DNA of 64,000 nt from Aliidiomarina sanyensis (lineage in GTDB: Bacteria; Pseudomonadota; Gammaproteobacteria; Enterobacterales; Alteromonadaceae). Under the pieces are notes generated by a model. That model had not been told where the DNA came from and made no database searches. It worked only from the letters and a program-made list of their open reading frames with translations. A program made the position numbers and the translations under genes. The DNA lies in the NCBI RefSeq assembly GCF_003987175.1, contig NZ_PIPM01000005.1, positions 62,001-126,000 on the forward strand, written 5' to 3'. Positions 1-64,000 of this stretch are shown one piece after another. The stretch's first letter is position 1. Each line of letters begins with the position of its first letter.

Positions 1-252
1 GAAAAAGTTGCCGTTACTGGTAACAAGGCTAAAGACAAAATGTACTACGCGCACAGCGGGTTCCCAGGTGGTCTGAAGTCAATCAGCTTTGAAAAGCTGC
101 AGGCGAAGAAGCCTGAAATGATCATCGAAGCAGCGGTTAAAGGTATGCTTCCACGTGGTCCATTGGGTCGTGCCATGTTCCGTAAACTGAAAGTGTATGC
201 GGGCCCAGAGCACAAACATGCAGCTCAGCAGCCGCAAACTTTAGAGATTTAA
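1..252 (+). CDS. rplM: 50S ribosomal protein L13, C-terminal part (5' end outside window)
   Basis: The reading frame is open from the first base and gives the last 83 residues of ribosomal protein L13, a structural protein of the large subunit. The segment has the family's conserved stretch around [13 protein letters not shown], followed by the [17 protein letters not shown] block and the usual hydrophilic tail. The true start lies left of the window, so no start can be chosen. The next gene, rpsI, begins 16 bases after the stop. The rplM-rpsI pair is a near-universal bacterial operon, which supports the call. Confidence 0.97.
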
Positions 253-268
253 TACGGAGCAGATGAAG

Positions 269-661
269 ATGGCAGATAATCAATACTACGGTACAGGTCG
301 TCGCAAAAGCTCTACAGCGCGGGTTTTCCTGCGTGCTGGAAGCGGCGAGATCAAAATCAATAACCGTTCAATCGAAGAGTACTTCGGTCGTGAAACGGCG
401 CGCATGGTCGTTCGTCAACCTCTTGAGCTGCTCGACGTAGCTGAGAAGTTTGATCTGTACATCACCGTTGCTGGTGGTGGTACAACGGGTCAAGCGGGTG
501 CTATCCGTCACGGAATTACTCGTGCGCTGATGCAATACGACGAAGCACTTCGTAGCGACTTGCGTAAAGCAGGTTACGTTACCCGTGATGCGCGTAAAGT
601 TGAGCGTAAGAAAGTGGGTCTTCACAAAGCGCGTAAGCGTCCTCAGTTCAGCAAGCGTTAA
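269..661 (+). CDS. rpsI: 30S ribosomal protein S9
   Basis: This encodes a 130-residue protein starting [20 protein letters not shown] and ending in QFSKR, the conserved S9 tail that reaches toward the P-site tRNA. Two in-frame ATGs are present at 263 and 269. I choose 269 because the GGAG at 256-259 is then 9 bases away, against 3 for the first, and because the family starts with MA-NQYYGTG. It is cotranscribed with rplM and followed by a strong hairpin terminator. The length is the usual one for the family. Confidence 0.98.
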
Positions 662-690
662 TTCGCCGAGAACAGAGCAAAGACCCTTCG

Positions 691-718
691 AAAGCCCGGA
701 TTTTTCCGGGCTTTTTTG
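691..718 (+). terminator. Rho-independent terminator of rplM-rpsI
   Basis: A perfect 9-base stem (AAGCCCGGA at 692-700 pairing with TCCGGGCTT at 705-713) has a four-base T loop and is followed by a run of T to 716. It sits 30 bases after the rpsI stop. Confidence 0.93.
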
Positions 719-799
719 TGGCTTTCAGCTAGCAACAATCCCTCATAAGTAGAAGCGATCGAGAAATCAAGGAATACTCCCAGATCGGTACCTTTTACC

Positions 800-828
800 T
801 TGTAAAGAGCAAGGGTTTTCTTTATGAT
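800..828 (+). promoter_or_regulatory. Predicted sigma-70 promoter of petABC
   Basis: TTGTAA at 800-805 and TATGAT at 823-828 are separated by exactly 17 bases, about 80 bases before the petA start. It lies between the rpsI terminator and petA, where a promoter is expected. Sequence match only. Confidence 0.6.
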
Positions 829-909
829 CGGGGAGCAATTTTTTCTCGCACGCACTAGGTTATTTTGCTGCGGTTTTTCCGCACAGCGTCCAAAACTGGA
901 GAAAGATGG

Positions 910-1497
910 ATGAGCAATGCGCCTGTAGATAAAGGCCGCCGTCGATTTCTCACTGTTGCTACTTCGGTAGTCGGCGGTGCAGGGGTCGTGGGTGTCGCCG
1001 TTCCTTTTATAGCGTCATGGAATCCGAGTGCTAAAGCCCGTATCGCGGGAGCACCGGTGGAAGTGAAAGTTGACAAGATTGAGCCCGGCCAATTGATTCG
1101 CGCAGAATGGCGCGGCAGTCCAGTGTGGATTATTCGCCGTACTCAAGAAATGCTGGATAGTTTGCCTTTGGTTGAAGGGCGTCTCCGCGACCCGCAGTCC
1201 AACCAGCCGCAGCAGCCGGATTATGCGAAGAACGAATATCGTTCCATCAAACCTGAGTTGTTTGTCGCGGTTGGTATTTGTACACACCTTGGCTGTTCGC
1301 CGCAGTTCCTGCCGCGCAACTTCGGTGTCGCTGAAGGCGTAGACTCCGGATTCTTCTGTCCATGTCACGGTTCGCGCTTTGATATCGCCGGCCGTGTCTT
1401 TGCAGGCGTTCCAGCACCAACGAACCTCATGGTTCCACCGCATTATTATGTTGATGACGACACCATTATGGTGGGTGCAGAAGAGGGGGCAGCTTAA
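910..1497 (+). CDS. petA: Ubiquinol-cytochrome c reductase, Rieske iron-sulfur subunit
   Basis: This 195-residue subunit of the cytochrome bc1 complex carries electrons from quinol at the Qo site to cytochrome c1. The N-terminus has an RRRFL twin-arginine-like motif (residues 10-14) followed by a single membrane segment (about 15-36), fitting Tat-dependent insertion with the iron-sulfur head in the periplasm. The 2Fe-2S cluster ligands are in CTHLGC (124-129) and CPCHGS (150-155), with the two cysteines and two histidines intact plus the disulfide cysteines. I chose ATG 910 over an upstream in-frame start at 865 because of a GGAGAAAG sequence at the right spacing and because family members begin here. 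The stop overlaps petB by one base. Confidence 0.97.
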
Positions 1498-2762
1498 TGT
1501 CACGCATTATCGACTGGATTGATCAGCGTATCCCGCTGAGCAATACCCTGAAATTACACGTGACCCAGTATCCAGCGCCAAAGAACTTTAACTTTTGGTA
1601 TCTGATGGGCTCACTTGCCCTCGTGGTCTTGGTCAACCAGATCGTGACGGGTATTTGGTTAACAATGAGCTATAACCCAAGTGCAGAAGGTGCATTCGCG
1701 TCAATCGAATACATTATGCGCGATGTGGAGTATGGCTGGTTGCTCCGATACATGCATTCTACAGGTGCATCGTTCTTCTTTATCGTTGTCTATCTACACA
1801 TGTTCCGTGGTCTGATGTACGGCTCGTACCAGAAACCGCGTGAGCTGCTGTGGATTTTCGGAATGTTGATTTTCCTCGTGTTGATGGCTGAAGCTTTCAT
1901 GGGCTACATGCTGCCATGGGGTCAGATGTCATACTGGGGAGCTCAGGTCATTATCTCGCTCTTCGGAACCATTCCGTTTGGTATCGGTGAAGCACTTACC
2001 ACTTGGATCCGCGGTGACTACGTCATCTCTGGCGCGACCTTGAATCGTTTCTTTGCATTGCACGTAATTGCATTGCCGTTAGTCATTGTCATTCTGGTGT
2101 TCTTGCACTTGATTGCTTTGCACGAAGTGGGTTCGAATAACCCAGACGGTATCGATTTGAAGAAACCGAAGGGAAGCGTAAAGGAAGAAGATAAATCGCC
2201 GTACGAGTTCCACGAGCGTTACACGAAGAAGTACGACATTGTCGACTCCATTCCATTCCATCCGTATTACACGGTGAAGGATTTGGTCGGACTCGCGGTC
2301 TTCTTGATCTTCTTCGCGTGGGTTATTTTCTTCGAACCAACAATGGGCGGCCATTTCCTTGAGCCACCAAACTTCGAAGCCGCTGATCCAATGCGGACAC
2401 CTGTGCACATTGCGCCGGTCTGGTACTTCACACCGTTCTACGCAATCCTTGCGGCGGTTCCAAACCCGTTAGGGGGTGTGGTGCTGATGTTCGGTTCTAT
2501 TGTGTTGCTGTTCTTGATGCCATGGATTGACCGTTCAAACGTGCGTTCAATTCGCTACCGCAGCAGCTTGCATAAAGCGAACCTCGCGATGTTGGTGGTC
2601 AGCTTTATCGTGCTCGGATTCGTGGGTGCATTGCCACCGACTGAATTCTGGACGCGCATCGGACAGGTGTTCACATTCTTGTACTTTGCATTCTTCGTCT
2701 TGCTGTTCTTCTACAGCAAAAACGAGAAAACCAAACCACTGCCTGAGAGAGTAACGAAATGA
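1497..2762 (+). CDS. petB: Ubiquinol-cytochrome c reductase, cytochrome b subunit
   Basis: This 421-residue integral membrane subunit forms the Qo and Qi quinone sites and holds hemes bL and bH. Heme-binding histidines appear in RYMHSTGASFFFIVVYLHM (helix B) and in the paired histidines of HVIALPLVIVILVFLHL (helix D). The Qo motif reads PVWY at residues 307-310 instead of the mitochondrial PEWY. A valine here is the known pattern in beta- and gammaproteobacteria and so supports the lineage rather than a defect. The gene starts inside the petA stop (1-base overlap) and overlaps petC by 4 bases, so translation of the three genes is probably coupled. Confidence 0.98.
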   Translation: MSRIIDWIDQRIPLSNTLKLHVTQYPAPKNFNFWYLMGSLALVVLVNQIVTGIWLTMSYNPSAEGAFASIEYIMRDVEYGWLLRYMHSTGASFFFIVVYLHMFRGLMYGSYQKPRELLWIFGMLIFLVLMAEAFMGYMLPWGQMSYWGAQVIISLFGTIPFGIGEALTTWIRGDYVISGATLNRFFALHVIALPLVIVILVFLHLIALHEVGSNNPDGIDLKKPKGSVKEEDKSPYEFHERYTKKYDIVDSIPFHPYYTVKDLVGLAVFLIFFAWVIFFEPTMGGHFLEPPNFEAADPMRTPVHIAPVWYFTPFYAILAAVPNPLGGVVLMFGSIVLLFLMPWIDRSNVRSIRYRSSLHKANLAMLVVSFIVLGFVGALPPTEFWTRIGQVFTFLYFAFFVLLFFYSKNEKTKPLPERVTK

Positions 2763-3496
2763 TGAAGCGATTCTTGATGGCCCTGGCATTTCTGCTGCCG
2801 TCTGCCGCATTCGCGGCAGGCTACAGCGGTCCGCTGGACAAGGCCGACTATGACTTGCGTGACAAAGCGTCATTGCAACGTGGTGCACAAATCTTCATGA
2901 ACTACTGCTTGGGTTGTCACACAATGCAGCATCAGCGCTATCAGCGTACGTTCGAAGATTTGGGAATTCCGGTAGATCTTGGACAGGAACTGTTGCAATT
3001 CACGGGCGACGGTCCAGGTGACTTTATGGTTTCTGCGATCGACGCGGATGCCTCGAGTGACTGGTTTGGTTTGACACCTCCGGATTTGACCATGGTTGCC
3101 CGGGTGCGCGGTGCTGATTGGCTGTACACCTATTTCCGTTCGTTCTATGAAGATCCAAGTCGCCCATTTGGTGTGAACAACGAGATCTTTGAAAACGTCG
3201 GTATGCCACATGCGGTTCAGGAGCTTCAAGGTGTTCCGCGCCGTACGTATGAGCGTCGGATGGTCGATGGCGAAATGCGTGACGTTTACGTCGGAATTCG
3301 TTCTGACGGATCAGGTCGGTTAAGCGATGAAGAGTTTGATCAGGCGATGCTCGATCTGACAGCATTCCTCGTGTACACCGGTGAGCCAATGTACCTTGAG
3401 CGTCAGCGTATGGGTTACTACGTCATTGGTTTCCTGATTGTCTTCCTGATTCTTACGATTCTACTGAAACGTGAGTACTGGCGAGACATTAAGTAA
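2759..3496 (+). CDS. petC: Ubiquinol-cytochrome c reductase, cytochrome c1 subunit
   Basis: This 245-residue c-type cytochrome of the bc1 complex takes electrons from the Rieske protein and passes them to soluble cytochrome c. A Sec signal peptide (residues 1-19, ending SAAFA) is followed by the heme c attachment site CLGCH at 50-54. The chain ends with one membrane anchor (about 219-238, YYVIGFLIVFLILTILL) and a short cytoplasmic KREYW tail, as usual for the family. The ATGA overlap with petB implies coupled translation. Two adjacent ATGs (2759 and 2762) are both possible starts. Confidence 0.97.
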   Translation: MMKRFLMALAFLLPSAAFAAGYSGPLDKADYDLRDKASLQRGAQIFMNYCLGCHTMQHQRYQRTFEDLGIPVDLGQELLQFTGDGPGDFMVSAIDADASSDWFGLTPPDLTMVARVRGADWLYTYFRSFYEDPSRPFGVNNEIFENVGMPHAVQELQGVPRRTYERRMVDGEMRDVYVGIRSDGSGRLSDEEFDQAMLDLTAFLVYTGEPMYLERQRMGYYVIGFLIVFLILTILLKREYWRDIK

Positions 3497-3525
3497 TTCG
3501 TTGAATTACAAATAGAAAGTCTTTT

Positions 3526-3551
3526 GGGGGCGTACAGCGCCCCCTTTGCTG
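3526..3551 (+). terminator. Hairpin after petC, probable weak terminator
   Basis: A 7-base GC stem (GGGGGCG at 3526-3532 with CGCCCCC at 3538-3544, loop TACAG) is followed by TTTGCTGTTTT. The stem is strong but the T-tract is broken, so it may only partly separate petABC from sspAB. Confidence 0.55.
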
Positions 3552-3573
3552 TTTTCGAAGAGTGGAGAAAACC

Positions 3574-4209
3574 ATGGCTGTTGCTGCCAATAAGCGTTCA
3601 GTAATGACCCTGTATTCAGGGAAAGATGATTTATTCAGTCACCAAACACGTATTGTGTTGGCTGAGAAAGGTGTCAGCGTTGAAATCGCCTATGTTGCTC
3701 CGGAGAATCAACCGGAAGATCTTTTGCAACTCAATCCTTACCCGGATAACGTGCCAACACTCGTGGACCGTGAGTTGGTGCTGTACAAAGCACAAATTAT
3801 CATGGAATACCTTGATGAGCGGTTCCCACATCCACCTTTGATGCCTGTCTATCCTGTGGCTCGCGGAACCAGTCGCTTAATGATGTATCGTATCGAGCGT
3901 GACTGGTACGCATTAGCTGACACTATCGTGAAAGGAACGAAGAAAGATGCGGAAGCGGCTCGGCAGGAGCTGAAAGAGAGCATCTTGGCGCTGGCTCCTG
4001 TGTTCGCGGATACGCCGTTCTTTATGAGCGAAGAATTCACACTGGTTGATTGTTACTTGGCCCCATTATTGTGGCGCCTTCCACTGTACGGTATTGAACT
4101 CAATGGTGCCGGTGCGAAGGAAGTAAAATCTTATATGTTGAAACTCTTCGAGCGTGAGTCATTCCGTGATTCACTCACGGAAGAAGAACGCGAAATCGGT
4201 CGCCAGTAA
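3574..4209 (+). CDS. sspA: Stringent starvation protein A, RNA polymerase-associated
   Basis: This 211-residue GST-fold protein binds RNA polymerase and in E. coli is a stress and stationary-phase transcription regulator. The thioredoxin-like N-terminal half (about 10-85, MTLYSGKDDLFSHQTRIVLAEKG...) and the helical C-terminal GST domain (about 95-205) are both present. Typical SspA stretches are seen, such as NPYPDNVPTLVDRELVLYKA around the GST cis-proline. I chose the ATG at 3574, with GGAGAA 5-10 bases upstream, over an in-frame GTG at 3562. sspB follows closely and in the usual order, forming the conserved sspAB operon. Confidence 0.95.
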   Translation: MAVAANKRSVMTLYSGKDDLFSHQTRIVLAEKGVSVEIAYVAPENQPEDLLQLNPYPDNVPTLVDRELVLYKAQIIMEYLDERFPHPPLMPVYPVARGTSRLMMYRIERDWYALADTIVKGTKKDAEAARQELKESILALAPVFADTPFFMSEEFTLVDCYLAPLLWRLPLYGIELNGAGAKEVKSYMLKLFERESFRDSLTEEEREIGRQ

Positions 4210-4220
4210 AAGGGATGAGC

Positions 4221-4688
4221 ATGACACCTCGTCGTCCTTATATTCTGCGTGCGCTGTATGATTGGTTGTTAGACAACGATCTCACACCACATTTAGTGGT
4301 TGACGCTGAATTCCCAGGAACCGAAATACCCCGTCAGTATGTTCAGGACGGGCAGATAGTCCTGAACATCGCGCCAGGCGCTGTGCATGGTTTGCAGCTT
4401 GAAAACGATCAAGTCAGCTTCCGTGCTCGATTTGGCGGACAGGATCAGCGGGTTATTCTTCCAATGGGGTCGTTACTTGCGATTTATTCCCGTGAGAACG
4501 GCGCAGGCACCATCTTTGAGCCAGAGCAAGGTCTGCTGCTTGAAGATATCGCGCCGGAGCTTGCAGGCGCGGACGGTCAGGAAGAGCGCACAGAGGCCTC
4601 TGAAGCAGCGTTAGAGTCGGATGAGGGGTCGAGCGACGATTCGGAAGTGACTAAAAAAGGACGCCCCCATTTAACGGTTGTTAAGTAA
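4221..4688 (+). CDS. sspB: ClpXP protease specificity-enhancing factor SspB
   Basis: This 155-residue adaptor delivers ssrA-tagged proteins to ClpXP. The folded N-terminal domain (about 1-115) starts TPRRPYILRALYDWLLDNDLTPHLVV and includes the conserved YVQDGQIVLNIAP and FGGQ stretches. It is followed by an acidic, Ser-rich flexible linker and then the RPHLTVVK ending, the conserved ClpX-docking tail. Of two ATGs I prefer 4221, because the AGGG at 4211-4214 is then 6 bases upstream. For the ATG at 4215 the AGGG would touch the start codon. It forms an operon with sspA and ends at a shared bidirectional terminator. Confidence 0.96.
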   Translation: MTPRRPYILRALYDWLLDNDLTPHLVVDAEFPGTEIPRQYVQDGQIVLNIAPGAVHGLQLENDQVSFRARFGGQDQRVILPMGSLLAIYSRENGAGTIFEPEQGLLLEDIAPELAGADGQEERTEASEAALESDEGSSDDSEVTKKGRPHLTVVK

Positions 4689-4713
4689 CGGCTGTTCTCT
4701 GAAGAACATAGAC

Positions 4714-4745
4714 AAAAAAACGGTGCTGTTGAGCACCGTTTTTTA
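4714..4745. terminator. Bidirectional terminator between sspB and dolP
   Basis: The stem CGGTGCT (4721-4727) pairs with AGCACCG (4732-4738) around loop GTTG. It has an A-run on the left and a T-run on the right, so it can stop sspAB transcripts and the converging lpoA-dolP transcripts. Confidence 0.9.
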
Positions 4746-4771
4746 TTCAATAAAGCGTTGTCTACCGTGTT

Positions 4772-5350
4772 CTATTGAACCTGCATCACATCGACCACTT
4801 TGCGAACACCGCGAACGTTACGGGCGATCTCAATAGCACGGTCAGCGGTAGGGCGCTCGACGATGCCAAACAAAAAGACTTCACCATCTTCGGTCACTAC
4901 CTTCACACCAGAGGCATCGTAGTCTTGATCCCGCAGCAATAAGGTTTTTACACGTGTGGTGATCCACGTGTCGTCTGCGCGCGTCCGAAAGTTTGCGACA
5001 TCTGTAACCCGGATTTGGTTAAACACCCGATTTACACCATCGACGTCACGGACAATTCGCTCGGCTTCGTCAGCACGCCCTTGCGTATCGACTTGCCCAT
5101 ACAATAAGACATCACCATTATATGGCACAAATTTAACCCGTTGATTGCGAAACGCCTCGGTCTCGTTGAACGCGGAAACAATACGAACGCGCAACGCTGA
5201 ATCATCCACTTGGGTGTTCACATCCCGACTATCCAGAGCGACCGCGGTTCCCCCAACGGTCGCACCCACTACAACGGCCGCACACCCGCTCATCTGGCTT
5301 GCGCCAACGATAACAGCAATCCACAAAGCGAACAGACGAACTAAGCGCAT
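4772..5350 (-). CDS. dolP: Outer membrane lipoprotein with two BON domains (DolP/YraP)
   Basis: This 192-residue protein has a lipoprotein signal peptide with the lipobox MSGC, lipidated Cys23, and two BON (phospholipid-binding) domains at about 47-115 and 122-190. It matches E. coli DolP (formerly YraP), which maintains outer membrane integrity and localises to division sites. The position directly after diaA, with yraN and lpoA upstream, is the conserved order in gammaproteobacteria and fixes the identity. A GGGGAAT ribosome-binding sequence lies just before the ATG, 2 bases after the diaA stop. Confidence 0.93.
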   Translation of the reverse strand: MRLVRLFALWIAVIVGASQMSGCAAVVVGATVGGTAVALDSRDVNTQVDDSALRVRIVSAFNETEAFRNQRVKFVPYNGDVLLYGQVDTQGRADEAERIVRDVDGVNRVFNQIRVTDVANFRTRADDTWITTRVKTLLLRDQDYDASGVKVVTEDGEVFLFGIVERPTADRAIEIARNVRGVRKVVDVMQVQ

Positions 5351-5352
5351 AA

Positions 5353-5919
5353 CTATTCCCCTTCAAAAATTTGTCGTTCAATTAAATCAACGAGCAGTTG
5401 ACTGAAAAAGAGTTGTTGTTCCACGATACGCGCTGGATTGGAGCTTGGGATACGAACTTCTACGTCACTTGGCCCAAGTAGCCCGGTGATTTCCGGCGCT
5501 TCTTCTCCAACCACCGTCACGATCGTCATTTCGCGAGAAAGCGCCGCTTCCATTGCCTGGTGAACGCGCTCCGAATGTTGCTGACACACGAACGTCACCA
5601 ACAAATCACCCGCAGAACCAAGCGCACTGATTTGCCGCGACAGGCATTCCTCTTGATTCGGGTGAGTGGAATTCGCACCTAGCGTGATCGCAGGAAAGGG
5701 CGGGCGCTCGAGACGGCTCCCGTGGAGGAGTAAATCAGTAAAGTGATGGGCAATAAATGCGCTGTTGCCATCACCACAACTAAAAATACGCCGTCCAGAC
5801 AATAACGATTGCACCAGCAATGAAGCGGCTTGCTCAACAGCTTGGGCCAAGGTATCGGCCGCGGCCACTTGAATTTGAATGCTTTCGTTAAAATACGTGC
5901 GGATGGTGTCTTGCATCAT
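5353..5919 (-). CDS. diaA: SIS-domain protein DiaA, DnaA initiator-associating factor
   Basis: This 188-residue protein has a single SIS (sugar isomerase) fold. In E. coli DiaA forms tetramers that bind DnaA and promote timely initiation at oriC. The N-terminus (MQDTIRTYFNESIQIQVAAA) and the LLGPSDVEVRIPS...ARI block match DiaA closely. The SIS loop regions are more divergent: CGDGNSAFIAHH replaces the usual G-N-G-SA form, and FVCQQHS stands where STSGNS is common. This argues against phosphoheptose isomerase activity. I chose the ATG at 5919, which shares its A with the yraN stop (TGATG) and has AAGGA 9 bases upstream. A longer form from 5940 is possible. Confidence 0.88.
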   Translation of the reverse strand: MMQDTIRTYFNESIQIQVAAADTLAQAVEQAASLLVQSLLSGRRIFSCGDGNSAFIAHHFTDLLLHGSRLERPPFPAITLGANSTHPNQEECLSRQISALGSAGDLLVTFVCQQHSERVHQAMEAALSREMTIVTVVGEEAPEITGLLGPSDVEVRIPSSNPARIVEQQLFFSQLLVDLIERQIFEGE

Positions 5920-6269
5920 CAAAATGCGTCCTTCAGCCATTCAATTGAAAATGGGGTACCTGTGATTGCAATAATATCAAAGCGAACCGCGGTCATGTGT
6001 TCATTGATTCCATTTTGAGACATCCAGACCCGTGCGGTATGGCGAACGCGCTGTAATTGTTTGGCACTGAACTGTTCAAGCACATCGGCGAAGTCTTGGC
6101 TGGCTCGATATTTGACTTCAACGAAGACCAAAAATTCCTGTTCGCGCATGATCAAATCAATTTCACCATTGTCCAACCGGTAATTTTGCATCACCAGCTC
6201 GAGGCCATAAGAAGTTAAATGACGAATAGCAACGGCTTCGTAGTGATTACCGACGGACTTGTTCGACAT
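5919..6269 (-). CDS. yraN: UPF0102 family protein YraN, endonuclease-like
   Basis: This 116-residue member of the UPF0102 family has a PD-(D/E)XK nuclease-like core: an N-terminal Glu in GNHYEAVAIRHL, then LDNGEIDLI and VFVEVKYRAS, which hold the Asp, Glu and Lys of the fold. The exact biological role is not settled, although Holliday-junction or DNA-processing roles have been proposed for the family. The start at 6269 (MSNKSVGNHYE) overlaps the lpoA 3' end by 23 bases and has GGAG about 12 bases upstream. An upstream in-frame start would overlap lpoA further and lacks conservation. Confidence 0.9.
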   Translation of the reverse strand: MSNKSVGNHYEAVAIRHLTSYGLELVMQNYRLDNGEIDLIMREQEFLVFVEVKYRASQDFADVLEQFSAKQLQRVRHTARVWMSQNGINEHMTAVRFDIIAITGTPFSIEWLKDAF

Positions 6270-8109
6270 GCGCGGTGTGCTCCAATGAAAGCGAATGACC
6301 TTCAAAGGTAGCCCAATCGAGCTCTCGAACCACAATATGGTCGGAAATCCGCAATGTCCCAGTCAATCCTTGGTAGCGATAACCAGGGAGTTCGCTCATC
6401 AGCGGTAAGCGGACCGCAAGCTGCATTGCATCGTAGCCCATGGCGATCAGTCGCTGTTGACTCATCGAGGCACTTGGCATCACTTCCTGAATGGTTTGTC
6501 GTAGGGTTGTTGCCCGCTCAGGATTGACCAAAAAGGGTGCATCCGAAAATGTAATTCCCGCCAAGTCATTTTGCCCACGGCTGGTTTGCTCTTGGTGGAT
6601 CGCGGAACTCGCGTACATTGGGATGCGGCTGCCAAATGCGCTTAAGTTGACATCTACGTAGGGTTTGAGCAACCGGGCTTGTTGCGCATCGCCTAACAGA
6701 TAAATGGCATCGATATCTTGTCGGCTCCGAAATTCATGGTGCAATTCTTCATTGCGCATGCGTTGTTGCAGATTTCGTTCAAGCGCCTCGATACGCTGTT
6801 GGCTGGCATCAACACGCAGGCTTGCCCGCACGATATCAACCATGTCACTGCTTGACGTATAGAGGCCGGTGCGCACGGAACGAGCACCAAACTCAGACTC
6901 CCATGCGTCGCTGAACAGCGCAGACATTTGTCGGCCACGGGACGTGTCGGGACCAAGCAGGAGGACATTACGATGACCTTTTTGCGCTAAATATTGCGCC
7001 GCAACCTGAACTTCTGATGTGAGGTCCAGTGCAAAGAACGCCGATACACGGTCCCCTTGTTGCGGGTCATCCACTTGATTAAGCCAGAGCTGCTGCCATG
7101 GACCCGGTTCAAGCGCACGGAAATTCTCAATGTGCTCACGGACCAAAGGGCCGATCACTAATTCAACTTCAAGAGAAAGGAGTTGCGCGTGAATATCGCT
7201 CATGGACGTCGTCGTTGTATCGAAGAAATGGAGCTGCTCGCGCCGCTCGGACGTCGCCGCCGCTAGTATCCCGTTTCGCACGGCCTGCCCTTGTGATGCG
7301 AACTGGCCGCTTAACGGAAGAAGCACACCAATTACTTGCGGCGTTGCGATGTACGCAGTCTGCTCCGCTCGTTCTGCAACCCACGGTTGGGCCGGGTGGG
7401 AAGGGTAGCTTCGCTGCCATGAGGCGAGGGCCTGAGCTGCGGAGGTTCCTTGCTGCGTTGATTGATGCAAACGTGTTGCGAGTTGGATCCATCCCCGAGT
7501 ATTTTCGTCAGAGGGAATGGTTCGACTTTGTAATTCCGAGAAAGAAACGCGCTTCAGGACATCCCAGATATCGGGCGGGGTGACTTGATCGTCATAGCGC
7601 TTTTGCTCAATGCGCATGAGAGTCGCGGACAGATAATCACGCTTTGCATAAAACGCTTGGAAACGAAGGTCCAGCACTTCTGCACGATACTGCCGTTGAC
7701 TGAACTGCCGCTCCAAGTTATCAGTCAGTTCAAGGACCCGAGCCCATTCATCGAGAGACGCATACACACGGGCTTGCTGGAGCCGGTAGAGATTTGCAAA
7801 TTCCGGTCGCAATTGCCGGGCATCCACATAGCTCAATACGGCCGCTGCATGATCATATGCGCCTTGATCAAGATAAAGTGTCGCGGCGGTAACGAGCTGC
7901 TCATGTTGCTCGTGGGTGCGGGATGCTTCCTTCGCTTGAGCAATCAGGCGCCGAGGATCTTGCAACGGAGTCACCTGCTCAGCGGCAGGTGGTGTTGCAC
8001 GTTCGCTCGGTGGTACCGAAGGTTCTGGCGGTGATGAACAACCGGTCAAGCCCAGTGTGATCAGACTCAAGGCAAAAACAGGAATGCATCGGGAACTCAA
8101 CTTTGGCAC
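6247..8109 (-). CDS. lpoA: Penicillin-binding protein activator LpoA
   Basis: This 620-residue outer membrane lipoprotein reaches through the periplasm to activate the bifunctional synthase PBP1a. It has a signal peptide with lipobox LTGC (Cys24), then a Ser/Pro/Thr-rich stretch. An N-terminal helical TPR-like domain (about 50-245) follows, and then a large C-terminal domain (about 255-610) with the periplasmic-binding-protein fold that starts IGVLLPLSGQFASQGQAVRNG. The gene heads the lpoA-yraN-diaA-dolP group and diverges from rsmI, which is its conserved neighbour. Confidence 0.94.
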   Translation of the reverse strand: MPKLSSRCIPVFALSLITLGLTGCSSPPEPSVPPSERATPPAAEQVTPLQDPRRLIAQAKEASRTHEQHEQLVTAATLYLDQGAYDHAAAVLSYVDARQLRPEFANLYRLQQARVYASLDEWARVLELTDNLERQFSQRQYRAEVLDLRFQAFYAKRDYLSATLMRIEQKRYDDQVTPPDIWDVLKRVSFSELQSRTIPSDENTRGWIQLATRLHQSTQQGTSAAQALASWQRSYPSHPAQPWVAERAEQTAYIATPQVIGVLLPLSGQFASQGQAVRNGILAAATSERREQLHFFDTTTTSMSDIHAQLLSLEVELVIGPLVREHIENFRALEPGPWQQLWLNQVDDPQQGDRVSAFFALDLTSEVQVAAQYLAQKGHRNVLLLGPDTSRGRQMSALFSDAWESEFGARSVRTGLYTSSSDMVDIVRASLRVDASQQRIEALERNLQQRMRNEELHHEFRSRQDIDAIYLLGDAQQARLLKPYVDVNLSAFGSRIPMYASSAIHQEQTSRGQNDLAGITFSDAPFLVNPERATTLRQTIQEVMPSASMSQQRLIAMGYDAMQLAVRLPLMSELPGYRYQGLTGTLRISDHIVVRELDWATFEGHSLSLEHTAHVEQVRR

Positions 8110-8205
8110 AATAGACTTCTCGCTTGGACCGGAAGGCCCTACTATAAACTGACCGTGTCATTCAGACAAATAAGCGCTCTGAAGATTCACGTAAAGAGAC
8201 AGAAA

Positions 8206-9030
8206 ATGAGCACTGGCACGTTATATATTGTCCCCACTCCCATCGGCAACCTGAACGATATCACACTTCGAGCCCTCGAGGTGTTGCGGATGGTCGATAT
8301 CATCGCTGCGGAAGACACGCGCCACAGCGCCGTGCTGCTCAATCATTTTGGCATCGAAAGTAAACTTTGGGCCGTCCATGAACACAACGAACGCCAAAAG
8401 ATCGAGGCGATTTTAGCGCAGCTATCCGCCGGGAAAAATATTGCCTTGATCAGTGATGCGGGTACACCACTCATTAGTGACCCAGGTTATCCGTTGGTCA
8501 ATGCATGCCGAGCTGCGGGAGCTTCAGTCATTGCACTTCCCGGCGCCTGTGCGGCGATTACAGCGCTTTCAGCGGCGGGCCTTCCCACAGACCGTTTTGT
8601 ATTTTGTGGATTTTTACCGCCAAAGCAACAGGCACGGGAAAAGGCGTTGGATGCACTCGCAGGAGAGTCGGGAACCTTAATATTTTATGAGGCACCGCGC
8701 CGAATTTTAGAGACGCTCACTGCGGTTGTTAAGGTGTTTGGGCCGGATCGCCCGGTTGTGATAGCAAGGGAGATTACCAAGCAGTTTGAAACCTACCTGT
8801 CCGGTTCTGCGCAAAGTGTGTTAGAGCAGGTATCGACAGATGCCAACCAACAGCGCGGTGAAATTGTTTTGCTGATTGGTGGTGTTGTTCGTGATGGGGA
8901 TTTAATCCCCACAGAAGCACTGCAACTTTTAAAACGTCTGAGTGAAGAACTTCCACCTAAGAAAGCGGCCAAGATTGTCGCAGAGCATTACGGTTTAAGT
9001 GCAAATACCTTGTATCAGCATTTGATATAG
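8206..9030 (+). CDS. rsmI: 16S rRNA 2'-O-methyltransferase (cytidine 1402)
   Basis: This 274-residue tetrapyrrole-methylase-fold enzyme uses SAM to methylate the 2'-OH of C1402 in 16S rRNA. The other modification of that base is made by RsmH, which is also in this window. Family signatures are LYIVPTPIGNLNDIT at the start, AAEDTRHSAVLLNHFGI, and the SDAGTPLISDPGYPLV loop. I chose the ATG at 8206 (AAAGAGA upstream) because the homologous region begins just after it. An in-frame GTG lies 51 bases upstream. It diverges from lpoA and is followed by rnpB. Confidence 0.95.
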   Translation: MSTGTLYIVPTPIGNLNDITLRALEVLRMVDIIAAEDTRHSAVLLNHFGIESKLWAVHEHNERQKIEAILAQLSAGKNIALISDAGTPLISDPGYPLVNACRAAGASVIALPGACAAITALSAAGLPTDRFVFCGFLPPKQQAREKALDALAGESGTLIFYEAPRRILETLTAVVKVFGPDRPVVIAREITKQFETYLSGSAQSVLEQVSTDANQQRGEIVLLIGGVVRDGDLIPTEALQLLKRLSEELPPKKAAKIVAEHYGLSANTLYQHLI

Positions 9031-9072
9031 TGCCGACATTCTAGGCTGCCGCGTTGCTTGCTACGGAAATCA

Positions 9073-9101
9073 TTGGAGCTCGGATGGGGATCGCGTATAC
9101 T
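9073..9101 (+). promoter_or_regulatory. Predicted sigma-70 promoter of rnpB
   Basis: TTGGAG at 9073-9078 and TATACT at 9096-9101 are 17 bases apart and place the start of transcription about 7-8 bases downstream, where the mature 5' end of RNase P RNA is expected (about 9109). Confidence 0.8.
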
Positions 9102-9108
9102 GCGCGGC

Positions 9109-9474
<366 letters not shown>

Positions 9475-9485
9475 ATTTTCGAAAG

Positions 9486-9530
9486 CCGCACGTTTTTGGT
9501 CCTTTAACCATCCGAACGTGCGGTTTTTTC
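9486..9530 (+). terminator. rnpB terminator overlapping the 3' end of the GGDEF/EAL gene
   Basis: CCGCACGTT (9486-9494) pairs with AACGTGCGG (9515-9523), followed by a six-base T run. The long loop and right arm include the stop codon and last codons of the convergent gene at 9504-11690. Confidence 0.85.
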
Positions 9531-11690
9531 TTTGCGGCCGTAGTGCTTGATCAATTGCTCAATGCTCATGGGTTTTGCGAAGTAAAACCCTTGGATTAAG
9601 TTAGCGGTCTGCATATTTAAAAAGTTGACTTGGCTGACCGTTTCAACCCCTTCGACCACCACATCAATACCCAGAGCGCGGGCCATGTGAATCAGTGCAG
9701 AGAGCAATGCATTTTGGTGCGGATCATCGGGAACCCCTTCAACAAAAGCGCGATCAATTTTTAGCATCGAGATGGGGAAGTGACGAAGATAGTTTGCGGA
9801 TGAGTAACCGGTGCCAAAATCATCGATGGTGAGGGTGATTCCCGCATCGTGTATCTCAAGCAGCAACTCGCGCTGCCGCTCACGATCAGGCAACAGCATC
9901 GACTCCGTGATTTCAAAGGTAAAATTCTCTGGGGCTGCGTGTTCCTCTTTCATAATGGCAAACCAGTGTTCTACGGCAATGCGATCATAGAACTGGTGGG
10001 AGGAGAAGTTGATCGCGATACGTCCATCAATACCGGCTGCATGAAGTTTCTTGAGGTCACGGCTTGCTTGAGTCAGCACAAAATGCCCAAGCTCACGAAT
10101 TGCCCCGCTCTTTTCAGCGATGGAGATAAATTCTTTGGGCAGCAGCAAGCCTCGCGTAGGATGTTGCCAACGGGCAAGGGCCTCGATGCTGTGTAGGGTT
10201 CCATCTTTGGAATTAATCACCGGTTGGTAATGCACCAAGAACTCATTGTTCTGCAATCCTTGTAAAATCGCATGGTGCATATGCAGATGATTGGTCGCTT
10301 GTTCTCGTAGCCCCTCGTTAAAGAACTCAGATGTGGCACGGCCTGCATCTTTTGCTGCATACATGGCCATATCTGCCGACTTGAGCAAGTCACTGAAGGT
10401 TGCGCCGTCACTTGGGAACAACGAGATTCCGATCGAACTGTTAATGACGACATCGTGGCCTTGCACATTCATCGGTTCTTGAATGTGCTTTAACAGTTTT
10501 TGTGCTTGCAATTGCGCATGGAACGGCTCGGCGAGATTTTTGAGTACAACAACAAACTCATCTCCACCCAATCGGGCAATAATATCGTCTCGACGTAACG
10601 AGGCGCGCAATCGGTCCGCAATAATTTTTAATAGCTCATCCCCCGCTGCATGTCCGAGCGAGTCGTTGACCTCTTTAAAATGGTCTAAGTCGATAAAAAG
10701 TATGGCGAACTTTTCGCTTCTGCGTTCGCAGGCGCTGATGTAGGCGCTCAGTTGTTCTTCAAAGAAGTGCCGATTCGCAAGCCCAGTTAAGTTGTCGAAG
10801 CGTGCTTGATTGCTGATCAGGCCAAAAGCCGCCTGAAGTCGCTGCTGATTGAGCAAAATCAAAAATGTCATACTGGCCAGTAACATCGCGATCAGCGTGC
10901 CGAAGGTAAAATACAAGACGGTCGGATGTCCTGCAGGGAGCCAGTCGCCTCGCAAAGGAACTGCGGCGAGTGCCCATGAGCCGGTTGGAAGATTGACATC
11001 GAGCACGACCGGATTACTATCCCAAATGCCATAATTTCCGGTGATTAATTCACCTGTCACGCCGGTACCGTCGATACCCCGCAAACTAATGGCGAGTTCT
11101 GGGTGGTCAAATAATCCTGCATCGCGAAACAACGACTCATGACGGATGACCTGTGAAATGATGGCTTGCAAGGTTTCATTGTCTTCAGCGTAGACGGGAA
11201 CACGCGCGATTAAGGCTTCTCCCCCTTGAGTTAAAGCGACCGGGCCGTTGATCGTGATTTGTCGTGTTGCAATTGCCTTTTGCAGCGTCCGAAGTTGGTC
11301 AGGGCGGCTCCGATAGTCGAAGCCGACGGCCTCTTCATTTCCTTCAAGGGGGTAAATCATCGTTATGCGATAATCTTGTCCAATCGCCAAGTGTCGGACA
11401 TGAAGATGTTGGGAGATTAAGTTACGTGTCAGGAGGGCGAAGCGCTCTTCGGACAGCTCAGGATTAATTGAGAGCTCGGTATATATTTGCCGAATGGCAA
11501 TCAAGTTGGTTTGCATCAACCCTTCAAGGCGCGCCCGCACCGTACTGAGTTGTTCAAGTGCAACATAACGCTGAGTCTCTACATCCCGCTCACGATCAGT
11601 CAGAATAAACCGGATCAAAACCGCTTCGCAGATCAAAAATACGATAAGACTTAAAAGGCCGATCCAGAGCTTCTTTTTCACCGAATACAC
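9504..11690 (-). CDS. Membrane-anchored diguanylate cyclase/phosphodiesterase (sensor-GGDEF-EAL)
   Basis: This 728-residue protein is likely to make and/or degrade cyclic di-GMP in response to an external signal. A first membrane helix (about 8-30) is followed by a roughly 210-residue periplasmic region that resembles CHASE-type sensor domains. A second helix (about 254-277) follows, then a GGDEF domain and an EAL domain. GGDEF is intact at residues 375-379, with an RRDD inhibitory site five residues before it. The EAL motif (503-505) and DDFGTGYSS are also intact, so both activities are possible. The start is a GTG: 11690 has an in-frame stop just upstream, and a second GTG at 11681 has a slightly better upstream sequence. 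I see no cognate partner next to it. Confidence 0.9.
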   Translation of the reverse strand: MYSVKKKLWIGLLSLIVFLICEAVLIRFILTDRERDVETQRYVALEQLSTVRARLEGLMQTNLIAIRQIYTELSINPELSEERFALLTRNLISQHLHVRHLAIGQDYRITMIYPLEGNEEAVGFDYRSRPDQLRTLQKAIATRQITINGPVALTQGGEALIARVPVYAEDNETLQAIISQVIRHESLFRDAGLFDHPELAISLRGIDGTGVTGELITGNYGIWDSNPVVLDVNLPTGSWALAAVPLRGDWLPAGHPTVLYFTFGTLIAMLLASMTFLILLNQQRLQAAFGLISNQARFDNLTGLANRHFFEEQLSAYISACERRSEKFAILFIDLDHFKEVNDSLGHAAGDELLKIIADRLRASLRRDDIIARLGGDEFVVVLKNLAEPFHAQLQAQKLLKHIQEPMNVQGHDVVINSSIGISLFPSDGATFSDLLKSADMAMYAAKDAGRATSEFFNEGLREQATNHLHMHHAILQGLQNNEFLVHYQPVINSKDGTLHSIEALARWQHPTRGLLLPKEFISIAEKSGAIRELGHFVLTQASRDLKKLHAAGIDGRIAINFSSHQFYDRIAVEHWFAIMKEEHAAPENFTFEITESMLLPDRERQRELLLEIHDAGITLTIDDFGTGYSSANYLRHFPISMLKIDRAFVEGVPDDPHQNALLSALIHMARALGIDVVVEGVETVSQVNFLNMQTANLIQGFYFAKPMSIEQLIKHYGRKEKTARSDG

Positions 11691-11784
11691 CCGCGTTTAT
11701 AAATTAAACAAATAGTTAACGAATACATGCTTAAACGCAAGTGAAAAAGGCGCTGCCGCTTGATTAATTCTCCTGCAATTTTCC

Positions 11785-11814
11785 TTGACAGGGGATCAAT
11801 GTGACACCTAGACT
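11785..11814 (+). promoter_or_regulatory. Predicted promoter of the mraZ-dcw cluster
   Basis: A perfect -35 TTGACA (11785-11790) and a -10-like TAGACT (11809-11814) are separated by 18 bases. Transcription would start at about 11821, immediately before the MraZ repeat boxes, as in E. coli Pmra. Confidence 0.7.
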
Positions 11815-11822
11815 GTATCATT

Positions 11823-11858
11823 GTGGGGAAAAGTGGAGAGAAGTGGATCATTCTGGTG
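11823..11858 (+). promoter_or_regulatory. MraZ operator: 10-base-spaced GTGG repeats
   Basis: Three direct repeats, GTGGGG (11823), GTGGAG (11833) and GTGGAT (11843), recur exactly every 10 bases. A weaker fourth, CTGGTG, lies at 11853. MraZ is known to autoregulate by binding GTGG-type repeats at one-helical-turn spacing, so this is very likely its own operator. Confidence 0.88.
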
Positions 11859-11874
11859 ATCCCGCTAAATAAAT

Positions 11875-12333
11875 ATGTTTCGTGGCGCAAATAGCATCAG
11901 TCTTGACGATAAAGGTCGCCTTGCGATACCGGCTCGGTATCGTAATCTCCTTTCGTTAGACTGTGAAGGCAAACTGGTCTGTACGATTGATATCAAGCAG
12001 CCATGCCTTTTGTTATACCCGCTTCCGGAATGGCAAGTGATAGAACAGAAACTTGCCACCCTCTCAACCATGAACCCCGCAGAGCGTCGCCTTCAGCGTT
12101 TGCTGCTTGGATATGCGGATGATTGTGAAATGGACAAAAACGGTCGAGTCCTGATTGCAACGCCGCTTCGTCAACATGCCGGATTGACCAAGAAATTAAT
12201 GTTGGTTGGTCAACTGAACAAATTTGAAATTTGGGATGAAGAGGTATGGCAGCAGCAGGTCGCAGATGATATCGCGGCTGAGCAAGCAGGCGACTTTACG
12301 TTAAGTGATCGACTACAAGACTTTTCATTATAA
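11875..12333 (+). CDS. mraZ: Transcriptional regulator MraZ
   Basis: This 152-residue DNA-binding protein has two SpoVT/AbrB-like repeats. The first is [23 protein letters not shown] and the second is [21 protein letters not shown]. Each carries the DxxGR signature of the family. MraZ forms rings and represses the dcw cluster from repeats in its promoter, which are visible here at 11823-11858. Upstream of the ATG I see no convincing Shine-Dalgarno sequence. The stop overlaps the rsmH start by one base. Confidence 0.96.
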
Positions 12334-13271
12334 TGGCGCAGACACCGCAACATGTACCGGTGTTGCTAGCGGAGTCGATTGAGGCGTTAGCGATCCAACC
12401 GGACCAAATATATATCGATGCAACCTTCGGACGTGGAGGGCACAGTCGTGCTGTGCTCGCAGAACTCGGTCCCGAGGGACGCCTCATTGCATTCGATAGA
12501 GACCCTACTGCCGCCCAGGCTGCTCAAGCCCTGACGAACGATCCTCGTTTCCACTTCTTCCACACGCCTTTCTCTGCATTGGCAGACATTATTGAGCAAG
12601 AAGGCCTTCACGGCCGTGTTGCTGGCATTCTCTTTGACCTCGGCGTCTCATCCCCACAGCTTGATGACGCTGAACGCGGTTTTAGTTTTATGCGCGATGG
12701 GCCCCTCGATATGCGGATGAATCCAGAACAGGATGAATCGGCTGCGGATTGGCTGGCCCGAGCAGACATGGATGAAATGGCTCACGTTTTTCGGACCTAT
12801 GGCGAAGAGCGATTTGCTGGACGCATTGCCCGCGCCATCATTGAGCATCGCCAAGAACATACGCTTACGCGCACCCATGAGTTGGCTGATCTCATTAGTA
12901 AAGTGAGTCCAACTCGCGAGAAACACAAGCACCCCGCGACACGCGTTTTCCAAGCCATTCGGATTCACATTAATCGTGAACTCGAGGAAGTAGAAGTGGC
13001 TTTGAAAGCTGCGGTCGATGCGTTGAAGCCCGGTGGGCGTCTCGCGGTAATTAGTTTCCATAGTTTGGAAGACCGGATTGCAAAACAGTTTATCCGAGCC
13101 CAGAGTCGCCGAGCACAGCTCCCGGCAGGTTTGCCGTTGCGTGAAGATCAAATTGAGGATACGCGGACGCTGAATCCTATTGGTAAAGCAATCAAGCCGA
13201 GTGCTCAGGAGCTCAAGGCCAATCCGAGAGCGCGGAGTTCCGTGCTGCGAATTGCGGAGCGACTGCCATGA
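12333..13271 (+). CDS. rsmH: 16S rRNA N4-methyltransferase (cytidine 1402)
   Basis: This 312-residue SAM-dependent enzyme (MraW) adds the N4 methyl group to C1402 in the decoding centre, working with RsmI. The N-terminal [13 protein letters not shown], the SAM loop [16 protein letters not shown], the [18 protein letters not shown] block and the C-terminal [11 protein letters not shown]...KQF are typical. It overlaps ftsL by 4 bases (ATGA), so translation is probably coupled through mraZ-rsmH-ftsL. Confidence 0.97.
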
Positions 13272-13603
13272 AACGAATCGACCTGAAGAAACTGCAAGCA
13301 CACCCAGGATTACTGCAAGTCATTTTCTCCGATTTGCGGCATTACCGTGGCTTGGTCTTCTGGTCGTTCGTTGCGATCGTCAGTGCGCTGACGACCGTGT
13401 ATTTGACACACTTAAATCGAGAGCTGCTTGCAGAGCGTGAGCAAATGATGCGACAGCGGGATGCCATTGATGTGGAGTTTCGTCACTTGGTGATTGAACA
13501 AACTGCGCTGTCTGAACACAGCCGAATCGAGACGATCGCTCAGCGTGAGTTGGGGATGCGTCGTCCTTCGGATGATCAGGAGGTTCTGGTGCCATGGCGG
13601 TGA
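13268..13603 (+). CDS. ftsL: Cell division protein FtsL
   Basis: This 111-residue bitopic membrane protein joins FtsB and FtsQ in the divisome and activates FtsW-FtsI. One membrane helix (about 26-48, [22 protein letters not shown]) is followed by a periplasmic coiled-coil (about 50-90) with a heptad pattern of Leu and basic or acidic residues. Sequence conservation in this family is low, so the call rests on size, topology and its fixed place between rsmH and ftsI. It overlaps ftsI by 10 bases. Confidence 0.93.
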
Positions 13604-15330
13604 GACGCAATGAGAAGATACTGCGTCCGGAACCTATGCCGGGACGCTTCATGTTCCTGCTCGTCCTCTTGTGTCTGGGATTTACGGCGCTCGTAGCGCG
13701 TGCTGCTTATATCCAGGTGATTGAGCCCGACCGCTTGCGTTATGAGGGAGACCTCCGCTCAATTCGGGTGGCGCAAGACCGAGTACAACGAGGTAATATT
13801 ACCGATCGAAATGGGGTGGATTTGGCCATTAGTGTGCCAGTTCACACTGTGTGGGCCGATCCGAAAGTGGTGCATGACCGCAATGGCATGAGTGATATGC
13901 GGCGCTGGCAAGCGATGGCCGATGTATTGAACACCACGCCAGAGCAATTATTGCGTAAAGTCGAAAATCCACAGCGTCGATTTGTGTATCTTGAGCGCAT
14001 GGTCACTCCGGGCGTTGCCAACTACATCACGCAGCTTCGAATTCCGGGCGTGGGCCTGAAAGAAGAGTCTCGGCGGTTTTATCCGACGGGTGAGATTTCG
14101 GCCCATGTTGTGGGGATTACCAACATCGATGCAGAGGGCCTTGATGGGGTCGAAGCCGTTTATAACGGACTATTAACGGGAACGCCGGGGCAACGTCGAG
14201 TGCGACGGGATGGCCAAGGGCGTTTGGTCGAAGAGCTTGAAGTCACGGAAAGTGAGTTCCCGCAAAATCTGACGCTGAGCATTGATCAGCGGATTCAAGC
14301 GGTCGCTTATCGCGAATTAGCGAAAGCGGTCCGTTATCACCAAGCGACCTCGGGTTCAGTGGTGGTGTTGGATGTGAACACCGGTGAGGTGTTGGCGATG
14401 GTGAATAGTCCGTCGTACAACCCAAATAACCGCAGCACAATTCAACCCCATCAAATGCGTAACCGGGCTATCTCAGACAGCTTCGAACCGGGTTCGACTA
14501 TCAAACCCTTGGTCGTGTTGGGTGCAATGAGCCATGGACATGTGCAGGCGGATGAACGTTTGAATACCAGCCCTGGCTGGATGCGGGTCGGTGGACGACG
14601 GGTTCAAGACGCTCGTAACTACGGTGAGTTAGACTTAGCGGGAATTCTCGCGCATTCCAGCAACGTGGGAACTTCGCGGCTGGCGCTCGATATGGAGCAG
14701 GAAGACTTCTTGGGGCTGTTTGGTCTCGCGGGCTTTGGAACCGATACCGGCATCAATATGCTTGGCGAAAGCATGGGGTTGATGCGCAACCAACGGCGTT
14801 GGTCTGATTTTGAGATTGCGACCTTATCCTTCGGCTACGGTCTCTCGGTGACGACACTGCAACTTGCGCAGATGTATTCCATTATCGGGAATGGGGGCGT
14901 GAAACGGCCGCTCAGTATTCTCAAGGTTGATCAACCCTTTGCAGGTCGCCAGGTATTTCCTCGTGAACTTACCCGTGAAACGCTCCGTCTGATGGAGTCC
15001 GTTACCTTGGAAGGCGGAACGGGAACACGGGCACGCGTGCCTGGCTATCGGGTGGCCGGAAAGACCGGAACCTCACGCAAAGCGGTTGCGGGCGGTTACG
15101 GTGACGAGTATATCGGGTTATTTGCAGGCGTGATTCCAGCGAGTCGTCCACGCGTCTCGATTGTGGTGATGATCAATGAGCCTGCAGGGGATAGTTATCA
15201 CGGGGGAACAGTGGCGGCCCCAGTATTTTCCGCCATTGCAGAAGAAACCATGCGAATTTTAAATGTAGCGCCAGATAATTTGACTGGCCGTGAAATCCGG
15301 GTCGCTGGGTGGGGGGTGCGCAATGATTAA
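13594..15330 (+). CDS. ftsI: Peptidoglycan transpeptidase FtsI (PBP3)
   Basis: This 578-residue class B penicillin-binding protein crosslinks septal peptidoglycan. It has a short cytoplasmic tail and a single membrane helix (about 19-39), then the dimerisation/pedestal region and the transpeptidase domain. The active-site motifs are intact: S301-T-I-K304, S355-S-N357 and K490-T-G-T. The C-terminal part follows the family. It overlaps ftsL by 10 bases and murE by 8, which fits coupled translation in the dcw operon. Confidence 0.97.
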   Translation: MAVRRNEKILRPEPMPGRFMFLLVLLCLGFTALVARAAYIQVIEPDRLRYEGDLRSIRVAQDRVQRGNITDRNGVDLAISVPVHTVWADPKVVHDRNGMSDMRRWQAMADVLNTTPEQLLRKVENPQRRFVYLERMVTPGVANYITQLRIPGVGLKEESRRFYPTGEISAHVVGITNIDAEGLDGVEAVYNGLLTGTPGQRRVRRDGQGRLVEELEVTESEFPQNLTLSIDQRIQAVAYRELAKAVRYHQATSGSVVVLDVNTGEVLAMVNSPSYNPNNRSTIQPHQMRNRAISDSFEPGSTIKPLVVLGAMSHGHVQADERLNTSPGWMRVGGRRVQDARNYGELDLAGILAHSSNVGTSRLALDMEQEDFLGLFGLAGFGTDTGINMLGESMGLMRNQRRWSDFEIATLSFGYGLSVTTLQLAQMYSIIGNGGVKRPLSILKVDQPFAGRQVFPRELTRETLRLMESVTLEGGTGTRARVPGYRVAGKTGTSRKAVAGGYGDEYIGLFAGVIPASRPRVSIVVMINEPAGDSYHGGTVAAPVFSAIAEETMRILNVAPDNLTGREIRVAGWGVRND

Positions 15331-16780
15331 GCTGAGCGCTCTGCTTCCAGATTGTCCCTACCCACTTCCTGATCTTGCAATCCAGGGATTGAAGCTTGAT
15401 AGCCGTCGCATTGCTGCAGGTGATGCCTTTATTGCTGTGCCAGGTTATGACACGGATGGGCGTGATTATATCGATGCAGCAATTTCGGCGGGCGCTTGTG
15501 TGGTCTTGGCTGATATGGACACCTGGACAACAGGTGAAATGGAATCGGTCTGGATCATCGGTGTTCCGCACTTAAAACAGCGTGTCTCAGCATTAGCGGA
15601 TATTTTCTACGGATCGCCCTCAAGCCAATTGCGCGTGATTGGTGTGACAGGCACCAATGGCAAAACAACGGTGAGTCACTTGATTGCTCAACTGTGGCAT
15701 GAATTGGAACCGGCAGCGGCCGTGTTGGGGACCATTGGCAGTGGTATTCTTCCCCAGTTGTTGCCCGAGAAAAACACCACGCCGGACGCGGTGACTGTTC
15801 AACAACGGCTTGCTGGCTTTAAGGCTGAGGGCGCACGGTGCGTCGCGATGGAGGTTTCCTCCCATGCTTTGGTGCAAGGCCGAGTGGATGCTCTGCGGTT
15901 CGATACGATCATTGCGACCAATATCAGCCGCGATCACCTCGATTATCACGGCACGATGGAAGCCTATGTTGCTGCCAAGCGCAGTTTGTTTACTGATTTT
16001 GATGCCAAAGCACGAATTTTAAATGCAGACGACCCTGTGATTGCCACATGGGGCACCAGCAACGACTATTGGTTCTCTCTAAATCCAAAACTTGCTGGGC
16101 GTGCGAACACACTGGTGGCGCTGGATATTGAGTACACCGATGCAGGAACCGAACTGACATTGGCATGGTTTGAACATCGTTTGCGGATTCGCAGTCCTCT
16201 GCTTGGGGACTTCAATGTGGCGAATCTCCTCGCGGCGATGCTGAGCCCACTTTCTGCAGGGTATCGTTTAACCGATGTTGCGGCCTTAGTGGGTCGTTTA
16301 CGCCCTGTGATTGGCCGGATGGAAACGTTCCGTCGTGAAGGTTACCCCTTGGTACTCGTCGACTATGCCCACACACCGGATGCGCTCGAACAAGTTTTAC
16401 GGGCTGCTCGTCGTCATTGTCACGGCAAGCTCTGGTGCGTCTTTGGTTGTGGAGGCGATCGAGATCGCGGAAAACGTCCACAAATGGGGCAGGTCGCCGC
16501 TCGCTTTGCAGATGAAATTGTCGTGACGGACGACAACCCACGGACTGAAGATCCGCACACCATTATTGAAGATATTGTCAGCGGGATGCCAGCAGGAACG
16601 CACGTCCATGCGTCCCCCGGTCGGTCCCAGACAGTCCTTGCGACGCTGCGCAATGCAGCCGCAGATGACGTCGTGGTGCTCGCTGGAAAAGGGCATGAAA
16701 CCTATCAAATTATTGGAACCAAGTCGGTCGATTATGACGAGCGCGCGTGGGTTGAGTCCGTGCTGGGGGGACAATCATGA
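15323..16780 (+). CDS. murE: UDP-MurNAc-L-Ala-D-Glu:meso-diaminopimelate ligase
   Basis: This 485-residue ATP-dependent ligase adds the third amino acid to the peptidoglycan stem. The central domain has the P-loop GTNGKTT (Lys114), and the C-terminal domain carries DNPR at 404-407, the motif linked to meso-diaminopimelate rather than lysine. The wall is therefore predicted to be the usual Gram-negative meso-DAP type. I chose the ATG at 15323, 8 bases inside the ftsI end, with a GGGGGG stretch upstream. An in-frame GTG at 15290 would add residues not seen in the family. It overlaps murF by 4 bases. Confidence 0.96.
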   Translation: MIKLSALLPDCPYPLPDLAIQGLKLDSRRIAAGDAFIAVPGYDTDGRDYIDAAISAGACVVLADMDTWTTGEMESVWIIGVPHLKQRVSALADIFYGSPSSQLRVIGVTGTNGKTTVSHLIAQLWHELEPAAAVLGTIGSGILPQLLPEKNTTPDAVTVQQRLAGFKAEGARCVAMEVSSHALVQGRVDALRFDTIIATNISRDHLDYHGTMEAYVAAKRSLFTDFDAKARILNADDPVIATWGTSNDYWFSLNPKLAGRANTLVALDIEYTDAGTELTLAWFEHRLRIRSPLLGDFNVANLLAAMLSPLSAGYRLTDVAALVGRLRPVIGRMETFRREGYPLVLVDYAHTPDALEQVLRAARRHCHGKLWCVFGCGGDRDRGKRPQMGQVAARFADEIVVTDDNPRTEDPHTIIEDIVSGMPAGTHVHASPGRSQTVLATLRNAAADDVVVLAGKGHETYQIIGTKSVDYDERAWVESVLGGQS

Positions 16781-18195
16781 TTCCGGTGACATTACATTGG
16801 ATTGCAAAGCAGGTCGACGGGCAGCTTGTAGATACCACGACCGGAGCTATCAAAGTGAAAGGGCACGTGGTGATTGATAGTCGCCAGGTTGCTGCAGGGG
16901 ACCTATTTATTGCCATTAAGGGCCCGAACTTCGACGCCCATGATTTTCTTGCGCAAGTTGCTGAAGCCGGCGCGTGTGGCGTGATCTGCGAGCGTGAAAT
17001 GCCGATCGAGGTGCCACAAATTATTGTTCAGGATACGCGTCGTGCTCTCGGTGACTTGGCCGCAGCGGTTAAAGCGGAAGTCAATCCGCGCTCGGTCGCG
17101 ATCACCGGAAGCAGTGGTAAAACCACGGTCAAAGAGATGATCGGCGCGATTTTAGCCCAGGCGGACTCGGTGAAAGGCGAAGTGCTCGTCACGGCTGGCA
17201 ATTATAACAATGACATTGGTGTGCCATTAACCCTGCTGCGTCTGACGCAAGCACATACGCATGCGGTGTTAGAGCTCGGGGCAAATCATCGAGGCGAAAT
17301 TGCCTACACCACTAGTTTGGTCAAGCCCGATGCTGCAATGATCAATAATGTGGCACCCGCCCATGTGGAGGGGTTCGGGGACATTTGCGGTGTTGCAAAA
17401 GCGAAAACAGAGATTTTTAGAGGCTTAGGGGAAACGGGGCTCGCATTGACCAATGCGGACTCCGAATTTCATGAGTTTTGGTTACGCGAACTCCAGGGGC
17501 GTAACCATAAAACCTTCGGGATTGAGAATCCCGAAGCCGATTTGCGCGCGACTGATATCAAAATAAACCAAGACGGTTGCGCGCAATTCACGCTGCACGC
17601 GGAAGGGGAAACGCACCGTGTCACGCTTACGTTGCCGGGCAAGCACAATGTGCTCAATGCTTTGGCGGCGGTCGCGATGTGTCGGGCACTGGGTCTAAGT
17701 TTTGCTGAAATCGTTCGTGGATTCAGCAACATGCAGGCTGTGCCAGGACGCATGGTGGTCCATAAGCCTGTGCCGGGAGTGCAGTTAATTGATGATACTT
17801 ATAACGCCAATGTGGGTTCGGCAAAAGCGGCCATCGACGTGCTCGCAAGCCTCCCCGGACGGCGACTGTTTGTCTTCGGAGATATGGGGGAGCTGGGGGC
17901 AAACGCGCGGGCATACCATGAAGAGGTGGGTGCGTACGCGATTTCCGCTGGCATCGATGGCTTGTTCACCCTTGGGGTCTTGAGCCAGAGTGCCAGCGAA
18001 ATTTTCAACGGTCACGGAGGTCGTCATTTTGATTCCATTGAAGCATTAGTCGATGGGTTACTCGAAGAAATCCGTCAGCAACCGGAGATTACCGTCTTAG
18101 TGAAGGGATCACGCAGTTCGCGTATGGAGCGCATTGTGACATCTCTGCTGGCACACGATCTTAATACGCAAAGACGGGGGAAAACGGCATGCTAG
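16777..18195 (+). CDS. murF: UDP-MurNAc-tripeptide:D-alanyl-D-alanine ligase
   Basis: This 472-residue Mur ligase attaches D-Ala-D-Ala to the tripeptide precursor using ATP. The three-domain layout is visible: an N-terminal UDP-binding domain, a central ATPase with TGSSGKTT (Lys115), and a C-terminal domain with [20 protein letters not shown]. It works directly after MurE and uses the dipeptide made by the Ddl encoded later in the cluster. It overlaps murE by 4 bases and mraY by 7. Confidence 0.97.
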
Positions 18196-19274
18196 TCTGG
18201 CTGGCCGAATACTTACAACAAAATGTGGCTTCGGGCTTCAATGTATTTTCGTATCTCACGATGCGCTCGATTATGGGCATCTTGACCGCGCTGGTACTGT
18301 CGCTGTGGATTGGACCACGACTGATTCGTTGGTTGCAACGTTTGCAGATTGGGCAAACAGTTCGGGATGATGGTCCGCAAAGTCATTTAAGCAAATCCGG
18401 TACGCCGACCATGGGCGGCTTGATGATTCTCATCAGCATCTTGGTATCGGGGCTTTTGTGGGCTGATCTGACCAACCGCTACGTTTGGGTCACGCTGCTC
18501 ACATTGACGGGCTTTGGAATCATTGGCTTTGTTGATGATTACCGCAAAGTCGTGCGCAAGGACCCAAAAGGGCTTGCGGCACGCTGGAAGTATTTTTGGC
18601 AATCGGTGCTCGCGGGGACAGCCGCGGTGTATCTGTATTATACCGCCACGCAACCGGCGGAGACGGCACTTCTCATTCCATTTTTCAAAGATGTCATGCC
18701 ACAGCTCGGCATGATGTACATGTTGCTTGCTTATTTTGTGGTGGTAGGCACCAGTAATGCAGTCAACCTGACGGATGGGTTAGATGGGCTGGCTATTATG
18801 CCGACTATTATGGTTGCCGGTGCACTGGGCGTATTTGCCTATGTCACCGGTAATGTGAACTTTGCTGACTACCTGCAAATTCCCTATATCCCACTCGCGG
18901 CGGAATTAACGGTGGTCTGCGCTGCAATTGTTGGAGCCGGCTTAGGGTTTCTGTGGTTTAACACTTATCCCGCGCAAGTCTTTATGGGTGATGTGGGCTC
19001 CCTTGCACTCGGAGCAGTCCTGGGCATCATCGCTGTCCTTGTGCGCCAAGAGCTCGTGCTGTTCATTATGGGTGGAGTGTTTGTCATCGAGACACTGTCC
19101 GTCATGCTGCAAGTCGGCAGTTATAAGCTGCGCGGAAAGCGGATCTTTCGGATGGCCCCTATCCATCACCATTACGAATTGAAAGGTTGGCCGGAGCCAC
19201 GGGTTATCGTCCGGTTTTGGATTATCTCATTGGTGCTCGTCCTCATCGGACTGGCGACTCTAAAGTTACGTTAA
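18189..19274 (+). CDS. mraY: Phospho-MurNAc-pentapeptide transferase MraY
   Basis: This 361-residue polytopic membrane enzyme, with about ten helices, transfers phospho-MurNAc-pentapeptide to undecaprenyl phosphate to make lipid I. Family blocks include [18 protein letters not shown] near the N-terminus, the [10 protein letters not shown] Asp pair, [14 protein letters not shown] and [15 protein letters not shown], which hold the catalytic and Mg-binding residues. The length equals that of E. coli MraY (360). It overlaps murF by 7 bases; murD starts 13 bases later. Confidence 0.98.
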
Positions 19275-19287
19275 TTAAGGCGACAGA

Positions 19288-20640
19288 ATGCTAAAAGCGT
19301 TGCAGGATTTCACCACCATCACCGTGTTGGGCTTTGGCCTAACCGGGGTGTCCTGCGTGCGCTATTTACAGAGCCTGGGGATTACCCCCGTAGTCCTTGA
19401 TACGCGCGCGGCCCCGCCGGGTCTTGAGCAAGACCCAGCATTAGCTAAAGCCAGCGAATGTTATTTTGGTCCCTTGCAACTCGAGCATCTTTTGCAATCC
19501 GATTTGATCATTGTCAGCCCAGGGATTGACCGTCGTCAGCCGGTCATTCAGATGGCAATTGATGCAGGTATTCCGATGGTGTCGGACATTGAACTGTTTG
19601 CGTGGGTGGTTGATGTCCCGGTCGTAGGGATTACGGGGTCTAATGGTAAATCGACCGTGACCGAGCTGACCGGACACATTCTGCGCAGCTGTGGCATGAA
19701 CCCTGCCGTTGCCGGCAACATCGGTGTTCCGGTGTTGGACTATCTGACGACTAAAGAATCTCATGATTGCTTTGTTTTGGAGTTGTCTAGCTTCCAGTTG
19801 GAGTTGATTGACTCTTTGAAGCTGCATGCAGCGACCATTCTCAACATTACTTCGGACCATCTTGATCGCTACGATGACGAGCGGGCTTATGAGCGCGCAA
19901 AACATCGGATTTACCAGCACGCCAAGCTCTGTGTGTGGAACCGAGACGACGCGAAAACCATGCCACTCTTTAAGCGAAGAGGAATGCAACAAATCGCATT
20001 TGGTGCAGGGGATGCTGCGAAAGGTTTTGGTGTTACGCGAAGCGGCAAACGCAGTTATATCACGTGGGAAGATGAGCCCTTGCTCGATGTTGCCAGCTTA
20101 CCTATCCAAGGCATGCATAATGTTTTGAATGTGCAGGCTGCCCTCGGGCTCGTAAAGGGTCTTGGCATTGAGCCGGCAGTTGCCGCCAAAGGAATTCAAG
20201 GGTTCAAAGCGTTACCTCACCGCTGTCAGCTAATTGCGGAGCATGGAGGTGTGCGCTGGATCGATGATTCCAAAGCAACCAACCCAGGAGCGGCGATCGC
20301 TGCAATTGAGGGCTTACGGGCGACGGTCCCCGGTCAACTTATTCTCATTGCCGGCGGGGATGCGAAAGGAGCAGATCTCAGCGTACTTCAGCCGGTGCTT
20401 GAGCAAATCGATGTGTTGATTACCCTTGGTCGAGACGGCGCTAAAATTGCTGGGTTGAAGCAAGGTGCGCGACAGGTACAGACGCTCAATGAAGCAGTTG
20501 CCTACGCGGCGAAGCAGACCTCGGAGGGTAGCATGGTGTTGCTCTCCCCCGCCTGCGCCAGTCTTGATATGTTCTCTAATTACAAAGAGCGTGGATTGAA
20601 GTTCAAAGCGGCAGTGGAGGCATATTATGCGCACAACTGA
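19288..20640 (+). CDS. murD: UDP-MurNAc-L-alanine:D-glutamate ligase
   Basis: This 450-residue cytoplasmic Mur ligase adds D-glutamate to UDP-MurNAc-L-Ala. The N-terminal Rossmann-like domain begins VLGFGLTGVSCVRYL, the central ATPase has GITGSNGKSTVTE (Lys121), and the C-terminal domain includes RWIDDSKATNPGA and LLSPACASLDMFSNYKERG. The length is typical (about 440). Its end overlaps ftsW by 14 bases, the largest overlap in the cluster. Confidence 0.97.
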   Translation: MLKALQDFTTITVLGFGLTGVSCVRYLQSLGITPVVLDTRAAPPGLEQDPALAKASECYFGPLQLEHLLQSDLIIVSPGIDRRQPVIQMAIDAGIPMVSDIELFAWVVDVPVVGITGSNGKSTVTELTGHILRSCGMNPAVAGNIGVPVLDYLTTKESHDCFVLELSSFQLELIDSLKLHAATILNITSDHLDRYDDERAYERAKHRIYQHAKLCVWNRDDAKTMPLFKRRGMQQIAFGAGDAAKGFGVTRSGKRSYITWEDEPLLDVASLPIQGMHNVLNVQAALGLVKGLGIEPAVAAKGIQGFKALPHRCQLIAEHGGVRWIDDSKATNPGAAIAAIEGLRATVPGQLILIAGGDAKGADLSVLQPVLEQIDVLITLGRDGAKIAGLKQGARQVQTLNEAVAYAAKQTSEGSMVLLSPACASLDMFSNYKERGLKFKAAVEAYYAHN

Positions 20641-21889
20641 GCCGCAACTCGAACTGGAGATCCGAGCAGGAGAAAGTCTCTTGCAGCGCGTGAAGAACGT
20701 CTTCAACCGTTCTTCCTCCATGCAAATTTATGATCGCCAATTGCTGTGGGCGGTCTTCATTCTTGTCGCGCTTGGTTGTGTCATGGTGGCGTCAGCATCC
20801 TTACCGACCGCAGAGCGTCTGACGGGTAATCCGTTTTACTTTCTGATTCGTCACGGTTTTTACGTGGTGGTCAGCCTTCTGGCAGCGCTTTTGGTCATGA
20901 TGATTCCGGTGGCGCGCTGGCAGACTTTCAGTGGATGGTTATGTTTGCTGGCAATTTTCTTGCTCTTTGCCGTCTTATTTATCGGGCATGAGGTGAACGG
21001 CGCGAAACGTTGGATCAAGTTTGGCCCAATGACGCTGCAAGTGGCTGAGGCGGCCAAGCTATTTTTCGTGATTTATATGGCAAGTTACCTTGATCGTCGG
21101 TACGACGAAGTCCGCAAGAATTGGAAGGGCTTTGTGAAAGCCTTGTTGGTCTTAGGCATTCTGGCCGTTCTCCTGCTAGCACAACCCGATTTGGGGACCG
21201 TCGTTGTCCTCGCCGCCACCGCAATGGCCATGTTATGGCTGGCGGGTGCGAAATTGGCGCAGTTTATTGGTTTAGTCGTGACGGTTATTGCCGCTTTCGT
21301 CATGTTGATCGTGGTCGAACCCTATCGGATGGCGCGGGTGACTTCATTTATGAACCCTTGGGATGACCCGTTCAACACTGGATACCAATTGACCCAGTCA
21401 TTGATGGCGTTTGGGCGTGGTGACTGGTTTGGTCAAGGGCTGGGGAATAGCGTGCAAAAGCTCCAATATTTGCCGGAAGCCCATACCGACTTTATTTTGT
21501 CCGTAATTGGTGAAGAGCTCGGCTTTGTGGGCGTCGCAGCCACCATTTTATTGGTATTTTTTGTGGTCCTCAAAGCGATGTTGCTCGGGCAACGCGCATT
21601 AAAGCAGAAGCGTCCATTTAGCGGGTATCTGGCCCAAGGCATTGGCATTTGGTTTAGTTTGCAGGCCGCAGTCAACATGGGAGCCGCCTCCGGTCTGATC
21701 CCAACCAAAGGCTTAACCTTCCCACTCGTGAGTTATGGCGGTTCAAGCTTGTTGGTGATGTCGATTGCGATCGCCATTCTGCTACGGATTGATTATGAGG
21801 TGCGCACCGGATATCGCTTGCAACGATCGGCAGGTGAGGCCGCACAACAGAAAGGCAAGCCACTTCCGGCTCGGGGAGGTGTGGCATGA
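20627..21889 (+). CDS. ftsW: Peptidoglycan glycosyltransferase FtsW
   Basis: This 420-residue SEDS-family membrane protein (about ten helices) polymerises lipid II into septal glycan strands in complex with FtsI. Signature parts are GAKRWIKFG, LAQPDLGTVVVL with the catalytic Asp, and the late block NMGAASGLIPTKGLTFPLVSYGGSS. A cytoplasmic N-terminal tail of about 35 residues precedes helix 1. It overlaps murD by 14 bases and murG by 4. Confidence 0.97.
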   Translation: MRTTEPQLELEIRAGESLLQRVKNVFNRSSSMQIYDRQLLWAVFILVALGCVMVASASLPTAERLTGNPFYFLIRHGFYVVVSLLAALLVMMIPVARWQTFSGWLCLLAIFLLFAVLFIGHEVNGAKRWIKFGPMTLQVAEAAKLFFVIYMASYLDRRYDEVRKNWKGFVKALLVLGILAVLLLAQPDLGTVVVLAATAMAMLWLAGAKLAQFIGLVVTVIAAFVMLIVVEPYRMARVTSFMNPWDDPFNTGYQLTQSLMAFGRGDWFGQGLGNSVQKLQYLPEAHTDFILSVIGEELGFVGVAATILLVFFVVLKAMLLGQRALKQKRPFSGYLAQGIGIWFSLQAAVNMGAASGLIPTKGLTFPLVSYGGSSLLVMSIAIAILLRIDYEVRTGYRLQRSAGEAAQQKGKPLPARGGVA

Positions 21890-22971
21890 GTCGGGTGTTA
21901 GTGACAGCCGGTGGAACCGGAGGCCATGTGTTTCCTGCATTAGCCGTGGCGCATGCACTCCAGGCACAGGGGCACGAAATTGCTTGGCTTGGAACCTCCG
22001 ATCGGATTGAAGCCTCGGTAGTTCCTGCGGCAGGATTTACGTTCCATGGGTTGCAGCAACAAGCGCTCCGTGGAAAAGGTATTTTTGGCTGGCTCCAAGC
22101 GCCAGGTCGGATTTTGCGCGGTATCAAAGCCTGCGGAGAGGTGATGGATCACTTTCAGCCCGATCTAGTGATTGGTTTTGGGGGTTATACGGCAGGACCT
22201 GCAGGTGTTGCTGCATGGCGCCGGAAGATTCCGCTGGTCGTGCATGAGCAAAATGCGATTCCAGGGCTCACCAACAAATTGTTGGCGCGTATTGCTTCGC
22301 GAACCTTACTTGGTTTCGCAGCAGCGAAGCGCTATTTACCCGCAGCACAAGTCACTGGAAACCCGGTTCGAGACGACATTTGTGCACTGCATGAGATACC
22401 GGTAACTGGGGCTGAAACTCCGTTCCGAGTCTTGGTCATTGGTGGAAGCTTGGGAGCGCAGCACTTAAACGAGACGCTCCCAATGGCGTTATTGGATTGG
22501 AAAGGCCCAGCGTTACGGGTTCGGCATCAGGTGGGCCGTGGCCGTGTTGAAACCGTTCAGGCGGCCTACGCGGATGTTGCCCCGAATGTGTCGGTGGCTG
22601 TAGAAGAATTTATCAACGACATGGCAGATGCATATCGCACTGCGGATATCGTGATCGCACGGGCGGGCGCTTTAACCGTTGCCGAGCTTAGTATGGCCGG
22701 AAAACCCGCGATACTGGTGCCTTACCCTCATGCGGTCGATGATCACCAAACAGCAAATGCGCAGGTATTACGCGCAGTGAATGCGGCTGAATTACTGTCT
22801 CAGCCTGAATGTACGCCGGCCCGCTTGCGCGAGATCCTGCTCGCAATTGCCCAAGACGCAGAACGTCCGCTGGCGATGGCAGCGGCAGCACGGTCGGTCG
22901 CACCGCTTGCCGCAACAGAGCAGATTGCCGCGGTTTGTAACGAATTAATGATGGAGAGGAAAGACGTATGA
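21886..22971 (+). CDS. murG: Undecaprenyl-PP-MurNAc-pentapeptide:UDP-GlcNAc transferase MurG
   Basis: This 361-residue GT28 glycosyltransferase converts lipid I to lipid II on the inner face of the cytoplasmic membrane. The glycine-rich [16 protein letters not shown] loop at the N-terminus, [35 protein letters not shown], and the donor-binding region [33 protein letters not shown]...A are typical. It overlaps ftsW and murC by 4 bases each. Confidence 0.97.
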
Positions 22972-24443
22972 CCGTCTCCAAAGAGCCTGCATTTAAAGTG
23001 ATTAATGTCCCCGAGATGCGCCGGGTACGACGCATTCACTTTGTCGGCATTGGTGGTGCCGGTATGGCCGGTATCGCAGAGGTTCTAGTGAACCAAGGTT
23101 ATCAAGTAAGTGGCTCGGATATTGCTGAGAATCCGAGCACTCAGCGTCTACGTGCACTGGGTGCACATGTCGCGATAGGTCATAGTGCGCAGCATGTAGC
23201 GACTGCAAGTGTGGTGGTTGTTTCTACAGCGATAAAAAAAGATAACCCGGAACTTGTTGCAGCGAAAGAATTGCTCATTCCGGTTGTCCGGCGAGCTGAG
23301 ATGCTCGCTGAGTTGATGCGGTTCCGCCACGGTATCGCGGTTGCGGGGACGCATGGAAAGACAACCACGACGAGTCTATTGGCCAGCGTATTCGCCGAAG
23401 GCGGCCTGGATCCGACCTTCGTGATTGGCGGTCTTTTGAATAGTGCGGGAACCAATGCACGGCTCGGAAGCAGTAAGTATTTGATCGCGGAGGCCGACGA
23501 GAGTGATGCGTCGTTCTTGCACCTACAGCCGATGGTAACGGTGGTGACCAATATCGAAGCCGATCACATGGATACCTATGAAGGTGACTTCAGTCGCATG
23601 GAGGATACTTTTATTGATTTCCTACACAACCTGCCGTTTTACGGACTTGCGGTGTTGTGTGTGGATGATCCGGTGATCGCGAGTTTGTTGACTCGAGTCG
23701 GGCGCCAAATGATTACCTACGGATTTTCCGAACAGGCCGACGTCCGCGTCACCCAGTACCGTCAGTCGGGGAACCGCAGTGAATTTACGGTGTTGCGCAA
23801 AGGGCGCGACCCATTAGCGATTGAGCTGAATTTACCTGGGCAACACAACGCGCTCAATGCTGCGGCAGCGATCGCTGTGGCGACCGACGAAGGAATTGCA
23901 GACGAAGCGATTGTGGCGGCTCTCGGTAAGTTCGAAGGAATCGGCCGACGCTTCCAGCAATATGGCAGCTTTGCCTGTGACGACGGGGACGTGCTGTTGG
24001 TGGATGATTATGGTCATCACCCGTCGGAGGTCGCCGCTACGGTCAAGGCGGTTCGTGCTGGATGGCCAGAGCGGCGTCTTGTCATGTGTTTTCAACCGCA
24101 CCGATACAGCCGGACCCGCGATTTGTATGAAGACTTTGTGGATGTTTTGAGCGAAACCGACGTGCTCGTCATGCTTGAAGTGTACAGCGCAGGCGAGGAA
24201 CAGGTTGCGGGCGCAGACAGTCGCTCGTTGTGTCGTTCGATTCGCCAGCGGGGCAAAGTCGATCCGGTTTATGTCAAAGAAGTTCAGGGCGTCCCCGCGC
24301 GGTTGGCTGAGATTCTGCAACCCGGTGACATTGTTCTGACTCAAGGGGCCGGAAATGTTGGGGGACTCGCCAAGTTGCTAAATGAATTGCAACTGAATCG
24401 TGAGCGAATGGGTCAGGCGCTTCCATCGGAGGGGCAACCATGA
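22968..24443 (+). CDS. murC: UDP-MurNAc:L-alanine ligase MurC
   Basis: This 491-residue enzyme is the first Mur ligase of the pathway and adds L-Ala to UDP-MurNAc. It has [17 protein letters not shown] at the N-terminus, the ATP loop [11 protein letters not shown] (Lys131) and the [15 protein letters not shown] and [13 protein letters not shown] blocks. The length matches E. coli MurC. It overlaps murG and ddl by 4 bases (ATGA), so coupling is likely. Confidence 0.97.
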
Positions 24444-25366
24444 GTCACATGAAGTTTGGACGTGTGGCAGTGCTTGCCGGCGGAACATCTGCCGAGCGTG
24501 AGGTATCGCTGCGCTCAGGGGCTGCGGTCCATGAGGCATTAAGAAATGCCGGTGTTGATGCATATATTGTCGATCCAAGTGAGCACTCACTTCTGTCCTT
24601 GAGCACAGAGAAAGTGGATCGTGTTTTTAACGTCTTGCACGGCGGGGCAGGAGAAGATGGGCGTGTCCAAGCGGTGTTAGAGATGCTTGGTTTGCCCTAC
24701 ACCGGAAGTGGAGTGCTTGCCTGTGCATTGTCTATGGACAAGAGCCGCACGAAAGCGATGTGGCAGGGCATGGGGCTGCCAACCGCGGCATCACGCACCG
24801 TTCACCGCGCTGATTTACATGAGTTTGATGCGGTGACGGTGTTAGCGCAGCTTGGTGGAAAAGTCATGGTGAAGCCTGCCCATGAAGGCAGCAGCATTGG
24901 GATGGGCCAAGCAGCCAGTGCTTCAGAGTTGATGGCTGCGCTGAACGAAGCGGCCCGGTTTGATGCAGAGATCTTGATTGAAGCGTGGTTGTCTGGACCC
25001 GAGTATACGGTGGCCATTCTTGGCGATGAAGCCTTGCCCACCATTCGCGTGAAAACACCCCATGCGTTTTATGATTATGCGGCGAAGTACCAAGACAATA
25101 CAACGGAATACATTTGTCCAGCTGGCTTAAGTGAAACCCGTGAGAATGCAGTTCGGACACTCGCTCTACGTGCATTTCATGCGACTGGAGCGCGCGGCTG
25201 GGGACGTATTGATCTGATGGAGGATGCTCACGGGAATTTGCAGTTGTTGGAATTGAATACTGCGCCGGGGATGACGGCAAAAAGCTTGGTCCCCATGGCA
25301 GCGAAGCAACACGGTCTGAGTTTTCAGGCATTGGTGCTGAGGATTCTTGAGCTAACCCTGGAGTGA
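24440..25366 (+). CDS. ddlB: D-alanine:D-alanine ligase
   Basis: This 308-residue ATP-grasp enzyme joins two D-Ala residues for MurF. Key stretches are [51 protein letters not shown] and the Mg-binding end [15 protein letters not shown]. Its position between murC and ftsQ is that of ddlB in E. coli. The start ATG sits in the murC stop (4-base overlap); a second ATG follows at codon 4. Confidence 0.96.
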
Positions 25367-25370
25367 TGCG

Positions 25371-26135
25371 ATGACGTCCACGCAATCGCGATCAAAGGCA
25401 GCACAGGAACCGATTGATCAACGGGAAAAATGGGAATTCATGATCGGTGTCTCCATTTTTCTGGCGATTGTGATTGGCTTGGTGTTTGGCAGCTATCAGT
25501 TGCTTCGCATTATTACCGATGAGCAACAGGTGCCACTTGAAGGGCTTATTTTACAAGGTGAGTTGGTTCATACGGCGACGGACGATATTCGCGCTGCCAT
25601 TCTCGCCGGAGAAGTTGGAAGTTTTTTTACCGCGGATGTGGATGATATCCGCGAGCGAATTGAGGCGCTACCTTGGGTGTTTTCCGCCTCAATTCGCAAA
25701 GAGTGGCCGGGCCGCCTGCGTGTGTACGTAGTTGAGCAGGACCCGGTAGCGATATGGAATGATCGCGCGGTGATGAACGGACAAGGTCACGTGTTTGCAG
25801 CGGACCCCAGTGCATTAGTCGGTGAGCTTCCGGCATTGTATGGTCCGGAACATGCCCACAAAGACGTGCTTGAGCAGTTTCGGCAGATGCGTGACTTACT
25901 GCGGATCGCGGATATGGAAATTACCCGAGTTGAATTAAGTGAACGGTACTCAGTTCGCGTCTGGCTCGCACAGGATATTGAGCTTCGCCTCGGTCGGGAA
26001 GCACGGCTTGAACGGATTCAGCGGTTTATGGATTTGTATCCGCTGATTCAGGATGAGAGTGATAAGCCGGTGAAGTATGCAGATTTACGGTATGACACGG
26101 GGATTGCAGTGGGTTGGCGCTCCGAGTCGAAATAG
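25371..26135 (+). CDS. ftsQ: Cell division protein FtsQ
   Basis: This 254-residue bitopic protein recruits FtsB-FtsL to the septum. It has a charged cytoplasmic tail of about 23 residues and one membrane helix (about 24-44, FMIGVSIFLAIVIGLVFGSYQLL). A POTRA domain follows (about 52-125, starting VPLEGLILQGELVHT and containing LPWVFSASIRKEWPGRLRVYVVEQDPVAIWN), then the FtsQ C-terminal domain. It starts 4 bases after ddl and has GGAG upstream. Confidence 0.95.
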   Translation: MTSTQSRSKAAQEPIDQREKWEFMIGVSIFLAIVIGLVFGSYQLLRIITDEQQVPLEGLILQGELVHTATDDIRAAILAGEVGSFFTADVDDIRERIEALPWVFSASIRKEWPGRLRVYVVEQDPVAIWNDRAVMNGQGHVFAADPSALVGELPALYGPEHAHKDVLEQFRQMRDLLRIADMEITRVELSERYSVRVWLAQDIELRLGREARLERIQRFMDLYPLIQDESDKPVKYADLRYDTGIAVGWRSESK

Positions 26136-26177
26136 TGAAAACAAATAGAACAAGACGCAGAAAAAAGTGAGAAAGCT

Positions 26178-27413
26178 GTGATCACAAAAAATGACGACGA
26201 CAACATGATTGTAAGCCTCGATGTCGGGACCAATAAGGTCACGGCACTGATTGCTGAAGTACAACCGGAAGGTGATCTCAACATTATTGGGGTCGGTGTC
26301 ACGGCTGCACGGGGAATGGATAAGGGCGGCGTCAACGATTTGAATCTCGTGGTTCAGTCGATCCAACGGGCAATCAATGAAGCCGAGTTGATGGCGGATT
26401 GTCGTGCCTCTTCGGTGTATTTGAATATCTCAGGGCGCCATATCTCCTGTCAGAATGAAAATGGCATGGTCCCTATCAACGATACCGAAGTGACGCAAGA
26501 TGACGTGGATAGTGTGATTCATGCGGCGAAATCTGTTCCTATTGCGCAGGAGCGCCGCATTCTCCACGTGCTCCCGCAAGAGTTTGTGATTGACTCCCAA
26601 GAGAGCATTAAGAGTCCGGTCGGGATGTCTGGTGTTCGGATGGAAGCACGGGTTCACATGATTACCTGTGCCAATGATATGGCTCGCAATATTGTGAAAG
26701 CAGTCGAGCGCTGTGATTTAAAAGTCGAGAGTCTTGTGTTCTCGGCGTTGGCTTCGAGTCATGCGGCGTTGACGGATGACGAGAAAGAGCTTGGCGTGGC
26801 CCTTGTTGATATGGGAGCCGGCACCATCGATATCAGCTTGTTCTCCGGGGGGGTGTTACGCCACACCGCAGTCATTCCGGTGGCAGGCAACCAAGTTACG
26901 AATGACATTGCGAAGATCTTTCGAACGCCATTAAGTCATGCAGAAGAAATCAAGGTGCAATATGCGTGTGCATTGCGCCAAATGGTGAGTATGGAAGACA
27001 ACATTGAAGTGCCATCGGTGGGCGGACGTCCGTCCCGAACGATGTCACGCCACACCCTCGCAGAGGTTGTGGAACCCCGCTATCAAGAGCTGTTTGAGCT
27101 GGTGCGGGATGAAATCTACGGCAGTGGGCTCGAGGAGCAAATTGCTGCAGGAGTCGTGCTGACAGGTGGAACGGCAAAGATGGAAGGTGCAGTGGAGTTT
27201 GCTGAAGAAATCTTCCAAATGCCGGTCAGACTCGGCGCGCCCATTGGGATTCAGGGATTAAGTGACTATGTCGCGGACCCTGTGTATTCAACGGGTGTTG
27301 GACTGTTGAAATTCGGTCAAATTGAACTCGCAGAGCAACAAAAAGAGAAACAACGGAGTCAGCGACCGCATTGGTTGCAACGAATCCAAAGTTGGTTCCG
27401 CGGAGAATTTTGA
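26178..27413 (+). CDS. ftsA: Cell division protein FtsA
   Basis: This 411-residue actin-like ATPase tethers FtsZ to the membrane. It has phosphate-binding motifs SLDVGTNKVTAL near the N-terminus and VDMGAGTIDISLFSGG in the middle, the 1C domain in between, and a C-terminal amphipathic membrane-targeting helix (WLQRIQSWFRGEF). I accept a GTG start at 26178, since the alignment with E. coli FtsA covers the residues between it and the first internal ATG at 26205. The upstream ribosome-binding sequence is weak. The gap to ftsQ is 42 bases. Confidence 0.95.
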   Translation: MITKNDDDNMIVSLDVGTNKVTALIAEVQPEGDLNIIGVGVTAARGMDKGGVNDLNLVVQSIQRAINEAELMADCRASSVYLNISGRHISCQNENGMVPINDTEVTQDDVDSVIHAAKSVPIAQERRILHVLPQEFVIDSQESIKSPVGMSGVRMEARVHMITCANDMARNIVKAVERCDLKVESLVFSALASSHAALTDDEKELGVALVDMGAGTIDISLFSGGVLRHTAVIPVAGNQVTNDIAKIFRTPLSHAEEIKVQYACALRQMVSMEDNIEVPSVGGRPSRTMSRHTLAEVVEPRYQELFELVRDEIYGSGLEEQIAAGVVLTGGTAKMEGAVEFAEEIFQMPVRLGAPIGIQGLSDYVADPVYSTGVGLLKFGQIELAEQQKEKQRSQRPHWLQRIQSWFRGEF

Positions 27414-27484
27414 TTTTTCAATGGTTTACTTTGCTTTTTTTGGGGTAACAACAGAAAATACGGGTAAGTGGAGAGGTAATAATT

Positions 27485-28657
27485 ATGAACATGTTTGAAG
27501 TCATGGATAACTCAGAATCCGATGCGGTGATTAAAGTCATCGGCGTCGGTGGTGGCGGCGGTAACGCAGTCCAACACATGGTCGCGCAAAAGATTGAAGG
27601 TGTGCAGTTTTTAGCTGCTAACACCGATGCGCAGGCGCTTCGTAAACACGATGCTGACATTCTGATTCAACTCGGCGGTGAAATCACCAAAGGGTTGGGT
27701 GCAGGAGCGAACCCAGAAGTTGGGCGTATTGCAGCAGAAGAAAACCGCGAAGAAATCACCCGTCACCTCGAAGGGGCAGACATGATTTTTATCGCGGCAG
27801 GTATGGGTGGTGGTACCGGAACGGGTGCAGCACCGATTGTTGCAGAGATTGCAAAAGAACTTGGGATCTTGACCATTGCGGTGGTAACCAAGCCATTCCC
27901 ATTTGAAGGGAAAAAGCGGATGGCTGCGGCCGAGGAAGGGATTTCTCAGTTGGCAAAGCACGTTGATTCGCTGATCACCATTCCAAACGAGAAGCTGTTG
28001 AAGGTTCTTGGGAAAGGTACCACCTTGTTGGATGCTTTCGGCGCTGCCAATAATGTGCTGCTTGGAGCTGTTCAGGGAATCGCTGAATTGATTACCCGTC
28101 AGGGCTTGATCAACGTTGACTTTGCAGACGTGCAAGCGGTTATGCGTGAAATGGGTACGGCGATGATGGGAACCGGCGTTGCCAGCGGCCCAGACCGTGC
28201 ACAAGAAGCGGCACAAATGGCAATCAACAGCCCATTGCTGGAAGATATTGATCTCTCGGGTGCTCGTGGCGTATTGGTAAATGTTACGGCCGGAATGGAC
28301 ATGGGTATTGATGAGTTCGAAACCGTGGGTAGCGTCATTCGCTCGTTTGCGTCTGAGAACGCGACTGTGATCGTGGGTACCGTGATCGATATGGATATGT
28401 CAGACGAGATGCGGGTCACGGTGGTAGCGACTGGGATTGGTGCTGAGAAAAAGCCGGAAATCTCACTGGTTGAGAAAAAACCAGAGCCCGTTATTGCTCG
28501 CCCAACTTCTTCTGGAGGCTATAGCCGGACCGCAACTGCGGTTGCCGCCAAATATGAAGAAGAGACGATCGTGGATGCTGAAGAGCGGACCGTGCCGAAG
28601 AAGCAAGAACCAGATATTCTCGACATTCCAGCGTTCTTACGACGTCAGGCTGACTAA
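27485..28657 (+). CDS. ftsZ: Cell division protein FtsZ
   Basis: This 390-residue tubulin-like GTPase forms the Z ring. Visible are [14 protein letters not shown], the tubulin signature GGGTGTG at 108-114, the T7 loop [11 protein letters not shown] and a variable linker. The chain ends [14 protein letters not shown], the C-terminal peptide that binds FtsA, ZipA and ZapD. ATG 27485 has GAGAGG 8 bases upstream. An ATG two codons later aligns with the E. coli start and cannot be excluded. It lies 71 bases after ftsA. Confidence 0.98.
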
Positions 28658-28702
28658 TCGATTTGTTCGATTGAACGGATAGAAAGTAAAGGCTTTACTG
28701 GA

Positions 28703-28731
28703 TTGACCATTGCTTTACCATTTGGTATAGT
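28703..28731 (+). promoter_or_regulatory. Predicted sigma-70 promoter of lpxC
   Basis: TTGACC (28703-28708) and TATAGT (28726-28731) are 17 bases apart, the best promoter match in the ftsZ-lpxC gap. The transcript would have a leader of about 210 bases before the lpxC start. Confidence 0.75.
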
Positions 28732-28946
28732 ATCCGGCCTTTTCAGAAGAGACATCGGACCAGATTGGCATCGCGCGTTTTTCATGAAGATCTGAAGCGA
28801 CATGCCGATAAACCAGATGGTTCGGGTAACTATTTGAAAAGAAGCCGAATACTTCGGTAGCAAGACAGCATTTGGTAAGCTCCGCGAGGGGTTTACTGAT
28901 ATCGGGACCAACACACCGCCAAACGTTGGTCGAAGGAGGGTAAGTC

Positions 28947-29861
28947 ATGATTAAACAACGTACGATCAAGCAAATGATCGCAACCACCGGTGTTGGCCTG
29001 CACAAGGGCAACAAGGTGAATCTCGTGTTGCGACCTGCGCCGGTGAACACGGGAATCGTGTTTCGTCGTACCGACTTATCTCCGCATGTCGATATCAAAG
29101 CAACGCCTGAGATTGTGAAAGACACCCGTATGTGTACGTGTCTCATTAATGATGAGAACGTCCGTATCTCCACCGTCGAACACTTGCTCGCGGCCGTTGC
29201 AGGCATGGGGATTGATAACCTGATCGTTGAAGTGGATTCGCATGAGATTCCGATTATGGATGGGAGTTCGCATCCATTTATCTTCTTGCTGCAGTCTGCA
29301 GGCGTTCAGGAGCAGAATAAGGCGAAGCGTTTTGTGCGCGTGAAAAAGCCTATTCGGGTTGAAGATGGCGACAAATGGGCCGAGTTGTTACCCCACAACG
29401 GCTTTAAGATTGATTTCGCGATCGATTTCGACCACCCCGCAATTGCTGACACGAACCAAGTGGTAAGCATGGATTTCAGTAGCCAGAGCTTTATTAAAGA
29501 GATTAGCCGGGCGCGGACGTTCGGTTTTATGAAAGATATCGAATATCTGCGTGCGCACAATCTGGCATTGGGCGGAAGTTTTGAAAACGCTGTCGTATTA
29601 GATGAATTCCGCGTATTAAACGCGGATGGTTTACGCTACGACGACGAATTCGTGAAGCATAAGATTCTTGATGCGATTGGTGATTTGTACATGGGTGGAC
29701 ACAGTATTCTGGGTCACCTGCGTGCGTTTAAATCTGGCCACGCATTGAATAACCAGTTATTGGTTGCGCTGATGCAAAACCAAGAAGCTTGGGAATATGT
29801 GACATTTGAAGAAAAAAGTGCCGAGGCGCCGATTCACTATCTGCAGCCCGCACTTGCCTGA
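28947..29861 (+). CDS. lpxC: UDP-3-O-acyl-N-acetylglucosamine deacetylase LpxC
   Basis: This 304-residue zinc amidase catalyses the committed step of lipid A synthesis. The zinc ligands are at the expected places: His79 ([10 protein letters not shown]), His238 and Asp242 (KHKILD), and the HSILGH segment follows with the catalytic His. The ribosome-binding sequence GAAGGAGG is strong. The gene has its own promoter and a long leader, and is followed by a clear terminator, so it can be expressed apart from ftsZ. In E. coli LpxC level is set by proteolysis; nothing in the sequence tells whether that holds here. Confidence 0.98.
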
Positions 29862-29868
29862 TAGGATG

Positions 29869-29899
29869 AAGGCCGCGTCTAAACCACGCGGCCTTTTTT
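29869..29899 (+). terminator. Rho-independent terminator of lpxC
   Basis: GGCCGCGT (29871-29878) pairs with ACGCGGCC (29886-29893), flanked by AA and a T run. It also lies just downstream of the convergent dciA and may serve it. Confidence 0.92.
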
Positions 29900-29910
29900 A
29901 TTATTGCAGT

Positions 29911-30219
29911 TCATGACGAGAGGTTCGGACGAACCTTTACTTCAAGACTGCGAACATTCAAGTTTGGCAATTCAGAGAATTTAGCCATAATATGGGGTTG
30001 CATTAATCGAATGCGCGTGGCCCAGGCCCCGCTTCGAGCAATCACAATCAGGGTTTGCCCCTGAACCGCGAGGCAGCGCGAGTTGGCATGAAGATCAGCC
30101 GGTACTGTCTCAGCCCAGAGCACCTGAAGTTGCTCCTGCGCATCCTGCTTTTTTTGCAGTCGCGTCAGTGGACTGTCGTTTAGTAACGATTGAACGGTCT
30201 TGGGTGGTTTACGTAACAT
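29911..30219 (-). CDS. dciA: DciA-family (DUF721) protein, likely replicative helicase loader
   Basis: This 102-residue protein has the DUF721/DciA core: a basic N-terminus, then the segment with WAETVPADLHANSRCLAVQGQTLIVIARSGAWATRIRLMQPHIMAKF. DciA is the ancestral bacterial loader of the DnaB helicase in species lacking DnaC. The location between lpxC and secA is where this family is often found in gammaproteobacteria. The start codon at 30219 is 33 bases from the divergent peptidase start, so the two share a tiny regulatory region. Confidence 0.85.
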   Translation of the reverse strand: MLRKPPKTVQSLLNDSPLTRLQKKQDAQEQLQVLWAETVPADLHANSRCLAVQGQTLIVIARSGAWATRIRLMQPHIMAKFSELPNLNVRSLEVKVRPNLSS

Positions 30220-30252
30220 CGAATCAATGTGCGCTTTTATGTAGGATATTGC

Positions 30253-31182
30253 ATGAGTTTAGCAATCTTGTACCGTGGCAGAAAGGTACGTTTTAAAATT
30301 CAGCTCTCAAGCCGTCGCTTACTATCGTTTGCGGGTATCGCTGCGTTCGCTGCAATTGCCTATGTTCAACCGTGGCAAGATAAGGGCGTTAATGCATTGC
30401 TTGCGCAAGATCGTATTAAGCAGGAACAACGTGCAATTGCAATGCAGTCGGATGTTGTGCAGGAGGTTCGAACGAATGCGCAACGTGAGCTCACCGCAAT
30501 GTCAATGCGGCTCGGGGAAATTCAGGCGCAAATTATGCGGCTTGAAGCGCTCGGTCAGCGCCTCGCAACAGCGACGCAATTAGACCAAGGCGAGTTTAGC
30601 TTCAACCAACCCATGCCAATCGGTGGGCCGGATCAAGCGGAGGTGGAATGGCCCGTGGTCGGCGAACATCAGCTCTTAGCCGATATTGATCAGGTTATTG
30701 AACAACTGGCTTCACGACAAAAACAACTTCGCCTCCTTGAATCTCTGCTGTTGAATCACCATATCGAAGGGGAACGCTTCATTGCGGGGCGCCCGATTGT
30801 GGAAGGTTGGCTGTCGTCGCAGTACGGGGTACGAAAAGACCCGTTTCACGGAAATCCGACGATGCACCGAGGAATTGACTTTGCTGCCCCAGAGGGAAGC
30901 CCGGTCATTGCAACTGGTGCGGGGATTGTCACCTTTGCCGGACGACGCGCAGGCTACGGGAAACTGGTCGAGATTGATCATGGTGCTGGACTACGCACCC
31001 GTTATGGGCACATGAAATCGATTGATGTGCAAGTGGGCGACGTGGTAACACGTGGGCAGACGATCGCGCGGGTCGGAACGACCGGACGTTCCACCGGGCC
31101 TCATGTCCATTATGAAGTGCTTGAAAATGGACGGCATGTTAATCCGTCGAGTTTTGTCTTTCGGCAACTTCCCGGCGAATAG
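30253..31182 (+). CDS. M23-family metallopeptidase (LytM/LysM-type endopeptidase)
   Basis: This 309-residue envelope protein has one N-terminal membrane helix (about 22-40), a helical, probably coiled-coil stretch rich in Gln and Glu (about 55-165), and a C-terminal M23 domain (about 185-305). The zinc site is complete: H205-x3-D209 and H284-x-H286 in GPHVHYEV, so the enzyme may cut peptidoglycan crosslinks. I prefer ATG 30253, with AGGA 6 bases before it, over a start 24 bases earlier. It occupies the position of secM upstream of secA in E. coli. I find no SecM-like arrest sequence in it. Confidence 0.9.
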   Translation: MSLAILYRGRKVRFKIQLSSRRLLSFAGIAAFAAIAYVQPWQDKGVNALLAQDRIKQEQRAIAMQSDVVQEVRTNAQRELTAMSMRLGEIQAQIMRLEALGQRLATATQLDQGEFSFNQPMPIGGPDQAEVEWPVVGEHQLLADIDQVIEQLASRQKQLRLLESLLLNHHIEGERFIAGRPIVEGWLSSQYGVRKDPFHGNPTMHRGIDFAAPEGSPVIATGAGIVTFAGRRAGYGKLVEIDHGAGLRTRYGHMKSIDVQVGDVVTRGQTIARVGTTGRSTGPHVHYEVLENGRHVNPSSFVFRQLPGE

Positions 31183-31204
31183 TGTAGAATCGCTTGTATG
31201 ACTC

Positions 31205-31231
31205 CGGCACCTAAGGGGTGCCGTTTTATTT
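31205..31231 (+). terminator. Hairpin terminator between the M23 peptidase gene and secA
   Basis: CGGCACC (31205-31211) pairs with GGTGCCG (31217-31223) around TAAGG, followed by TTTTATTTTG. It should reduce readthrough from the peptidase gene into secA. Confidence 0.75.
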
Positions 31232-31326
31232 TGTTAAACGTTCTTTTGTCGACGCCGTAAATAAGAAGAAAGAAAAAGTAATCTACGGGGTCTTAAAAAC
31301 GCTTGGTAACAGGAATCTGAATCAAC

Positions 31327-34059
31327 ATGTTAGGTAGTCTTTTTACTCGCATTTTTGGAAGTCGAAATGATCGCGTGATTCGTAATGCGCGCAAGAAAGT
31401 TGAACTCATCAATGCTTTGGAATCAGAGTATGAGCAGCTGAGCGACGAAGCGCTGCAAGCCAAAACCGTTGAGTTTAAAGACCGTCTTGAAAAAGGCGAG
31501 ACCCTAGACAGTTTGTTGGTGGAAGCCTTTGCTGTCGTCCGCGAAGCGAGTAAGCGAAAATTTGAAATGCGCCCATTCGACGTTCAGTTGATCGGTGGCA
31601 TGATTTTGCACGAGCACAAAATTTCAGAAATGCGGACAGGTGAAGGTAAAACCCTCACTGCATTGCTTCCTGCCTATTTGAATGCATTGACCGGTCGTGG
31701 TGTGCATATTGTGACGGTCAACGATTACCTCGCGCGTCGTGATGCCGATTGGTGTCGTCCGTTCTTCGAATTCCTCGGTATGACAGTGGGTGTGAATGTC
31801 CCGGGAATGCACCCGAAAGATAAAAAAGAAGCGTACACGTGCGACATCTTGTATGGAACAAATAACGAATTTGGATTCGATTATCTTCGTGACAACATGG
31901 CGTTCACAAAAGAAGAGCGGGTTCAGCGGGATCTGCACTTCGCGATCGTCGATGAAGTCGACTCGATCCTGATTGATGAAGCGCGGACTCCACTGATTAT
32001 CTCGGGCCCTACCGAAGACTCCTCAGAGCTTTATAAGCGTATTAACACCCTAGTGCCCCAACTGACGCGCCAAGCGCATGAAGATGGGAAGGGTGAAGAA
32101 GGGGATGATATTGGCGATTTCACCATTGATGAAAAAGCTCGCCAGCTATATTTGACCGAGCACGGTCAAGAGCATATCGAGCAGATCTTGATTGAGAATG
32201 GCTTACTCGAAGCGGGTGACTCACTTTACTCTGCGAGCAATATTGCATTGCTGCACCATGTGAATGCCGCTTTACGTGCACATCACTTATTCCAGCGCGA
32301 CGTCGACTACATCGTGAAGGATGACCAAATTGTTATCGTTGACGAGCACACGGGCCGGACGATGGAAGGACGGCGTTGGTCAGAAGGTCTCCACCAGGCG
32401 ATTGAGGCCAAAGAGGGTGTGAAGATCCAAAACGAAAACCAGACGCTGGCTTCCATTACCTTCCAGAATTACTTCCGTCTGTATGAGAAGTTGGCGGGTA
32501 TGACCGGTACAGCAGACACTGAAGCGTTCGAGTTCCAGTCTATTTATGGTCTTGAGACGGTCGTCGTACCAACGAACAAACCGATGGTTCGTGATGATAT
32601 GGCAGACCTGATCTTTTTAACTGCCGCCGAGAAATACAACGCAATTATCGCCGACGTTCGGGCTCAGCGCGAGGCGGGTCGCCCTGTGTTGGTCGGTACG
32701 AGCTCAATCGAGAGCTCGGAGCTGGTATCCCGTTTGCTGAAAAAAGAAAAAATTAAGCACAAAGTATTGAATGCCAAGTTCCACGCGCAAGAAGCGGAAA
32801 TTATCGCGCAAGCCGGCCAAGCCGGTGCGGTGACGATCGCAACCAATATGGCAGGTCGGGGAACCGACATCATGTTGGGAGGTAACTGGATGGTGGAAGT
32901 GGATGCACTTGAAAATCCAACCGATGATCAAATAAAGAAAGTAAAAGAGGCCTGGCGCGTGCGTCACGATGCGGTGGTGGAAGCCGGTGGTTTGCATATC
33001 ATCGGAACCGAGCGTCATGAATCACGCCGTATCGATAATCAGCTTCGAGGTCGAGCGGGCCGTCAGGGTGATCCTGGTTCATCACGTTTCTATTTATCCC
33101 TTGAAGATAATCTCATGCGGATTTTCGCCACCGAGAAGATGGGCGCGATGATGAAACGCTTGGGGATGAAGGACGGTGAAGCGATTGAGCATCCGTGGGT
33201 CACCAAAGCGATTGAAAACGCCCAACGGAAAGTGGAAGCCCGTAACTTTGATATTCGGAAGCAGCTTCTTGAGTATGATGACGTCGCGAATGATCAACGG
33301 AAAGTGGTGTACGAACAGCGAAATGAATTGCTCGATGGGGACGACATCAAAGAGACGATTGACGTCATTCGTGAAGATGTCTTCAATCGCATCATTGATG
33401 AGTATATTCCGCCGCAGTCCTTGGAAGAAATGTGGAATATCGAAGGTCTTGAAGATCGCCTTCGTGCCGATTTTGATCTCGAGCTGCCGATCCAGCAGTG
33501 GTTGGATGAAGATGACAAGTTGTTCGAGGAAGTCCTGCGTGACAAGATCCTTGAAGAATCGCTGAAGGCGTATCAACAGAAAGAAGTTCAAGTGGGTGAG
33601 AAAGTCCTTCGTCACTTTGAAAAAGCGGTCATGTTACAAAGCCTTGATTCACACTGGAAAGAGCATTTGGCAGCGATGGACCATTTGCGTCAAGGCATTC
33701 ACCTACGCGGCTATGCGAACAAGAACCCGAAGCAAGAGTACAAGCGCGAAGCGTACAATTTGTTTACGGACATGCTTGAAGCACTCAAGCTCGATGTGAT
33801 CAGTATTTTGAGTAAGGTGAAGGTGCGCGCAGAAGAAGACGTGGAGCAAATGGAAGCGAAGCGGCGCGAAAAGGCAGCGAGCGCACCAAAGAACTTCCAA
33901 CATGAAAGTTCGCCGACCTCGGGTACTGACAGCAAGCCAGCGGCACCAGGCGCTGACGGGCGTCCTGTCGTGCGGGACGGTGAGAAAGTGGGCCGTAACG
34001 ATCCCTGCCCCTGTGGCTCTGGTAAGAAGTACAAGCAGTGCCACGGTAAGCTGACCTAA
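31327..34059 (+). CDS. secA: Preprotein translocase ATPase SecA
   Basis: This 910-residue motor drives export of unfolded proteins through SecYEG. Walker A is [11 protein letters not shown] (Lys108) and the DEAD-like box lies in [17 protein letters not shown]. The protein-crosslinking, helical scaffold and wing domains follow in order. The C-terminal zinc finger [13 protein letters not shown] (near 895-907) that binds SecB and lipids is intact and is preceded by a variable linker. It has a leader of about 100 bases after the upstream terminator. mutT starts one base after the stop, so they share a transcript. Confidence 0.98.
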
Positions 34060-34060
34060 G

Positions 34061-34456
34061 ATGTCGAAGAAACTGATCCATGTGGCTGTTGGTGTAATTG
34101 AGAACTCCAACGGCCACATTTTGATTAGTCAGCGGGCTGAGCACCTCCATCAAGGTGGGTTTTGGGAGTTTCCAGGGGGTAAGGTCGAGCCCTCGGAATC
34201 AGTCCTCGTGGCGCTTGATCGAGAGCTTCAAGAAGAGCTCAATCTGCGAGTGCATGAAGCAACGCCGTTATTACAAGTCCCCTACGACTATCCCGATAAA
34301 TCCGTGTTGCTTGACGTTTGGCATGTAACTGGATTTTCCGGTGAGATTCGTTCAAATGAGGGACAACCTTGGCGCTGGGTCGCGCGTCCCGATCTAATCA
34401 ACTATGCTTTTCCACCGGCGAACAGCCCTATCTTGAACGCCGTTCTCGCATTGTAA
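34061..34456 (+). CDS. mutT: 8-oxo-dGTP diphosphatase MutT
   Basis: This 131-residue Nudix hydrolase removes 8-oxo-dGTP from the nucleotide pool and so prevents A:T to C:G mutations. The Nudix box GX5EX7REUXEE is complete (about residues 38-60, GGKVEPSESVLVALDRELQE followed by EL). The start lies one base after the secA stop, so translation is probably coupled; secA-mutT is the E. coli order too. Confidence 0.95.
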   Translation: MSKKLIHVAVGVIENSNGHILISQRAEHLHQGGFWEFPGGKVEPSESVLVALDRELQEELNLRVHEATPLLQVPYDYPDKSVLLDVWHVTGFSGEIRSNEGQPWRWVARPDLINYAFPPANSPILNAVLAL

Positions 34457-34465
34457 GTTTGCCTA

Positions 34466-34490
34466 GGCCATGCTCACCGTGGTCATGGCC
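34466..34490. other. Inverted repeat between convergent mutT and yacG
   Basis: GGCCATG (34466-34472) pairs with CATGGCC (34484-34490) around an 11-base loop. There is no T-run on either side, so it is only a possible, weak, bidirectional terminator. Confidence 0.4.
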
Positions 34491-34499
34491 AATCAATCC

Positions 34500-34703
34500 T
34501 TAGAAATCGTCGTTGTACGGATCATTTGCTTCGGGTGGTAACTCCTCACCCGGAATTCGCTTTTCTTCACCGGCCCATTCGCCGAGATCAATAAGCTTAC
34601 AGCGTTCGCTGCAAAAAGGCCGATAGGTAGAGCTTGGTGTCCAGCTGACACTTGTTTGACAGGTGGGGCATAGAACGGTGGTAATCTCTGACTTCTTTGA
34701 CAT
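34500..34703 (-). CDS. yacG: DNA gyrase inhibitor YacG (zinc-binding)
   Basis: This 67-residue protein has a zinc finger with four cysteines at 12, 15, 31 and 35 (CPTC...CSERC) and the conserved [10 protein letters not shown]...PGEE region. In E. coli it binds GyrB and inhibits gyrase. I chose ATG 34703; a longer form would need a TTG start at 34715. It follows zapD by 27 bases in the minus-strand coaE-zapD-yacG string, the order seen in E. coli. Confidence 0.95.
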
Positions 34704-34730
34704 GAAACTGCTCAATCAATCACAAGTAAG

Positions 34731-35492
34731 TTAACCCGGGCAGCGTGCAAGCTGAAATGGGACGGATTCGTTAAAGTGTATGCGTTCTTGTGTACCTTGC
34801 ATACCATTGGCTTGCATAAACCGGATGGTAAATCGCTGACGATGCCCACTGACTAGCGGATAGGTTGCTAAGTCAGCATCGACCCGAATGCGCAGGAGCG
34901 ATAGCTTCTCATCGTTGCTTTGCCAGCTGCCATTTTCGGCCACGTACGGTTCGAAGTCAGTCTGTTCACGCACCATTTTTAATTCCATGTGCAAGGCATG
35001 CTGTAACACGGCCAGCTGCTCAAGCCAACGCATTGCTTGGTTCATGCGTGCCGCTTCGGGTTGTTGTAACCAACGCTGAAACTCAGGTAACTCATGGTGG
35101 CATTGCCCACCCATAATCCCCATACGTTGACGCAAATTGGCAAGGAAACGATTATCGCGCAACGCATAGCCAAATTTATGCCCCTCACAAAGGGCTTGAA
35201 GGATGGTCTGTAAATCACTGTGCAGTGCTTTTAGACGTTCCTGATCAACCGCAGGGTGATTAATATACGCTTGCAGTCGGCCTTCCCGCCGCTCGAGATC
35301 TTTTATCAGATCAGCACGCACATCCGTGCGCTCTAGGAGGTCTAACAAATTAAACAAGCCACCAAAAAATAATGGGTAGCGAATCGTATCCACACACTGA
35401 CATCCTGCCTCTATTTGCTTCAGCAGGGCTTCAATGCGCAGGTATACTCTTGTTTTCTCCTCAAGAGGATGCTCGTAGACGATCCAGTCCAT
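34731..35492 (-). CDS. zapD: Cell division protein ZapD
   Basis: This 253-residue protein (YacF) crosslinks FtsZ filaments by binding the FtsZ C-terminal peptide. The N-terminal helical part starts VYEHPLEEKTRVYLRIEALLKQI and the C-terminal beta domain follows. FtsZ in this window ends with the peptide it binds. Position between coaE and yacG is conserved. Confidence 0.95.
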   Translation of the reverse strand: MDWIVYEHPLEEKTRVYLRIEALLKQIEAGCQCVDTIRYPLFFGGLFNLLDLLERTDVRADLIKDLERREGRLQAYINHPAVDQERLKALHSDLQTILQALCEGHKFGYALRDNRFLANLRQRMGIMGGQCHHELPEFQRWLQQPEAARMNQAMRWLEQLAVLQHALHMELKMVREQTDFEPYVAENGSWQSNDEKLSLLRIRVDADLATYPLVSGHRQRFTIRFMQANGMQGTQERIHFNESVPFQLARCPG

Positions 35493-35531
35493 ATTCTTCT
35501 TCTTCCGCCAGTCTGCTTACATGATAGCGAT

Positions 35532-36140
35532 TCATTGGGACTTCGCAAAGTGCAGATATTTTTCGTGTAGTTGCGATACGGTTTCGGCAAGTTGCGTGAT
35601 GGGGAGCGTATTGTCGATCACATCGTCCGCCCGTGCGAGCCGTTCGGTCCGGGAGATTTGCGCTGCAATAATTGCTGCGACCTGATTTGCGTCCACACCA
35701 TCGCGCGCTTGCGTTCGTGCGATTTGCTCTGATTCCGGAACATCCACCACCAAAACACGTTGGCAGAGGGTATCCAATTTATTCTCAAAAAGCAGAGGAG
35801 CAGAGAGAATCACATAACTGGACTTTGCCCGTTCAAGCGCGGCGAGCAGTTGGTCTCGAATCACCGGGTGCATAAGCGCGTTGAGTTTTGTTTTAGCATT
35901 TTCATCGCTAAAAATAAGCGCTCTTAATGCAGCACGATCGAGCTCTCCGTTCGACTTGATCATGCTATTGCCAAATTCCGCTTGGATATCCTTCAATAGC
36001 GGACTGCCCGGGGCCACAACCGAACGGGCTATGAGGTCGGCATCGACTACTTCAATGCCTAAACGAAGGAACTGATTGGTGACGGTTGTTTTCCCCGCTC
36101 CGATACCACCGGTCACGCCAACAATGTAGGGTTGCTTCAC
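35532..36140 (-). CDS. coaE: Dephospho-CoA kinase
   Basis: This 202-residue P-loop kinase performs the last step of coenzyme A synthesis. The N-terminus reads YIVGVTGGIGAGKTTVTN, with the Walker A loop, followed by VVDADLIARSVVAPGSP. I prefer a GTG start at 36140, which gives a GTGA overlap with the end of pilD and has TGGAG 9 bases upstream. A longer GTG start at 36161 is possible but adds residues not usual for the family. Confidence 0.93.
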   Translation of the reverse strand: MKQPYIVGVTGGIGAGKTTVTNQFLRLGIEVVDADLIARSVVAPGSPLLKDIQAEFGNSMIKSNGELDRAALRALIFSDENAKTKLNALMHPVIRDQLLAALERAKSSYVILSAPLLFENKLDTLCQRVLVVDVPESEQIARTQARDGVDANQVAAIIAAQISRTERLARADDVIDNTLPITQLAETVSQLHEKYLHFAKSQ

Positions 36141-36991
36141 AGGTAAAGGCTCCAGTACCACTGATAAATGGCTTCACCAAAGAATAAGGCGATGCCACCT
36201 GCTACGGCAAGAAAGGGGCCAAATGGCATTGGACTTCCGGATGCATGCCGTTTCCTTAGAATCATCAAGATCCCATAGGCTGCGCCGACAAGTGAGCTCA
36301 ATAGGATGATTAATGGTAGAAATTGCCAACCTAACCATGCCCCCAAGGCTGCCAAGAGCTTGAAGTCGCCATACCCCATCCCTTCCTTTTTGGTGAGTAA
36401 GAGGAATAACCAGTACACGGACCAGAGAAAAAGATAACCGGCGGCTGCACCGATAATCGCATCGGTCGGGCTGACTGGAAGCACTTGGATACTGAGCAGC
36501 AGCGCAGCCCAGATCAAGGGTAGGGTAAGCTGATCAGGAAGGAGCATATGTTCTGCATCAATCAGTGTCAGGAGTAGCAACACATACAGAAATGCCCAAT
36601 AAGCGAGCGCTTCGATCGAGATCCCAAACGTCAGCACACATGCGACGGCCAGCAAACCTGTCAGACATTCGGTGACGGGGTATCGCACACTAATGCGCGC
36701 GCCACAATGACGACACTTGCCGCGAAGCGCGAGAAAACTGAGCACAGGAAGGTTGTCATACCAACGAATCGACGCAGAACACTGTGGGCACTGAGAGGCC
36801 GGGTAGGCAAGATTAAACTGAGCCTCATCCTGTGACGCTTGCCCTTGCAGAGCGGCACAATCAATACGCCATTGACGTTGAAGCATTTTGGGAAGCCGGG
36901 CGACGACCACATTCCCAAAACTGCCAAAAATAAGCCCCAAGAGCAGCGCAAAAATCCATGCGAGATGGGGGTGCTGTTGAAGAAGTTCCAT
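36137..36991 (-). CDS. pilD: Prepilin peptidase / N-methyltransferase PilD
   Basis: This 284-residue polytopic enzyme cleaves type IV prepilin leaders and methylates the new N-terminus. The cytoplasmic loop has the two CxxC zinc pairs (CPQC, CRHC). The aspartate protease motifs are in the DAEHMLLPDQLT region and in GYGDFKLL (GxGD). I chose ATG 36991, with GAGG upstream. The next upstream in-frame start is a TTG at 37027. It is followed by coaE with a 4-base overlap and preceded by pilC across a 110-base gap. Confidence 0.95.
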   Translation of the reverse strand: MELLQQHPHLAWIFALLLGLIFGSFGNVVVARLPKMLQRQWRIDCAALQGQASQDEAQFNLAYPASQCPQCSASIRWYDNLPVLSFLALRGKCRHCGARISVRYPVTECLTGLLAVACVLTFGISIEALAYWAFLYVLLLLTLIDAEHMLLPDQLTLPLIWAALLLSIQVLPVSPTDAIIGAAAGYLFLWSVYWLFLLLTKKEGMGYGDFKLLAALGAWLGWQFLPLIILLSSLVGAAYGILMILRKRHASGSPMPFGPFLAVAGGIALFFGEAIYQWYWSLYL

Positions 36992-37101
36992 CGGGTGCCT
37001 CTGTTGTGATTGTTTTGTATTTGGCAAGCCTCAAGCAAGTGAGTGCGTAACCCATGGCTTGAGAAAATCCACAGCAAATTCTTAATGTCTGCCCCCGCGT
37101 T

Positions 37102-38295
37102 TTAACCAAGGGCTTGCCCCAGTTGAAACAATGGCAGGTAGAGCGAAAGTAATACCACCAGTGTAATGGCACTGACGCCAATAAGCACCCCCGTCGGTAA
37201 GAAACTTAATCGTTGTTGACGTTTTGCGTGTAATGATTGGTGCAGCTGCTGGGTTACAAAGGCGAGTTGATTCGGCAGCCGACCACTTTCCTCGCCAATT
37301 CGGATTGCCTGAATGAGCTCAGGAGGAAGCGCTTGGTGTCGCTGGGTCAGGGTGAACGTCTGACCTTGCTTCAATTGATCAGCCGTGCGAGACCAATGTG
37401 TGCGCCACACAGCACTGGCACTAAATGTCGCCGTATATGTGCAAGCCTGTTGCAGCGGAACGTGACTTTTTAAGGCAAGTAGGAGCATTTGCAAGTCGCG
37501 GAGTAGGTGTGTCGTACGCCAATTGGGGCCAACCCAAGGAATTCGGTAAAGACGTTGATTGATGCGCCGTTGCTGCAACCAGTGGTCCCAATGTCCCCGA
37601 ATCCAAAACAAAGTGAGAAGGCTGAGCCCAGCACTTATCAGAATGCCCTGCAAAACGCGAATGTCGTTGAGCGCCATAACCCACTGGGTGAGCGCCGGTA
37701 ATGGAGTATTTAGTTGCGAAAAGACGTCTGCAAATCGAGGCAGTAAGAATGCAATCATGCCTACCAGCATAAGCACCGCCATACTGAACACGGTGATTGG
37801 ATAGCGCAGTGCAGCCTGCACGGCCTCGCGTTCCTCATGCTGATGAGTCATGGTGGTATACACATGCGTGAGTACTTCAGGAAGCCGTCCTGTTTGCTCG
37901 CCGATCCCGACCCAAACACTGAGCGTCGGTGGAAACGTGGATTGATGTCGTAATGCGTGCTCCAGCGTGTCGCCCTGAGCAAGTTGCTTTTGAATATGTG
38001 AGGTGGCATTCGCCATCGCCTGATCAGTGCTGGATTGATGGAGATAGCCCCATGCACCGTGTTGGTCAATGCCCGCTTCGAGCAATTCCTTCCAGCGATG
38101 CAAAAACGTCAAAATCCGCCGCATTCGATGCCGTTTTGAGCGGGATTCGTTGGGTAACCGTGTAAGGCGTCGCACAATCAGCTGGTGACGGATAAGGTGT
38201 TGTTTCGCGCGGTTCAGGCTCGGTGCTTTACATAGCCCATTCGTCGGCCCGTCGCGAGGGCATATCGCTTCCCACTGAAACCAGAATTGTTTCAT
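37102..38295 (-). CDS. pilC: Type IV pilus assembly membrane protein PilC (GspF family)
   Basis: This 397-residue inner membrane platform protein has two GspF-type repeats (about 65-190 and 270-390), each with a cytoplasmic helical domain followed by membrane helices, for example AVLMLVGMIAFLLPRFADVF and FLPTGVLIGVSAITLVVLLSLY. It should couple the PilB ATPase to pilin polymerisation. It starts inside the pilB stop (ATGA). Length is normal for the family. Confidence 0.92.
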   Translation of the reverse strand: MKQFWFQWEAICPRDGPTNGLCKAPSLNRAKQHLIRHQLIVRRLTRLPNESRSKRHRMRRILTFLHRWKELLEAGIDQHGAWGYLHQSSTDQAMANATSHIQKQLAQGDTLEHALRHQSTFPPTLSVWVGIGEQTGRLPEVLTHVYTTMTHQHEEREAVQAALRYPITVFSMAVLMLVGMIAFLLPRFADVFSQLNTPLPALTQWVMALNDIRVLQGILISAGLSLLTLFWIRGHWDHWLQQRRINQRLYRIPWVGPNWRTTHLLRDLQMLLLALKSHVPLQQACTYTATFSASAVWRTHWSRTADQLKQGQTFTLTQRHQALPPELIQAIRIGEESGRLPNQLAFVTQQLHQSLHAKRQQRLSFLPTGVLIGVSAITLVVLLSLYLPLFQLGQALG

Positions 38296-39287
38296 GACCC
38301 GAGCTCAAGAACGTACTGACGCTGGGCTGTCTCTGCGGCATTCCCATAGGCCGGAACGTCTTTCCACGATTCGAGCTGAGCGGGTCCACCGAGCAGGGCT
38401 TCGGCAAATGCGCCGTCCCCCTCACACAGGGTAAATACACCTTGTCGCCGGCCCTGAATGACGTGTAAGCGTTGATTAATCAGTAGATTTAAGCACGCCG
38501 CGAGTTGGTAACGCTCAACACCCAGTTGCTGTAATCGGACGACCGCACTGAGTGGATGGCTTGCATGAAGTGTTGCTAGCACGAGATGCCCGGTTTGGGC
38601 GGCTTGGCATGCAATATGCGCGGTTTCCGCATCGCGTATTTCCCCTATCATCAGGACATCAGGGTCTTGCCGCAGCATGGCACGCAGGGCAACGGCAAAA
38701 TCCATTCCAACTGCCGTACGAATCGGGACTTGATTGATTCCCGTCAGGGCAATCTCGACCGGATCTTCTACGGTACTGATATTTAGCTTCTGGGTATCGA
38801 GGGTTTGCAGCATGGCGTAGAGTGTTCGGGTTTTTCCACTGCCCGTGGGTCCGGTGACCAGAATTAAGCCCTCACTTCGAGTAAGGTTGCTGCGAATGCG
38901 CTGAAGCTGTGGCGGCATTAGCCCCAGTGCAGTAAGCGGCAGCGCACGTTCTCCGCGGACTTGCAAACGGAGCACAATTTTCTCTCCATGCAAGGTGGCC
39001 AGGGTGTTGAGACGACAGTCGACTTCGAGGGTCGCACCGCTGACCCGCAGTCGGCCGTCCTGAGGTAGACGTCGTTCGGTGGTATCCATCCCCGCAGCCG
39101 TTTTGAGTGCGGCGATTATTCGTGTGGCCTGGGCCGGCGTGAGTCGGCTGCGCCGGATTAATTTTCCAAGCACACGTCCTCGCCAGTAAGCCCCTTCGGG
39201 AAAGACTTCCAAATGGAGGTCGGAGCATCCATCGTGTGCCGCTGAGCAAATAAAATCGACCAAATCACGGCTCAGTTGGGCTGACAT
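38292..39287 (-). CDS. pilB: Type IV pilus assembly ATPase, PilB/GspE-like, short form
   Basis: This 324-residue AAA-type secretion ATPase should power pilin assembly. The N2 domain (about 1-110, SDLHLEVFPEGAYWRGRVLG) is followed by the ATPase core with Walker A GPTGSGKT (Lys152), the STVEDPVE Asp box, the Walker B region DPDVLMIGEIRDAETA and the ATLHAS His box. Full PilB proteins have about 560 residues with an N1 domain, and usually a tetracysteine zinc site near the C-terminus. Both are absent here, so by length it is closer to PilT. Its neighbours pilA, pilC and pilD argue for an assembly role. The start at 39287 has a GGGAGG 8 bases upstream. Confidence 0.88.
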   Translation of the reverse strand: MSAQLSRDLVDFICSAAHDGCSDLHLEVFPEGAYWRGRVLGKLIRRSRLTPAQATRIIAALKTAAGMDTTERRLPQDGRLRVSGATLEVDCRLNTLATLHGEKIVLRLQVRGERALPLTALGLMPPQLQRIRSNLTRSEGLILVTGPTGSGKTRTLYAMLQTLDTQKLNISTVEDPVEIALTGINQVPIRTAVGMDFAVALRAMLRQDPDVLMIGEIRDAETAHIACQAAQTGHLVLATLHASHPLSAVVRLQQLGVERYQLAACLNLLINQRLHVIQGRRQGVFTLCEGDGAFAEALLGGPAQLESWKDVPAYGNAAETAQRQYVLELGS

Positions 39288-39288
39288 A

Positions 39289-39753
39289 CTAGAGACCTCC
39301 CGCACAATGGGGAATTCGCATCGCACTATCATGTAACGCGACAAAATCGGAGCAATTCACTTGCCACTGAAGTTGTGCGGCGGAGGCAGCAGGCCGGACT
39401 TCGACAATGAGTGGCTCACCGGATCGGTCGCGCACGTCCAGTGTCGCTCGCACACTGCCCGCCGTGGTTCCCGCGCCCAATGCGGAGAGCCCAACAGGAA
39501 GAGGGCTTTCAACCGCAGGAATGCCTCGTTGACCAAAAGAAGAACAGGAAGAAAGGGTTCCTTCCATTTGCCAACATAAATTGATTGCGGTTTGCCATGG
39601 CTGTAATCCCAAGAGCGCCGTGCCCGCCCGAGCGCGCATGGTGTAATCGGTGTAAGCAGGAATTGCGATCGAACTGAGAATCGCAATGATTGCCACCACG
39701 ATCATTAACTCAACGAGATTGAATCCCCGGATTTGAGAAGCATAAGATTGCAT
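39289..39753 (-). CDS. pilA: Type IV major pilin (prepilin PilA)
   Basis: This 154-residue prepilin has a 10-residue leader ending in RG, cleavage before Phe11, Glu at mature position 5 (FNLVE) and the hydrophobic stem [18 protein letters not shown]. The globular part has two cysteine pairs (NLC...SSC and NCS...PHC) that may form disulfides, including the C-terminal D-loop. I chose ATG 39753 with GGAGGG 5 bases upstream. pilB begins one base after the stop. Confidence 0.95.
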
Positions 39754-39824
39754 GGAAGCCCTCCGTGGCCCATGAAAGTGTTCTCTTAGGGTGGAGGGAA
39801 GACGCAAAAATCACAAGGTAAGCG

Positions 39825-39847
39825 GTCCGCGATCAGTTATCGCGGAC
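39825..39847. other. Perfect inverted repeat between nadC and pilA
   Basis: GTCCGCGAT (39825-39833) pairs with ATCGCGGAC (39839-39847) around CAGTT. It lies 25 bases after the nadC stop in nadC's direction and about 70 bases before pilA. It looks like a nadC terminator but has no proper T-run. Confidence 0.5.
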
Positions 39848-39871
39848 AGATTTATCAATACGTTTCGCCTG

Positions 39872-40810
<939 letters not shown>

Positions 40811-41335
40811 TTACTGACGAATCGTTAAAACGCCGTCGCGCTGCGTGAATTCTAACGCGCGAAGGGCACTCATGCCCAGCAGAATGTGACTGCTGTCATA
40901 ATCAGGAACAATAGTGGCAGCGACATTGTAGAGGCGAATCTCACCAAATGTCAGCACGTCGATCTCCGTTTGATAGGCGGTAGCAATACCACTTGCGGTG
41001 CGGACTTGGACCCGTTGACCGCGTGTCACACCGAGTCGGTTTTCCAAGCGGCCCGGGATAGCGACTTGAGTCGCCCCAGTATCCAACAGGAAGGATACGT
41101 CGTAGCCATTGATGGTGCCATTTGCGAGGTAATGCCCCGCACGATTCTGTTGCAGCTCGACCACCGCGGTGTTTCCTTCAGTCCACGATTGAACCCGCTG
41201 ATTTGGATTTTGCTGACGTCCCAAGTAAGAATCGAAAAAGAGGTACAGCACACCAAAAATAGCGATCCACGCGATAAACGCGAAGCGTTTGCCGATCGTG
41301 CGTGTGCTATCGTCGGAAGGCATCTCAGAGCGCAT
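40811..41335 (-). CDS. Membrane-anchored retropepsin-like aspartic protease
   Basis: This 174-residue protein has one N-terminal membrane helix (about 18-37) and a periplasmic retropepsin-like domain with the active-site motif D85-T-G-A in VSFLLDTGATQVAIP. A further hydrophobic-Gly stretch, ILLGMSALRALEF, matches the second conserved part of clan AA proteases of this type. Such proteins act as dimers, each giving one Asp. The substrate is unknown and I do not assign one. It lies between nadC and ampD, with AGAGGA 7 bases before the ATG, and diverges from ampD. Confidence 0.85.
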   Translation of the reverse strand: MRSEMPSDDSTRTIGKRFAFIAWIAIFGVLYLFFDSYLGRQQNPNQRVQSWTEGNTAVVELQQNRAGHYLANGTINGYDVSFLLDTGATQVAIPGRLENRLGVTRGQRVQVRTASGIATAYQTEIDVLTFGEIRLYNVAATIVPDYDSSHILLGMSALRALEFTQRDGVLTIRQ

Positions 41336-41411
41336 TCCCGTATCCTCTTACTCGCTTCTGTGGTACAACATTATCATACTTCAATTACTGACAGATGGCT
41401 GTTTTCGTTCA

Positions 41412-41438
41412 TTTTGTTCAATAGCGACGTGAACAAAA
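41412..41438. repeat. Perfect 9-9-9 inverted repeat upstream of ampD
   Basis: TTTTGTTCA (41412-41420) is matched by TGAACAAAA (41430-41438) with a 9-base centre, so the half-sites are 18 bases apart, close to two helical turns. It lies 23 bases before the ampD start and may be an operator for an unknown regulator. It could also form a hairpin near the ribosome-binding site. Confidence 0.6.
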
Positions 41439-41461
41439 GCTGATGAGAGAAGGACTGATGT

Positions 41462-42037
41462 GTGGCTGATATCCGGATCATCCAACACCGCTGCGAAGGG
41501 GTTTCTTTTTACCCCTCGCCTCATGCGGACGAGCGCCCCTCGGGCGAAGCCGTTCGCTTGTTAGTAGTGCACAATATCTCATTGCCCCCCGGTGAGTTTG
41601 GGACCCCATACGTAACAGATTTGTTCCTTGGTACCCTCGATTGCGATGCACATCCTTATTTTGAACAGCTGCGCGAGCTGCGAGTTTCTGCCCATGCGTT
41701 CATTCGTCGGACCGGGGAGATTATCCAGTATGTCGACTTTAATCGGCGTGCTTGGCACGCAGGTGTCTCCGAATGGCAAGGACAATCACGCTGCAATGAC
41801 TTCGCGATCGGCATAGAACTTGAGGGAACCGATCACACCCCCTACACTAAAGAGCAATATCATACACTTGCTGCATTGACCGTCGCCTTGCAATCGGCCT
41901 ATCCAGCAATCACCGCCGACCACATTGTCGGCCATGAAGACATCGCGCCAGGACGAAAAACAGATCCCGGCCCGGCATTTGATTGGGAATATTATCGGCA
42001 GCAAATTGCTGCGCTTACCGAAAAGGATGGTAAATAA
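41462..42037 (+). CDS. ampD: 1,6-anhydro-N-acetylmuramyl-L-alanine amidase AmpD
   Basis: This 191-residue cytoplasmic zinc amidase cleaves the peptide from anhydro-MurNAc during cell wall recycling. In species with AmpR its loss raises beta-lactamase levels. Zinc ligands fit His37 (VVHNIS), His158 (VGHEDIAPGRKTDPG) and Asp168. Translation starts at a GTG, with AAGGA 7 bases upstream. There is no in-frame ATG nearby. ampE follows after 3 bases. Confidence 0.96.
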   Translation: MADIRIIQHRCEGVSFYPSPHADERPSGEAVRLLVVHNISLPPGEFGTPYVTDLFLGTLDCDAHPYFEQLRELRVSAHAFIRRTGEIIQYVDFNRRAWHAGVSEWQGQSRCNDFAIGIELEGTDHTPYTKEQYHTLAALTVALQSAYPAITADHIVGHEDIAPGRKTDPGPAFDWEYYRQQIAALTEKDGK

Positions 42038-42040
42038 GCT

Positions 42041-42835
42041 ATGGTCGTGTTGTCCTTATTGATTGCGTTGATATTAGAGCGCCTGCGCATCACGTCAGAA
42101 AACTGGCGGCTAGAACCAACGGTTGCTCGGTGGGACGAATGGCTCACAGAGCATGAACAGATCGGTCCCTGGCGGAAACATGATTTATTGGGCCCCCTGT
42201 TGCTCATCTCACCCGCAATTTTACTGGCTGTCCTGTTACTGTTTTCACAAAGTTACCTCGCGTTGCTGATCGTCAATGTCCTCGTGTTATCGCTGGCCAT
42301 TGGTTGTCGGCCTCAACGCGCTGCCTTACGTCAGTTCTTGCTCGCAGCCAACCGGGGCGACCAAGAAAGCCGTGAAGAGCACGCGAAAGCCTTACACTAC
42401 GTTGACGACGAAGAACTCACCATAGGGCAGCAATTAATCTGGCTAAACTTCCGTTATTACTTTGCGGTTGCGTTCTGGTTTGCCATTCTCGGTGCCGCCG
42501 GCGCACTCGCCTATGTGCTTCTTCGCGCCCGCGCCAATGAAGTGCAAAAGCTACTAGCCTGGGTTGAATGGCTACCTTTACGCGCCGCCGGGTTCGGCTT
42601 TCTCTTGGTGGGGCATTTCTCCCGCGCGATGCCTGTCTGGGTGAAATCCCTAACACGCGGCATTGAACATCCGCCACGGATTCTCGGCGAGATCGCCCAA
42701 GCGGCCGAAGAAGTTCATGCAGATGAGGATGACCATACCTCCGAGCCCGATGCCATGGTGAATTTGGCGCGTCGGAATGTGATTTTGTTGTTGGTGGTTG
42801 TAGCAGTAGCCACACTCTTCGGCTGGGCCCTTTGA
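42041..42835 (+). CDS. ampE: AmpE, membrane protein of the ampDE operon
   Basis: This 264-residue inner membrane protein begins VVLSLLIALILERLRI and has about four membrane helices (near 2-14, 50-85, 145-165 and 245-263). AmpE is a conserved partner of AmpD, suggested to act as a sensory or transport-like membrane protein; its biochemical function is unproven. Gene order ampD-ampE-(aroP)-pdhR is as in enterobacteria, with aroP missing here. Confidence 0.93.
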   Translation: MVVLSLLIALILERLRITSENWRLEPTVARWDEWLTEHEQIGPWRKHDLLGPLLLISPAILLAVLLLFSQSYLALLIVNVLVLSLAIGCRPQRAALRQFLLAANRGDQESREEHAKALHYVDDEELTIGQQLIWLNFRYYFAVAFWFAILGAAGALAYVLLRARANEVQKLLAWVEWLPLRAAGFGFLLVGHFSRAMPVWVKSLTRGIEHPPRILGEIAQAAEEVHADEDDHTSEPDAMVNLARRNVILLLVVVAVATLFGWAL

Positions 42836-42985
42836 TCTATGGCTTGTCGGAACTCCTTGATGGTGGCGTTGAAATCGAAGCTCAATCGGTGCATAGCGTG
42901 TGGTTCCGGTCTGAATAAAGCCAACGCAAAGGGCGCTTGTTTGGTGGTCGGTCCACGGGGGCTAGTCATTCGCTTGGGTTGGGGC

Positions 42986-42991
42986 TATAAT
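42986..42991 (+). promoter_or_regulatory. Predicted -10 element of the pdhR-aceEF-lpd promoter
   Basis: A perfect TATAAT lies 54 bases before the pdhR start. A weak -35 match, TAGTCA, is found 17 bases upstream at 42963-42968. The PdhR box begins about 13 bases further on, just after the expected transcription start. Confidence 0.65.
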
Positions 42992-43004
42992 GGTCGTCAT
43001 CGGT

Positions 43005-43023
43005 AAATTGGTAAGACCAATTT
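43005..43023 (+). promoter_or_regulatory. PdhR operator
   Basis: AAATTGGTAAGACCAATTT is a perfect palindrome around AAG and matches the known PdhR consensus ATTGGTnnnACCAAT. It sits between the predicted promoter and the pdhR start, so PdhR should block transcription when pyruvate is low. Confidence 0.93.
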
Positions 43024-43045
43024 ACAGAAGCATGGCGAACTGAAT

Positions 43046-43801
43046 ATGAGCTCGATTGAACGGATAGCACATACCAAATTGTCGGACATGATTGTCAGCC
43101 AGATGGAGCGGATGATCGTGGACGGAACCTGGGCGGCAGGTGAACGACTCCCCGCGGAGCGTGAACTTGCAGTCCGTTTTGCTGTGTCTCGTCCGTCGTT
43201 ACGTGAAGCGATTCAAAAACTCGAAGCCAAAGGATTACTCACCCGCCGACAAGGGGGTGGAACCTACGTGCGAGGGGGACTTGCCACCGAAGTGACAGAC
43301 CCACTGTTTGAGCTTTTGGCGCGGCATCCTGAATCTCAGTTTGATCTCCTCGAATTTCGTCATGCTTTAGAAGGCGTTTCTGCTTTTTACGCTGCAATGC
43401 GTGGTACAGATACTGACTTACAGCGTATCGAACACAGCTTTGCTGCAATTCAACAGGTTCGGACTGAATCCGTTGAAGCGCAAGCAGACGCCCTGATGAC
43501 CTTTTATACCAGTATCGCAGAAGCGTCCCACAATGTGGTGTTGCTCCATTTGGTGCGCGGTATGCGAGGCTTGTTGCAACAGAATATGCGAAGGAACTTG
43601 GAAGTTTTGCTCGAGCGCAGTGATGTGCGTGACCAACTCCATATCCATCGCAAAGCAATTGTCGATGCAATCAGTGCAAGGGAGCCAGAACAAGCGCGGG
43701 ATGCCTGTCACGCGCATTTGGCCTATATTGAACGGACCTTATTACAGATCAATCGGGAACACACACGTTTGCAGCGCTCGCTGCGACGCAATGAACCCTG
43801 A
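43046..43801 (+). CDS. pdhR: Pyruvate dehydrogenase complex repressor PdhR (GntR/FCD family)
   Basis: This 251-residue regulator has an N-terminal winged helix (about 10-75, MIVDGTWAAGERLPAERELAVRFAVSRPSLREAI) and an all-helical FCD ligand domain (about 95-235). PdhR binds DNA without pyruvate and is released by it. Its own operator is 23 bases upstream, so autoregulation with aceE-aceF-lpd is expected. aceE begins 27 bases after the stop. Confidence 0.95.
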   Translation: MSSIERIAHTKLSDMIVSQMERMIVDGTWAAGERLPAERELAVRFAVSRPSLREAIQKLEAKGLLTRRQGGGTYVRGGLATEVTDPLFELLARHPESQFDLLEFRHALEGVSAFYAAMRGTDTDLQRIEHSFAAIQQVRTESVEAQADALMTFYTSIAEASHNVVLLHLVRGMRGLLQQNMRRNLEVLLERSDVRDQLHIHRKAIVDAISAREPEQARDACHAHLAYIERTLLQINREHTRLQRSLRRNEP

Positions 43802-43828
43802 ACTCCCATGGAGATGTAAGGAAAGATT

Positions 43829-46510
43829 ATGGCAGAACTTCATCAAACAGATATTGATCAGCAAGAAACGCAAGAGTGGATTGATGCCCTCGAAGCGGTG
43901 CTCGATGCCGAGGGCCCAGAGCGCGCGCATTTTATTCTTGAGCAGCTGATCGATAAAGCGCGTCGCAGTGGAGCGTATTTACCCTATCAGCCGACCACCG
44001 CTTACTTGAACACAATTCCTGTGAGCCAAGAGCCTGTCATGCCAGGTGACCACACATTGGAAGCACGAATTCGAGCGGCAATCCGTTGGAATGCGTTGGC
44101 GATGGTACTGCGTGCATCAAAGAAAGAGTTGGAATTGGGTGGCCACATCTCAAGCTTTGCATCATCTGCGATGCTTTACGATATTGGTTTCAATCATTTC
44201 TTCCGCGCTCCGACCGAACAAGACGGCGGCGATTTCTTGTTTATTCAAGGCCATGCTTCCCCAGGTATCTATGCGCGTGCGTTCCTTGAAGGGCGTGTGA
44301 CTGAGGCGCAACTCGATAAATTCCGTCAAGAAGTCGATGGGGAAGGGCTTTCCTCATACCCACATCCCAAACTGATGCCCGATTTTTGGCAATTCCCCAC
44401 GGTATCAATGGGACTTGGGCCAATGCAGGCAATTTACACCGCGCGTTTCCTGAAATATCTCACTGATCGCGGTATTAAAGATTGTTCGAACCAACGGGTC
44501 TATTGCTTCTTGGGTGACGGTGAAGTCGATGAGCCGGAAAGTTTGGGTGCCATTGGTATGGCGAGCCGTGAAGGACTCGATAATTTGACCTTCATTGTGA
44601 ACTGTAACCTGCAACGCTTGGATGGCCCAGTTCGCGGAAATGGAAAAATCATCCAAGAACTCGAAGGCACCTTCCGTGGCGCTGGTTGGGAAGTCATCAA
44701 AGTCATTTGGGGTCGGTACTGGGACCCACTTCTGTATCGGGATACGGACGGCAAACTCGCGGAGATCATGCAAGATAGCGTGGATGGCGAGTATCAGAAT
44801 TACAAAGCGAAAGGTGGTGCGTACACCCGTGAGCATTTCTTTGGTAAAACCGAAGAAACCAAAGCGATGGTGGCCAACTTATCCGATGAAGACATTTGGC
44901 GCCTCAACCGCGGTGGTCATGATCCAGTGAAGGTGTATGCTGCCTATCATAAGGCCGTCAATACCAAAGGCCGTCCGCAAGTCATCCTTGCGAAGACTGT
45001 CAAAGGCTACGGTATGGGCACGGCAGGCGAAGGAAAGAACGTCGCTCACCAAGTGAAGAAAATGGACATGGATGCGATCAAGCATTTCCGTGACCGTTTT
45101 AATATCCCAATCAAAGACAGCGAGCTTGAGGACATCCCATACTACAAGTTTGAGGATGATAGCGAAGAGCTCAAATATTTGCGTGAGCGCCGTGAGAAGC
45201 TTGGCGGCTTTATGCCGGTGCGTCGTGCAGAAACCGATAAGGAACTGGAAGTCCCAGGCCTGAAAGCATTCGAAGCGGTATTGAAGGGCTCGGGAGACCG
45301 AGAAATCTCCACTACGATGGCCTTTGTGCGTGTCCTGACGGCCATGTTGAAAGACAAAAAAGTTGGGCAACGTGTTGTTCCCATTATTCCTGATGAAGCA
45401 CGAACCTTTGGTATGGAAGGTCTGTTCCGTCAAGTGGGTATTTACTCGTCACAAGGGCAGAAATATACCCCGCAAGATGCCGATCAGGTGGCTTATTACC
45501 GGGAAGATAAGAAAGGTCAAGTGCTGCAAGAAGGGATCAACGAACTGGGAGCCATGGCTTCGTGGGTTGCGGCAGGAACGAGCTATTCATCGAACAACGA
45601 GCCGATGATTCCTGTTTACATCTACTACTCTATGTTTGGTTTCCAGCGCGTGGGTGATCTGGTCTGGGCCGCGGGTGACAGCCAAGCGCGCGGTTTCCTG
45701 ATTGGTGGCACCGCCGGCCGAACCACGCTGAATGGTGAAGGTCTGCAGCACCAAGATGGTCACAGCCATTTGCATTTCGGAACCGTTCCGAACTGCATTA
45801 CCTATGATCCAACGTTTGGATACGAAGTTGCGGTAATTGTTCAGGACGGAATGCGTCGGATGTTCGCGGAACAGGAAAATGTGTTCTATTACATCACCGT
45901 TATGAACGAAAACTACAAGCAACCAGAAATGCCTGAAGGCGTGGAAGAGGGCATCTTACGCGGTATCTACAAGCTGGATGAAGTGAAAGCCAAGAGTGGC
46001 AAAACCAAGGCAAAAGGCGAGGTTCGTCTCCTCGGTTCAGGTACCATTCTCAATGAGGTGCGTAAAGCGGCACAGATCCTGGCAGATGACTTTGATATCC
46101 AAGCGACCGTATTTAGTGCGACATCCTTCAACGAGCTGGCGCGGGATGGATTGGATGTCGAGCGTTACAACATGCTGAACCCGACGAAGAAAGAGAAACG
46201 GGCGTTCATTACCGAAGTGCTAGAGCAAGGCAATGGTCCAGTGATTGCAGCGACAGACTATATGAAGCTGTATGCAGACCAAGTTCGCGCTTGGGTCCCT
46301 GGGGCATATCGTGTCCTCGGAACCGATGGATTTGGACGTTCGGATAGTCGTGAAAACCTGCGTCGTCACTTTGAAGTGAATGCGGAGTATGTCGTGGTAG
46401 CCGCCCTGAGCGAGCTTGCCAAAGCGGGCGATATCGATAAGAAAGTGGTGGCAAAAGCTATCAAAGATTACGGTATCGATGTTGAGAAAGTAAACCCACT
46501 GTACGCGTAA
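43829..46510 (+). CDS. aceE: Pyruvate dehydrogenase E1 component (homodimeric)
   Basis: This 893-residue thiamine diphosphate enzyme decarboxylates pyruvate and acetylates the E2 lipoyl groups. The chain has the single-subunit layout of gammaproteobacterial E1 (E. coli 887). The thiamine-binding region includes [28 protein letters not shown]...NCNLQ (GDG...N pattern). The [15 protein letters not shown] and [10 protein letters not shown]-like ([21 protein letters not shown]) stretches are typical. aceF follows after 10 bases. Confidence 0.97.
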
Positions 46511-46520
46511 GGAGCGACTC

Positions 46521-48269
46521 ATGGCAGATGCAAAAGAAGTAAAAGTTCCCGATGTCGGTGGGGAAAGCATTGAGGTCATCGAAGTTCTGGTCAGTGAAGG
46601 GGATTCGGTTGAAGCCGAGGACTCGTTGGTGACTGTGGAAAGTGATAAGGCTTCGATGGATATTCCAGCGCCTTTCGCTGGAAAAATTAAGAGTCTCAAA
46701 GTTAGTGTCGGCGACAAGATTAGCGAGGGTGATTTGCTCGCGCTGATCGAGGCCGCAGAAAGTGATTCTTCCGACGACAGCAAGGAAGAAACATCGTCCG
46801 ATGATCAGCAGGACGAGGCGGATTCTCAATCGAAAAAGGACGAGTCGAAGAAAGACGAACCGAAAGACGAAAAGCAGTCCGCTGAGAAATCTGCGGATAC
46901 GGACAAGAAGCCGAAGAAATCATCCGGTGCATCGGAAGTGATTGACGTGAAAGTGCCTGATATCGGTGATTCCGGTGAAGTGGACGTGATCGAGGTCTTG
47001 GTTGCAGAGGGTGATGAAGTTGCAGAAGAAGACGGCTTGATCACGCTTGAAACGGACAAGGCGACGATGGACGTGCCGAGTCCGAAAGCTGGTAAAGTAA
47101 AGTCGCTCAAGGTGAAAGTGGGTGACAAGGTCAGCGAAGGAAGTCTGGTACTCGAGCTTGAGATTGCGGGTGCGGATGACGATGCGGACGATTCAGACGA
47201 CACGCGTGAAGCGTCGGAGAGTGAACAACAAGCGTCGAGTGAGAAAGCTGAGAAGCGCGATGAGAGCTCATCTGAAAGTCGGAGCGAGCGCCGTGACCCA
47301 CCGGTCCCTGATCACCCGCTCGGTAAAAAAGGCAAAGCTGCTGGGTTAGCCCATGCGTCGCCTGCTGTGCGTCGAGTCGCCCGGGAGTTTGGGGTGGATC
47401 TGAGTCAGGTAAAAGGCTCTGGTCCCAAAGGACGTATTCTAAAAGAAGACGTCCAAGAATACGTGAAATATGAACTCTCGCGTCCGAAAGCGTCTGCTGC
47501 GGCAAACACAGGCGGAACCGGTGGCTTGCAAGTGATTGCGCCACCGAAGGTCGATTTTAGTAAGTTTGGTGATGTTGAAGAAGTCGAATTGACACGTATT
47601 CAACGCATATCAGGTCCTAACTTGCATCGTAACTGGGTCACGATTCCTCATGTGACTCAGTTTGATGAAGCCGATATTACTGAGCTCGAAGCGTTCCGGA
47701 AGGGCGAAAACGAACAGCTGGCCAAACGTAAGGCAGATGTGAAATTTACGCCGCTGGTCTTTATCATGAAGGCGGTGGCAAAAGCGTTGCAAGAGTTTCC
47801 AGTGTTTAACTCTTCGTTGCATGAAGACGGCGAGCGTCTAATCCTGAAGAAGTATGTGCATATTGGAATTGCGGTCGATACGCCAAACGGATTGGTCGTT
47901 CCGGTTATTCGTGATGTCGACAAGAAAGGCATCATTGAGCTGTCTCGAGAGTTAACTGATGTCAGCCTTCGTGCACGGGACGGCAAGTTGAAAGCAGCCG
48001 ATATGCAGGGTGGTTGCTTCTCAATTTCGAGCCTGGGCGGGATTGGCGGTACCGCATTCACACCAATCGTAAATGCGCCTGAAGTGGCTATCTTGGGTGT
48101 CTCAAAGAGTGATATCAAGCCCATCTGGAACGGCAAAGAGTTTGAGCCGCGCCTGATGTTGCCTCTGAGCCTGTCCTACGACCATCGTGTGATTGACGGG
48201 GCGTTGGCGGCGCGGTTCACTGTGTATTTGAGCAGCGTTTTGTCAGATATTCGGAAAATCATTCTCTAA
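46521..48269 (+). CDS. aceF: Pyruvate dehydrogenase E2, dihydrolipoamide acetyltransferase
   Basis: This 582-residue core enzyme transfers acetyl groups from lipoyl-lysine to CoA. It has two lipoyl domains, with Lys43 (ESDKAS) and Lys180 (ETDKAT). A peripheral-subunit-binding domain follows near 270-310 ([21 protein letters not shown]...), then the catalytic domain ending [15 protein letters not shown] with the active-site His. The two linkers are extremely rich in Asp, Glu, Lys and Ser, where E. coli has Ala-Pro-rich linkers. E. coli also has three lipoyl domains. The gene lies between aceE and lpd. Confidence 0.97.
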
Positions 48270-48276
48270 ACAAGAC

Positions 48277-48297
48277 GTACCGAGGAAATCTCGGTAC
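48277..48297. other. Perfect inverted repeat between aceF and lpd
   Basis: GTACCGAG (48277-48284) pairs with CTCGGTAC (48290-48297) around GAAAT. It has no T-run, and a second weaker GCGCG/CGCGC pair follows. It may be an RNA stability or processing element that adjusts lpd relative to aceEF. Confidence 0.5.
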
Positions 48298-48362
48298 AAT
48301 ATTGCGCGAAAATTGACGCGCCATGCTCCGGTAGCAGCGAGCATTAACGGATAGGGGTAATC

Positions 48363-49787
48363 ATGAGCAACGAAATTAAAACCCAGGTTGTGGTCTTAGG
48401 TGCCGGCCCTGGTGGATACTCAGCAGCGTTCCGTGCTGCAGACTTAGGTTTGGATGTCGTTCTAGTTGAGCGCTACAGCACCTTAGGTGGTGTGTGCTTA
48501 AACGTGGGCTGTATTCCTTCAAAAGCGCTGCTGCATTTGGCAAAGCACATCGAAGATGCGAAGCACTTGAATGATGCGGGTGTCAGTTTCGGTGAAGCGA
48601 AAATCGATCTCGACAAAGTGCGCGAGCACAAAAATAAAGTCATCGGTCAATTGACGGGTGGACTGAGCCAAATGAGTAAGATGCGGAAAGTCCAAGTGGT
48701 CACCGGTAAAGGTGAGTTTACTGGCTCGAATGAACTGAAAGTATCGGGCGACAAAGAGACCGTCATCAAGTTTGAGCATGCAATTATTGCTGCGGGTTCT
48801 CAGCCGGTTGAGTTGCCATTTATTCCGCATGATGATGAGCGTGTTTGGGACTCAACGGATGCGCTCGAGCTACCGTTCGTACCGAAGAAGATGTTGGTTC
48901 TTGGTGGCGGCATCATCGGTTTGGAAATGGGTTGTGTCTATAAGGCATTGGGCTCCAGCCTTGATGTCGTTGAGTTTATGGATCAACTAATTCCTGCGGC
49001 CGACAAAGACATTATCAAAGTCTTCACGAAGGAGATGAGCTCGAAGTTCGAGAACATCATGCTGGAAACCAAAGTAACCGCTGTGGAAGCGAAGAAAGAT
49101 GGTATCCATGTCACGTTCGAAGGTAAAAATGCACCTGAGAAGCCCGTGAAATACGACGCGGTCTTGGTCGCGGTTGGTCGGACACCAAACGGGAAGAAAC
49201 TGGGTGCAGAGAAAGCCGGCGTTAATGTGACAGACAAAGGCTTTATTGAAGTAGACAAGCAAATGCGCACCAACGTGAAGCACATCTTCGCAATCGGTGA
49301 CATTGTTGGTCAACCGATGCTGGCGCATAAAGCGGTCCATGAAGGTCATGTTGCCGCTGAAGTGATTGCGGGCAAGAAGCACTACTTTGATCCGAAGGTG
49401 ATTCCATCAATTGCCTATACAGATCCAGAAGTTGCATGGGCTGGCTTGACAGAGAAAGAAGCGAAAGAGCAAGGCCTGAACTATGAAGCCGTGACCTTCC
49501 CATGGTCTGCATCGGGCCGAGCAATTGCATCAGGCGCGACGAACGGGTTTACCAAGTTGTTGTTTGATAAAGACAATGACCGCATCATTGGTGGTGCTAT
49601 GGTTGGCTCCCATGCAGGTGAATTGTTGGGCGAAGTGTGCCTTGCGATCGAAATGGGTGCAGATGCGGAAGATATCGCGTTGACCATTCACGCACACCCG
49701 ACCTTGCATGAATCGGTCGGTTTGGCGGCGGAAATTTACGAAGGTTCTATTACCGATTTGCCAAACAAGAAAGCCAAGAAAAAATAA
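48363..49787 (+). CDS. lpdA: Dihydrolipoamide dehydrogenase (E3)
   Basis: This 474-residue flavoenzyme reoxidises the dihydrolipoyl groups of pyruvate and 2-oxoglutarate dehydrogenases with NAD+. FAD-binding GAGPGG is at 13-18 and the redox disulfide is Cys45/Cys50 (GGVCLNVGCIPSKAL). The NAD motif is in LGGGIIGLEMG. The C-terminal dimer domain has the active-site His-Glu in the HAHPTLHE segment. Length is that of E. coli Lpd (474). Confidence 0.98.
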   Translation: MSNEIKTQVVVLGAGPGGYSAAFRAADLGLDVVLVERYSTLGGVCLNVGCIPSKALLHLAKHIEDAKHLNDAGVSFGEAKIDLDKVREHKNKVIGQLTGGLSQMSKMRKVQVVTGKGEFTGSNELKVSGDKETVIKFEHAIIAAGSQPVELPFIPHDDERVWDSTDALELPFVPKKMLVLGGGIIGLEMGCVYKALGSSLDVVEFMDQLIPAADKDIIKVFTKEMSSKFENIMLETKVTAVEAKKDGIHVTFEGKNAPEKPVKYDAVLVAVGRTPNGKKLGAEKAGVNVTDKGFIEVDKQMRTNVKHIFAIGDIVGQPMLAHKAVHEGHVAAEVIAGKKHYFDPKVIPSIAYTDPEVAWAGLTEKEAKEQGLNYEAVTFPWSASGRAIASGATNGFTKLLFDKDNDRIIGGAMVGSHAGELLGEVCLAIEMGADAEDIALTIHAHPTLHESVGLAAEIYEGSITDLPNKKAKKK

Positions 49788-49800
49788 GTAGTTTGCATAG

Positions 49801-49837
49801 AAAAGCCAGTGGGCAGTCATGTCCACTGGCTTTTTTT
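49801..49837 (+). terminator. Rho-independent terminator of the pdh operon
   Basis: AAAGCCAGTGG (49802-49812) pairs with CCACTGGCTTT (49823-49833), followed by seven T. It ends the pdhR-aceE-aceF-lpd transcript. Confidence 0.92.
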
Positions 49838-49941
49838 ATGGCTGAAAAATTGTAACAAATTGTCATTTCACCTTGTGCTTATTGTTATGGGTTGTTAACT
49901 TCCCTTGGTCTAATGATTATTAAGAATAAGGGGACTTTATT

Positions 49942-50448
49942 ATGTCAGGACGGCATTATCTTCGCGGTTTATTGGTAGCAATTGCCGCACTCGTACTAGC
50001 AGGCTGTAACACCACCGGCAATCAAGTCGCAAGCTCAACGGTGCTCACACCGGAGCGTGTGTCAATTCCAGAGTATCTCGTCTTTCTTGATGAGCTTGAA
50101 GGCTCAATCTCCGAGGGTGAACCTCGCGAACTAAACGAGCGCGAGCTTGACCAGTTTAAATATCTGAAAGGGCGTTTAGTGACTCTCATCGGAGACCGAG
50201 AAGATATCGAACAAATGGAGCGTTATGAACAGGAACGCTTGTTCAATCTCCATCAACGTTTGCAAACTGTGGTCATTGGCGATCCGTCACAGCAAGTGAT
50301 TTGTCGTCGTGAGCAGAGCATTGGTTCGAACCTGCGTCAAACACGCTGCATGACCCGTGCCCAAGCGGACGCAGAACGCGATTATGCCTCTCGCTTCTTT
50401 AATGACATGGTCGATAGCGGGATGACGCCTTTGCCGGCAGGCAACTAA
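49942..50448 (+). CDS. Predicted lipoprotein of unknown function
   Basis: This 168-residue protein has a signal peptide and lipobox LAGC with lipidated Cys22. The middle (about 55-120) is rich in Glu, Arg and Leu and likely helical. Near the end it has the two-cysteine segment CRREQSIGSNLRQTRCMTRAQAD, a pattern that I recognise from several small proteobacterial exported proteins without a known function. I do not assign a role. An AAGGGG sequence precedes the ATG. The stop codon lies in a 20-base tandem repeat. Confidence 0.8.
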   Translation: MSGRHYLRGLLVAIAALVLAGCNTTGNQVASSTVLTPERVSIPEYLVFLDELEGSISEGEPRELNERELDQFKYLKGRLVTLIGDREDIEQMERYEQERLFNLHQRLQTVVIGDPSQQVICRREQSIGSNLRQTRCMTRAQADAERDYASRFFNDMVDSGMTPLPAGN

Positions 50449-50485
50449 AGAAAGAGGCAGGCAACTAAAGAAAGAGGCAGGCAAC
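50441..50485 (+). repeat. 20-base tandem repeat across a stop codon
   Basis: A 20-base unit from 50441 (GCAACTAAAGAAAGAGGCAG) is repeated exactly at 50461-50480 and a third copy begins GCAAC at 50481. The lipoprotein's stop codon (50446-50448) is in the first copy. It looks like a recent slippage duplication. Confidence 0.95.
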
Positions 50486-50522
50486 GAAGTCAGCCGTAAC
50501 GAATTGCGACCTCATCTCTCTG

Positions 50523-50545
50523 AAACCCGGCTTTATGCCGGGTTT
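50523..50545 (+). terminator. Hairpin terminator after the lipoprotein gene
   Basis: AAACCCGGC (50523-50531) pairs with GCCGGGTTT (50537-50545) around TTTAT. The T-run after it is poor (TTTCTCAT), so efficiency is uncertain. Confidence 0.7.
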
Positions 50546-50589
50546 CTCATATTTGGCGTTGGTCAAAACGATCCTTTCAAGCCGAATTC

Positions 50590-50598
50590 TGGTATAAT
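50590..50598 (+). promoter_or_regulatory. Predicted extended -10 promoter of ribA
   Basis: TGGTATAAT matches the extended -10 pattern (TGnTATAAT) 48 bases before the ribA start. No good -35 is seen, as is often the case with extended -10 promoters. Confidence 0.65.
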
Positions 50599-50645
50599 CC
50601 ACATCCTTACATCGCCGTTCGTTTTTACCTATCGAGAGTGTATTG

Positions 50646-51248
50646 ATGAGTGACTCTGCATCTACCCGGCTTCTGACTCGCGCTGCGGAAACAAAACTAC
50701 CGACTCCTTTTGCGGAATTTCGCTTGGTGGGTTTTGTCGATCGTGCAGGCAAGGAACATGTGGCATTGGTGCTGGGCGATGTCACCACAGATACGCCGGT
50801 CTTGGCGCGGGTTCATTCCGAATGCTTGACCGGCGACGCGTTATTCTCTCAGCGCTGTGATTGTGGCCCGCAGTTAGAGGCGGCGATGCGCAAAGTTGCC
50901 CAAGCAGGGCGCGGGGTAATCGCTTACCTGCGGCAAGAGGGGCGTGGAATTGGCCTGATTAATAAAATAAGAGCCTACGCGGAACAAGACAAAGGATTAG
51001 ACACCGTCGAAGCCAACGAAATTCTTGGCTTTGCCCCGGATGCGCGTGAATACGATATTGCCGCGGATATGTTCGCCCAACTGGGGGTAAAGTCCATTCG
51101 TCTAATGACCAACAATCCAAAGAAAATTGCGGCGTTGCGAGAGCTCGGCGTTGATGTGGTGGAACGAATCCCGCATCGTACGGAAGGGACACCGCACAAC
51201 GAAAATTACCTCAAGACGAAGTCGCAAAAATTTGGGCATATGCTTTAA
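50646..51248 (+). CDS. ribA: GTP cyclohydrolase II
   Basis: This 200-residue zinc enzyme opens GTP to start riboflavin synthesis. The zinc cysteines are Cys60, Cys71 and Cys73 ([17 protein letters not shown]), followed by [17 protein letters not shown] and the [12 protein letters not shown]-binding region. It is the stand-alone form, as in E. coli RibA (196 residues), not a RibB-RibA fusion. I chose ATG 50646 over the TTG one codon upstream; GAGAGTG lies before it. Confidence 0.97.
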
Positions 51249-51295
51249 AAACGACTCCAACCGTTAAAAACCGACGAATCCCCGCACTTTTATGG

Positions 51296-51320
51296 CTGCC
51301 CCTTTGCGAAATAGGGGCAG
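51296..51320. other. Hairpin overlapping the -35 of the M13 gene promoter
   Basis: CTGCCCCT (51296-51303) pairs with AGGGGCAG (51313-51320). It is 47 bases after ribA and has no T-run. It surrounds the -35 of the promoter described next, so it may be an operator or a weak terminator. Confidence 0.45.
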
Positions 51321-51332
51321 AACGCTTAGAAT
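51304..51332 (+). promoter_or_regulatory. Predicted sigma-70 promoter of the M13 peptidase gene
   Basis: TTGCGA (51304-51309) and TAGAAT (51327-51332) are 17 bases apart, 70 bases before the start codon. Confidence 0.65.
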
Positions 51333-51402
51333 CGATCCGTTTTACATTCTACTAACATTTGGGCACGCTGCGTGCTCAAACCTTATGAAGACGGAGTGAT
51401 CT

Positions 51403-53469
51403 ATGAAGAGAATTTCTATCGTCGCCGCAAGCGTCGCGCTCGCGCTTGGTTTAGCCGCGTGTTCACCTGCGCCCCAGCAAGGTGCTGAGGAACCGCAAGC
51501 GCAAGCAGAACAACAGCAGTTACACTCAGGCTTGATGCTCGAAGATTTTGATATGAGCGTGCGCCCTCAAGATGATCTATTCATGTTCGTTAACGGGACG
51601 TGGTACGAGACGACCGAAATTCCTTCCGACCGCCCAACTTACGGAGCTTTCAATATGTTGGCGGAAGAGAACGAACGCCGATTGCGCCGTATTATCGAAG
51701 ACGCCAAGGGCAGCTCACATGAAGCGGGTTCCAACGAGCAGAAAATTGGTGATTTTTACGCCAGTTTTATGGACGAAGACCGAATTGAATCACTGGGTGT
51801 GACGCCAATTGAAGGATTTATCGCGCAAATTCAAGCCGTGCAAAGCCATGCGGAAATGACATCCCTCATGGGTGAATTACGCCAAATTGGTGTCGGCGGT
51901 CCGTTTGGCTACTACGTCTGGGCTGACGCGCGGAATCCAGATTACTATGCGCTCTATCTGAATCAAGGTGGACTGGGTCTTCCTGACCGAGACTACTATT
52001 TCCGAGATAGTGAAGACTTCCAGAAGATTCGGGAAGCCTATGTGCAATACATCACCGATATGTTGACGGTGATCGGTCATGAGAATGCAGCGGATGCTGC
52101 AGAACGCATTTATGCCTTGGAAGAGAAGTTAGCAGAAGCAAGCTGGACTCGCGCTGAAAGCCGCGATGCCGAGGCAACCTACAATAAGAAATCTTTCGCG
52201 GAAGTCGAGGAAATGCTGGCCAGCTTTGATCTTGCAACCTTCGCGCAAAGTGCGGGCATTACGGCAGCAGACGAGATGATTGTGCGTATGCCTTCATTCT
52301 TTGAAGCATTCGGTGAGCTCTACGGAGCAACCGAGCTGGAAACCTGGCAAGATTACATGCAGCTGCGCCTTGCTGGCACATTCGCATCGCGCTTAAGCAG
52401 TGATATTGCGGATATCCAATTTGGTTTCTATTCTACCACTCTGAATGGAGTTCCCGAGCAGCAAGAACGTTGGAAGCGAGGCGTTCAAGCCGTGAATGGC
52501 GCGCTCGGTGAAGTGCTTGGCCAAGAATATGTCGCCCGTTACTTCCCACCTGAAGCCAAAGCTCGCATGGGTGAATTGATTGATAACTTGTTGATTGCTT
52601 TCGAAGAGTCCATTCGCGAACTTGAGTGGATGACGGATGAAACGAAGGAACTAGCGCTCGATAAGTTGGCAAAGTTTACACCAAAAATCGGCTATCCGAA
52701 TCAGTGGAAAGACTACTCGGCGCTGACCGTCGCCGCCGATGATTTGATAGGTAATACGGTTCGTGCGAGCCAGTTTGCCTACCAGGATAGCATGGCTGAT
52801 ATTGGGCAGCCGGTTGATCGTGAGCGCTGGGGAATGACGCCGCAGACGGTGAATGCCTATTACAGTCCAACCGCGAATGAAATCGTTTTCCCAGCCGGTA
52901 TCCTTCAGCCGCCGTTCTTTGATATGAACGCAGATGACGCCGTGAATTATGGCGGAATTGGCGCGGTAATCGGCCACGAAATTGGACACGGTTTCGATGA
53001 TCAAGGGTCGCGTTATGATGGCGATGGCAATCTGCGCAATTGGTGGACCGATGAAGACCGCGCGCAGTTTGAAGCGCGTGCGGATATTCTGGTCGAGCAA
53101 TATAGTCGCTTCGAACCACTCCCTGGGCTCAATGTTGATGGACGAGTCTCGTTAGGTGAAAACATCGGGGACCACGTTGGCTTGCTCAGCGCATTCCGTG
53201 CTTACCAGAACTCACTCGGTGGTGAGCCATCACCTGTGATGGATGGTTTCACCGGTGAACAACGTTTCTTCTTGAGTTGGGCGCAGATCTGGAAAATTAA
53301 GTTCCGTGATGATGCGATGCGTGCGCAATTAGCACGTGGACCTCATGCACCTGGAAAGTACCGTGCGCTTGGTGCGCCGCGGAATATCCCTGGGTTCTAT
53401 GAGGCCTTTAATGTGCAAGAGGGAGACGGAATGTACCTTCCACCCGAAGAGCGCGTTATCCTCTGGTAA
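51403..53469 (+). CDS. M13-family zinc metallopeptidase, predicted lipoprotein (PepO/neprilysin-like)
   Basis: This 688-residue gluzincin has a lipobox LAAC (Cys20), then an Ala/Gln/Glu-rich spacer. The N-terminal helical M13 domain spans about 45-430. The catalytic domain holds HEIGH at 525-529 and GENIGDHVGL, with the third zinc ligand Glu586 and Asp590. NAYYSPTANEIVFPAGILQPPF before the zinc site is a family hallmark. M13 enzymes cut short peptides. The lipobox suggests anchoring in the periplasm or outer membrane. The chain ends ILW without the Cys found in secreted eukaryotic relatives. It has its own promoter. Confidence 0.93.
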   Translation: MKRISIVAASVALALGLAACSPAPQQGAEEPQAQAEQQQLHSGLMLEDFDMSVRPQDDLFMFVNGTWYETTEIPSDRPTYGAFNMLAEENERRLRRIIEDAKGSSHEAGSNEQKIGDFYASFMDEDRIESLGVTPIEGFIAQIQAVQSHAEMTSLMGELRQIGVGGPFGYYVWADARNPDYYALYLNQGGLGLPDRDYYFRDSEDFQKIREAYVQYITDMLTVIGHENAADAAERIYALEEKLAEASWTRAESRDAEATYNKKSFAEVEEMLASFDLATFAQSAGITAADEMIVRMPSFFEAFGELYGATELETWQDYMQLRLAGTFASRLSSDIADIQFGFYSTTLNGVPEQQERWKRGVQAVNGALGEVLGQEYVARYFPPEAKARMGELIDNLLIAFEESIRELEWMTDETKELALDKLAKFTPKIGYPNQWKDYSALTVAADDLIGNTVRASQFAYQDSMADIGQPVDRERWGMTPQTVNAYYSPTANEIVFPAGILQPPFFDMNADDAVNYGGIGAVIGHEIGHGFDDQGSRYDGDGNLRNWWTDEDRAQFEARADILVEQYSRFEPLPGLNVDGRVSLGENIGDHVGLLSAFRAYQNSLGGEPSPVMDGFTGEQRFFLSWAQIWKIKFRDDAMRAQLARGPHAPGKYRALGAPRNIPGFYEAFNVQEGDGMYLPPEERVILW

Positions 53470-53475
53470 TCAGGT

Positions 53476-53652
53476 TTACGGCGCCTCGTTTTCGAGGCGC
53501 TGGATCTCCTTCCATAAGGCATCTGCCTGCGCCGATAACTCCGAGTGTAGGCGGATGTCTCCATTACGTTGTGCATTCATGGATTTCTCTTGGATCTGAG
53601 CGAGCTGTTTCCGCAACGCTTTGGTCGGATTCTTTTTAAACAAGCCAAACAT
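53476..53652 (-). CDS. Small DUF6435-like protein (58 residues)
   Basis: A 58-residue open frame starts MFGLFKKNPTKALRKQLAQI and ends RLENEAP. The pattern of a short hydrophobic start with KK-P, then an all-helical chain with MNAQRNGDIRLHSELSAQADALWKEI, matches a family of small proteobacterial proteins (DUF6435) as I remember it. GAGG lies 8 bases before the ATG. Function is unknown. It is convergent with the M13 gene, 6 bases from its stop, and may be cotranscribed with the gene upstream at 53697-54041. Confidence 0.8.
   Translation of the reverse strand: MFGLFKKNPTKALRKQLAQIQEKSMNAQRNGDIRLHSELSAQADALWKEIQRLENEAP
53481..53500. other. Perfect hairpin at the 3' end of the small gene
   Basis: GCGCCTCG (53481-53488) pairs with CGAGGCGC (53493-53500) around TTTT, inside the last codons of the DUF6435-like gene and just after the M13 stop. 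It lacks a T-run. It could act as a bidirectional end structure for both converging transcripts. Confidence 0.55.
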
Positions 53653-53696
53653 ATTGATGTCCTCTTTAATGGCTGAATGTTTTTGTGGCAGCGGTA

Positions 53697-54041
53697 CTAA
53701 TTGTCCTCATCATCACAGACCCCTTTTAGAAGCAGCGGGAACTGACGAAACTTTCGTCCTTCCTCTGAATCCTCAAGAATCCAACGGGCAATTTCCTGTG
53801 GGTCGTCTGTGACGGCTAAAACATATTGAAAGCGTTTGAGTGCATTTCGCGCGGCTTTTGGTAAGTGTGGTTGTGCTTCGTAGTGAGTCACATTATCCCG
53901 AATGACCGAAATTTTCTCAGGCTGAGCCTGTAAACAGGCAAGTGCACGCTCGATGTATTGCAGCGTTGACGTCGCCGTATGTCGTTGCCGACGTGGACGG
54001 GGACTGCGATGTCGAATGAAATCGTAACGGGTTTGACTCAT
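53697..54041 (-). CDS. Hypothetical protein, 114 residues
   Basis: I do not recognise this protein. It has a strongly basic N-terminus (MSQTRYDFIRHRSPRPRRQR), a mixed helical middle with LQYIERALACLQ and NALKRFQYVLAVTDDPQEIARWILED, and an acidic end (CDDEDN). There is no signal peptide or membrane segment. It is the only good frame in the interval, so it is probably real, but the ribosome-binding sequence before the ATG is weak. It is 44 bases upstream of the DUF6435-like gene on the same strand. Confidence 0.6.
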   Translation of the reverse strand: MSQTRYDFIRHRSPRPRRQRHTATSTLQYIERALACLQAQPEKISVIRDNVTHYEAQPHLPKAARNALKRFQYVLAVTDDPQEIARWILEDSEEGRKFRQFPLLLKGVCDDEDN

Positions 54042-54166
54042 GGGGTACCGCTTTCGTGTATTCTGAAATCAATACGTGGATTTCACTCAGTTGTATCATG
54101 CATTGACCCTTAAAAGGAGCAGATACGTAGTGGATTGCTAACAGGAGATCGAAAGGAAATCAGCGA

Positions 54167-55267
54167 ATGAGGCATTGGATGAAAATATCACTCGGACTGC
54201 TTGTGTTGGCGCTGGTCAGTTTTGGATTGATGAGCGGCTGTTCGACCCCCGCAGTCAGAACTGACACACAACGCCCTGCGCACCATACTGACGATGGCTT
54301 CCAGAACCCGCACCTACCGCCGTTTGACAAGAACGTATTTTCCTATTGGCGCATGCGCTTGTTTGATGGATACGAATGGGCCGACCAATCGGCCGAGGTT
54401 GACCAGCTTCCGATTGTAACGCTAGACCCTGAGCCGCTGCGAGGGCCCCAGTCGAAACTGCAAATCAGTTGGCTTGGCCATGCGAGCTTTTTAGTCCAGT
54501 ATCATGATGTAAATGTACTCACAGACCCAATTTTCTCTCGTCGCGCATCTCCTGTGAATTTCGCGGGTCCGGTCCGTCATGTTCCAGCGGCCTTGCAGGT
54601 GGATGAGCTCCCGCGTATCGACTATGTGGTCATCTCGCACAATCATTACGAGCATTTAGATATTCGAAGTATTCAAGCGCTTGGCAATGAACCCATGTAC
54701 CTTGTGCCGCTCGGCCTGAAGTCTTGGTTTGAGCGTGCGGGTATCTCTTCAGATCGCGTGAGAGAACTCGATTGGTGGGAGTTCGAGGCCTTCGAGCACA
54801 ATGCCCAGAGCGTCACGATTACGGCAACACCAAGTCAACACTGGTCGGCCCGAACACTGTTTGATCGCAATCACTCATTGTGGGCGGCGTGGCACATCGA
54901 TCTTGATGGACATAGCGTTTGGTTTGCGGGCGATACAGGTTACAACACGCATCAATTTCGTGCAGTACCTGCACGTCTCAACCGCGTGTCGGTTGCCTTA
55001 CTACCGATCGGCGCCTATGAGCCGCGGTCCTTTATGAAGGAGCAACATGTAAACCCGGAGGAGGCTGTGTTGATGCATCAAGACTTGCGAGCCTGCCAAA
55101 GCATTGCAATGCACTGGGGTACATTTCCGCTCTCTGCCGAAGGGTTGCTACAACCGGTCCATGCGTTGCGTGAGGCAAAAGAATTGCATCAGGTGAGTTC
55201 GGATGAATTTCAGGTGTTTGCTATTGGAGAACGACGTCAATATGCCGATGACTTTTGCCAAAGCTAA
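54167..55267 (+). CDS. MBL-fold metallo-hydrolase of the NAPE-PLD-like group, predicted lipoprotein
   Basis: This 366-residue protein has a signal peptide with lipobox MSGC (Cys25) and a metallo-beta-lactamase domain (about 100-350). Its layout, ISWLGHASFLVQYHDVNVLTDPIFSRRASPVNFAGPVR followed by VISHNHYEHLD, is that of N-acyl-phosphatidylethanolamine phospholipase D relatives. The metal motif reads H158-N-H160-Y-E162-H163, with Glu where the usual HxHxDH has Asp. Further ligands are the His in TPSQHWSART, the Asp in WFAGDTGYN and the His in IAMHWGTF. A phosphodiesterase activity on phospholipids is possible but unproven. AGGA lies 8 bases before the ATG. Confidence 0.88.
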   Translation: MRHWMKISLGLLVLALVSFGLMSGCSTPAVRTDTQRPAHHTDDGFQNPHLPPFDKNVFSYWRMRLFDGYEWADQSAEVDQLPIVTLDPEPLRGPQSKLQISWLGHASFLVQYHDVNVLTDPIFSRRASPVNFAGPVRHVPAALQVDELPRIDYVVISHNHYEHLDIRSIQALGNEPMYLVPLGLKSWFERAGISSDRVRELDWWEFEAFEHNAQSVTITATPSQHWSARTLFDRNHSLWAAWHIDLDGHSVWFAGDTGYNTHQFRAVPARLNRVSVALLPIGAYEPRSFMKEQHVNPEEAVLMHQDLRACQSIAMHWGTFPLSAEGLLQPVHALREAKELHQVSSDEFQVFAIGERRQYADDFCQS

Positions 55268-55283
55268 GCCCTGTTTTGCGACA

Positions 55284-55322
55284 TAAAAAAACGCAGAACC
55301 CGATAAAAGGTTCTGCGTTTTG
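55284..55322. terminator. Bidirectional terminator
   Basis: ACGCAGAACC (55291-55300) pairs with GGTTCTGCGT (55309-55318) around CGATAAAA, with an A-run on the left and a T-run on the right. It separates the converging genes at 54167-55267 and 55341-57848. Confidence 0.92.
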
Positions 55323-55340
55323 TTTGTTACGCTGCGCGAA

Positions 55341-57848
55341 TTAGGCTTTCATCGCGCGCTCAATCAGCATCCGTACATATTCATGGTGCTGTGAAGCAGC
55401 CACATCAGAACGACGGGGTGCCCGCATCAGCTTGATGCGATTCAATTCGGCCACCGCAGCAGATTTACTCAGGTTGTCGTATTGCGATCCCCCCTCAAAG
55501 CCAGCAATGCTAATGAGCCGGTTCACATACTCAATCTGCAAGTTCTTGGCAGTGGTGGTCAATGGTTTATCACGCTGGAATACGGCGTCCGTTAGATCCT
55601 GCATAACCTCTTGCAGTGGATACGCATTGCCATAACGGGTGCTGTCCGTGATCCGCTGCATGACAAATGGGTGCAGAACATGGTTTAGCACGTTGCTTTG
55701 CATGCCCAAGACCATGGTGTGGAACGCTGGATCTTCGTTTTGTCCCCAGTGCCCGAACCCGCGACGTTGCTGTTGCATGTAGGCAAGCACTGGCTCCATT
55801 GAGCTCATTGCATCGGGTGCGAACACATAGTCACGCAGCACGCGCATTGCTTGTTTTTGCTCTTCGCGTGAAACGGGTGTAAATGGCTTCACATCATTTG
55901 CTTGGCCAACCACGGCTCGTTCCACATGAACGCCCCCAATTTGGCGTGAAACCACACCGGCCTGACTGGCGTAATGACCTGCTAAGCGCATTGCGGAGGT
56001 CCGAACGCGCTGGTGTGAACGTCCGTCAACCCGCGCGCGCTCGAGCAGCTCACCTAACGTATGATTTACCGTCACAAATCGGTCACGCGCATAGGCCACT
56101 GGATTCGAAGACATATCGCCGATCATTACGCGCGGGTCAATGTGTCGTCCCGGCGCGCGCATATCATCCGCATCGTTACCAAATGCCAACTCATGCTCAT
56201 GGGAACGGCTTAGGATAGACTCTAAGCGAGCTTCTTCGGCTTCAGCATCATCTAAGCCGACGCTGTAGCCAAATTCAATCGCCCAAATATCGTACGGACC
56301 GACCACGTATTGATAGAAGTCACCTTGTGGAGTACCGGGAGGTGCAATATTGACCGGTGCATAATCCATGACCGACCCAGTCAAAACGCCCTGAGTTAAT
56401 TCTGCATCATGAACTTGCTTCTCATCCCATAAGATCGAGGCTTTCATGTTGTGGTTGAGGCCTAATGTGTGACCGACTTCGTGCAGAATAACGTGAATGA
56501 GTGCCTGACGAAGCAGCTCATTGTTGTCCATGTCTTCACCCTCAAGTAGGCCTGACATGGCACCACCGGCAATCAGATCCGTGTGGATCTTGTGCCCTTG
56601 TGAACAATACAGAGCGTTGTCGTGGGCATGTGAATGACTTTCCCCATAGAGTTGGTCCTCAATCCACCGATTACTCATGTAGACGTATTCCATCATGATA
56701 TCAGCGGCAATAATTTGTCCCGTCAATGGGTGGGCAATGGATGGTCCATAGCCACCAAATGGAGGACGTGGCGAGGAGGTCCAACGGATCACGTTGTAAT
56801 TAATATCGCCCGAGTCCCATTCAGCATCATCCGGTTGAATCCGAACTTCAATGGCGTTTTTAAAACCAGCCGCCTCAAATGCTTTATTCCAACCTAAGAC
56901 ACCTTCGGCTACGGTGTCACGCCACTCCTCTGGGGTGGTGTTCTCGATCCACCAGACGATAGGCTCAACTGGCTCAGATAACTCTGCGTCAGGGTCTTTT
57001 TTTACCAAATGCCAGCGATTGATGACATCGTTGAATGGAGCCCAGTCGGCACTGGTCATGTTGTCAAACTGCTGGGTGAAATATCCGACGCGCGCATCGT
57101 CACGACGCGGCTGAAAATCGTTTTCTGGAACAGCAATAAACGAGTGTTGAAGCTTAATGCTGATTGAGCGTGGATCCGTGATGGCTGATGAACCCCAGAC
57201 CGTTGGGTTCTGATTATTGAAGACATAATCAACGATCACGTCCATGTTGTCAGGGTACACACGTTTGTTGACGATACGGCTTTGTTCTTTATTGAGATTT
57301 CCCAACGAGAACGCTGGTCCCGACTGACCCGGGTTTGCCCACGGTGTGACTCGGTGCAGGGCTTCGCTCAAAAACAAATCTTGCGCATTCAAAAGAATGC
57401 GGCCGTCTTCTTCTACCCGAATGCGTAAGCTTGCGAGCACGGCTTCGCTAATGTTTGCATCCGAAGCGCGTGATAGCGCTGAATCTGGATCAAACTGGAA
57501 GCGGTCATTTCGGGTTACGATGTCAATGCGATTGAAGTAGCGACGAAATTCAATCAGTTTCGTTTCCCGGTAATTACCACGGAAATGACCGGCTTCGACC
57601 ACACCATCTGCGGTGGTTGCAAAGTAGATAAATGGCGTGTCGAGCTGACTTTCGTCAATCGAAAGCATGAGCTCGCCCGTCTCGGTATTTTGATAAAAAT
57701 TAAACAATCCCTGATGGGCTGTAAGATCTTTCACATAATCTGCGTAGGACTTTTCGTCATTGTTGCCATTTTCAGGTGGCGTATCCGCAAACGCAGGGCC
57801 AGCGAGCAGCAAGCACAGGATACTGCTGGCAAGGAGTGTTTTTTTCAT
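55341..57848 (-). CDS. Exported zinc metalloprotease with HExxHxxGxxH motif (DUF5117-type)
   Basis: This 835-residue protein has a Sec signal peptide (residues 1-21, ending PAFA). A large N-terminal domain starts FNFYQNTETGELMLSIDESQLDTPFIYF, the pattern of DUF5117-containing zinc metalloproteases. The metzincin-like zinc site is H456-E-V-G-H460-TLGLNH466, followed by MDYAPVNIAPPG, which may be a Met-turn. The C-terminal part is long and helical. Substrates are unknown. I chose the ATG at 57848 (MKKTLLASS) with AAGGAAG upstream. A start 42 bases earlier would not give a good signal peptide. Confidence 0.88.
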   Translation of the reverse strand: MKKTLLASSILCLLLAGPAFADTPPENGNNDEKSYADYVKDLTAHQGLFNFYQNTETGELMLSIDESQLDTPFIYFATTADGVVEAGHFRGNYRETKLIEFRRYFNRIDIVTRNDRFQFDPDSALSRASDANISEAVLASLRIRVEEDGRILLNAQDLFLSEALHRVTPWANPGQSGPAFSLGNLNKEQSRIVNKRVYPDNMDVIVDYVFNNQNPTVWGSSAITDPRSISIKLQHSFIAVPENDFQPRRDDARVGYFTQQFDNMTSADWAPFNDVINRWHLVKKDPDAELSEPVEPIVWWIENTTPEEWRDTVAEGVLGWNKAFEAAGFKNAIEVRIQPDDAEWDSGDINYNVIRWTSSPRPPFGGYGPSIAHPLTGQIIAADIMMEYVYMSNRWIEDQLYGESHSHAHDNALYCSQGHKIHTDLIAGGAMSGLLEGEDMDNNELLRQALIHVILHEVGHTLGLNHNMKASILWDEKQVHDAELTQGVLTGSVMDYAPVNIAPPGTPQGDFYQYVVGPYDIWAIEFGYSVGLDDAEAEEARLESILSRSHEHELAFGNDADDMRAPGRHIDPRVMIGDMSSNPVAYARDRFVTVNHTLGELLERARVDGRSHQRVRTSAMRLAGHYASQAGVVSRQIGGVHVERAVVGQANDVKPFTPVSREEQKQAMRVLRDYVFAPDAMSSMEPVLAYMQQQRRGFGHWGQNEDPAFHTMVLGMQSNVLNHVLHPFVMQRITDSTRYGNAYPLQEVMQDLTDAVFQRDKPLTTTAKNLQIEYVNRLISIAGFEGGSQYDNLSKSAAVAELNRIKLMRAPRRSDVAASQHHEYVRMLIERAMKA

Positions 57849-57917
57849 TGTGGCTTCCTTGGTGTTGTGGGGGCACACGACACAATTCATGTGTGAGCGT
57901 GTCTAAATTACGCTCTG

Positions 57918-57947
57918 ATTCTAGCGAGTGCAGGGGGTAAAAGACAA
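57918..57947 (-). promoter_or_regulatory. Predicted promoter of the zinc metalloprotease gene
   Basis: On the minus strand TTGTCT (57942-57947) and TAGAAT (57918-57923) are 18 bases apart, about 70 bases before the start codon. Confidence 0.6.
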
Positions 57948-58027
57948 AACGAAAACGTAAAAAAATGTGTTTTTGCGGTAAATTGACCGCTATTGTTGGC
58001 TAATTGCATTCAGAAAGCAGGGAAGAC

Positions 58028-59836
58028 ATGATTCGTTTAACGCACTTAAAACGCGATATTGTGGCAGCGGTGCGCTACCATCGGAAGCCGCTCCTCGCAT
58101 TCCATTTATATTTTGCACTTTTTGCCTTTGCGCTATGGGCACCGGTGACCGGCTGGTTACTTCAGGGCCTGATCTATGTGTCGGGTGAGCCGGCCATTGG
58201 AAACGAAGCGCTACTTGCCTTCGCGGTAACGCCAGTGGGTGGAACGTGGATCCTGCTCGCGCTGACCTTTGCCGCGGTGCTTATTTTCTTCCAACACGCG
58301 GGCATGATGCTGATTGCGAGCCGAGATGCTCGGGGGCGTTTTCACTCTGCAACATCGGCTTTGTGGCAGGTGGTCTTGCGACTTCCGAAGTTACTGCTGC
58401 TCGGCTTGATTCAGGTGATGACGCACTTAATCTTGGCGCTTCCAGTGATTGCGCTCGTTGCGTTTTCCTTTCAAGCCCTGCTCGGGGCGTATGATATTTA
58501 TTATGTCATCAATGTACGCCCAGTCGAGTTTTGGCAGTTCCTTGGGGTACTTGGCTTTGCTGTTGTGTTACTCGTGGCCGTGAATGGAAATCTCTACCTT
58601 CGTTGGATGTTGGCTTTACCGATTTTGCTGATGGAACATGAGCGTCCATGGGTTGCTTTGCGCCGTAGTGCGGAGTTGACTCGCAGTGTGCGTTTGCGAC
58701 TGGCAATCATCGTGGTGTCTGTAGCGGCGGTCGTGGCGGTCATTCCGGTGCTTGTCTCCTTGTTGTTTGATGGCATGGGCTGGCTGTTGCTTTCTATTCT
58801 GCCGGAGCACTACGCGGTGCAAATTGGGATTCTGCTCGTTCTACTTGCATTGTTTGCAGCGGTAAACCTCCTTGCAGCATTCTTTGGTGTGAGTGTAAAC
58901 AGCCTACTGACCCTGAAGATTTACCATCGCCGCTGCCAACGCGCGCGTGGAGTGACCGTCGATCATGAACCTCGGTATGCGGGTTGGTGTGCCGCTGGCG
59001 TCGAATTCGCGGTCGTGGTGATCGCCGTTGCCCACTTGGTGCTTGCACTCAACGCGTTTTCCGATCAGGAGGAGATTCTCAATATTGCGCATCGAGGAAA
59101 CTCTTGGGATGCGCCGGAGAATACGCTCGCGGCGATCGAGCGCGCTATCCAGGATGGTGCGGATTATATTGAGCTGGATGTCCGGCATACCGCCGATGGG
59201 GTGCTGGTTCTTAAACACGACCGCGATATGCTGCGGGTTGCGGGAGACCCTCGAGCCATCTGGGAGATCCGCTTCGAGGAACTTCGTGCTCTGGATGCTG
59301 GAAGTTGGTTTGATCCAGCATTTGCCGGTGAGCCGGTGCCGACTCTGGCGGAAGCGGTCGAGGTCATTCGCGGACGCGCGGGGCTGTATCTTGAAACCAA
59401 AGGGGCCCCACAAATGCCTCACTTGGTGCCGATGGTCATGGAAGAGCTCGCGTCACTCGATATGCTGGAAGACACCATATTTGCATCACTCTCCGTGCAG
59501 GACCTGATCCAAGCAAAGCAGCTGCAACCAGATCTACGGACCAGTTTGCTGGTCCATACGGCCGTTGGGGTGGTGGAGCGCCAACCGTTTGAAATACTCG
59601 CCATGCGGGACGCTCTGGTGACGCCGGCACGGTTAAGTCGGGTGCGCAGGCAAGGGCAGGCGCTGCATGTCTGGACAGTGAACGATCCACACCACATGAG
59701 ACGCTTTCTCGATGTTGGCGTGGATGGCATCATTACCGACCGGCCTGATGTCTTGGCGGACATGATGCGCGAACGCGCTGAGATGAATCGAGCCGAGCGA
59801 TTGCTGATGCGTTTGCGTTACTGGTTATGGGATTAA
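58028..59836 (+). CDS. Glycerophosphodiester phosphodiesterase with N-terminal membrane domain
   Basis: This 602-residue protein has an N-terminal polytopic domain (about 20-335) with about eight helices, resembling the glycerophosphoryl diester phosphodiesterase membrane domain. A C-terminal GDPD barrel follows (about 350-595). The active site is intact: H355-R-G, ENTLAAI, the E-x-D pair in YIELDVRHTADG and the His in VLKHDRD. The end reads HVWTVND...GVDGIITDRPDVL. It should hydrolyse deacylated phospholipid headgroup diesters near the membrane. The start at 58028 has AGGGAAG upstream and is preferred to an ATG 24 bases before. It diverges from the metalloprotease gene. Confidence 0.9.
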   Translation: MIRLTHLKRDIVAAVRYHRKPLLAFHLYFALFAFALWAPVTGWLLQGLIYVSGEPAIGNEALLAFAVTPVGGTWILLALTFAAVLIFFQHAGMMLIASRDARGRFHSATSALWQVVLRLPKLLLLGLIQVMTHLILALPVIALVAFSFQALLGAYDIYYVINVRPVEFWQFLGVLGFAVVLLVAVNGNLYLRWMLALPILLMEHERPWVALRRSAELTRSVRLRLAIIVVSVAAVVAVIPVLVSLLFDGMGWLLLSILPEHYAVQIGILLVLLALFAAVNLLAAFFGVSVNSLLTLKIYHRRCQRARGVTVDHEPRYAGWCAAGVEFAVVVIAVAHLVLALNAFSDQEEILNIAHRGNSWDAPENTLAAIERAIQDGADYIELDVRHTADGVLVLKHDRDMLRVAGDPRAIWEIRFEELRALDAGSWFDPAFAGEPVPTLAEAVEVIRGRAGLYLETKGAPQMPHLVPMVMEELASLDMLEDTIFASLSVQDLIQAKQLQPDLRTSLLVHTAVGVVERQPFEILAMRDALVTPARLSRVRRQGQALHVWTVNDPHHMRRFLDVGVDGIITDRPDVLADMMRERAEMNRAERLLMRLRYWLWD

Positions 59837-59867
59837 TTCAATCGACACAGTCAAAGGGGTACATTGT

Positions 59868-60350
59868 ATGGAACACACCTACATCATGGCATCTCCCATT
59901 GGTGATCTTGAATTGATGGCCAACGACGAGCACATTTTAGCGGTTTCATTTGTCGCTCCGAGTGTGCCGAATGCGGCGCCCATTTCGGCACCAACCCTCG
60001 GTGTGCTGGCGCAGTTAAAAGAAGAGCTTGAGGCTTATTTTGCGGGCACATTGGAGCGATTCAGCGTCCCACTCGCACCCCAGGGGACTGTGTTCCAACA
60101 GGAAGTGTGGACTGTCCTGAAAGATATTCCATACGGCGAAACGATGTCGTATCGCGAGCTCGCCCAAGCGGTCGGGCGCCCCAAAGGGTACCAGGCGGTC
60201 GGGCAGGCTAATGGGCGTAACCCGATTGGCATTTTGATTCCCTGCCACCGAGTGATTAACGCGGATGGCGGGCTCGGAGGCTATGCCGGTGGTATTGAGC
60301 GAAAGGCATGGCTTTTGCGTCATGAACTTCGGAAGGTATCTGGGTTCTGA
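59868..60350 (+). CDS. ogt: Methylated-DNA-[protein]-cysteine S-methyltransferase
   Basis: This 160-residue suicide repair protein takes alkyl groups from O6-methylguanine onto Cys126 in the IPCHRVI motif. The helix-turn-helix part (GTVFQQEVWTVLKDIPYGETMSYRELAQAVGRPKGYQAVGQANGRNP) and the end GGYAGGIERKAWLLRHE are complete. There is no Ada regulatory domain, so it is the Ogt type. It follows the GDPD gene by 31 bases and may share its transcript. Confidence 0.95.
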   Translation: MEHTYIMASPIGDLELMANDEHILAVSFVAPSVPNAAPISAPTLGVLAQLKEELEAYFAGTLERFSVPLAPQGTVFQQEVWTVLKDIPYGETMSYRELAQAVGRPKGYQAVGQANGRNPIGILIPCHRVINADGGLGGYAGGIERKAWLLRHELRKVSGF

Positions 60351-60407
60351 TGGAAATAACAGCTTCTTTTCCACATTGAATAACCGATAAGGAACGAATA
60401 GATAACC

Positions 60408-61004
60408 ATGAGTTGGCTTTGGAGTATTCGAGTTGCTGCGCTGTGTGCCATGGTGATCATGTTGAGTGCGTGCGGTCGGGCAGCAGACTCGCGAAGTAGT
60501 TGGCCTGAGGGTGAATTGCCCACCATTGCCCATATGCAGCGCATTATGAACGATTTTCAATTGGGTCAGTGGCGCGGATGTAATGTGGATATGGAGCGAG
60601 GTTCTATTCTTGGCGTCGCGGGCTATCAGAACTATTGGGTGTGCCGGGGAACCACATCGTCGGAGCATCGCTATGCCATTACGATTTTTGCTGCGCCTGG
60701 GAATGAAACGGGACAACAAATTCGCTTGGAGTTTCGTCGCGGGTATGAACCGGGGATGATTGCGCTCTTAGGGGTATTTTTTCACCTCGCAGGGGTCGAC
60801 CATCCGGATGAACGAATGCGGATGCGCTCCGATGTCAGCCGCTATCTAATCACGCCTCCGGACATTCGCGACATGGTACAAGCGAGTCTTACGCCCAACA
60901 ACCTGATTATGTACATGGGTTACAACATGCCAAGATCCGGTTACACCACGCTGGAAATTAATGCGCGGCCGCAAATCGTCGAACTGGATGCGCTCGCAGA
61001 CTAA
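60408..61004 (+). CDS. Predicted lipoprotein of unknown function
   Basis: This 198-residue protein has a lipoprotein signal peptide with lipobox LSAC (Cys22). A conserved-looking region begins WRGCNVDMERGSILGVAGYQNYWVCRGTT, with two more cysteines that could pair. The rest is mixed, with a hydrophobic patch at about 118-130 (GMIALLGVFFHLAGV). I do not recognise a family. GGAACG lies upstream of the ATG. The stop codon is in the loop of a terminator-like hairpin. Confidence 0.75.
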   Translation: MSWLWSIRVAALCAMVIMLSACGRAADSRSSWPEGELPTIAHMQRIMNDFQLGQWRGCNVDMERGSILGVAGYQNYWVCRGTTSSEHRYAITIFAAPGNETGQQIRLEFRRGYEPGMIALLGVFFHLAGVDHPDERMRMRSDVSRYLITPPDIRDMVQASLTPNNLIMYMGYNMPRSGYTTLEINARPQIVELDALAD

Positions 61005-61020
61005 CGCATCCAGTATTTTA
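60984..61020 (+). terminator. Terminator-like hairpin at the end of the lipoprotein gene
   Basis: CTGGATGCG (60984-60992) pairs with CGCATCCAG (61005-61013) around a 12-base loop that includes the stop codon, followed by TATTTTA. The convergent RND gene ends 16 bases further. Confidence 0.7.
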
Positions 61021-61028
61021 TCGGTTGG

Positions 61029-64000
61029 TTAGGCTGGATTACCCTCGCGGCCATGCAAGATCAGCGAGTACATCACCGGAACCACAATCAAGGTCAGCAG
61101 GGTCGCAAAGCCTAATCCAAACATAATGGTCACCGCCATGCTGGCAAAGAAGGCGTCGAATAACAACGGAATCATGCCAAGAATGGTCGTAATCGCAGCC
61201 ATGGTGACCGGGCGAACACGGCTAATTGCCGCATCTTGCAAGGCTTGAACGGGCGCTTTTCCACTGCGAGCCTCGGTGTTAACTTGCTCCACCAAAACAA
61301 TCCCATTTTTGATCACCATCCCGGTGAGACTGAGAATGCCCAGCAGGGCCATAAAGGTGAACGACTGCCCGGTGAGCAACAGACCTAAGGTCACACCGAT
61401 GATGCTCAGTGGGACTGTGGTCCAAATCACCAAGGCCTTGCGCGTTGAGCTGAAGAGCAGAACGGTGATGATAAACATCGCCAAGTAGCCGAGCGGCAAC
61501 GATGCAAAAACGGCTCCACGGGCGTCACTGGATGCCTCATGTTCACCGCCCCAAGCCAGTTCATACCCTTGCGGGACAGGCATGGCTTCGATCGCAGGGC
61601 GAACCCGGGCAAACATTTGTGCTGGGGTTTCATGATGCAATGGATCTGCATCCGCCATCACGGTCAACGTTCGTTTGCGGTCTCGTCGTTGAATCACGCC
61701 GTCCTCCCAATCTAACGGCATATCATCGATCACTTGGGCGATCGGCACGTACCGATTCAGGGCAGGACTGAATACTTGAATGTCTTGCCATTGTTCCAAA
61801 TACACTCGTTCTTGCTCCGGTGCGCGGACGATAATAGGCAATAAATCCGTTCCATCACGATACACACCGACCCGTTTACCTCGGAAGTTGGCAAGAAGGA
61901 GGTCATCAACATCTTGTTTTGTCACGCCGACGCGCCGGGCACTGGTTTCATTAAACTGAGGACGCAAGACTTTGGTGCGTTCCCGCCAGTTATCTCGAAC
62001 AAAACTCAGCCCCGGATCATCGAGTAAAATCTGCTGGGCTTGGGCGGACAGTTGGCGCAAGATATCGGGATCAGGACCAGAAAAACGGACTTCGACCGCC
62101 GCTTTGACCGGTGGGCCGATCTCCATCCGTTTCAATTTGGTGCGGGCCTGTGGGTGATATTCTGCGAGATAGTCCCGAGTTGCTGCAATCATTGGCTCCA
62201 GATCGTCCGGACGATGGGTTCGAATGATCAGTTGGCCGTAATTCTCATTATCCAGCTCAACAATGTACGGTAGCGAAAAGCGCGGCGCACCGCGTCCGAT
62301 GGTTGTAGCCACTTGAGCCACTTTGGGCTGTTCGAGCAGCCAAGCCTCGGCGGCCTGCATGTCTTGCGAGGTTGCACGAATATCGGTCCCCTGGGGATAC
62401 CACATGTCCACAAAGAAGACCGGAGTGTTGGAGCTCGGGAAAAAGCTTTGTCGCACCGCACCAAAGCCAATCACACTGCTAATCAATAGAATACCCATTA
62501 AGCACATCGTGAGCAGACGATGTCGAAGACTCAACTGCAGCAATGCGCGATACCCATTGTAAATTGGTTTGTTGTAGAGCTCTGCCTCACTTTTCGCGAC
62601 GGGAATACCCTTGCGAAATAAGCGCTCACCCAAAAATGGAATCAGCAACAGCGCCGTGAGCCAACTTAAACCGAGCGATATCAGGAGAACCCAGAATAGC
62701 GCACCGGCAAATTCCCCGGTTGCATCTGAAGACAGTCCTATCGGGGCGAAAGCAATAATCGCGATGACTGTAGCCCCCAGCAAGGGGAGCGCATTTTGAC
62801 GAATCACATCCTGCGCTGCGCGAAGGCGGGTTTGCCCTTTTTGTACGCCAACGAGCATTCCCTCGGTAATCACAATCGCGTTATCGACCAACATCCCGAG
62901 TGCGATAATCAGAGCACCCAAGGAAACTCGGTGGAGATTAATTCCACCCAGATACATGAAGATAAATGTACCGAGCACCGTCAACAGCAAGACGAAACCA
63001 ATCAGAAAACCACTCCGCAGACCCATGGTGAGGAGCAACGCCACCATCACAATGACGACGGCTTGAGCGAGGTTCAACAAAAAGCCGGAGACCGAGCGCT
63101 GGACTTCTTCGGGTTGATTGTATATCGGGGTCAGCTCCATACCGATTGGCGTTGCATAGTTTAATTCCGCAATGCGTTGATTTAATTGTGCGCCGACATT
63201 CACCACATTGACATCACGGGCAAATGACACTCCAATCCAAAGCGCAGGCTCGCCATTGAAGCGAAGTAGGTTGGTCGGAATGGGCTCAAGCTGCCGATAG
63301 ATATTTGCGACATCGCCTAGCAGAATTTGCTCGCGCGCGCCGGGATTGCTGATAATTAAATCACGTAGTTGTTCAACCGAGGTGAACTCGCCACTGGTCG
63401 CGAAACGGACCGCGTCATCTTGCAAGCGAACGCGACCTGCGTTCGACACTGTGTTTTGGGTCGCCAGAAGCTCATAAATTCGTTGCGGTGGGATTCCCAA
63501 ATTTGCGAGCCGCGCGCGTGAGACCTCCGCAACCACTTGCTCTCGTTGTTCTCCAGCAATTACCACCTTGGCGACGCCCGGCACCAGTGCGAGCTCGCGG
63601 CGCAGGTACTTGGCATGATCGCGCAGTGAGGGGAGGCTATACCCGTCACCTGTTAGTGCCAGCAAAACGCCATAGACATCGGAAAAATCATCATTTACGA
63701 CAACCGGGCCAGCACCGGGAGGGAGATAGCGAGCGTAGTCATTTACTTTGCGACGCAATTCATCCCAGATTTGCGCCAGTTCCTGCGCACGGTATTGATC
63801 CTGCATTTCGACCATGATTTGGCTCTGGCCTGCGGTGGACGTGGAGGTAATGTGGCGAATATAAGGTAATTCTTGTAATGCATTTTCAAGCGGAACGGTG
63901 ATTTCCTCTTCCACTTGCTGTGGCGAGGCCCCTGGGTAGGGTGTAACCACCAAGGCTTGCTTAATTGTGAACTCAGGATCTTCTAGACGACCCAAGTTTT
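61029..64000 (-). CDS. RND efflux permease, C-terminal part (5' end outside window)
   Basis: The frame stays open to the right edge, giving about 990 residues of an RND permease that lacks only its first residues, up to a conserved LGRLEDPEFTIK segment near the N-terminus. Two repeats, each with a large periplasmic loop and membrane helices, are seen. The helix 4 proton-relay region reads GMLVDNAIVITEGMLVG, with VDN where AcrB has VDD. GEREQ-like pore segments follow, and LTLIVVPVMYSLI is at the end. The substrate cannot be told. The partner membrane-fusion protein would be expected upstream, outside the window. Confidence 0.93.
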   Translation of the reverse strand, partial: NLGRLEDPEFTIKQALVVTPYPGASPQQVEEEITVPLENALQELPYIRHITSTSTAGQSQIMVEMQDQYRAQELAQIWDELRRKVNDYARYLPPGAGPVVVNDDFSDVYGVLLALTGDGYSLPSLRDHAKYLRRELALVPGVAKVVIAGEQREQVVAEVSRARLANLGIPPQRIYELLATQNTVSNAGRVRLQDDAVRFATSGEFTSVEQLRDLIISNPGAREQILLGDVANIYRQLEPIPTNLLRFNGEPALWIGVSFARDVNVVNVGAQLNQRIAELNYATPIGMELTPIYNQPEEVQRSVSGFLLNLAQAVVIVMVALLLTMGLRSGFLIGFVLLLTVLGTFIFMYLGGINLHRVSLGALIIALGMLVDNAIVITEGMLVGVQKGQTRLRAAQDVIRQNALPLLGATVIAIIAFAPIGLSSDATGEFAGALFWVLLISLGLSWLTALLLIPFLGERLFRKGIPVAKSEAELYNKPIYNGYRALLQLSLRHRLLTMCLMGILLISSVIGFGAVRQSFFPSSNTPVFFVDMWYPQGTDIRATSQDMQAAEAWLLEQPKVAQVATTIGRGAPRFSLPYIVELDNENYGQLIIRTHRPDDLEPMIAATRDYLAEYHPQARTKLKRMEIGPPVKAAVEVRFSGPDPDILRQLSAQAQQILLDDPGLSFVRDNWRERTKVLRPQFNETSARRVGVTKQDVDDLLLANFRGKRVGVYRDGTDLLPIIVRAPEQERVYLEQWQDIQVFSPALNRYVPIAQVIDDMPLDWEDGVIQRRDRKRTLTVMADADPLHHETPAQMFARVRPAIEAMPVPQGYELAWGGEHEASSDARGAVFASLPLGYLAMFIITVLLFSSTRKALVIWTTVPLSIIGVTLGLLLTGQSFTFMALLGILSLTGMVIKNGIVLVEQVNTEARSGKAPVQALQDAAISRVRPVTMAAITTILGMIPLLFDAFFASMAVTIMFGLGFATLLTLIVVPVMYSLILHGREGNPA

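Follow-up and report, generated by a model that had tools for sequence, protein, structure and literature searches.

A core-only PilB-type assembly ATPase, shared by a genus and apparently selected, in a type IVa pilus system without PilQ

The window analysed here, a stretch of 64,000 nt from Aliidiomarina sanyensis (contig NZ_PIPM01000005.1, forward-strand positions 62,001-126,000; coordinates below are those of the window), carries a compact set of pilus genes in which the assembly ATPase is reduced to its core. The genes and features of this locus, all on the minus strand, are given from high to low coordinates.

39872..40774, minus strand: nadC, conserved upstream flank of the pil locus (synteny table)
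39289..39753, minus strand: pilA, type IV pilin of 154 aa with an N_methyl domain (profile searches, synteny)
39296..39301, minus strand: ribosome-binding sequence GGGAGG, 8 nt 5' of the pilB ATG (read from the sequence)
38292..39287, minus strand: pilB, short PilB-type assembly ATPase of 331 aa plus stop, N2 and ATPase domain only
38829..38852, minus strand: Walker A, residues 146-153, GPTGSGKT (pilB sequence)
38619..38687, minus strand: Walker B with catalytic glutamate, residues 201-223, LRAMLRQDPDVLMIGEIRDAETA (pilB sequence)
38445..38462, minus strand: site of the outgroup tetracysteine zinc loop, absent in the short PilB (residues about 276-281; alignments)
37102..38295, minus strand: pilC, platform protein of 397 aa with two T2SSF stretches (profile searches, synteny, alignment)
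36137..36991, minus strand: pilD, prepilin peptidase of 284 aa with both A24 domains (profile search, synteny)
35532..36161, minus strand: coaE, conserved downstream flank of the pil locus (synteny table)

The pilB start codon lies one base behind the pilA stop, and synteny places the gene at the orthologous pilA-pilB-pilC-pilD locus between flanks that we take to be nadC and coaE. An initial annotation of this DNA had the coordinates and strand of the gene right, and the strong ribosome-binding sequence that it saw ahead of the start is the GGGAGG listed above; its length of 324 residues, however, has to be corrected to 331 residues plus stop.

Comparison with family profiles defines what has been lost. 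Against the PilB profile TIGR02538 the short protein reaches 310.9 bits, below the curated cut-off of 675.65, and the match covers profile positions 188-452 of 564, leaving the first 187 positions without a counterpart; the Pfam T2SSE match runs over positions 8-277 of 370. Other families also score below their cut-offs: HofB (NF007755) with 307.9 bits against 617, GspE (TIGR02533) with 308.0 bits, ComGA (NF041000) with 228.4 bits against 300, and PilT (TIGR01420) with 154.4 bits against 319.1. Because the PilB, HofB and GspE scores lie well above that of the PilT family, the protein is by sequence an assembly-type ATPase. Neither the family profiles nor a PilB-N1 profile search found an N1 or GSPII domain in it, and it contains no CxxC motif, hence no tetracysteine zinc loop of the form CxxC...CxxC, just as the initial annotation had read it. 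Since these defining features were looked for and are missing, the protein is not filed as a canonical PilB; its locus and its place in the tree described below make it a reduced descendant of PilB. The platform protein encoded next to it, PilC, finds its best profile score with HofC.

What remains of the motor appears catalytically complete. Walker A, the Asp box, Walker B with the catalytic glutamate and the His box, all called intact at the outset, are present in the short PilB of 17/17 genomes of the genus, with Walker A reading GATGSGKT in two of them. Alignments indicate that the zinc loop has gone as a block while the strand behind the gap was retained; the sole CxxC among the 17 proteins is at residue 91 of one of them (L120), away from the zinc-loop site. 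In EpsE, an arginine of the corresponding strand touches the nucleotide (PMC5061722), and R281 of the short PilB, which follows the missing loop and is invariant in a 23-row alignment, would on our reading be its equivalent. In the structure model (mean pLDDT 89.8) both the N2 and the ATPase domain are complete, and residues 311-331 are of low confidence (57-67). Its best PDB matches by E-value are N1-less PilF and PilB cores, with TM to the query of up to 0.87, and PilT ranks behind them. In place of the final helices of a normal PilB, the alignments show a divergent C-terminal tail that is shorter and aligns poorly. This tail had gone unremarked in the initial annotation; that PilQ is lost as well could not be read from the window, since this loss concerns DNA beyond it.

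The reduced gene is a property of the genus. In all 17 genomes of the genus sample, A. sanyensis (G000) among them, the short pilB is the top match to the query, and mutT, coaE, pilD, pilC, pilB, pilA, nadC, ampD, ampE and pdhR are matched in this fixed order, with zapD matched as well in 8/17; the names of the non-pil genes in this series are presumptive. With the longest start taken, the genus frames measure 326-409 aa, a spread that is partly due to start choice. The outgroup PilB compared with them, from 11 loci, have 501-571 aa; these loci were the best-scoring PilB loci of the query search and not a random draw. For several genera of the family, among them G018, G020, G021, G022, G025, G026, G029, G030 and G031, the best listed match was GspE, and their PilB loci lie outside the outgroup set. 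The fetched stretch includes nadC and/or coaE in 10 of the 11 outgroup loci, and only pilA-B-C in the remaining one (L147). The figure of about 560 residues given for PilB in the initial annotation lies within the outgroup range.

The pilA, pilB and pilC frames are open in all 17 genomes. Of four genome pairs, one gave usable dN/dS values, the other three having pil-gene dS of at least 1.4 or saturation; in this closest pair, G010-G011, dN/dS is 0.02 for pilB, 0.03 for pilA, 0.10 for pilC, 0.10 for pilD and 0.02 for nadC, and pilB is under purifying selection in this one measurable pair. The PilC proteins of the genus are only 27-45% identical to the PilC of the window and diverge faster than the products of neighbouring genes.

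A six-frame search of the loci with a profile built from ten PilB N1 domains came up empty for the genus pil loci. Within the reach of this profile, the result rejects a frameshift or an N1 domain encoded in another upstream frame and upholds the initial statement that the gene is not a frameshift truncation. The same locus search was positive in 10/10 loci from which the profile had been built, as well as in L140, L014 and L219, and weakly so in L217 and L076; it misses L084, L218, GspE (L148), a type IVb-type ATPase (L149) and a pair of Tumebacillus proteins, so that a degenerate or distant N1 would be beyond its reach. In whole genomes the profile detects N1 at E 5e-45 or better in all seven outgroup genomes that lie outside the profile, and in 13/17 genus genomes it gives a single match, which falls in a frame of 594-627 aa with an ATPase match as well. 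For G000, G005, G010 and G011 the search for N1 stays empty up to an E-value of 10. The N1-bearing frame of G013 is MshE, since it combines an MshEN domain and a c-di-GMP motif with a nearby secretin above the MshL cut-off, and the frames of the other 12 genomes are putatively labelled MshE by size and place. The MshEN profile PF05157 has no match in the A. sanyensis genome, where it is also blind to GspE, yet it detects the MshE of G013.

The possibility, raised initially, that a full PilB is encoded elsewhere is contradicted by these searches. The other four T2SSE proteins of A. sanyensis are a GspE and a PilT, both above their cut-offs (PilT with 486.7 bits), and a type IVb-type and a TadA-type ATPase (the latter with 310.5 bits), which were assigned by sub-cut-off best match and by neighbours; moreover, the N1 profile is silent in this genome while it is positive in 7/7 control genomes. 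The search for a second pilB and pilT proposed in the initial annotation thus ended with one canonical PilT, encoded away from the pil locus, and no second PilB.

In a tree of 46 ATPase proteins, the 17 short PilB proteins of the genus form a single clade (support 100/99). Its sister is the same-locus protein of Idiomarina aquatica, L084 (94/86), followed by a protein from a Legionellales MAG, L020 (92/89), and the clade falls within a branch of 39 rows (97/90) to which PilB, HofB and the Tumebacillus pair also belong, with PilT, GspE and MshE outside it. The Tumebacillus pair is a separate branch; the fork that excludes the pair is open (88/91), and the pair itself scores below the ComGA cut-off. 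The tree leaves several deep forks open. Both L084 and L020 sit on long branches and the letter composition of L084 is odd, so that their exact placement is unsure; further long branches (Tad, PilT, type IVb) come together in the tree. A phylogeny grouping the protein with PilT had been named at the outset as the counter-evidence to look for; the tree does not show such a grouping. The designation as a minimal assembly motor is supported by occurrence at a common locus in 17/17 genomes, by purifying selection in the measurable pair and by placement in the PilB/HofB part of the tree.

Intermediate forms occur outside the genus, with motor and platform reduced in other ways. The PilB of Idiomarina aquatica (L084) has 449 aa, with about 90 residues ahead of N2 that go undetected by the N1 profile and a zinc motif in which only four residues separate the cysteine pairs; its PilC, of 348 aa, is without the N-terminal domain. 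In the Legionellales MAG (L020), PilB has 326 aa and PilC 341 aa, again without the N-terminal domain of PilC, and both loci include a pilin and a prepilin peptidase. Six members of the genus that were aligned retain this PilC domain, and the contrasting losses suggest that motor and platform were trimmed differently in different lineages. Three HofB-like outgroup proteins (467, 530 and 496 aa, the smallest being close to the size of about 460 given for HofB in the initial annotation) all have an N-terminal extension. Both CxxC pairs are kept in two of them, and the third, L217 of G040, has one CxxC only; zinc-site loss may have begun there too. In G054, a distant relative, a short frame was considered as a second case and set aside; it retains the cysteine pairs, begins inside N2 and is likely a broken or misread frame.

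Loss of the secretin accompanies the short motor. PilQ exceeds the TIGR02515 cut-off in 38/58 genomes, namely 0/17 of the genus, 17/17 of other genera of the family and 21/24 of other genomes of the order; of the three negative genomes in the last group, two are without any PilB-type match and one has a weak match only. A. sanyensis encodes three secretins, one GspD-sized and beside gspE, one of type IVb type (best family PilN-type IVB, TIGR02520, with 212.4 bits against a cut-off of 287.65) and one of Tad type beside the TadA-type ATPase. Secretins of GspD, type IVb and Tad size each occur in 17/17 genus genomes, none of them near aroK; these types were sorted by frame size and score, with a family check for the secretins of G000 and the MshL of G013. 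An MshL-sized secretin is absent from G000, G005, G010 and G011 (4/17), the same four genomes without an N1 match.

The interval between aroK and mrcA, where the pilM-Q genes are expected, has shrunk to 1.3-2.3 kb in 16/17 genus genomes, those in which both flanks are in hand. Among 13 outgroup loci fetched, nine encode a PilM of 352-383 aa and a PilQ of 553-714 aa, and G054, G040, G037 and G050 a PilM of 277-291 aa and a PilQ of 413-462 aa (longest starts throughout); the HofQ-sized PilQ frames of these last four are all above the PilQ cut-off. In A. sanyensis the first frame behind mrcA encodes a protein of 256 aa (L152:9892-10659) that has no Pfam or NCBIfam match, PilM included. Its structure model (pLDDT 72) returns PilM in Foldseek rows 1-7, at a low TM of 0.35-0.38 of the query, and VIA comparison with PilM gives Z scores of 11.4, 11.2 and 11.2 over 178-190 aligned residues (190 at Z 11.4; rmsd 4.0-5.1), against a best unrelated row of Z 8.4. 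The model thus predicts a mini-PilM with the actin-like PilM fold. Profile comparison of the genus pilM-Q frames yields probabilities of 66 for PilM (E 5e-5), 41 for PilN (E 3e-4), 8 for PilO and below 1 for PilP; no clear profile match was obtained in G005 and G012, whose frames are fused, in G009, which has a single frame, or for the last frames in G003, G014 and G015, and one O-like row (L202) came from an overlapping wrong frame. The identities of the genus 'pilN' and 'pilO' are therefore mainly positional, with PilO-like assigned by position only. These PilMNO-like genes evolve fast, with dN/dS of 0.24-0.31 in the pair G010-G011. The sole Pfam PilM match in A. sanyensis, at window positions 26718-26960, was rejected as PilM; by position it falls in a frame that is presumably FtsA.

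Among known systems, the short PilB shares with PilB/PilF its locus position, the sequence of N2 and ATPase domain, the motifs and the neighbours pilA, pilC and pilD, but differs in the missing N1 and zinc loop, the divergent tail and the sub-cut-off score. HofB of Escherichia coli and its relatives is alike in its shortened N-terminus, and the HofB-bearing outgroups G037 and G040 combine it with shortened PilM and PilQ; unlike the short PilB, however, HofB-like proteins retain part of the N-terminus and in two of three cases both cysteine pairs, and PilQ of G037 and G040 is above cut-off. The E. coli hofBC genes, we assume, also adjoin nadC. The retraction ATPases PilT and PilU (TIGR01420) have the same domain content, N2 and ATPase domain without N1 or zinc site, whereas the short PilB is of the assembly type by sequence and tree, and a true PilT is found elsewhere in the genome. 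A likeness in build is offered by ComGA, the extension ATPase of monoderm Com pili, which is described as lacking N1 (PMC6370729) and as serving a pilus made by eight core parts only (PMC10790768). The Tumebacillus pair, taken here as ComGA even though its scores of 241.8 and 242.6 bits lie below the cut-off of 300, is without N1 and CxxC like the short PilB. Com pili differ in being monoderm structures, while A. sanyensis has GspD and PilT.

On balance, the evidence somewhat favours a minimal extension motor that is under selection and resembles ComGA in build; it would work in a diderm type IVa system without PilQ and might serve DNA uptake. An ancestor of the genus would have trimmed the type IVa extension ATPase of the pilABCD locus beside nadC to its N2 and RecA-like ATPase domains. 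The hexamer of the short PilB would still power extension and would rotate the cytoplasmic domains of PilC directly, much as ComGA may do with ComGB, with little or no coupling between N1 and PilM, and would build a short pilus or pseudopilus from PilA. This filament would either be periplasmic or cross the outer membrane through the secretin of another system, for which GspD, the type IVb secretin and the Tad secretin are candidates. DNA uptake is tentatively preferred as the most likely role because ComEC, the one gene that points to it, is kept in 17/17 genus genomes; the control search also detects ComEC in E. coli. The wider proposal that the genus has rebuilt its type IVa pilus as a Com-like minimal machine, consisting of an N1-less and zinc-less motor, PilA, PilC, PilD and mini-PilM without a secretin of its own, with a filament that is periplasmic or uses another system's secretin and is extended without N1-PilM coupling, is plausible but stands at somewhat less than even.

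Published work bears on several of these steps. N1 was dispensable for the ATPase activity of PilF; in its absence, the hexamers of PilF were disturbed and both transformation and twitching were affected (PMC6145873). PilMN bound PilF devoid of any GSPII domain (PMC6325625). In EpsE of Vibrio cholerae, deletion of the zinc domain abolished function (PMC5061722). A core-only PilB might therefore be weak, given that zinc-domain loss kills EpsE and N1 loss disturbs PilF hexamers. A pilQ mutant formed filaments only when pilT was also removed, and these were trapped in the periplasm (PMC10191384); the double mutants indicate that a pilus without PilQ can form there, at least without PilT, and A. 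sanyensis keeps pilT. Secretins have seldom been transferred among Tad, T2SS and T4aP, co-option is known for other systems and secretin loss has been described for monoderms (PMC6668835). A search of titles and the beginnings of abstracts in open-licence PMC retrieved no paper describing an N1-less PilB in Idiomarinaceae or a PilQ-less type IVa pilus in a diderm.

Relaxed constraint would fit the low identity of PilC across the genus and the elevated dN/dS of the PilMNO-like genes, which argue against the minimal extension motor and for a degenerating locus, in which pilABC would be a relic left after PilQ loss and pilD alone would be kept to process the pilins of other systems. The sub-cut-off PilQ in all 17 genomes, the great divergence of the PilMNO-like genes and the rapid divergence of PilC relative to its neighbours are consistent with such decay; yet pilA, pilB and pilC are open and the catalytic motifs kept throughout the genus, dN/dS for the three genes is 0.02-0.10 in the unsaturated pair, and the MshL-sized secretin and N1 match have been lost in 4/17 genomes while pilABC has been lost in none, which makes a relic unlikely. 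A further alternative starts from the resemblance to HofB, whose profile score is on a par with that of PilB (307.9 vs 310.9 bits), whose partner HofC is the best match of the platform protein and whose outgroup representative L217 is down to one CxxC. Ordinary variation of the HofB type, that is, a merely shorter PilB of the enterobacterial kind, is nonetheless highly improbable: an N-terminal extension is present in each of the three HofB-like outgroup proteins and both CxxC pairs in two, PilQ is above cut-off in all four genomes with HofQ-sized frames, and the absence of PilQ and of the zinc loop together refutes such variation as a full account.

The remaining alternatives concern how the motor would operate. 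N1 could be supplied in trans, for example from MshE, or PilM could now touch the ATPase core; the single N1 match of 13/17 genomes indeed lies in an MshE-type ATPase frame, mini-PilM is still present, and the binding of PilMN to PilF without GSPII domains (PMC6325625) would allow such a contact. Supply in trans is nevertheless at odds with G000, G005, G010 and G011, which keep the short PilB even though they have neither an MshL-sized secretin nor, at E up to 10, an N1 match (an N1 that has diverged strongly would escape the profile, as the N-termini of GspE and L084 do), and arrangements of this kind are quite unlikely. Very unlikely, too, is a bifunctional motor in which the loss of N1 and zinc site has produced a PilT-like build that might also retract the filament. 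N1 and the zinc domain do distinguish assembly ATPases from PilT (PMC5061722, PMC6145873), and a dual role has been suggested for the N1-less ComGA (PMC6370729), but A. sanyensis has a separate canonical PilT well recognised by its profile (486.7 bits, above cut-off), and the sequence of the short PilB is far nearer to PilB than to the PilT family.

What is new, then, is an assembly ATPase reduced to its core throughout a genus and apparently under selection, in a type IVa system that lacks PilQ. The contribution of N1 to assembly ATPases is poorly understood and the zinc site is regarded as essential, according to a review (PMC11656802); here nature has removed both from a seemingly selected motor, along with PilQ, in a diderm. 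The genus thus provides a natural test of a minimal pilus machine, and of whether PilB can drive PilC alone. Its system bears on the role of PilM, as a coupling element or as a scaffold, and on whether a diderm can make use of a type IV filament that has no dedicated secretin. If the wider proposal of a Com-like machine holds, pilus extension would be independent of the N1-PilM coupling to which force transmission is ascribed.

The aroK–mrcA interval, the usual site of pilMNOPQ, carries no pilQ in Aliidiomarina sanyensis, and none of the 17 genus genomes contains a protein scoring above the cut-off for PilQ, the type IVa pilus secretin. What occupies the interval there and in three other genus genomes is as follows (coordinates, here and below, within each fetched locus).

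L152 (A. sanyensis, contig C45), 8641-10659: three frames in place of pilMNOPQ
L205 (G012), 8735-9904: apparent M-like plus N-like fusion by position, 389 aa
L209 (G005), 8431-9564: apparent M-like plus N-like fusion by position, 377 aa
L208 (G009), 7756-8823: lone 355-aa frame, sole remnant between aroK and mrcA

Family matches were found for none of the three A. sanyensis frames, the first of which is predicted from its modelled fold to resemble a reduced PilM. The M-like and N-like frames of G012 and G005 look, from their position, to have merged into one in each genome, and profile comparison of the two products gave no clear match.

Other loci carry the following PilB-type and HofB-like proteins.

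L084 (Idiomarina aquatica), 5668-8050: intermediate PilB, 449 aa, and adjoining PilC
L020 (Legionellales MAG), 5538-9549: pilin-PilB-PilC-PilD locus, then a coaE-like frame
L217 (G040), 5990-7393: HofB-like protein, 467 aa
L041, 5905-6996, and L073, 5989-7050 (Tumebacillus): PilB-type ATPases

The I. aquatica PilB has an eroded N-terminus and a zinc motif in which just four residues separate the cysteine pairs, and its neighbouring PilC lacks the N-terminal domain. The Legionellales locus, with a 326-aa PilB devoid of cysteine pairs and a 341-aa PilC, is possibly a second instance of the reduction seen in the genus. The HofB-like protein has one CxxC rather than two. Both Tumebacillus ATPases lack N1 and CxxC, score higher against the PilB and GspE models than against ComGA, and fall below the ComGA cut-off.

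Two further pilus clusters are present in A. sanyensis.

L149 (contig C47), 7074-15192: type IVb-type cluster
L150 (contig C46), 3231-11792: Tad-type cluster

The former encodes a secretin, a 556-aa ATPase frame, a 350-aa platform-like protein and pilin-like proteins, together with 385- and 176-aa members lacking Pfam matches. Secretins in the size and score class of each cluster occur in all 17 genus genomes. An MshL-sized secretin and an MshE N1 match are both absent from four of the 17 (A. sanyensis, G005, G010 and G011), and therefore the MSHA pilus seems to have been lost in these genomes, all of which retain pilABCD.
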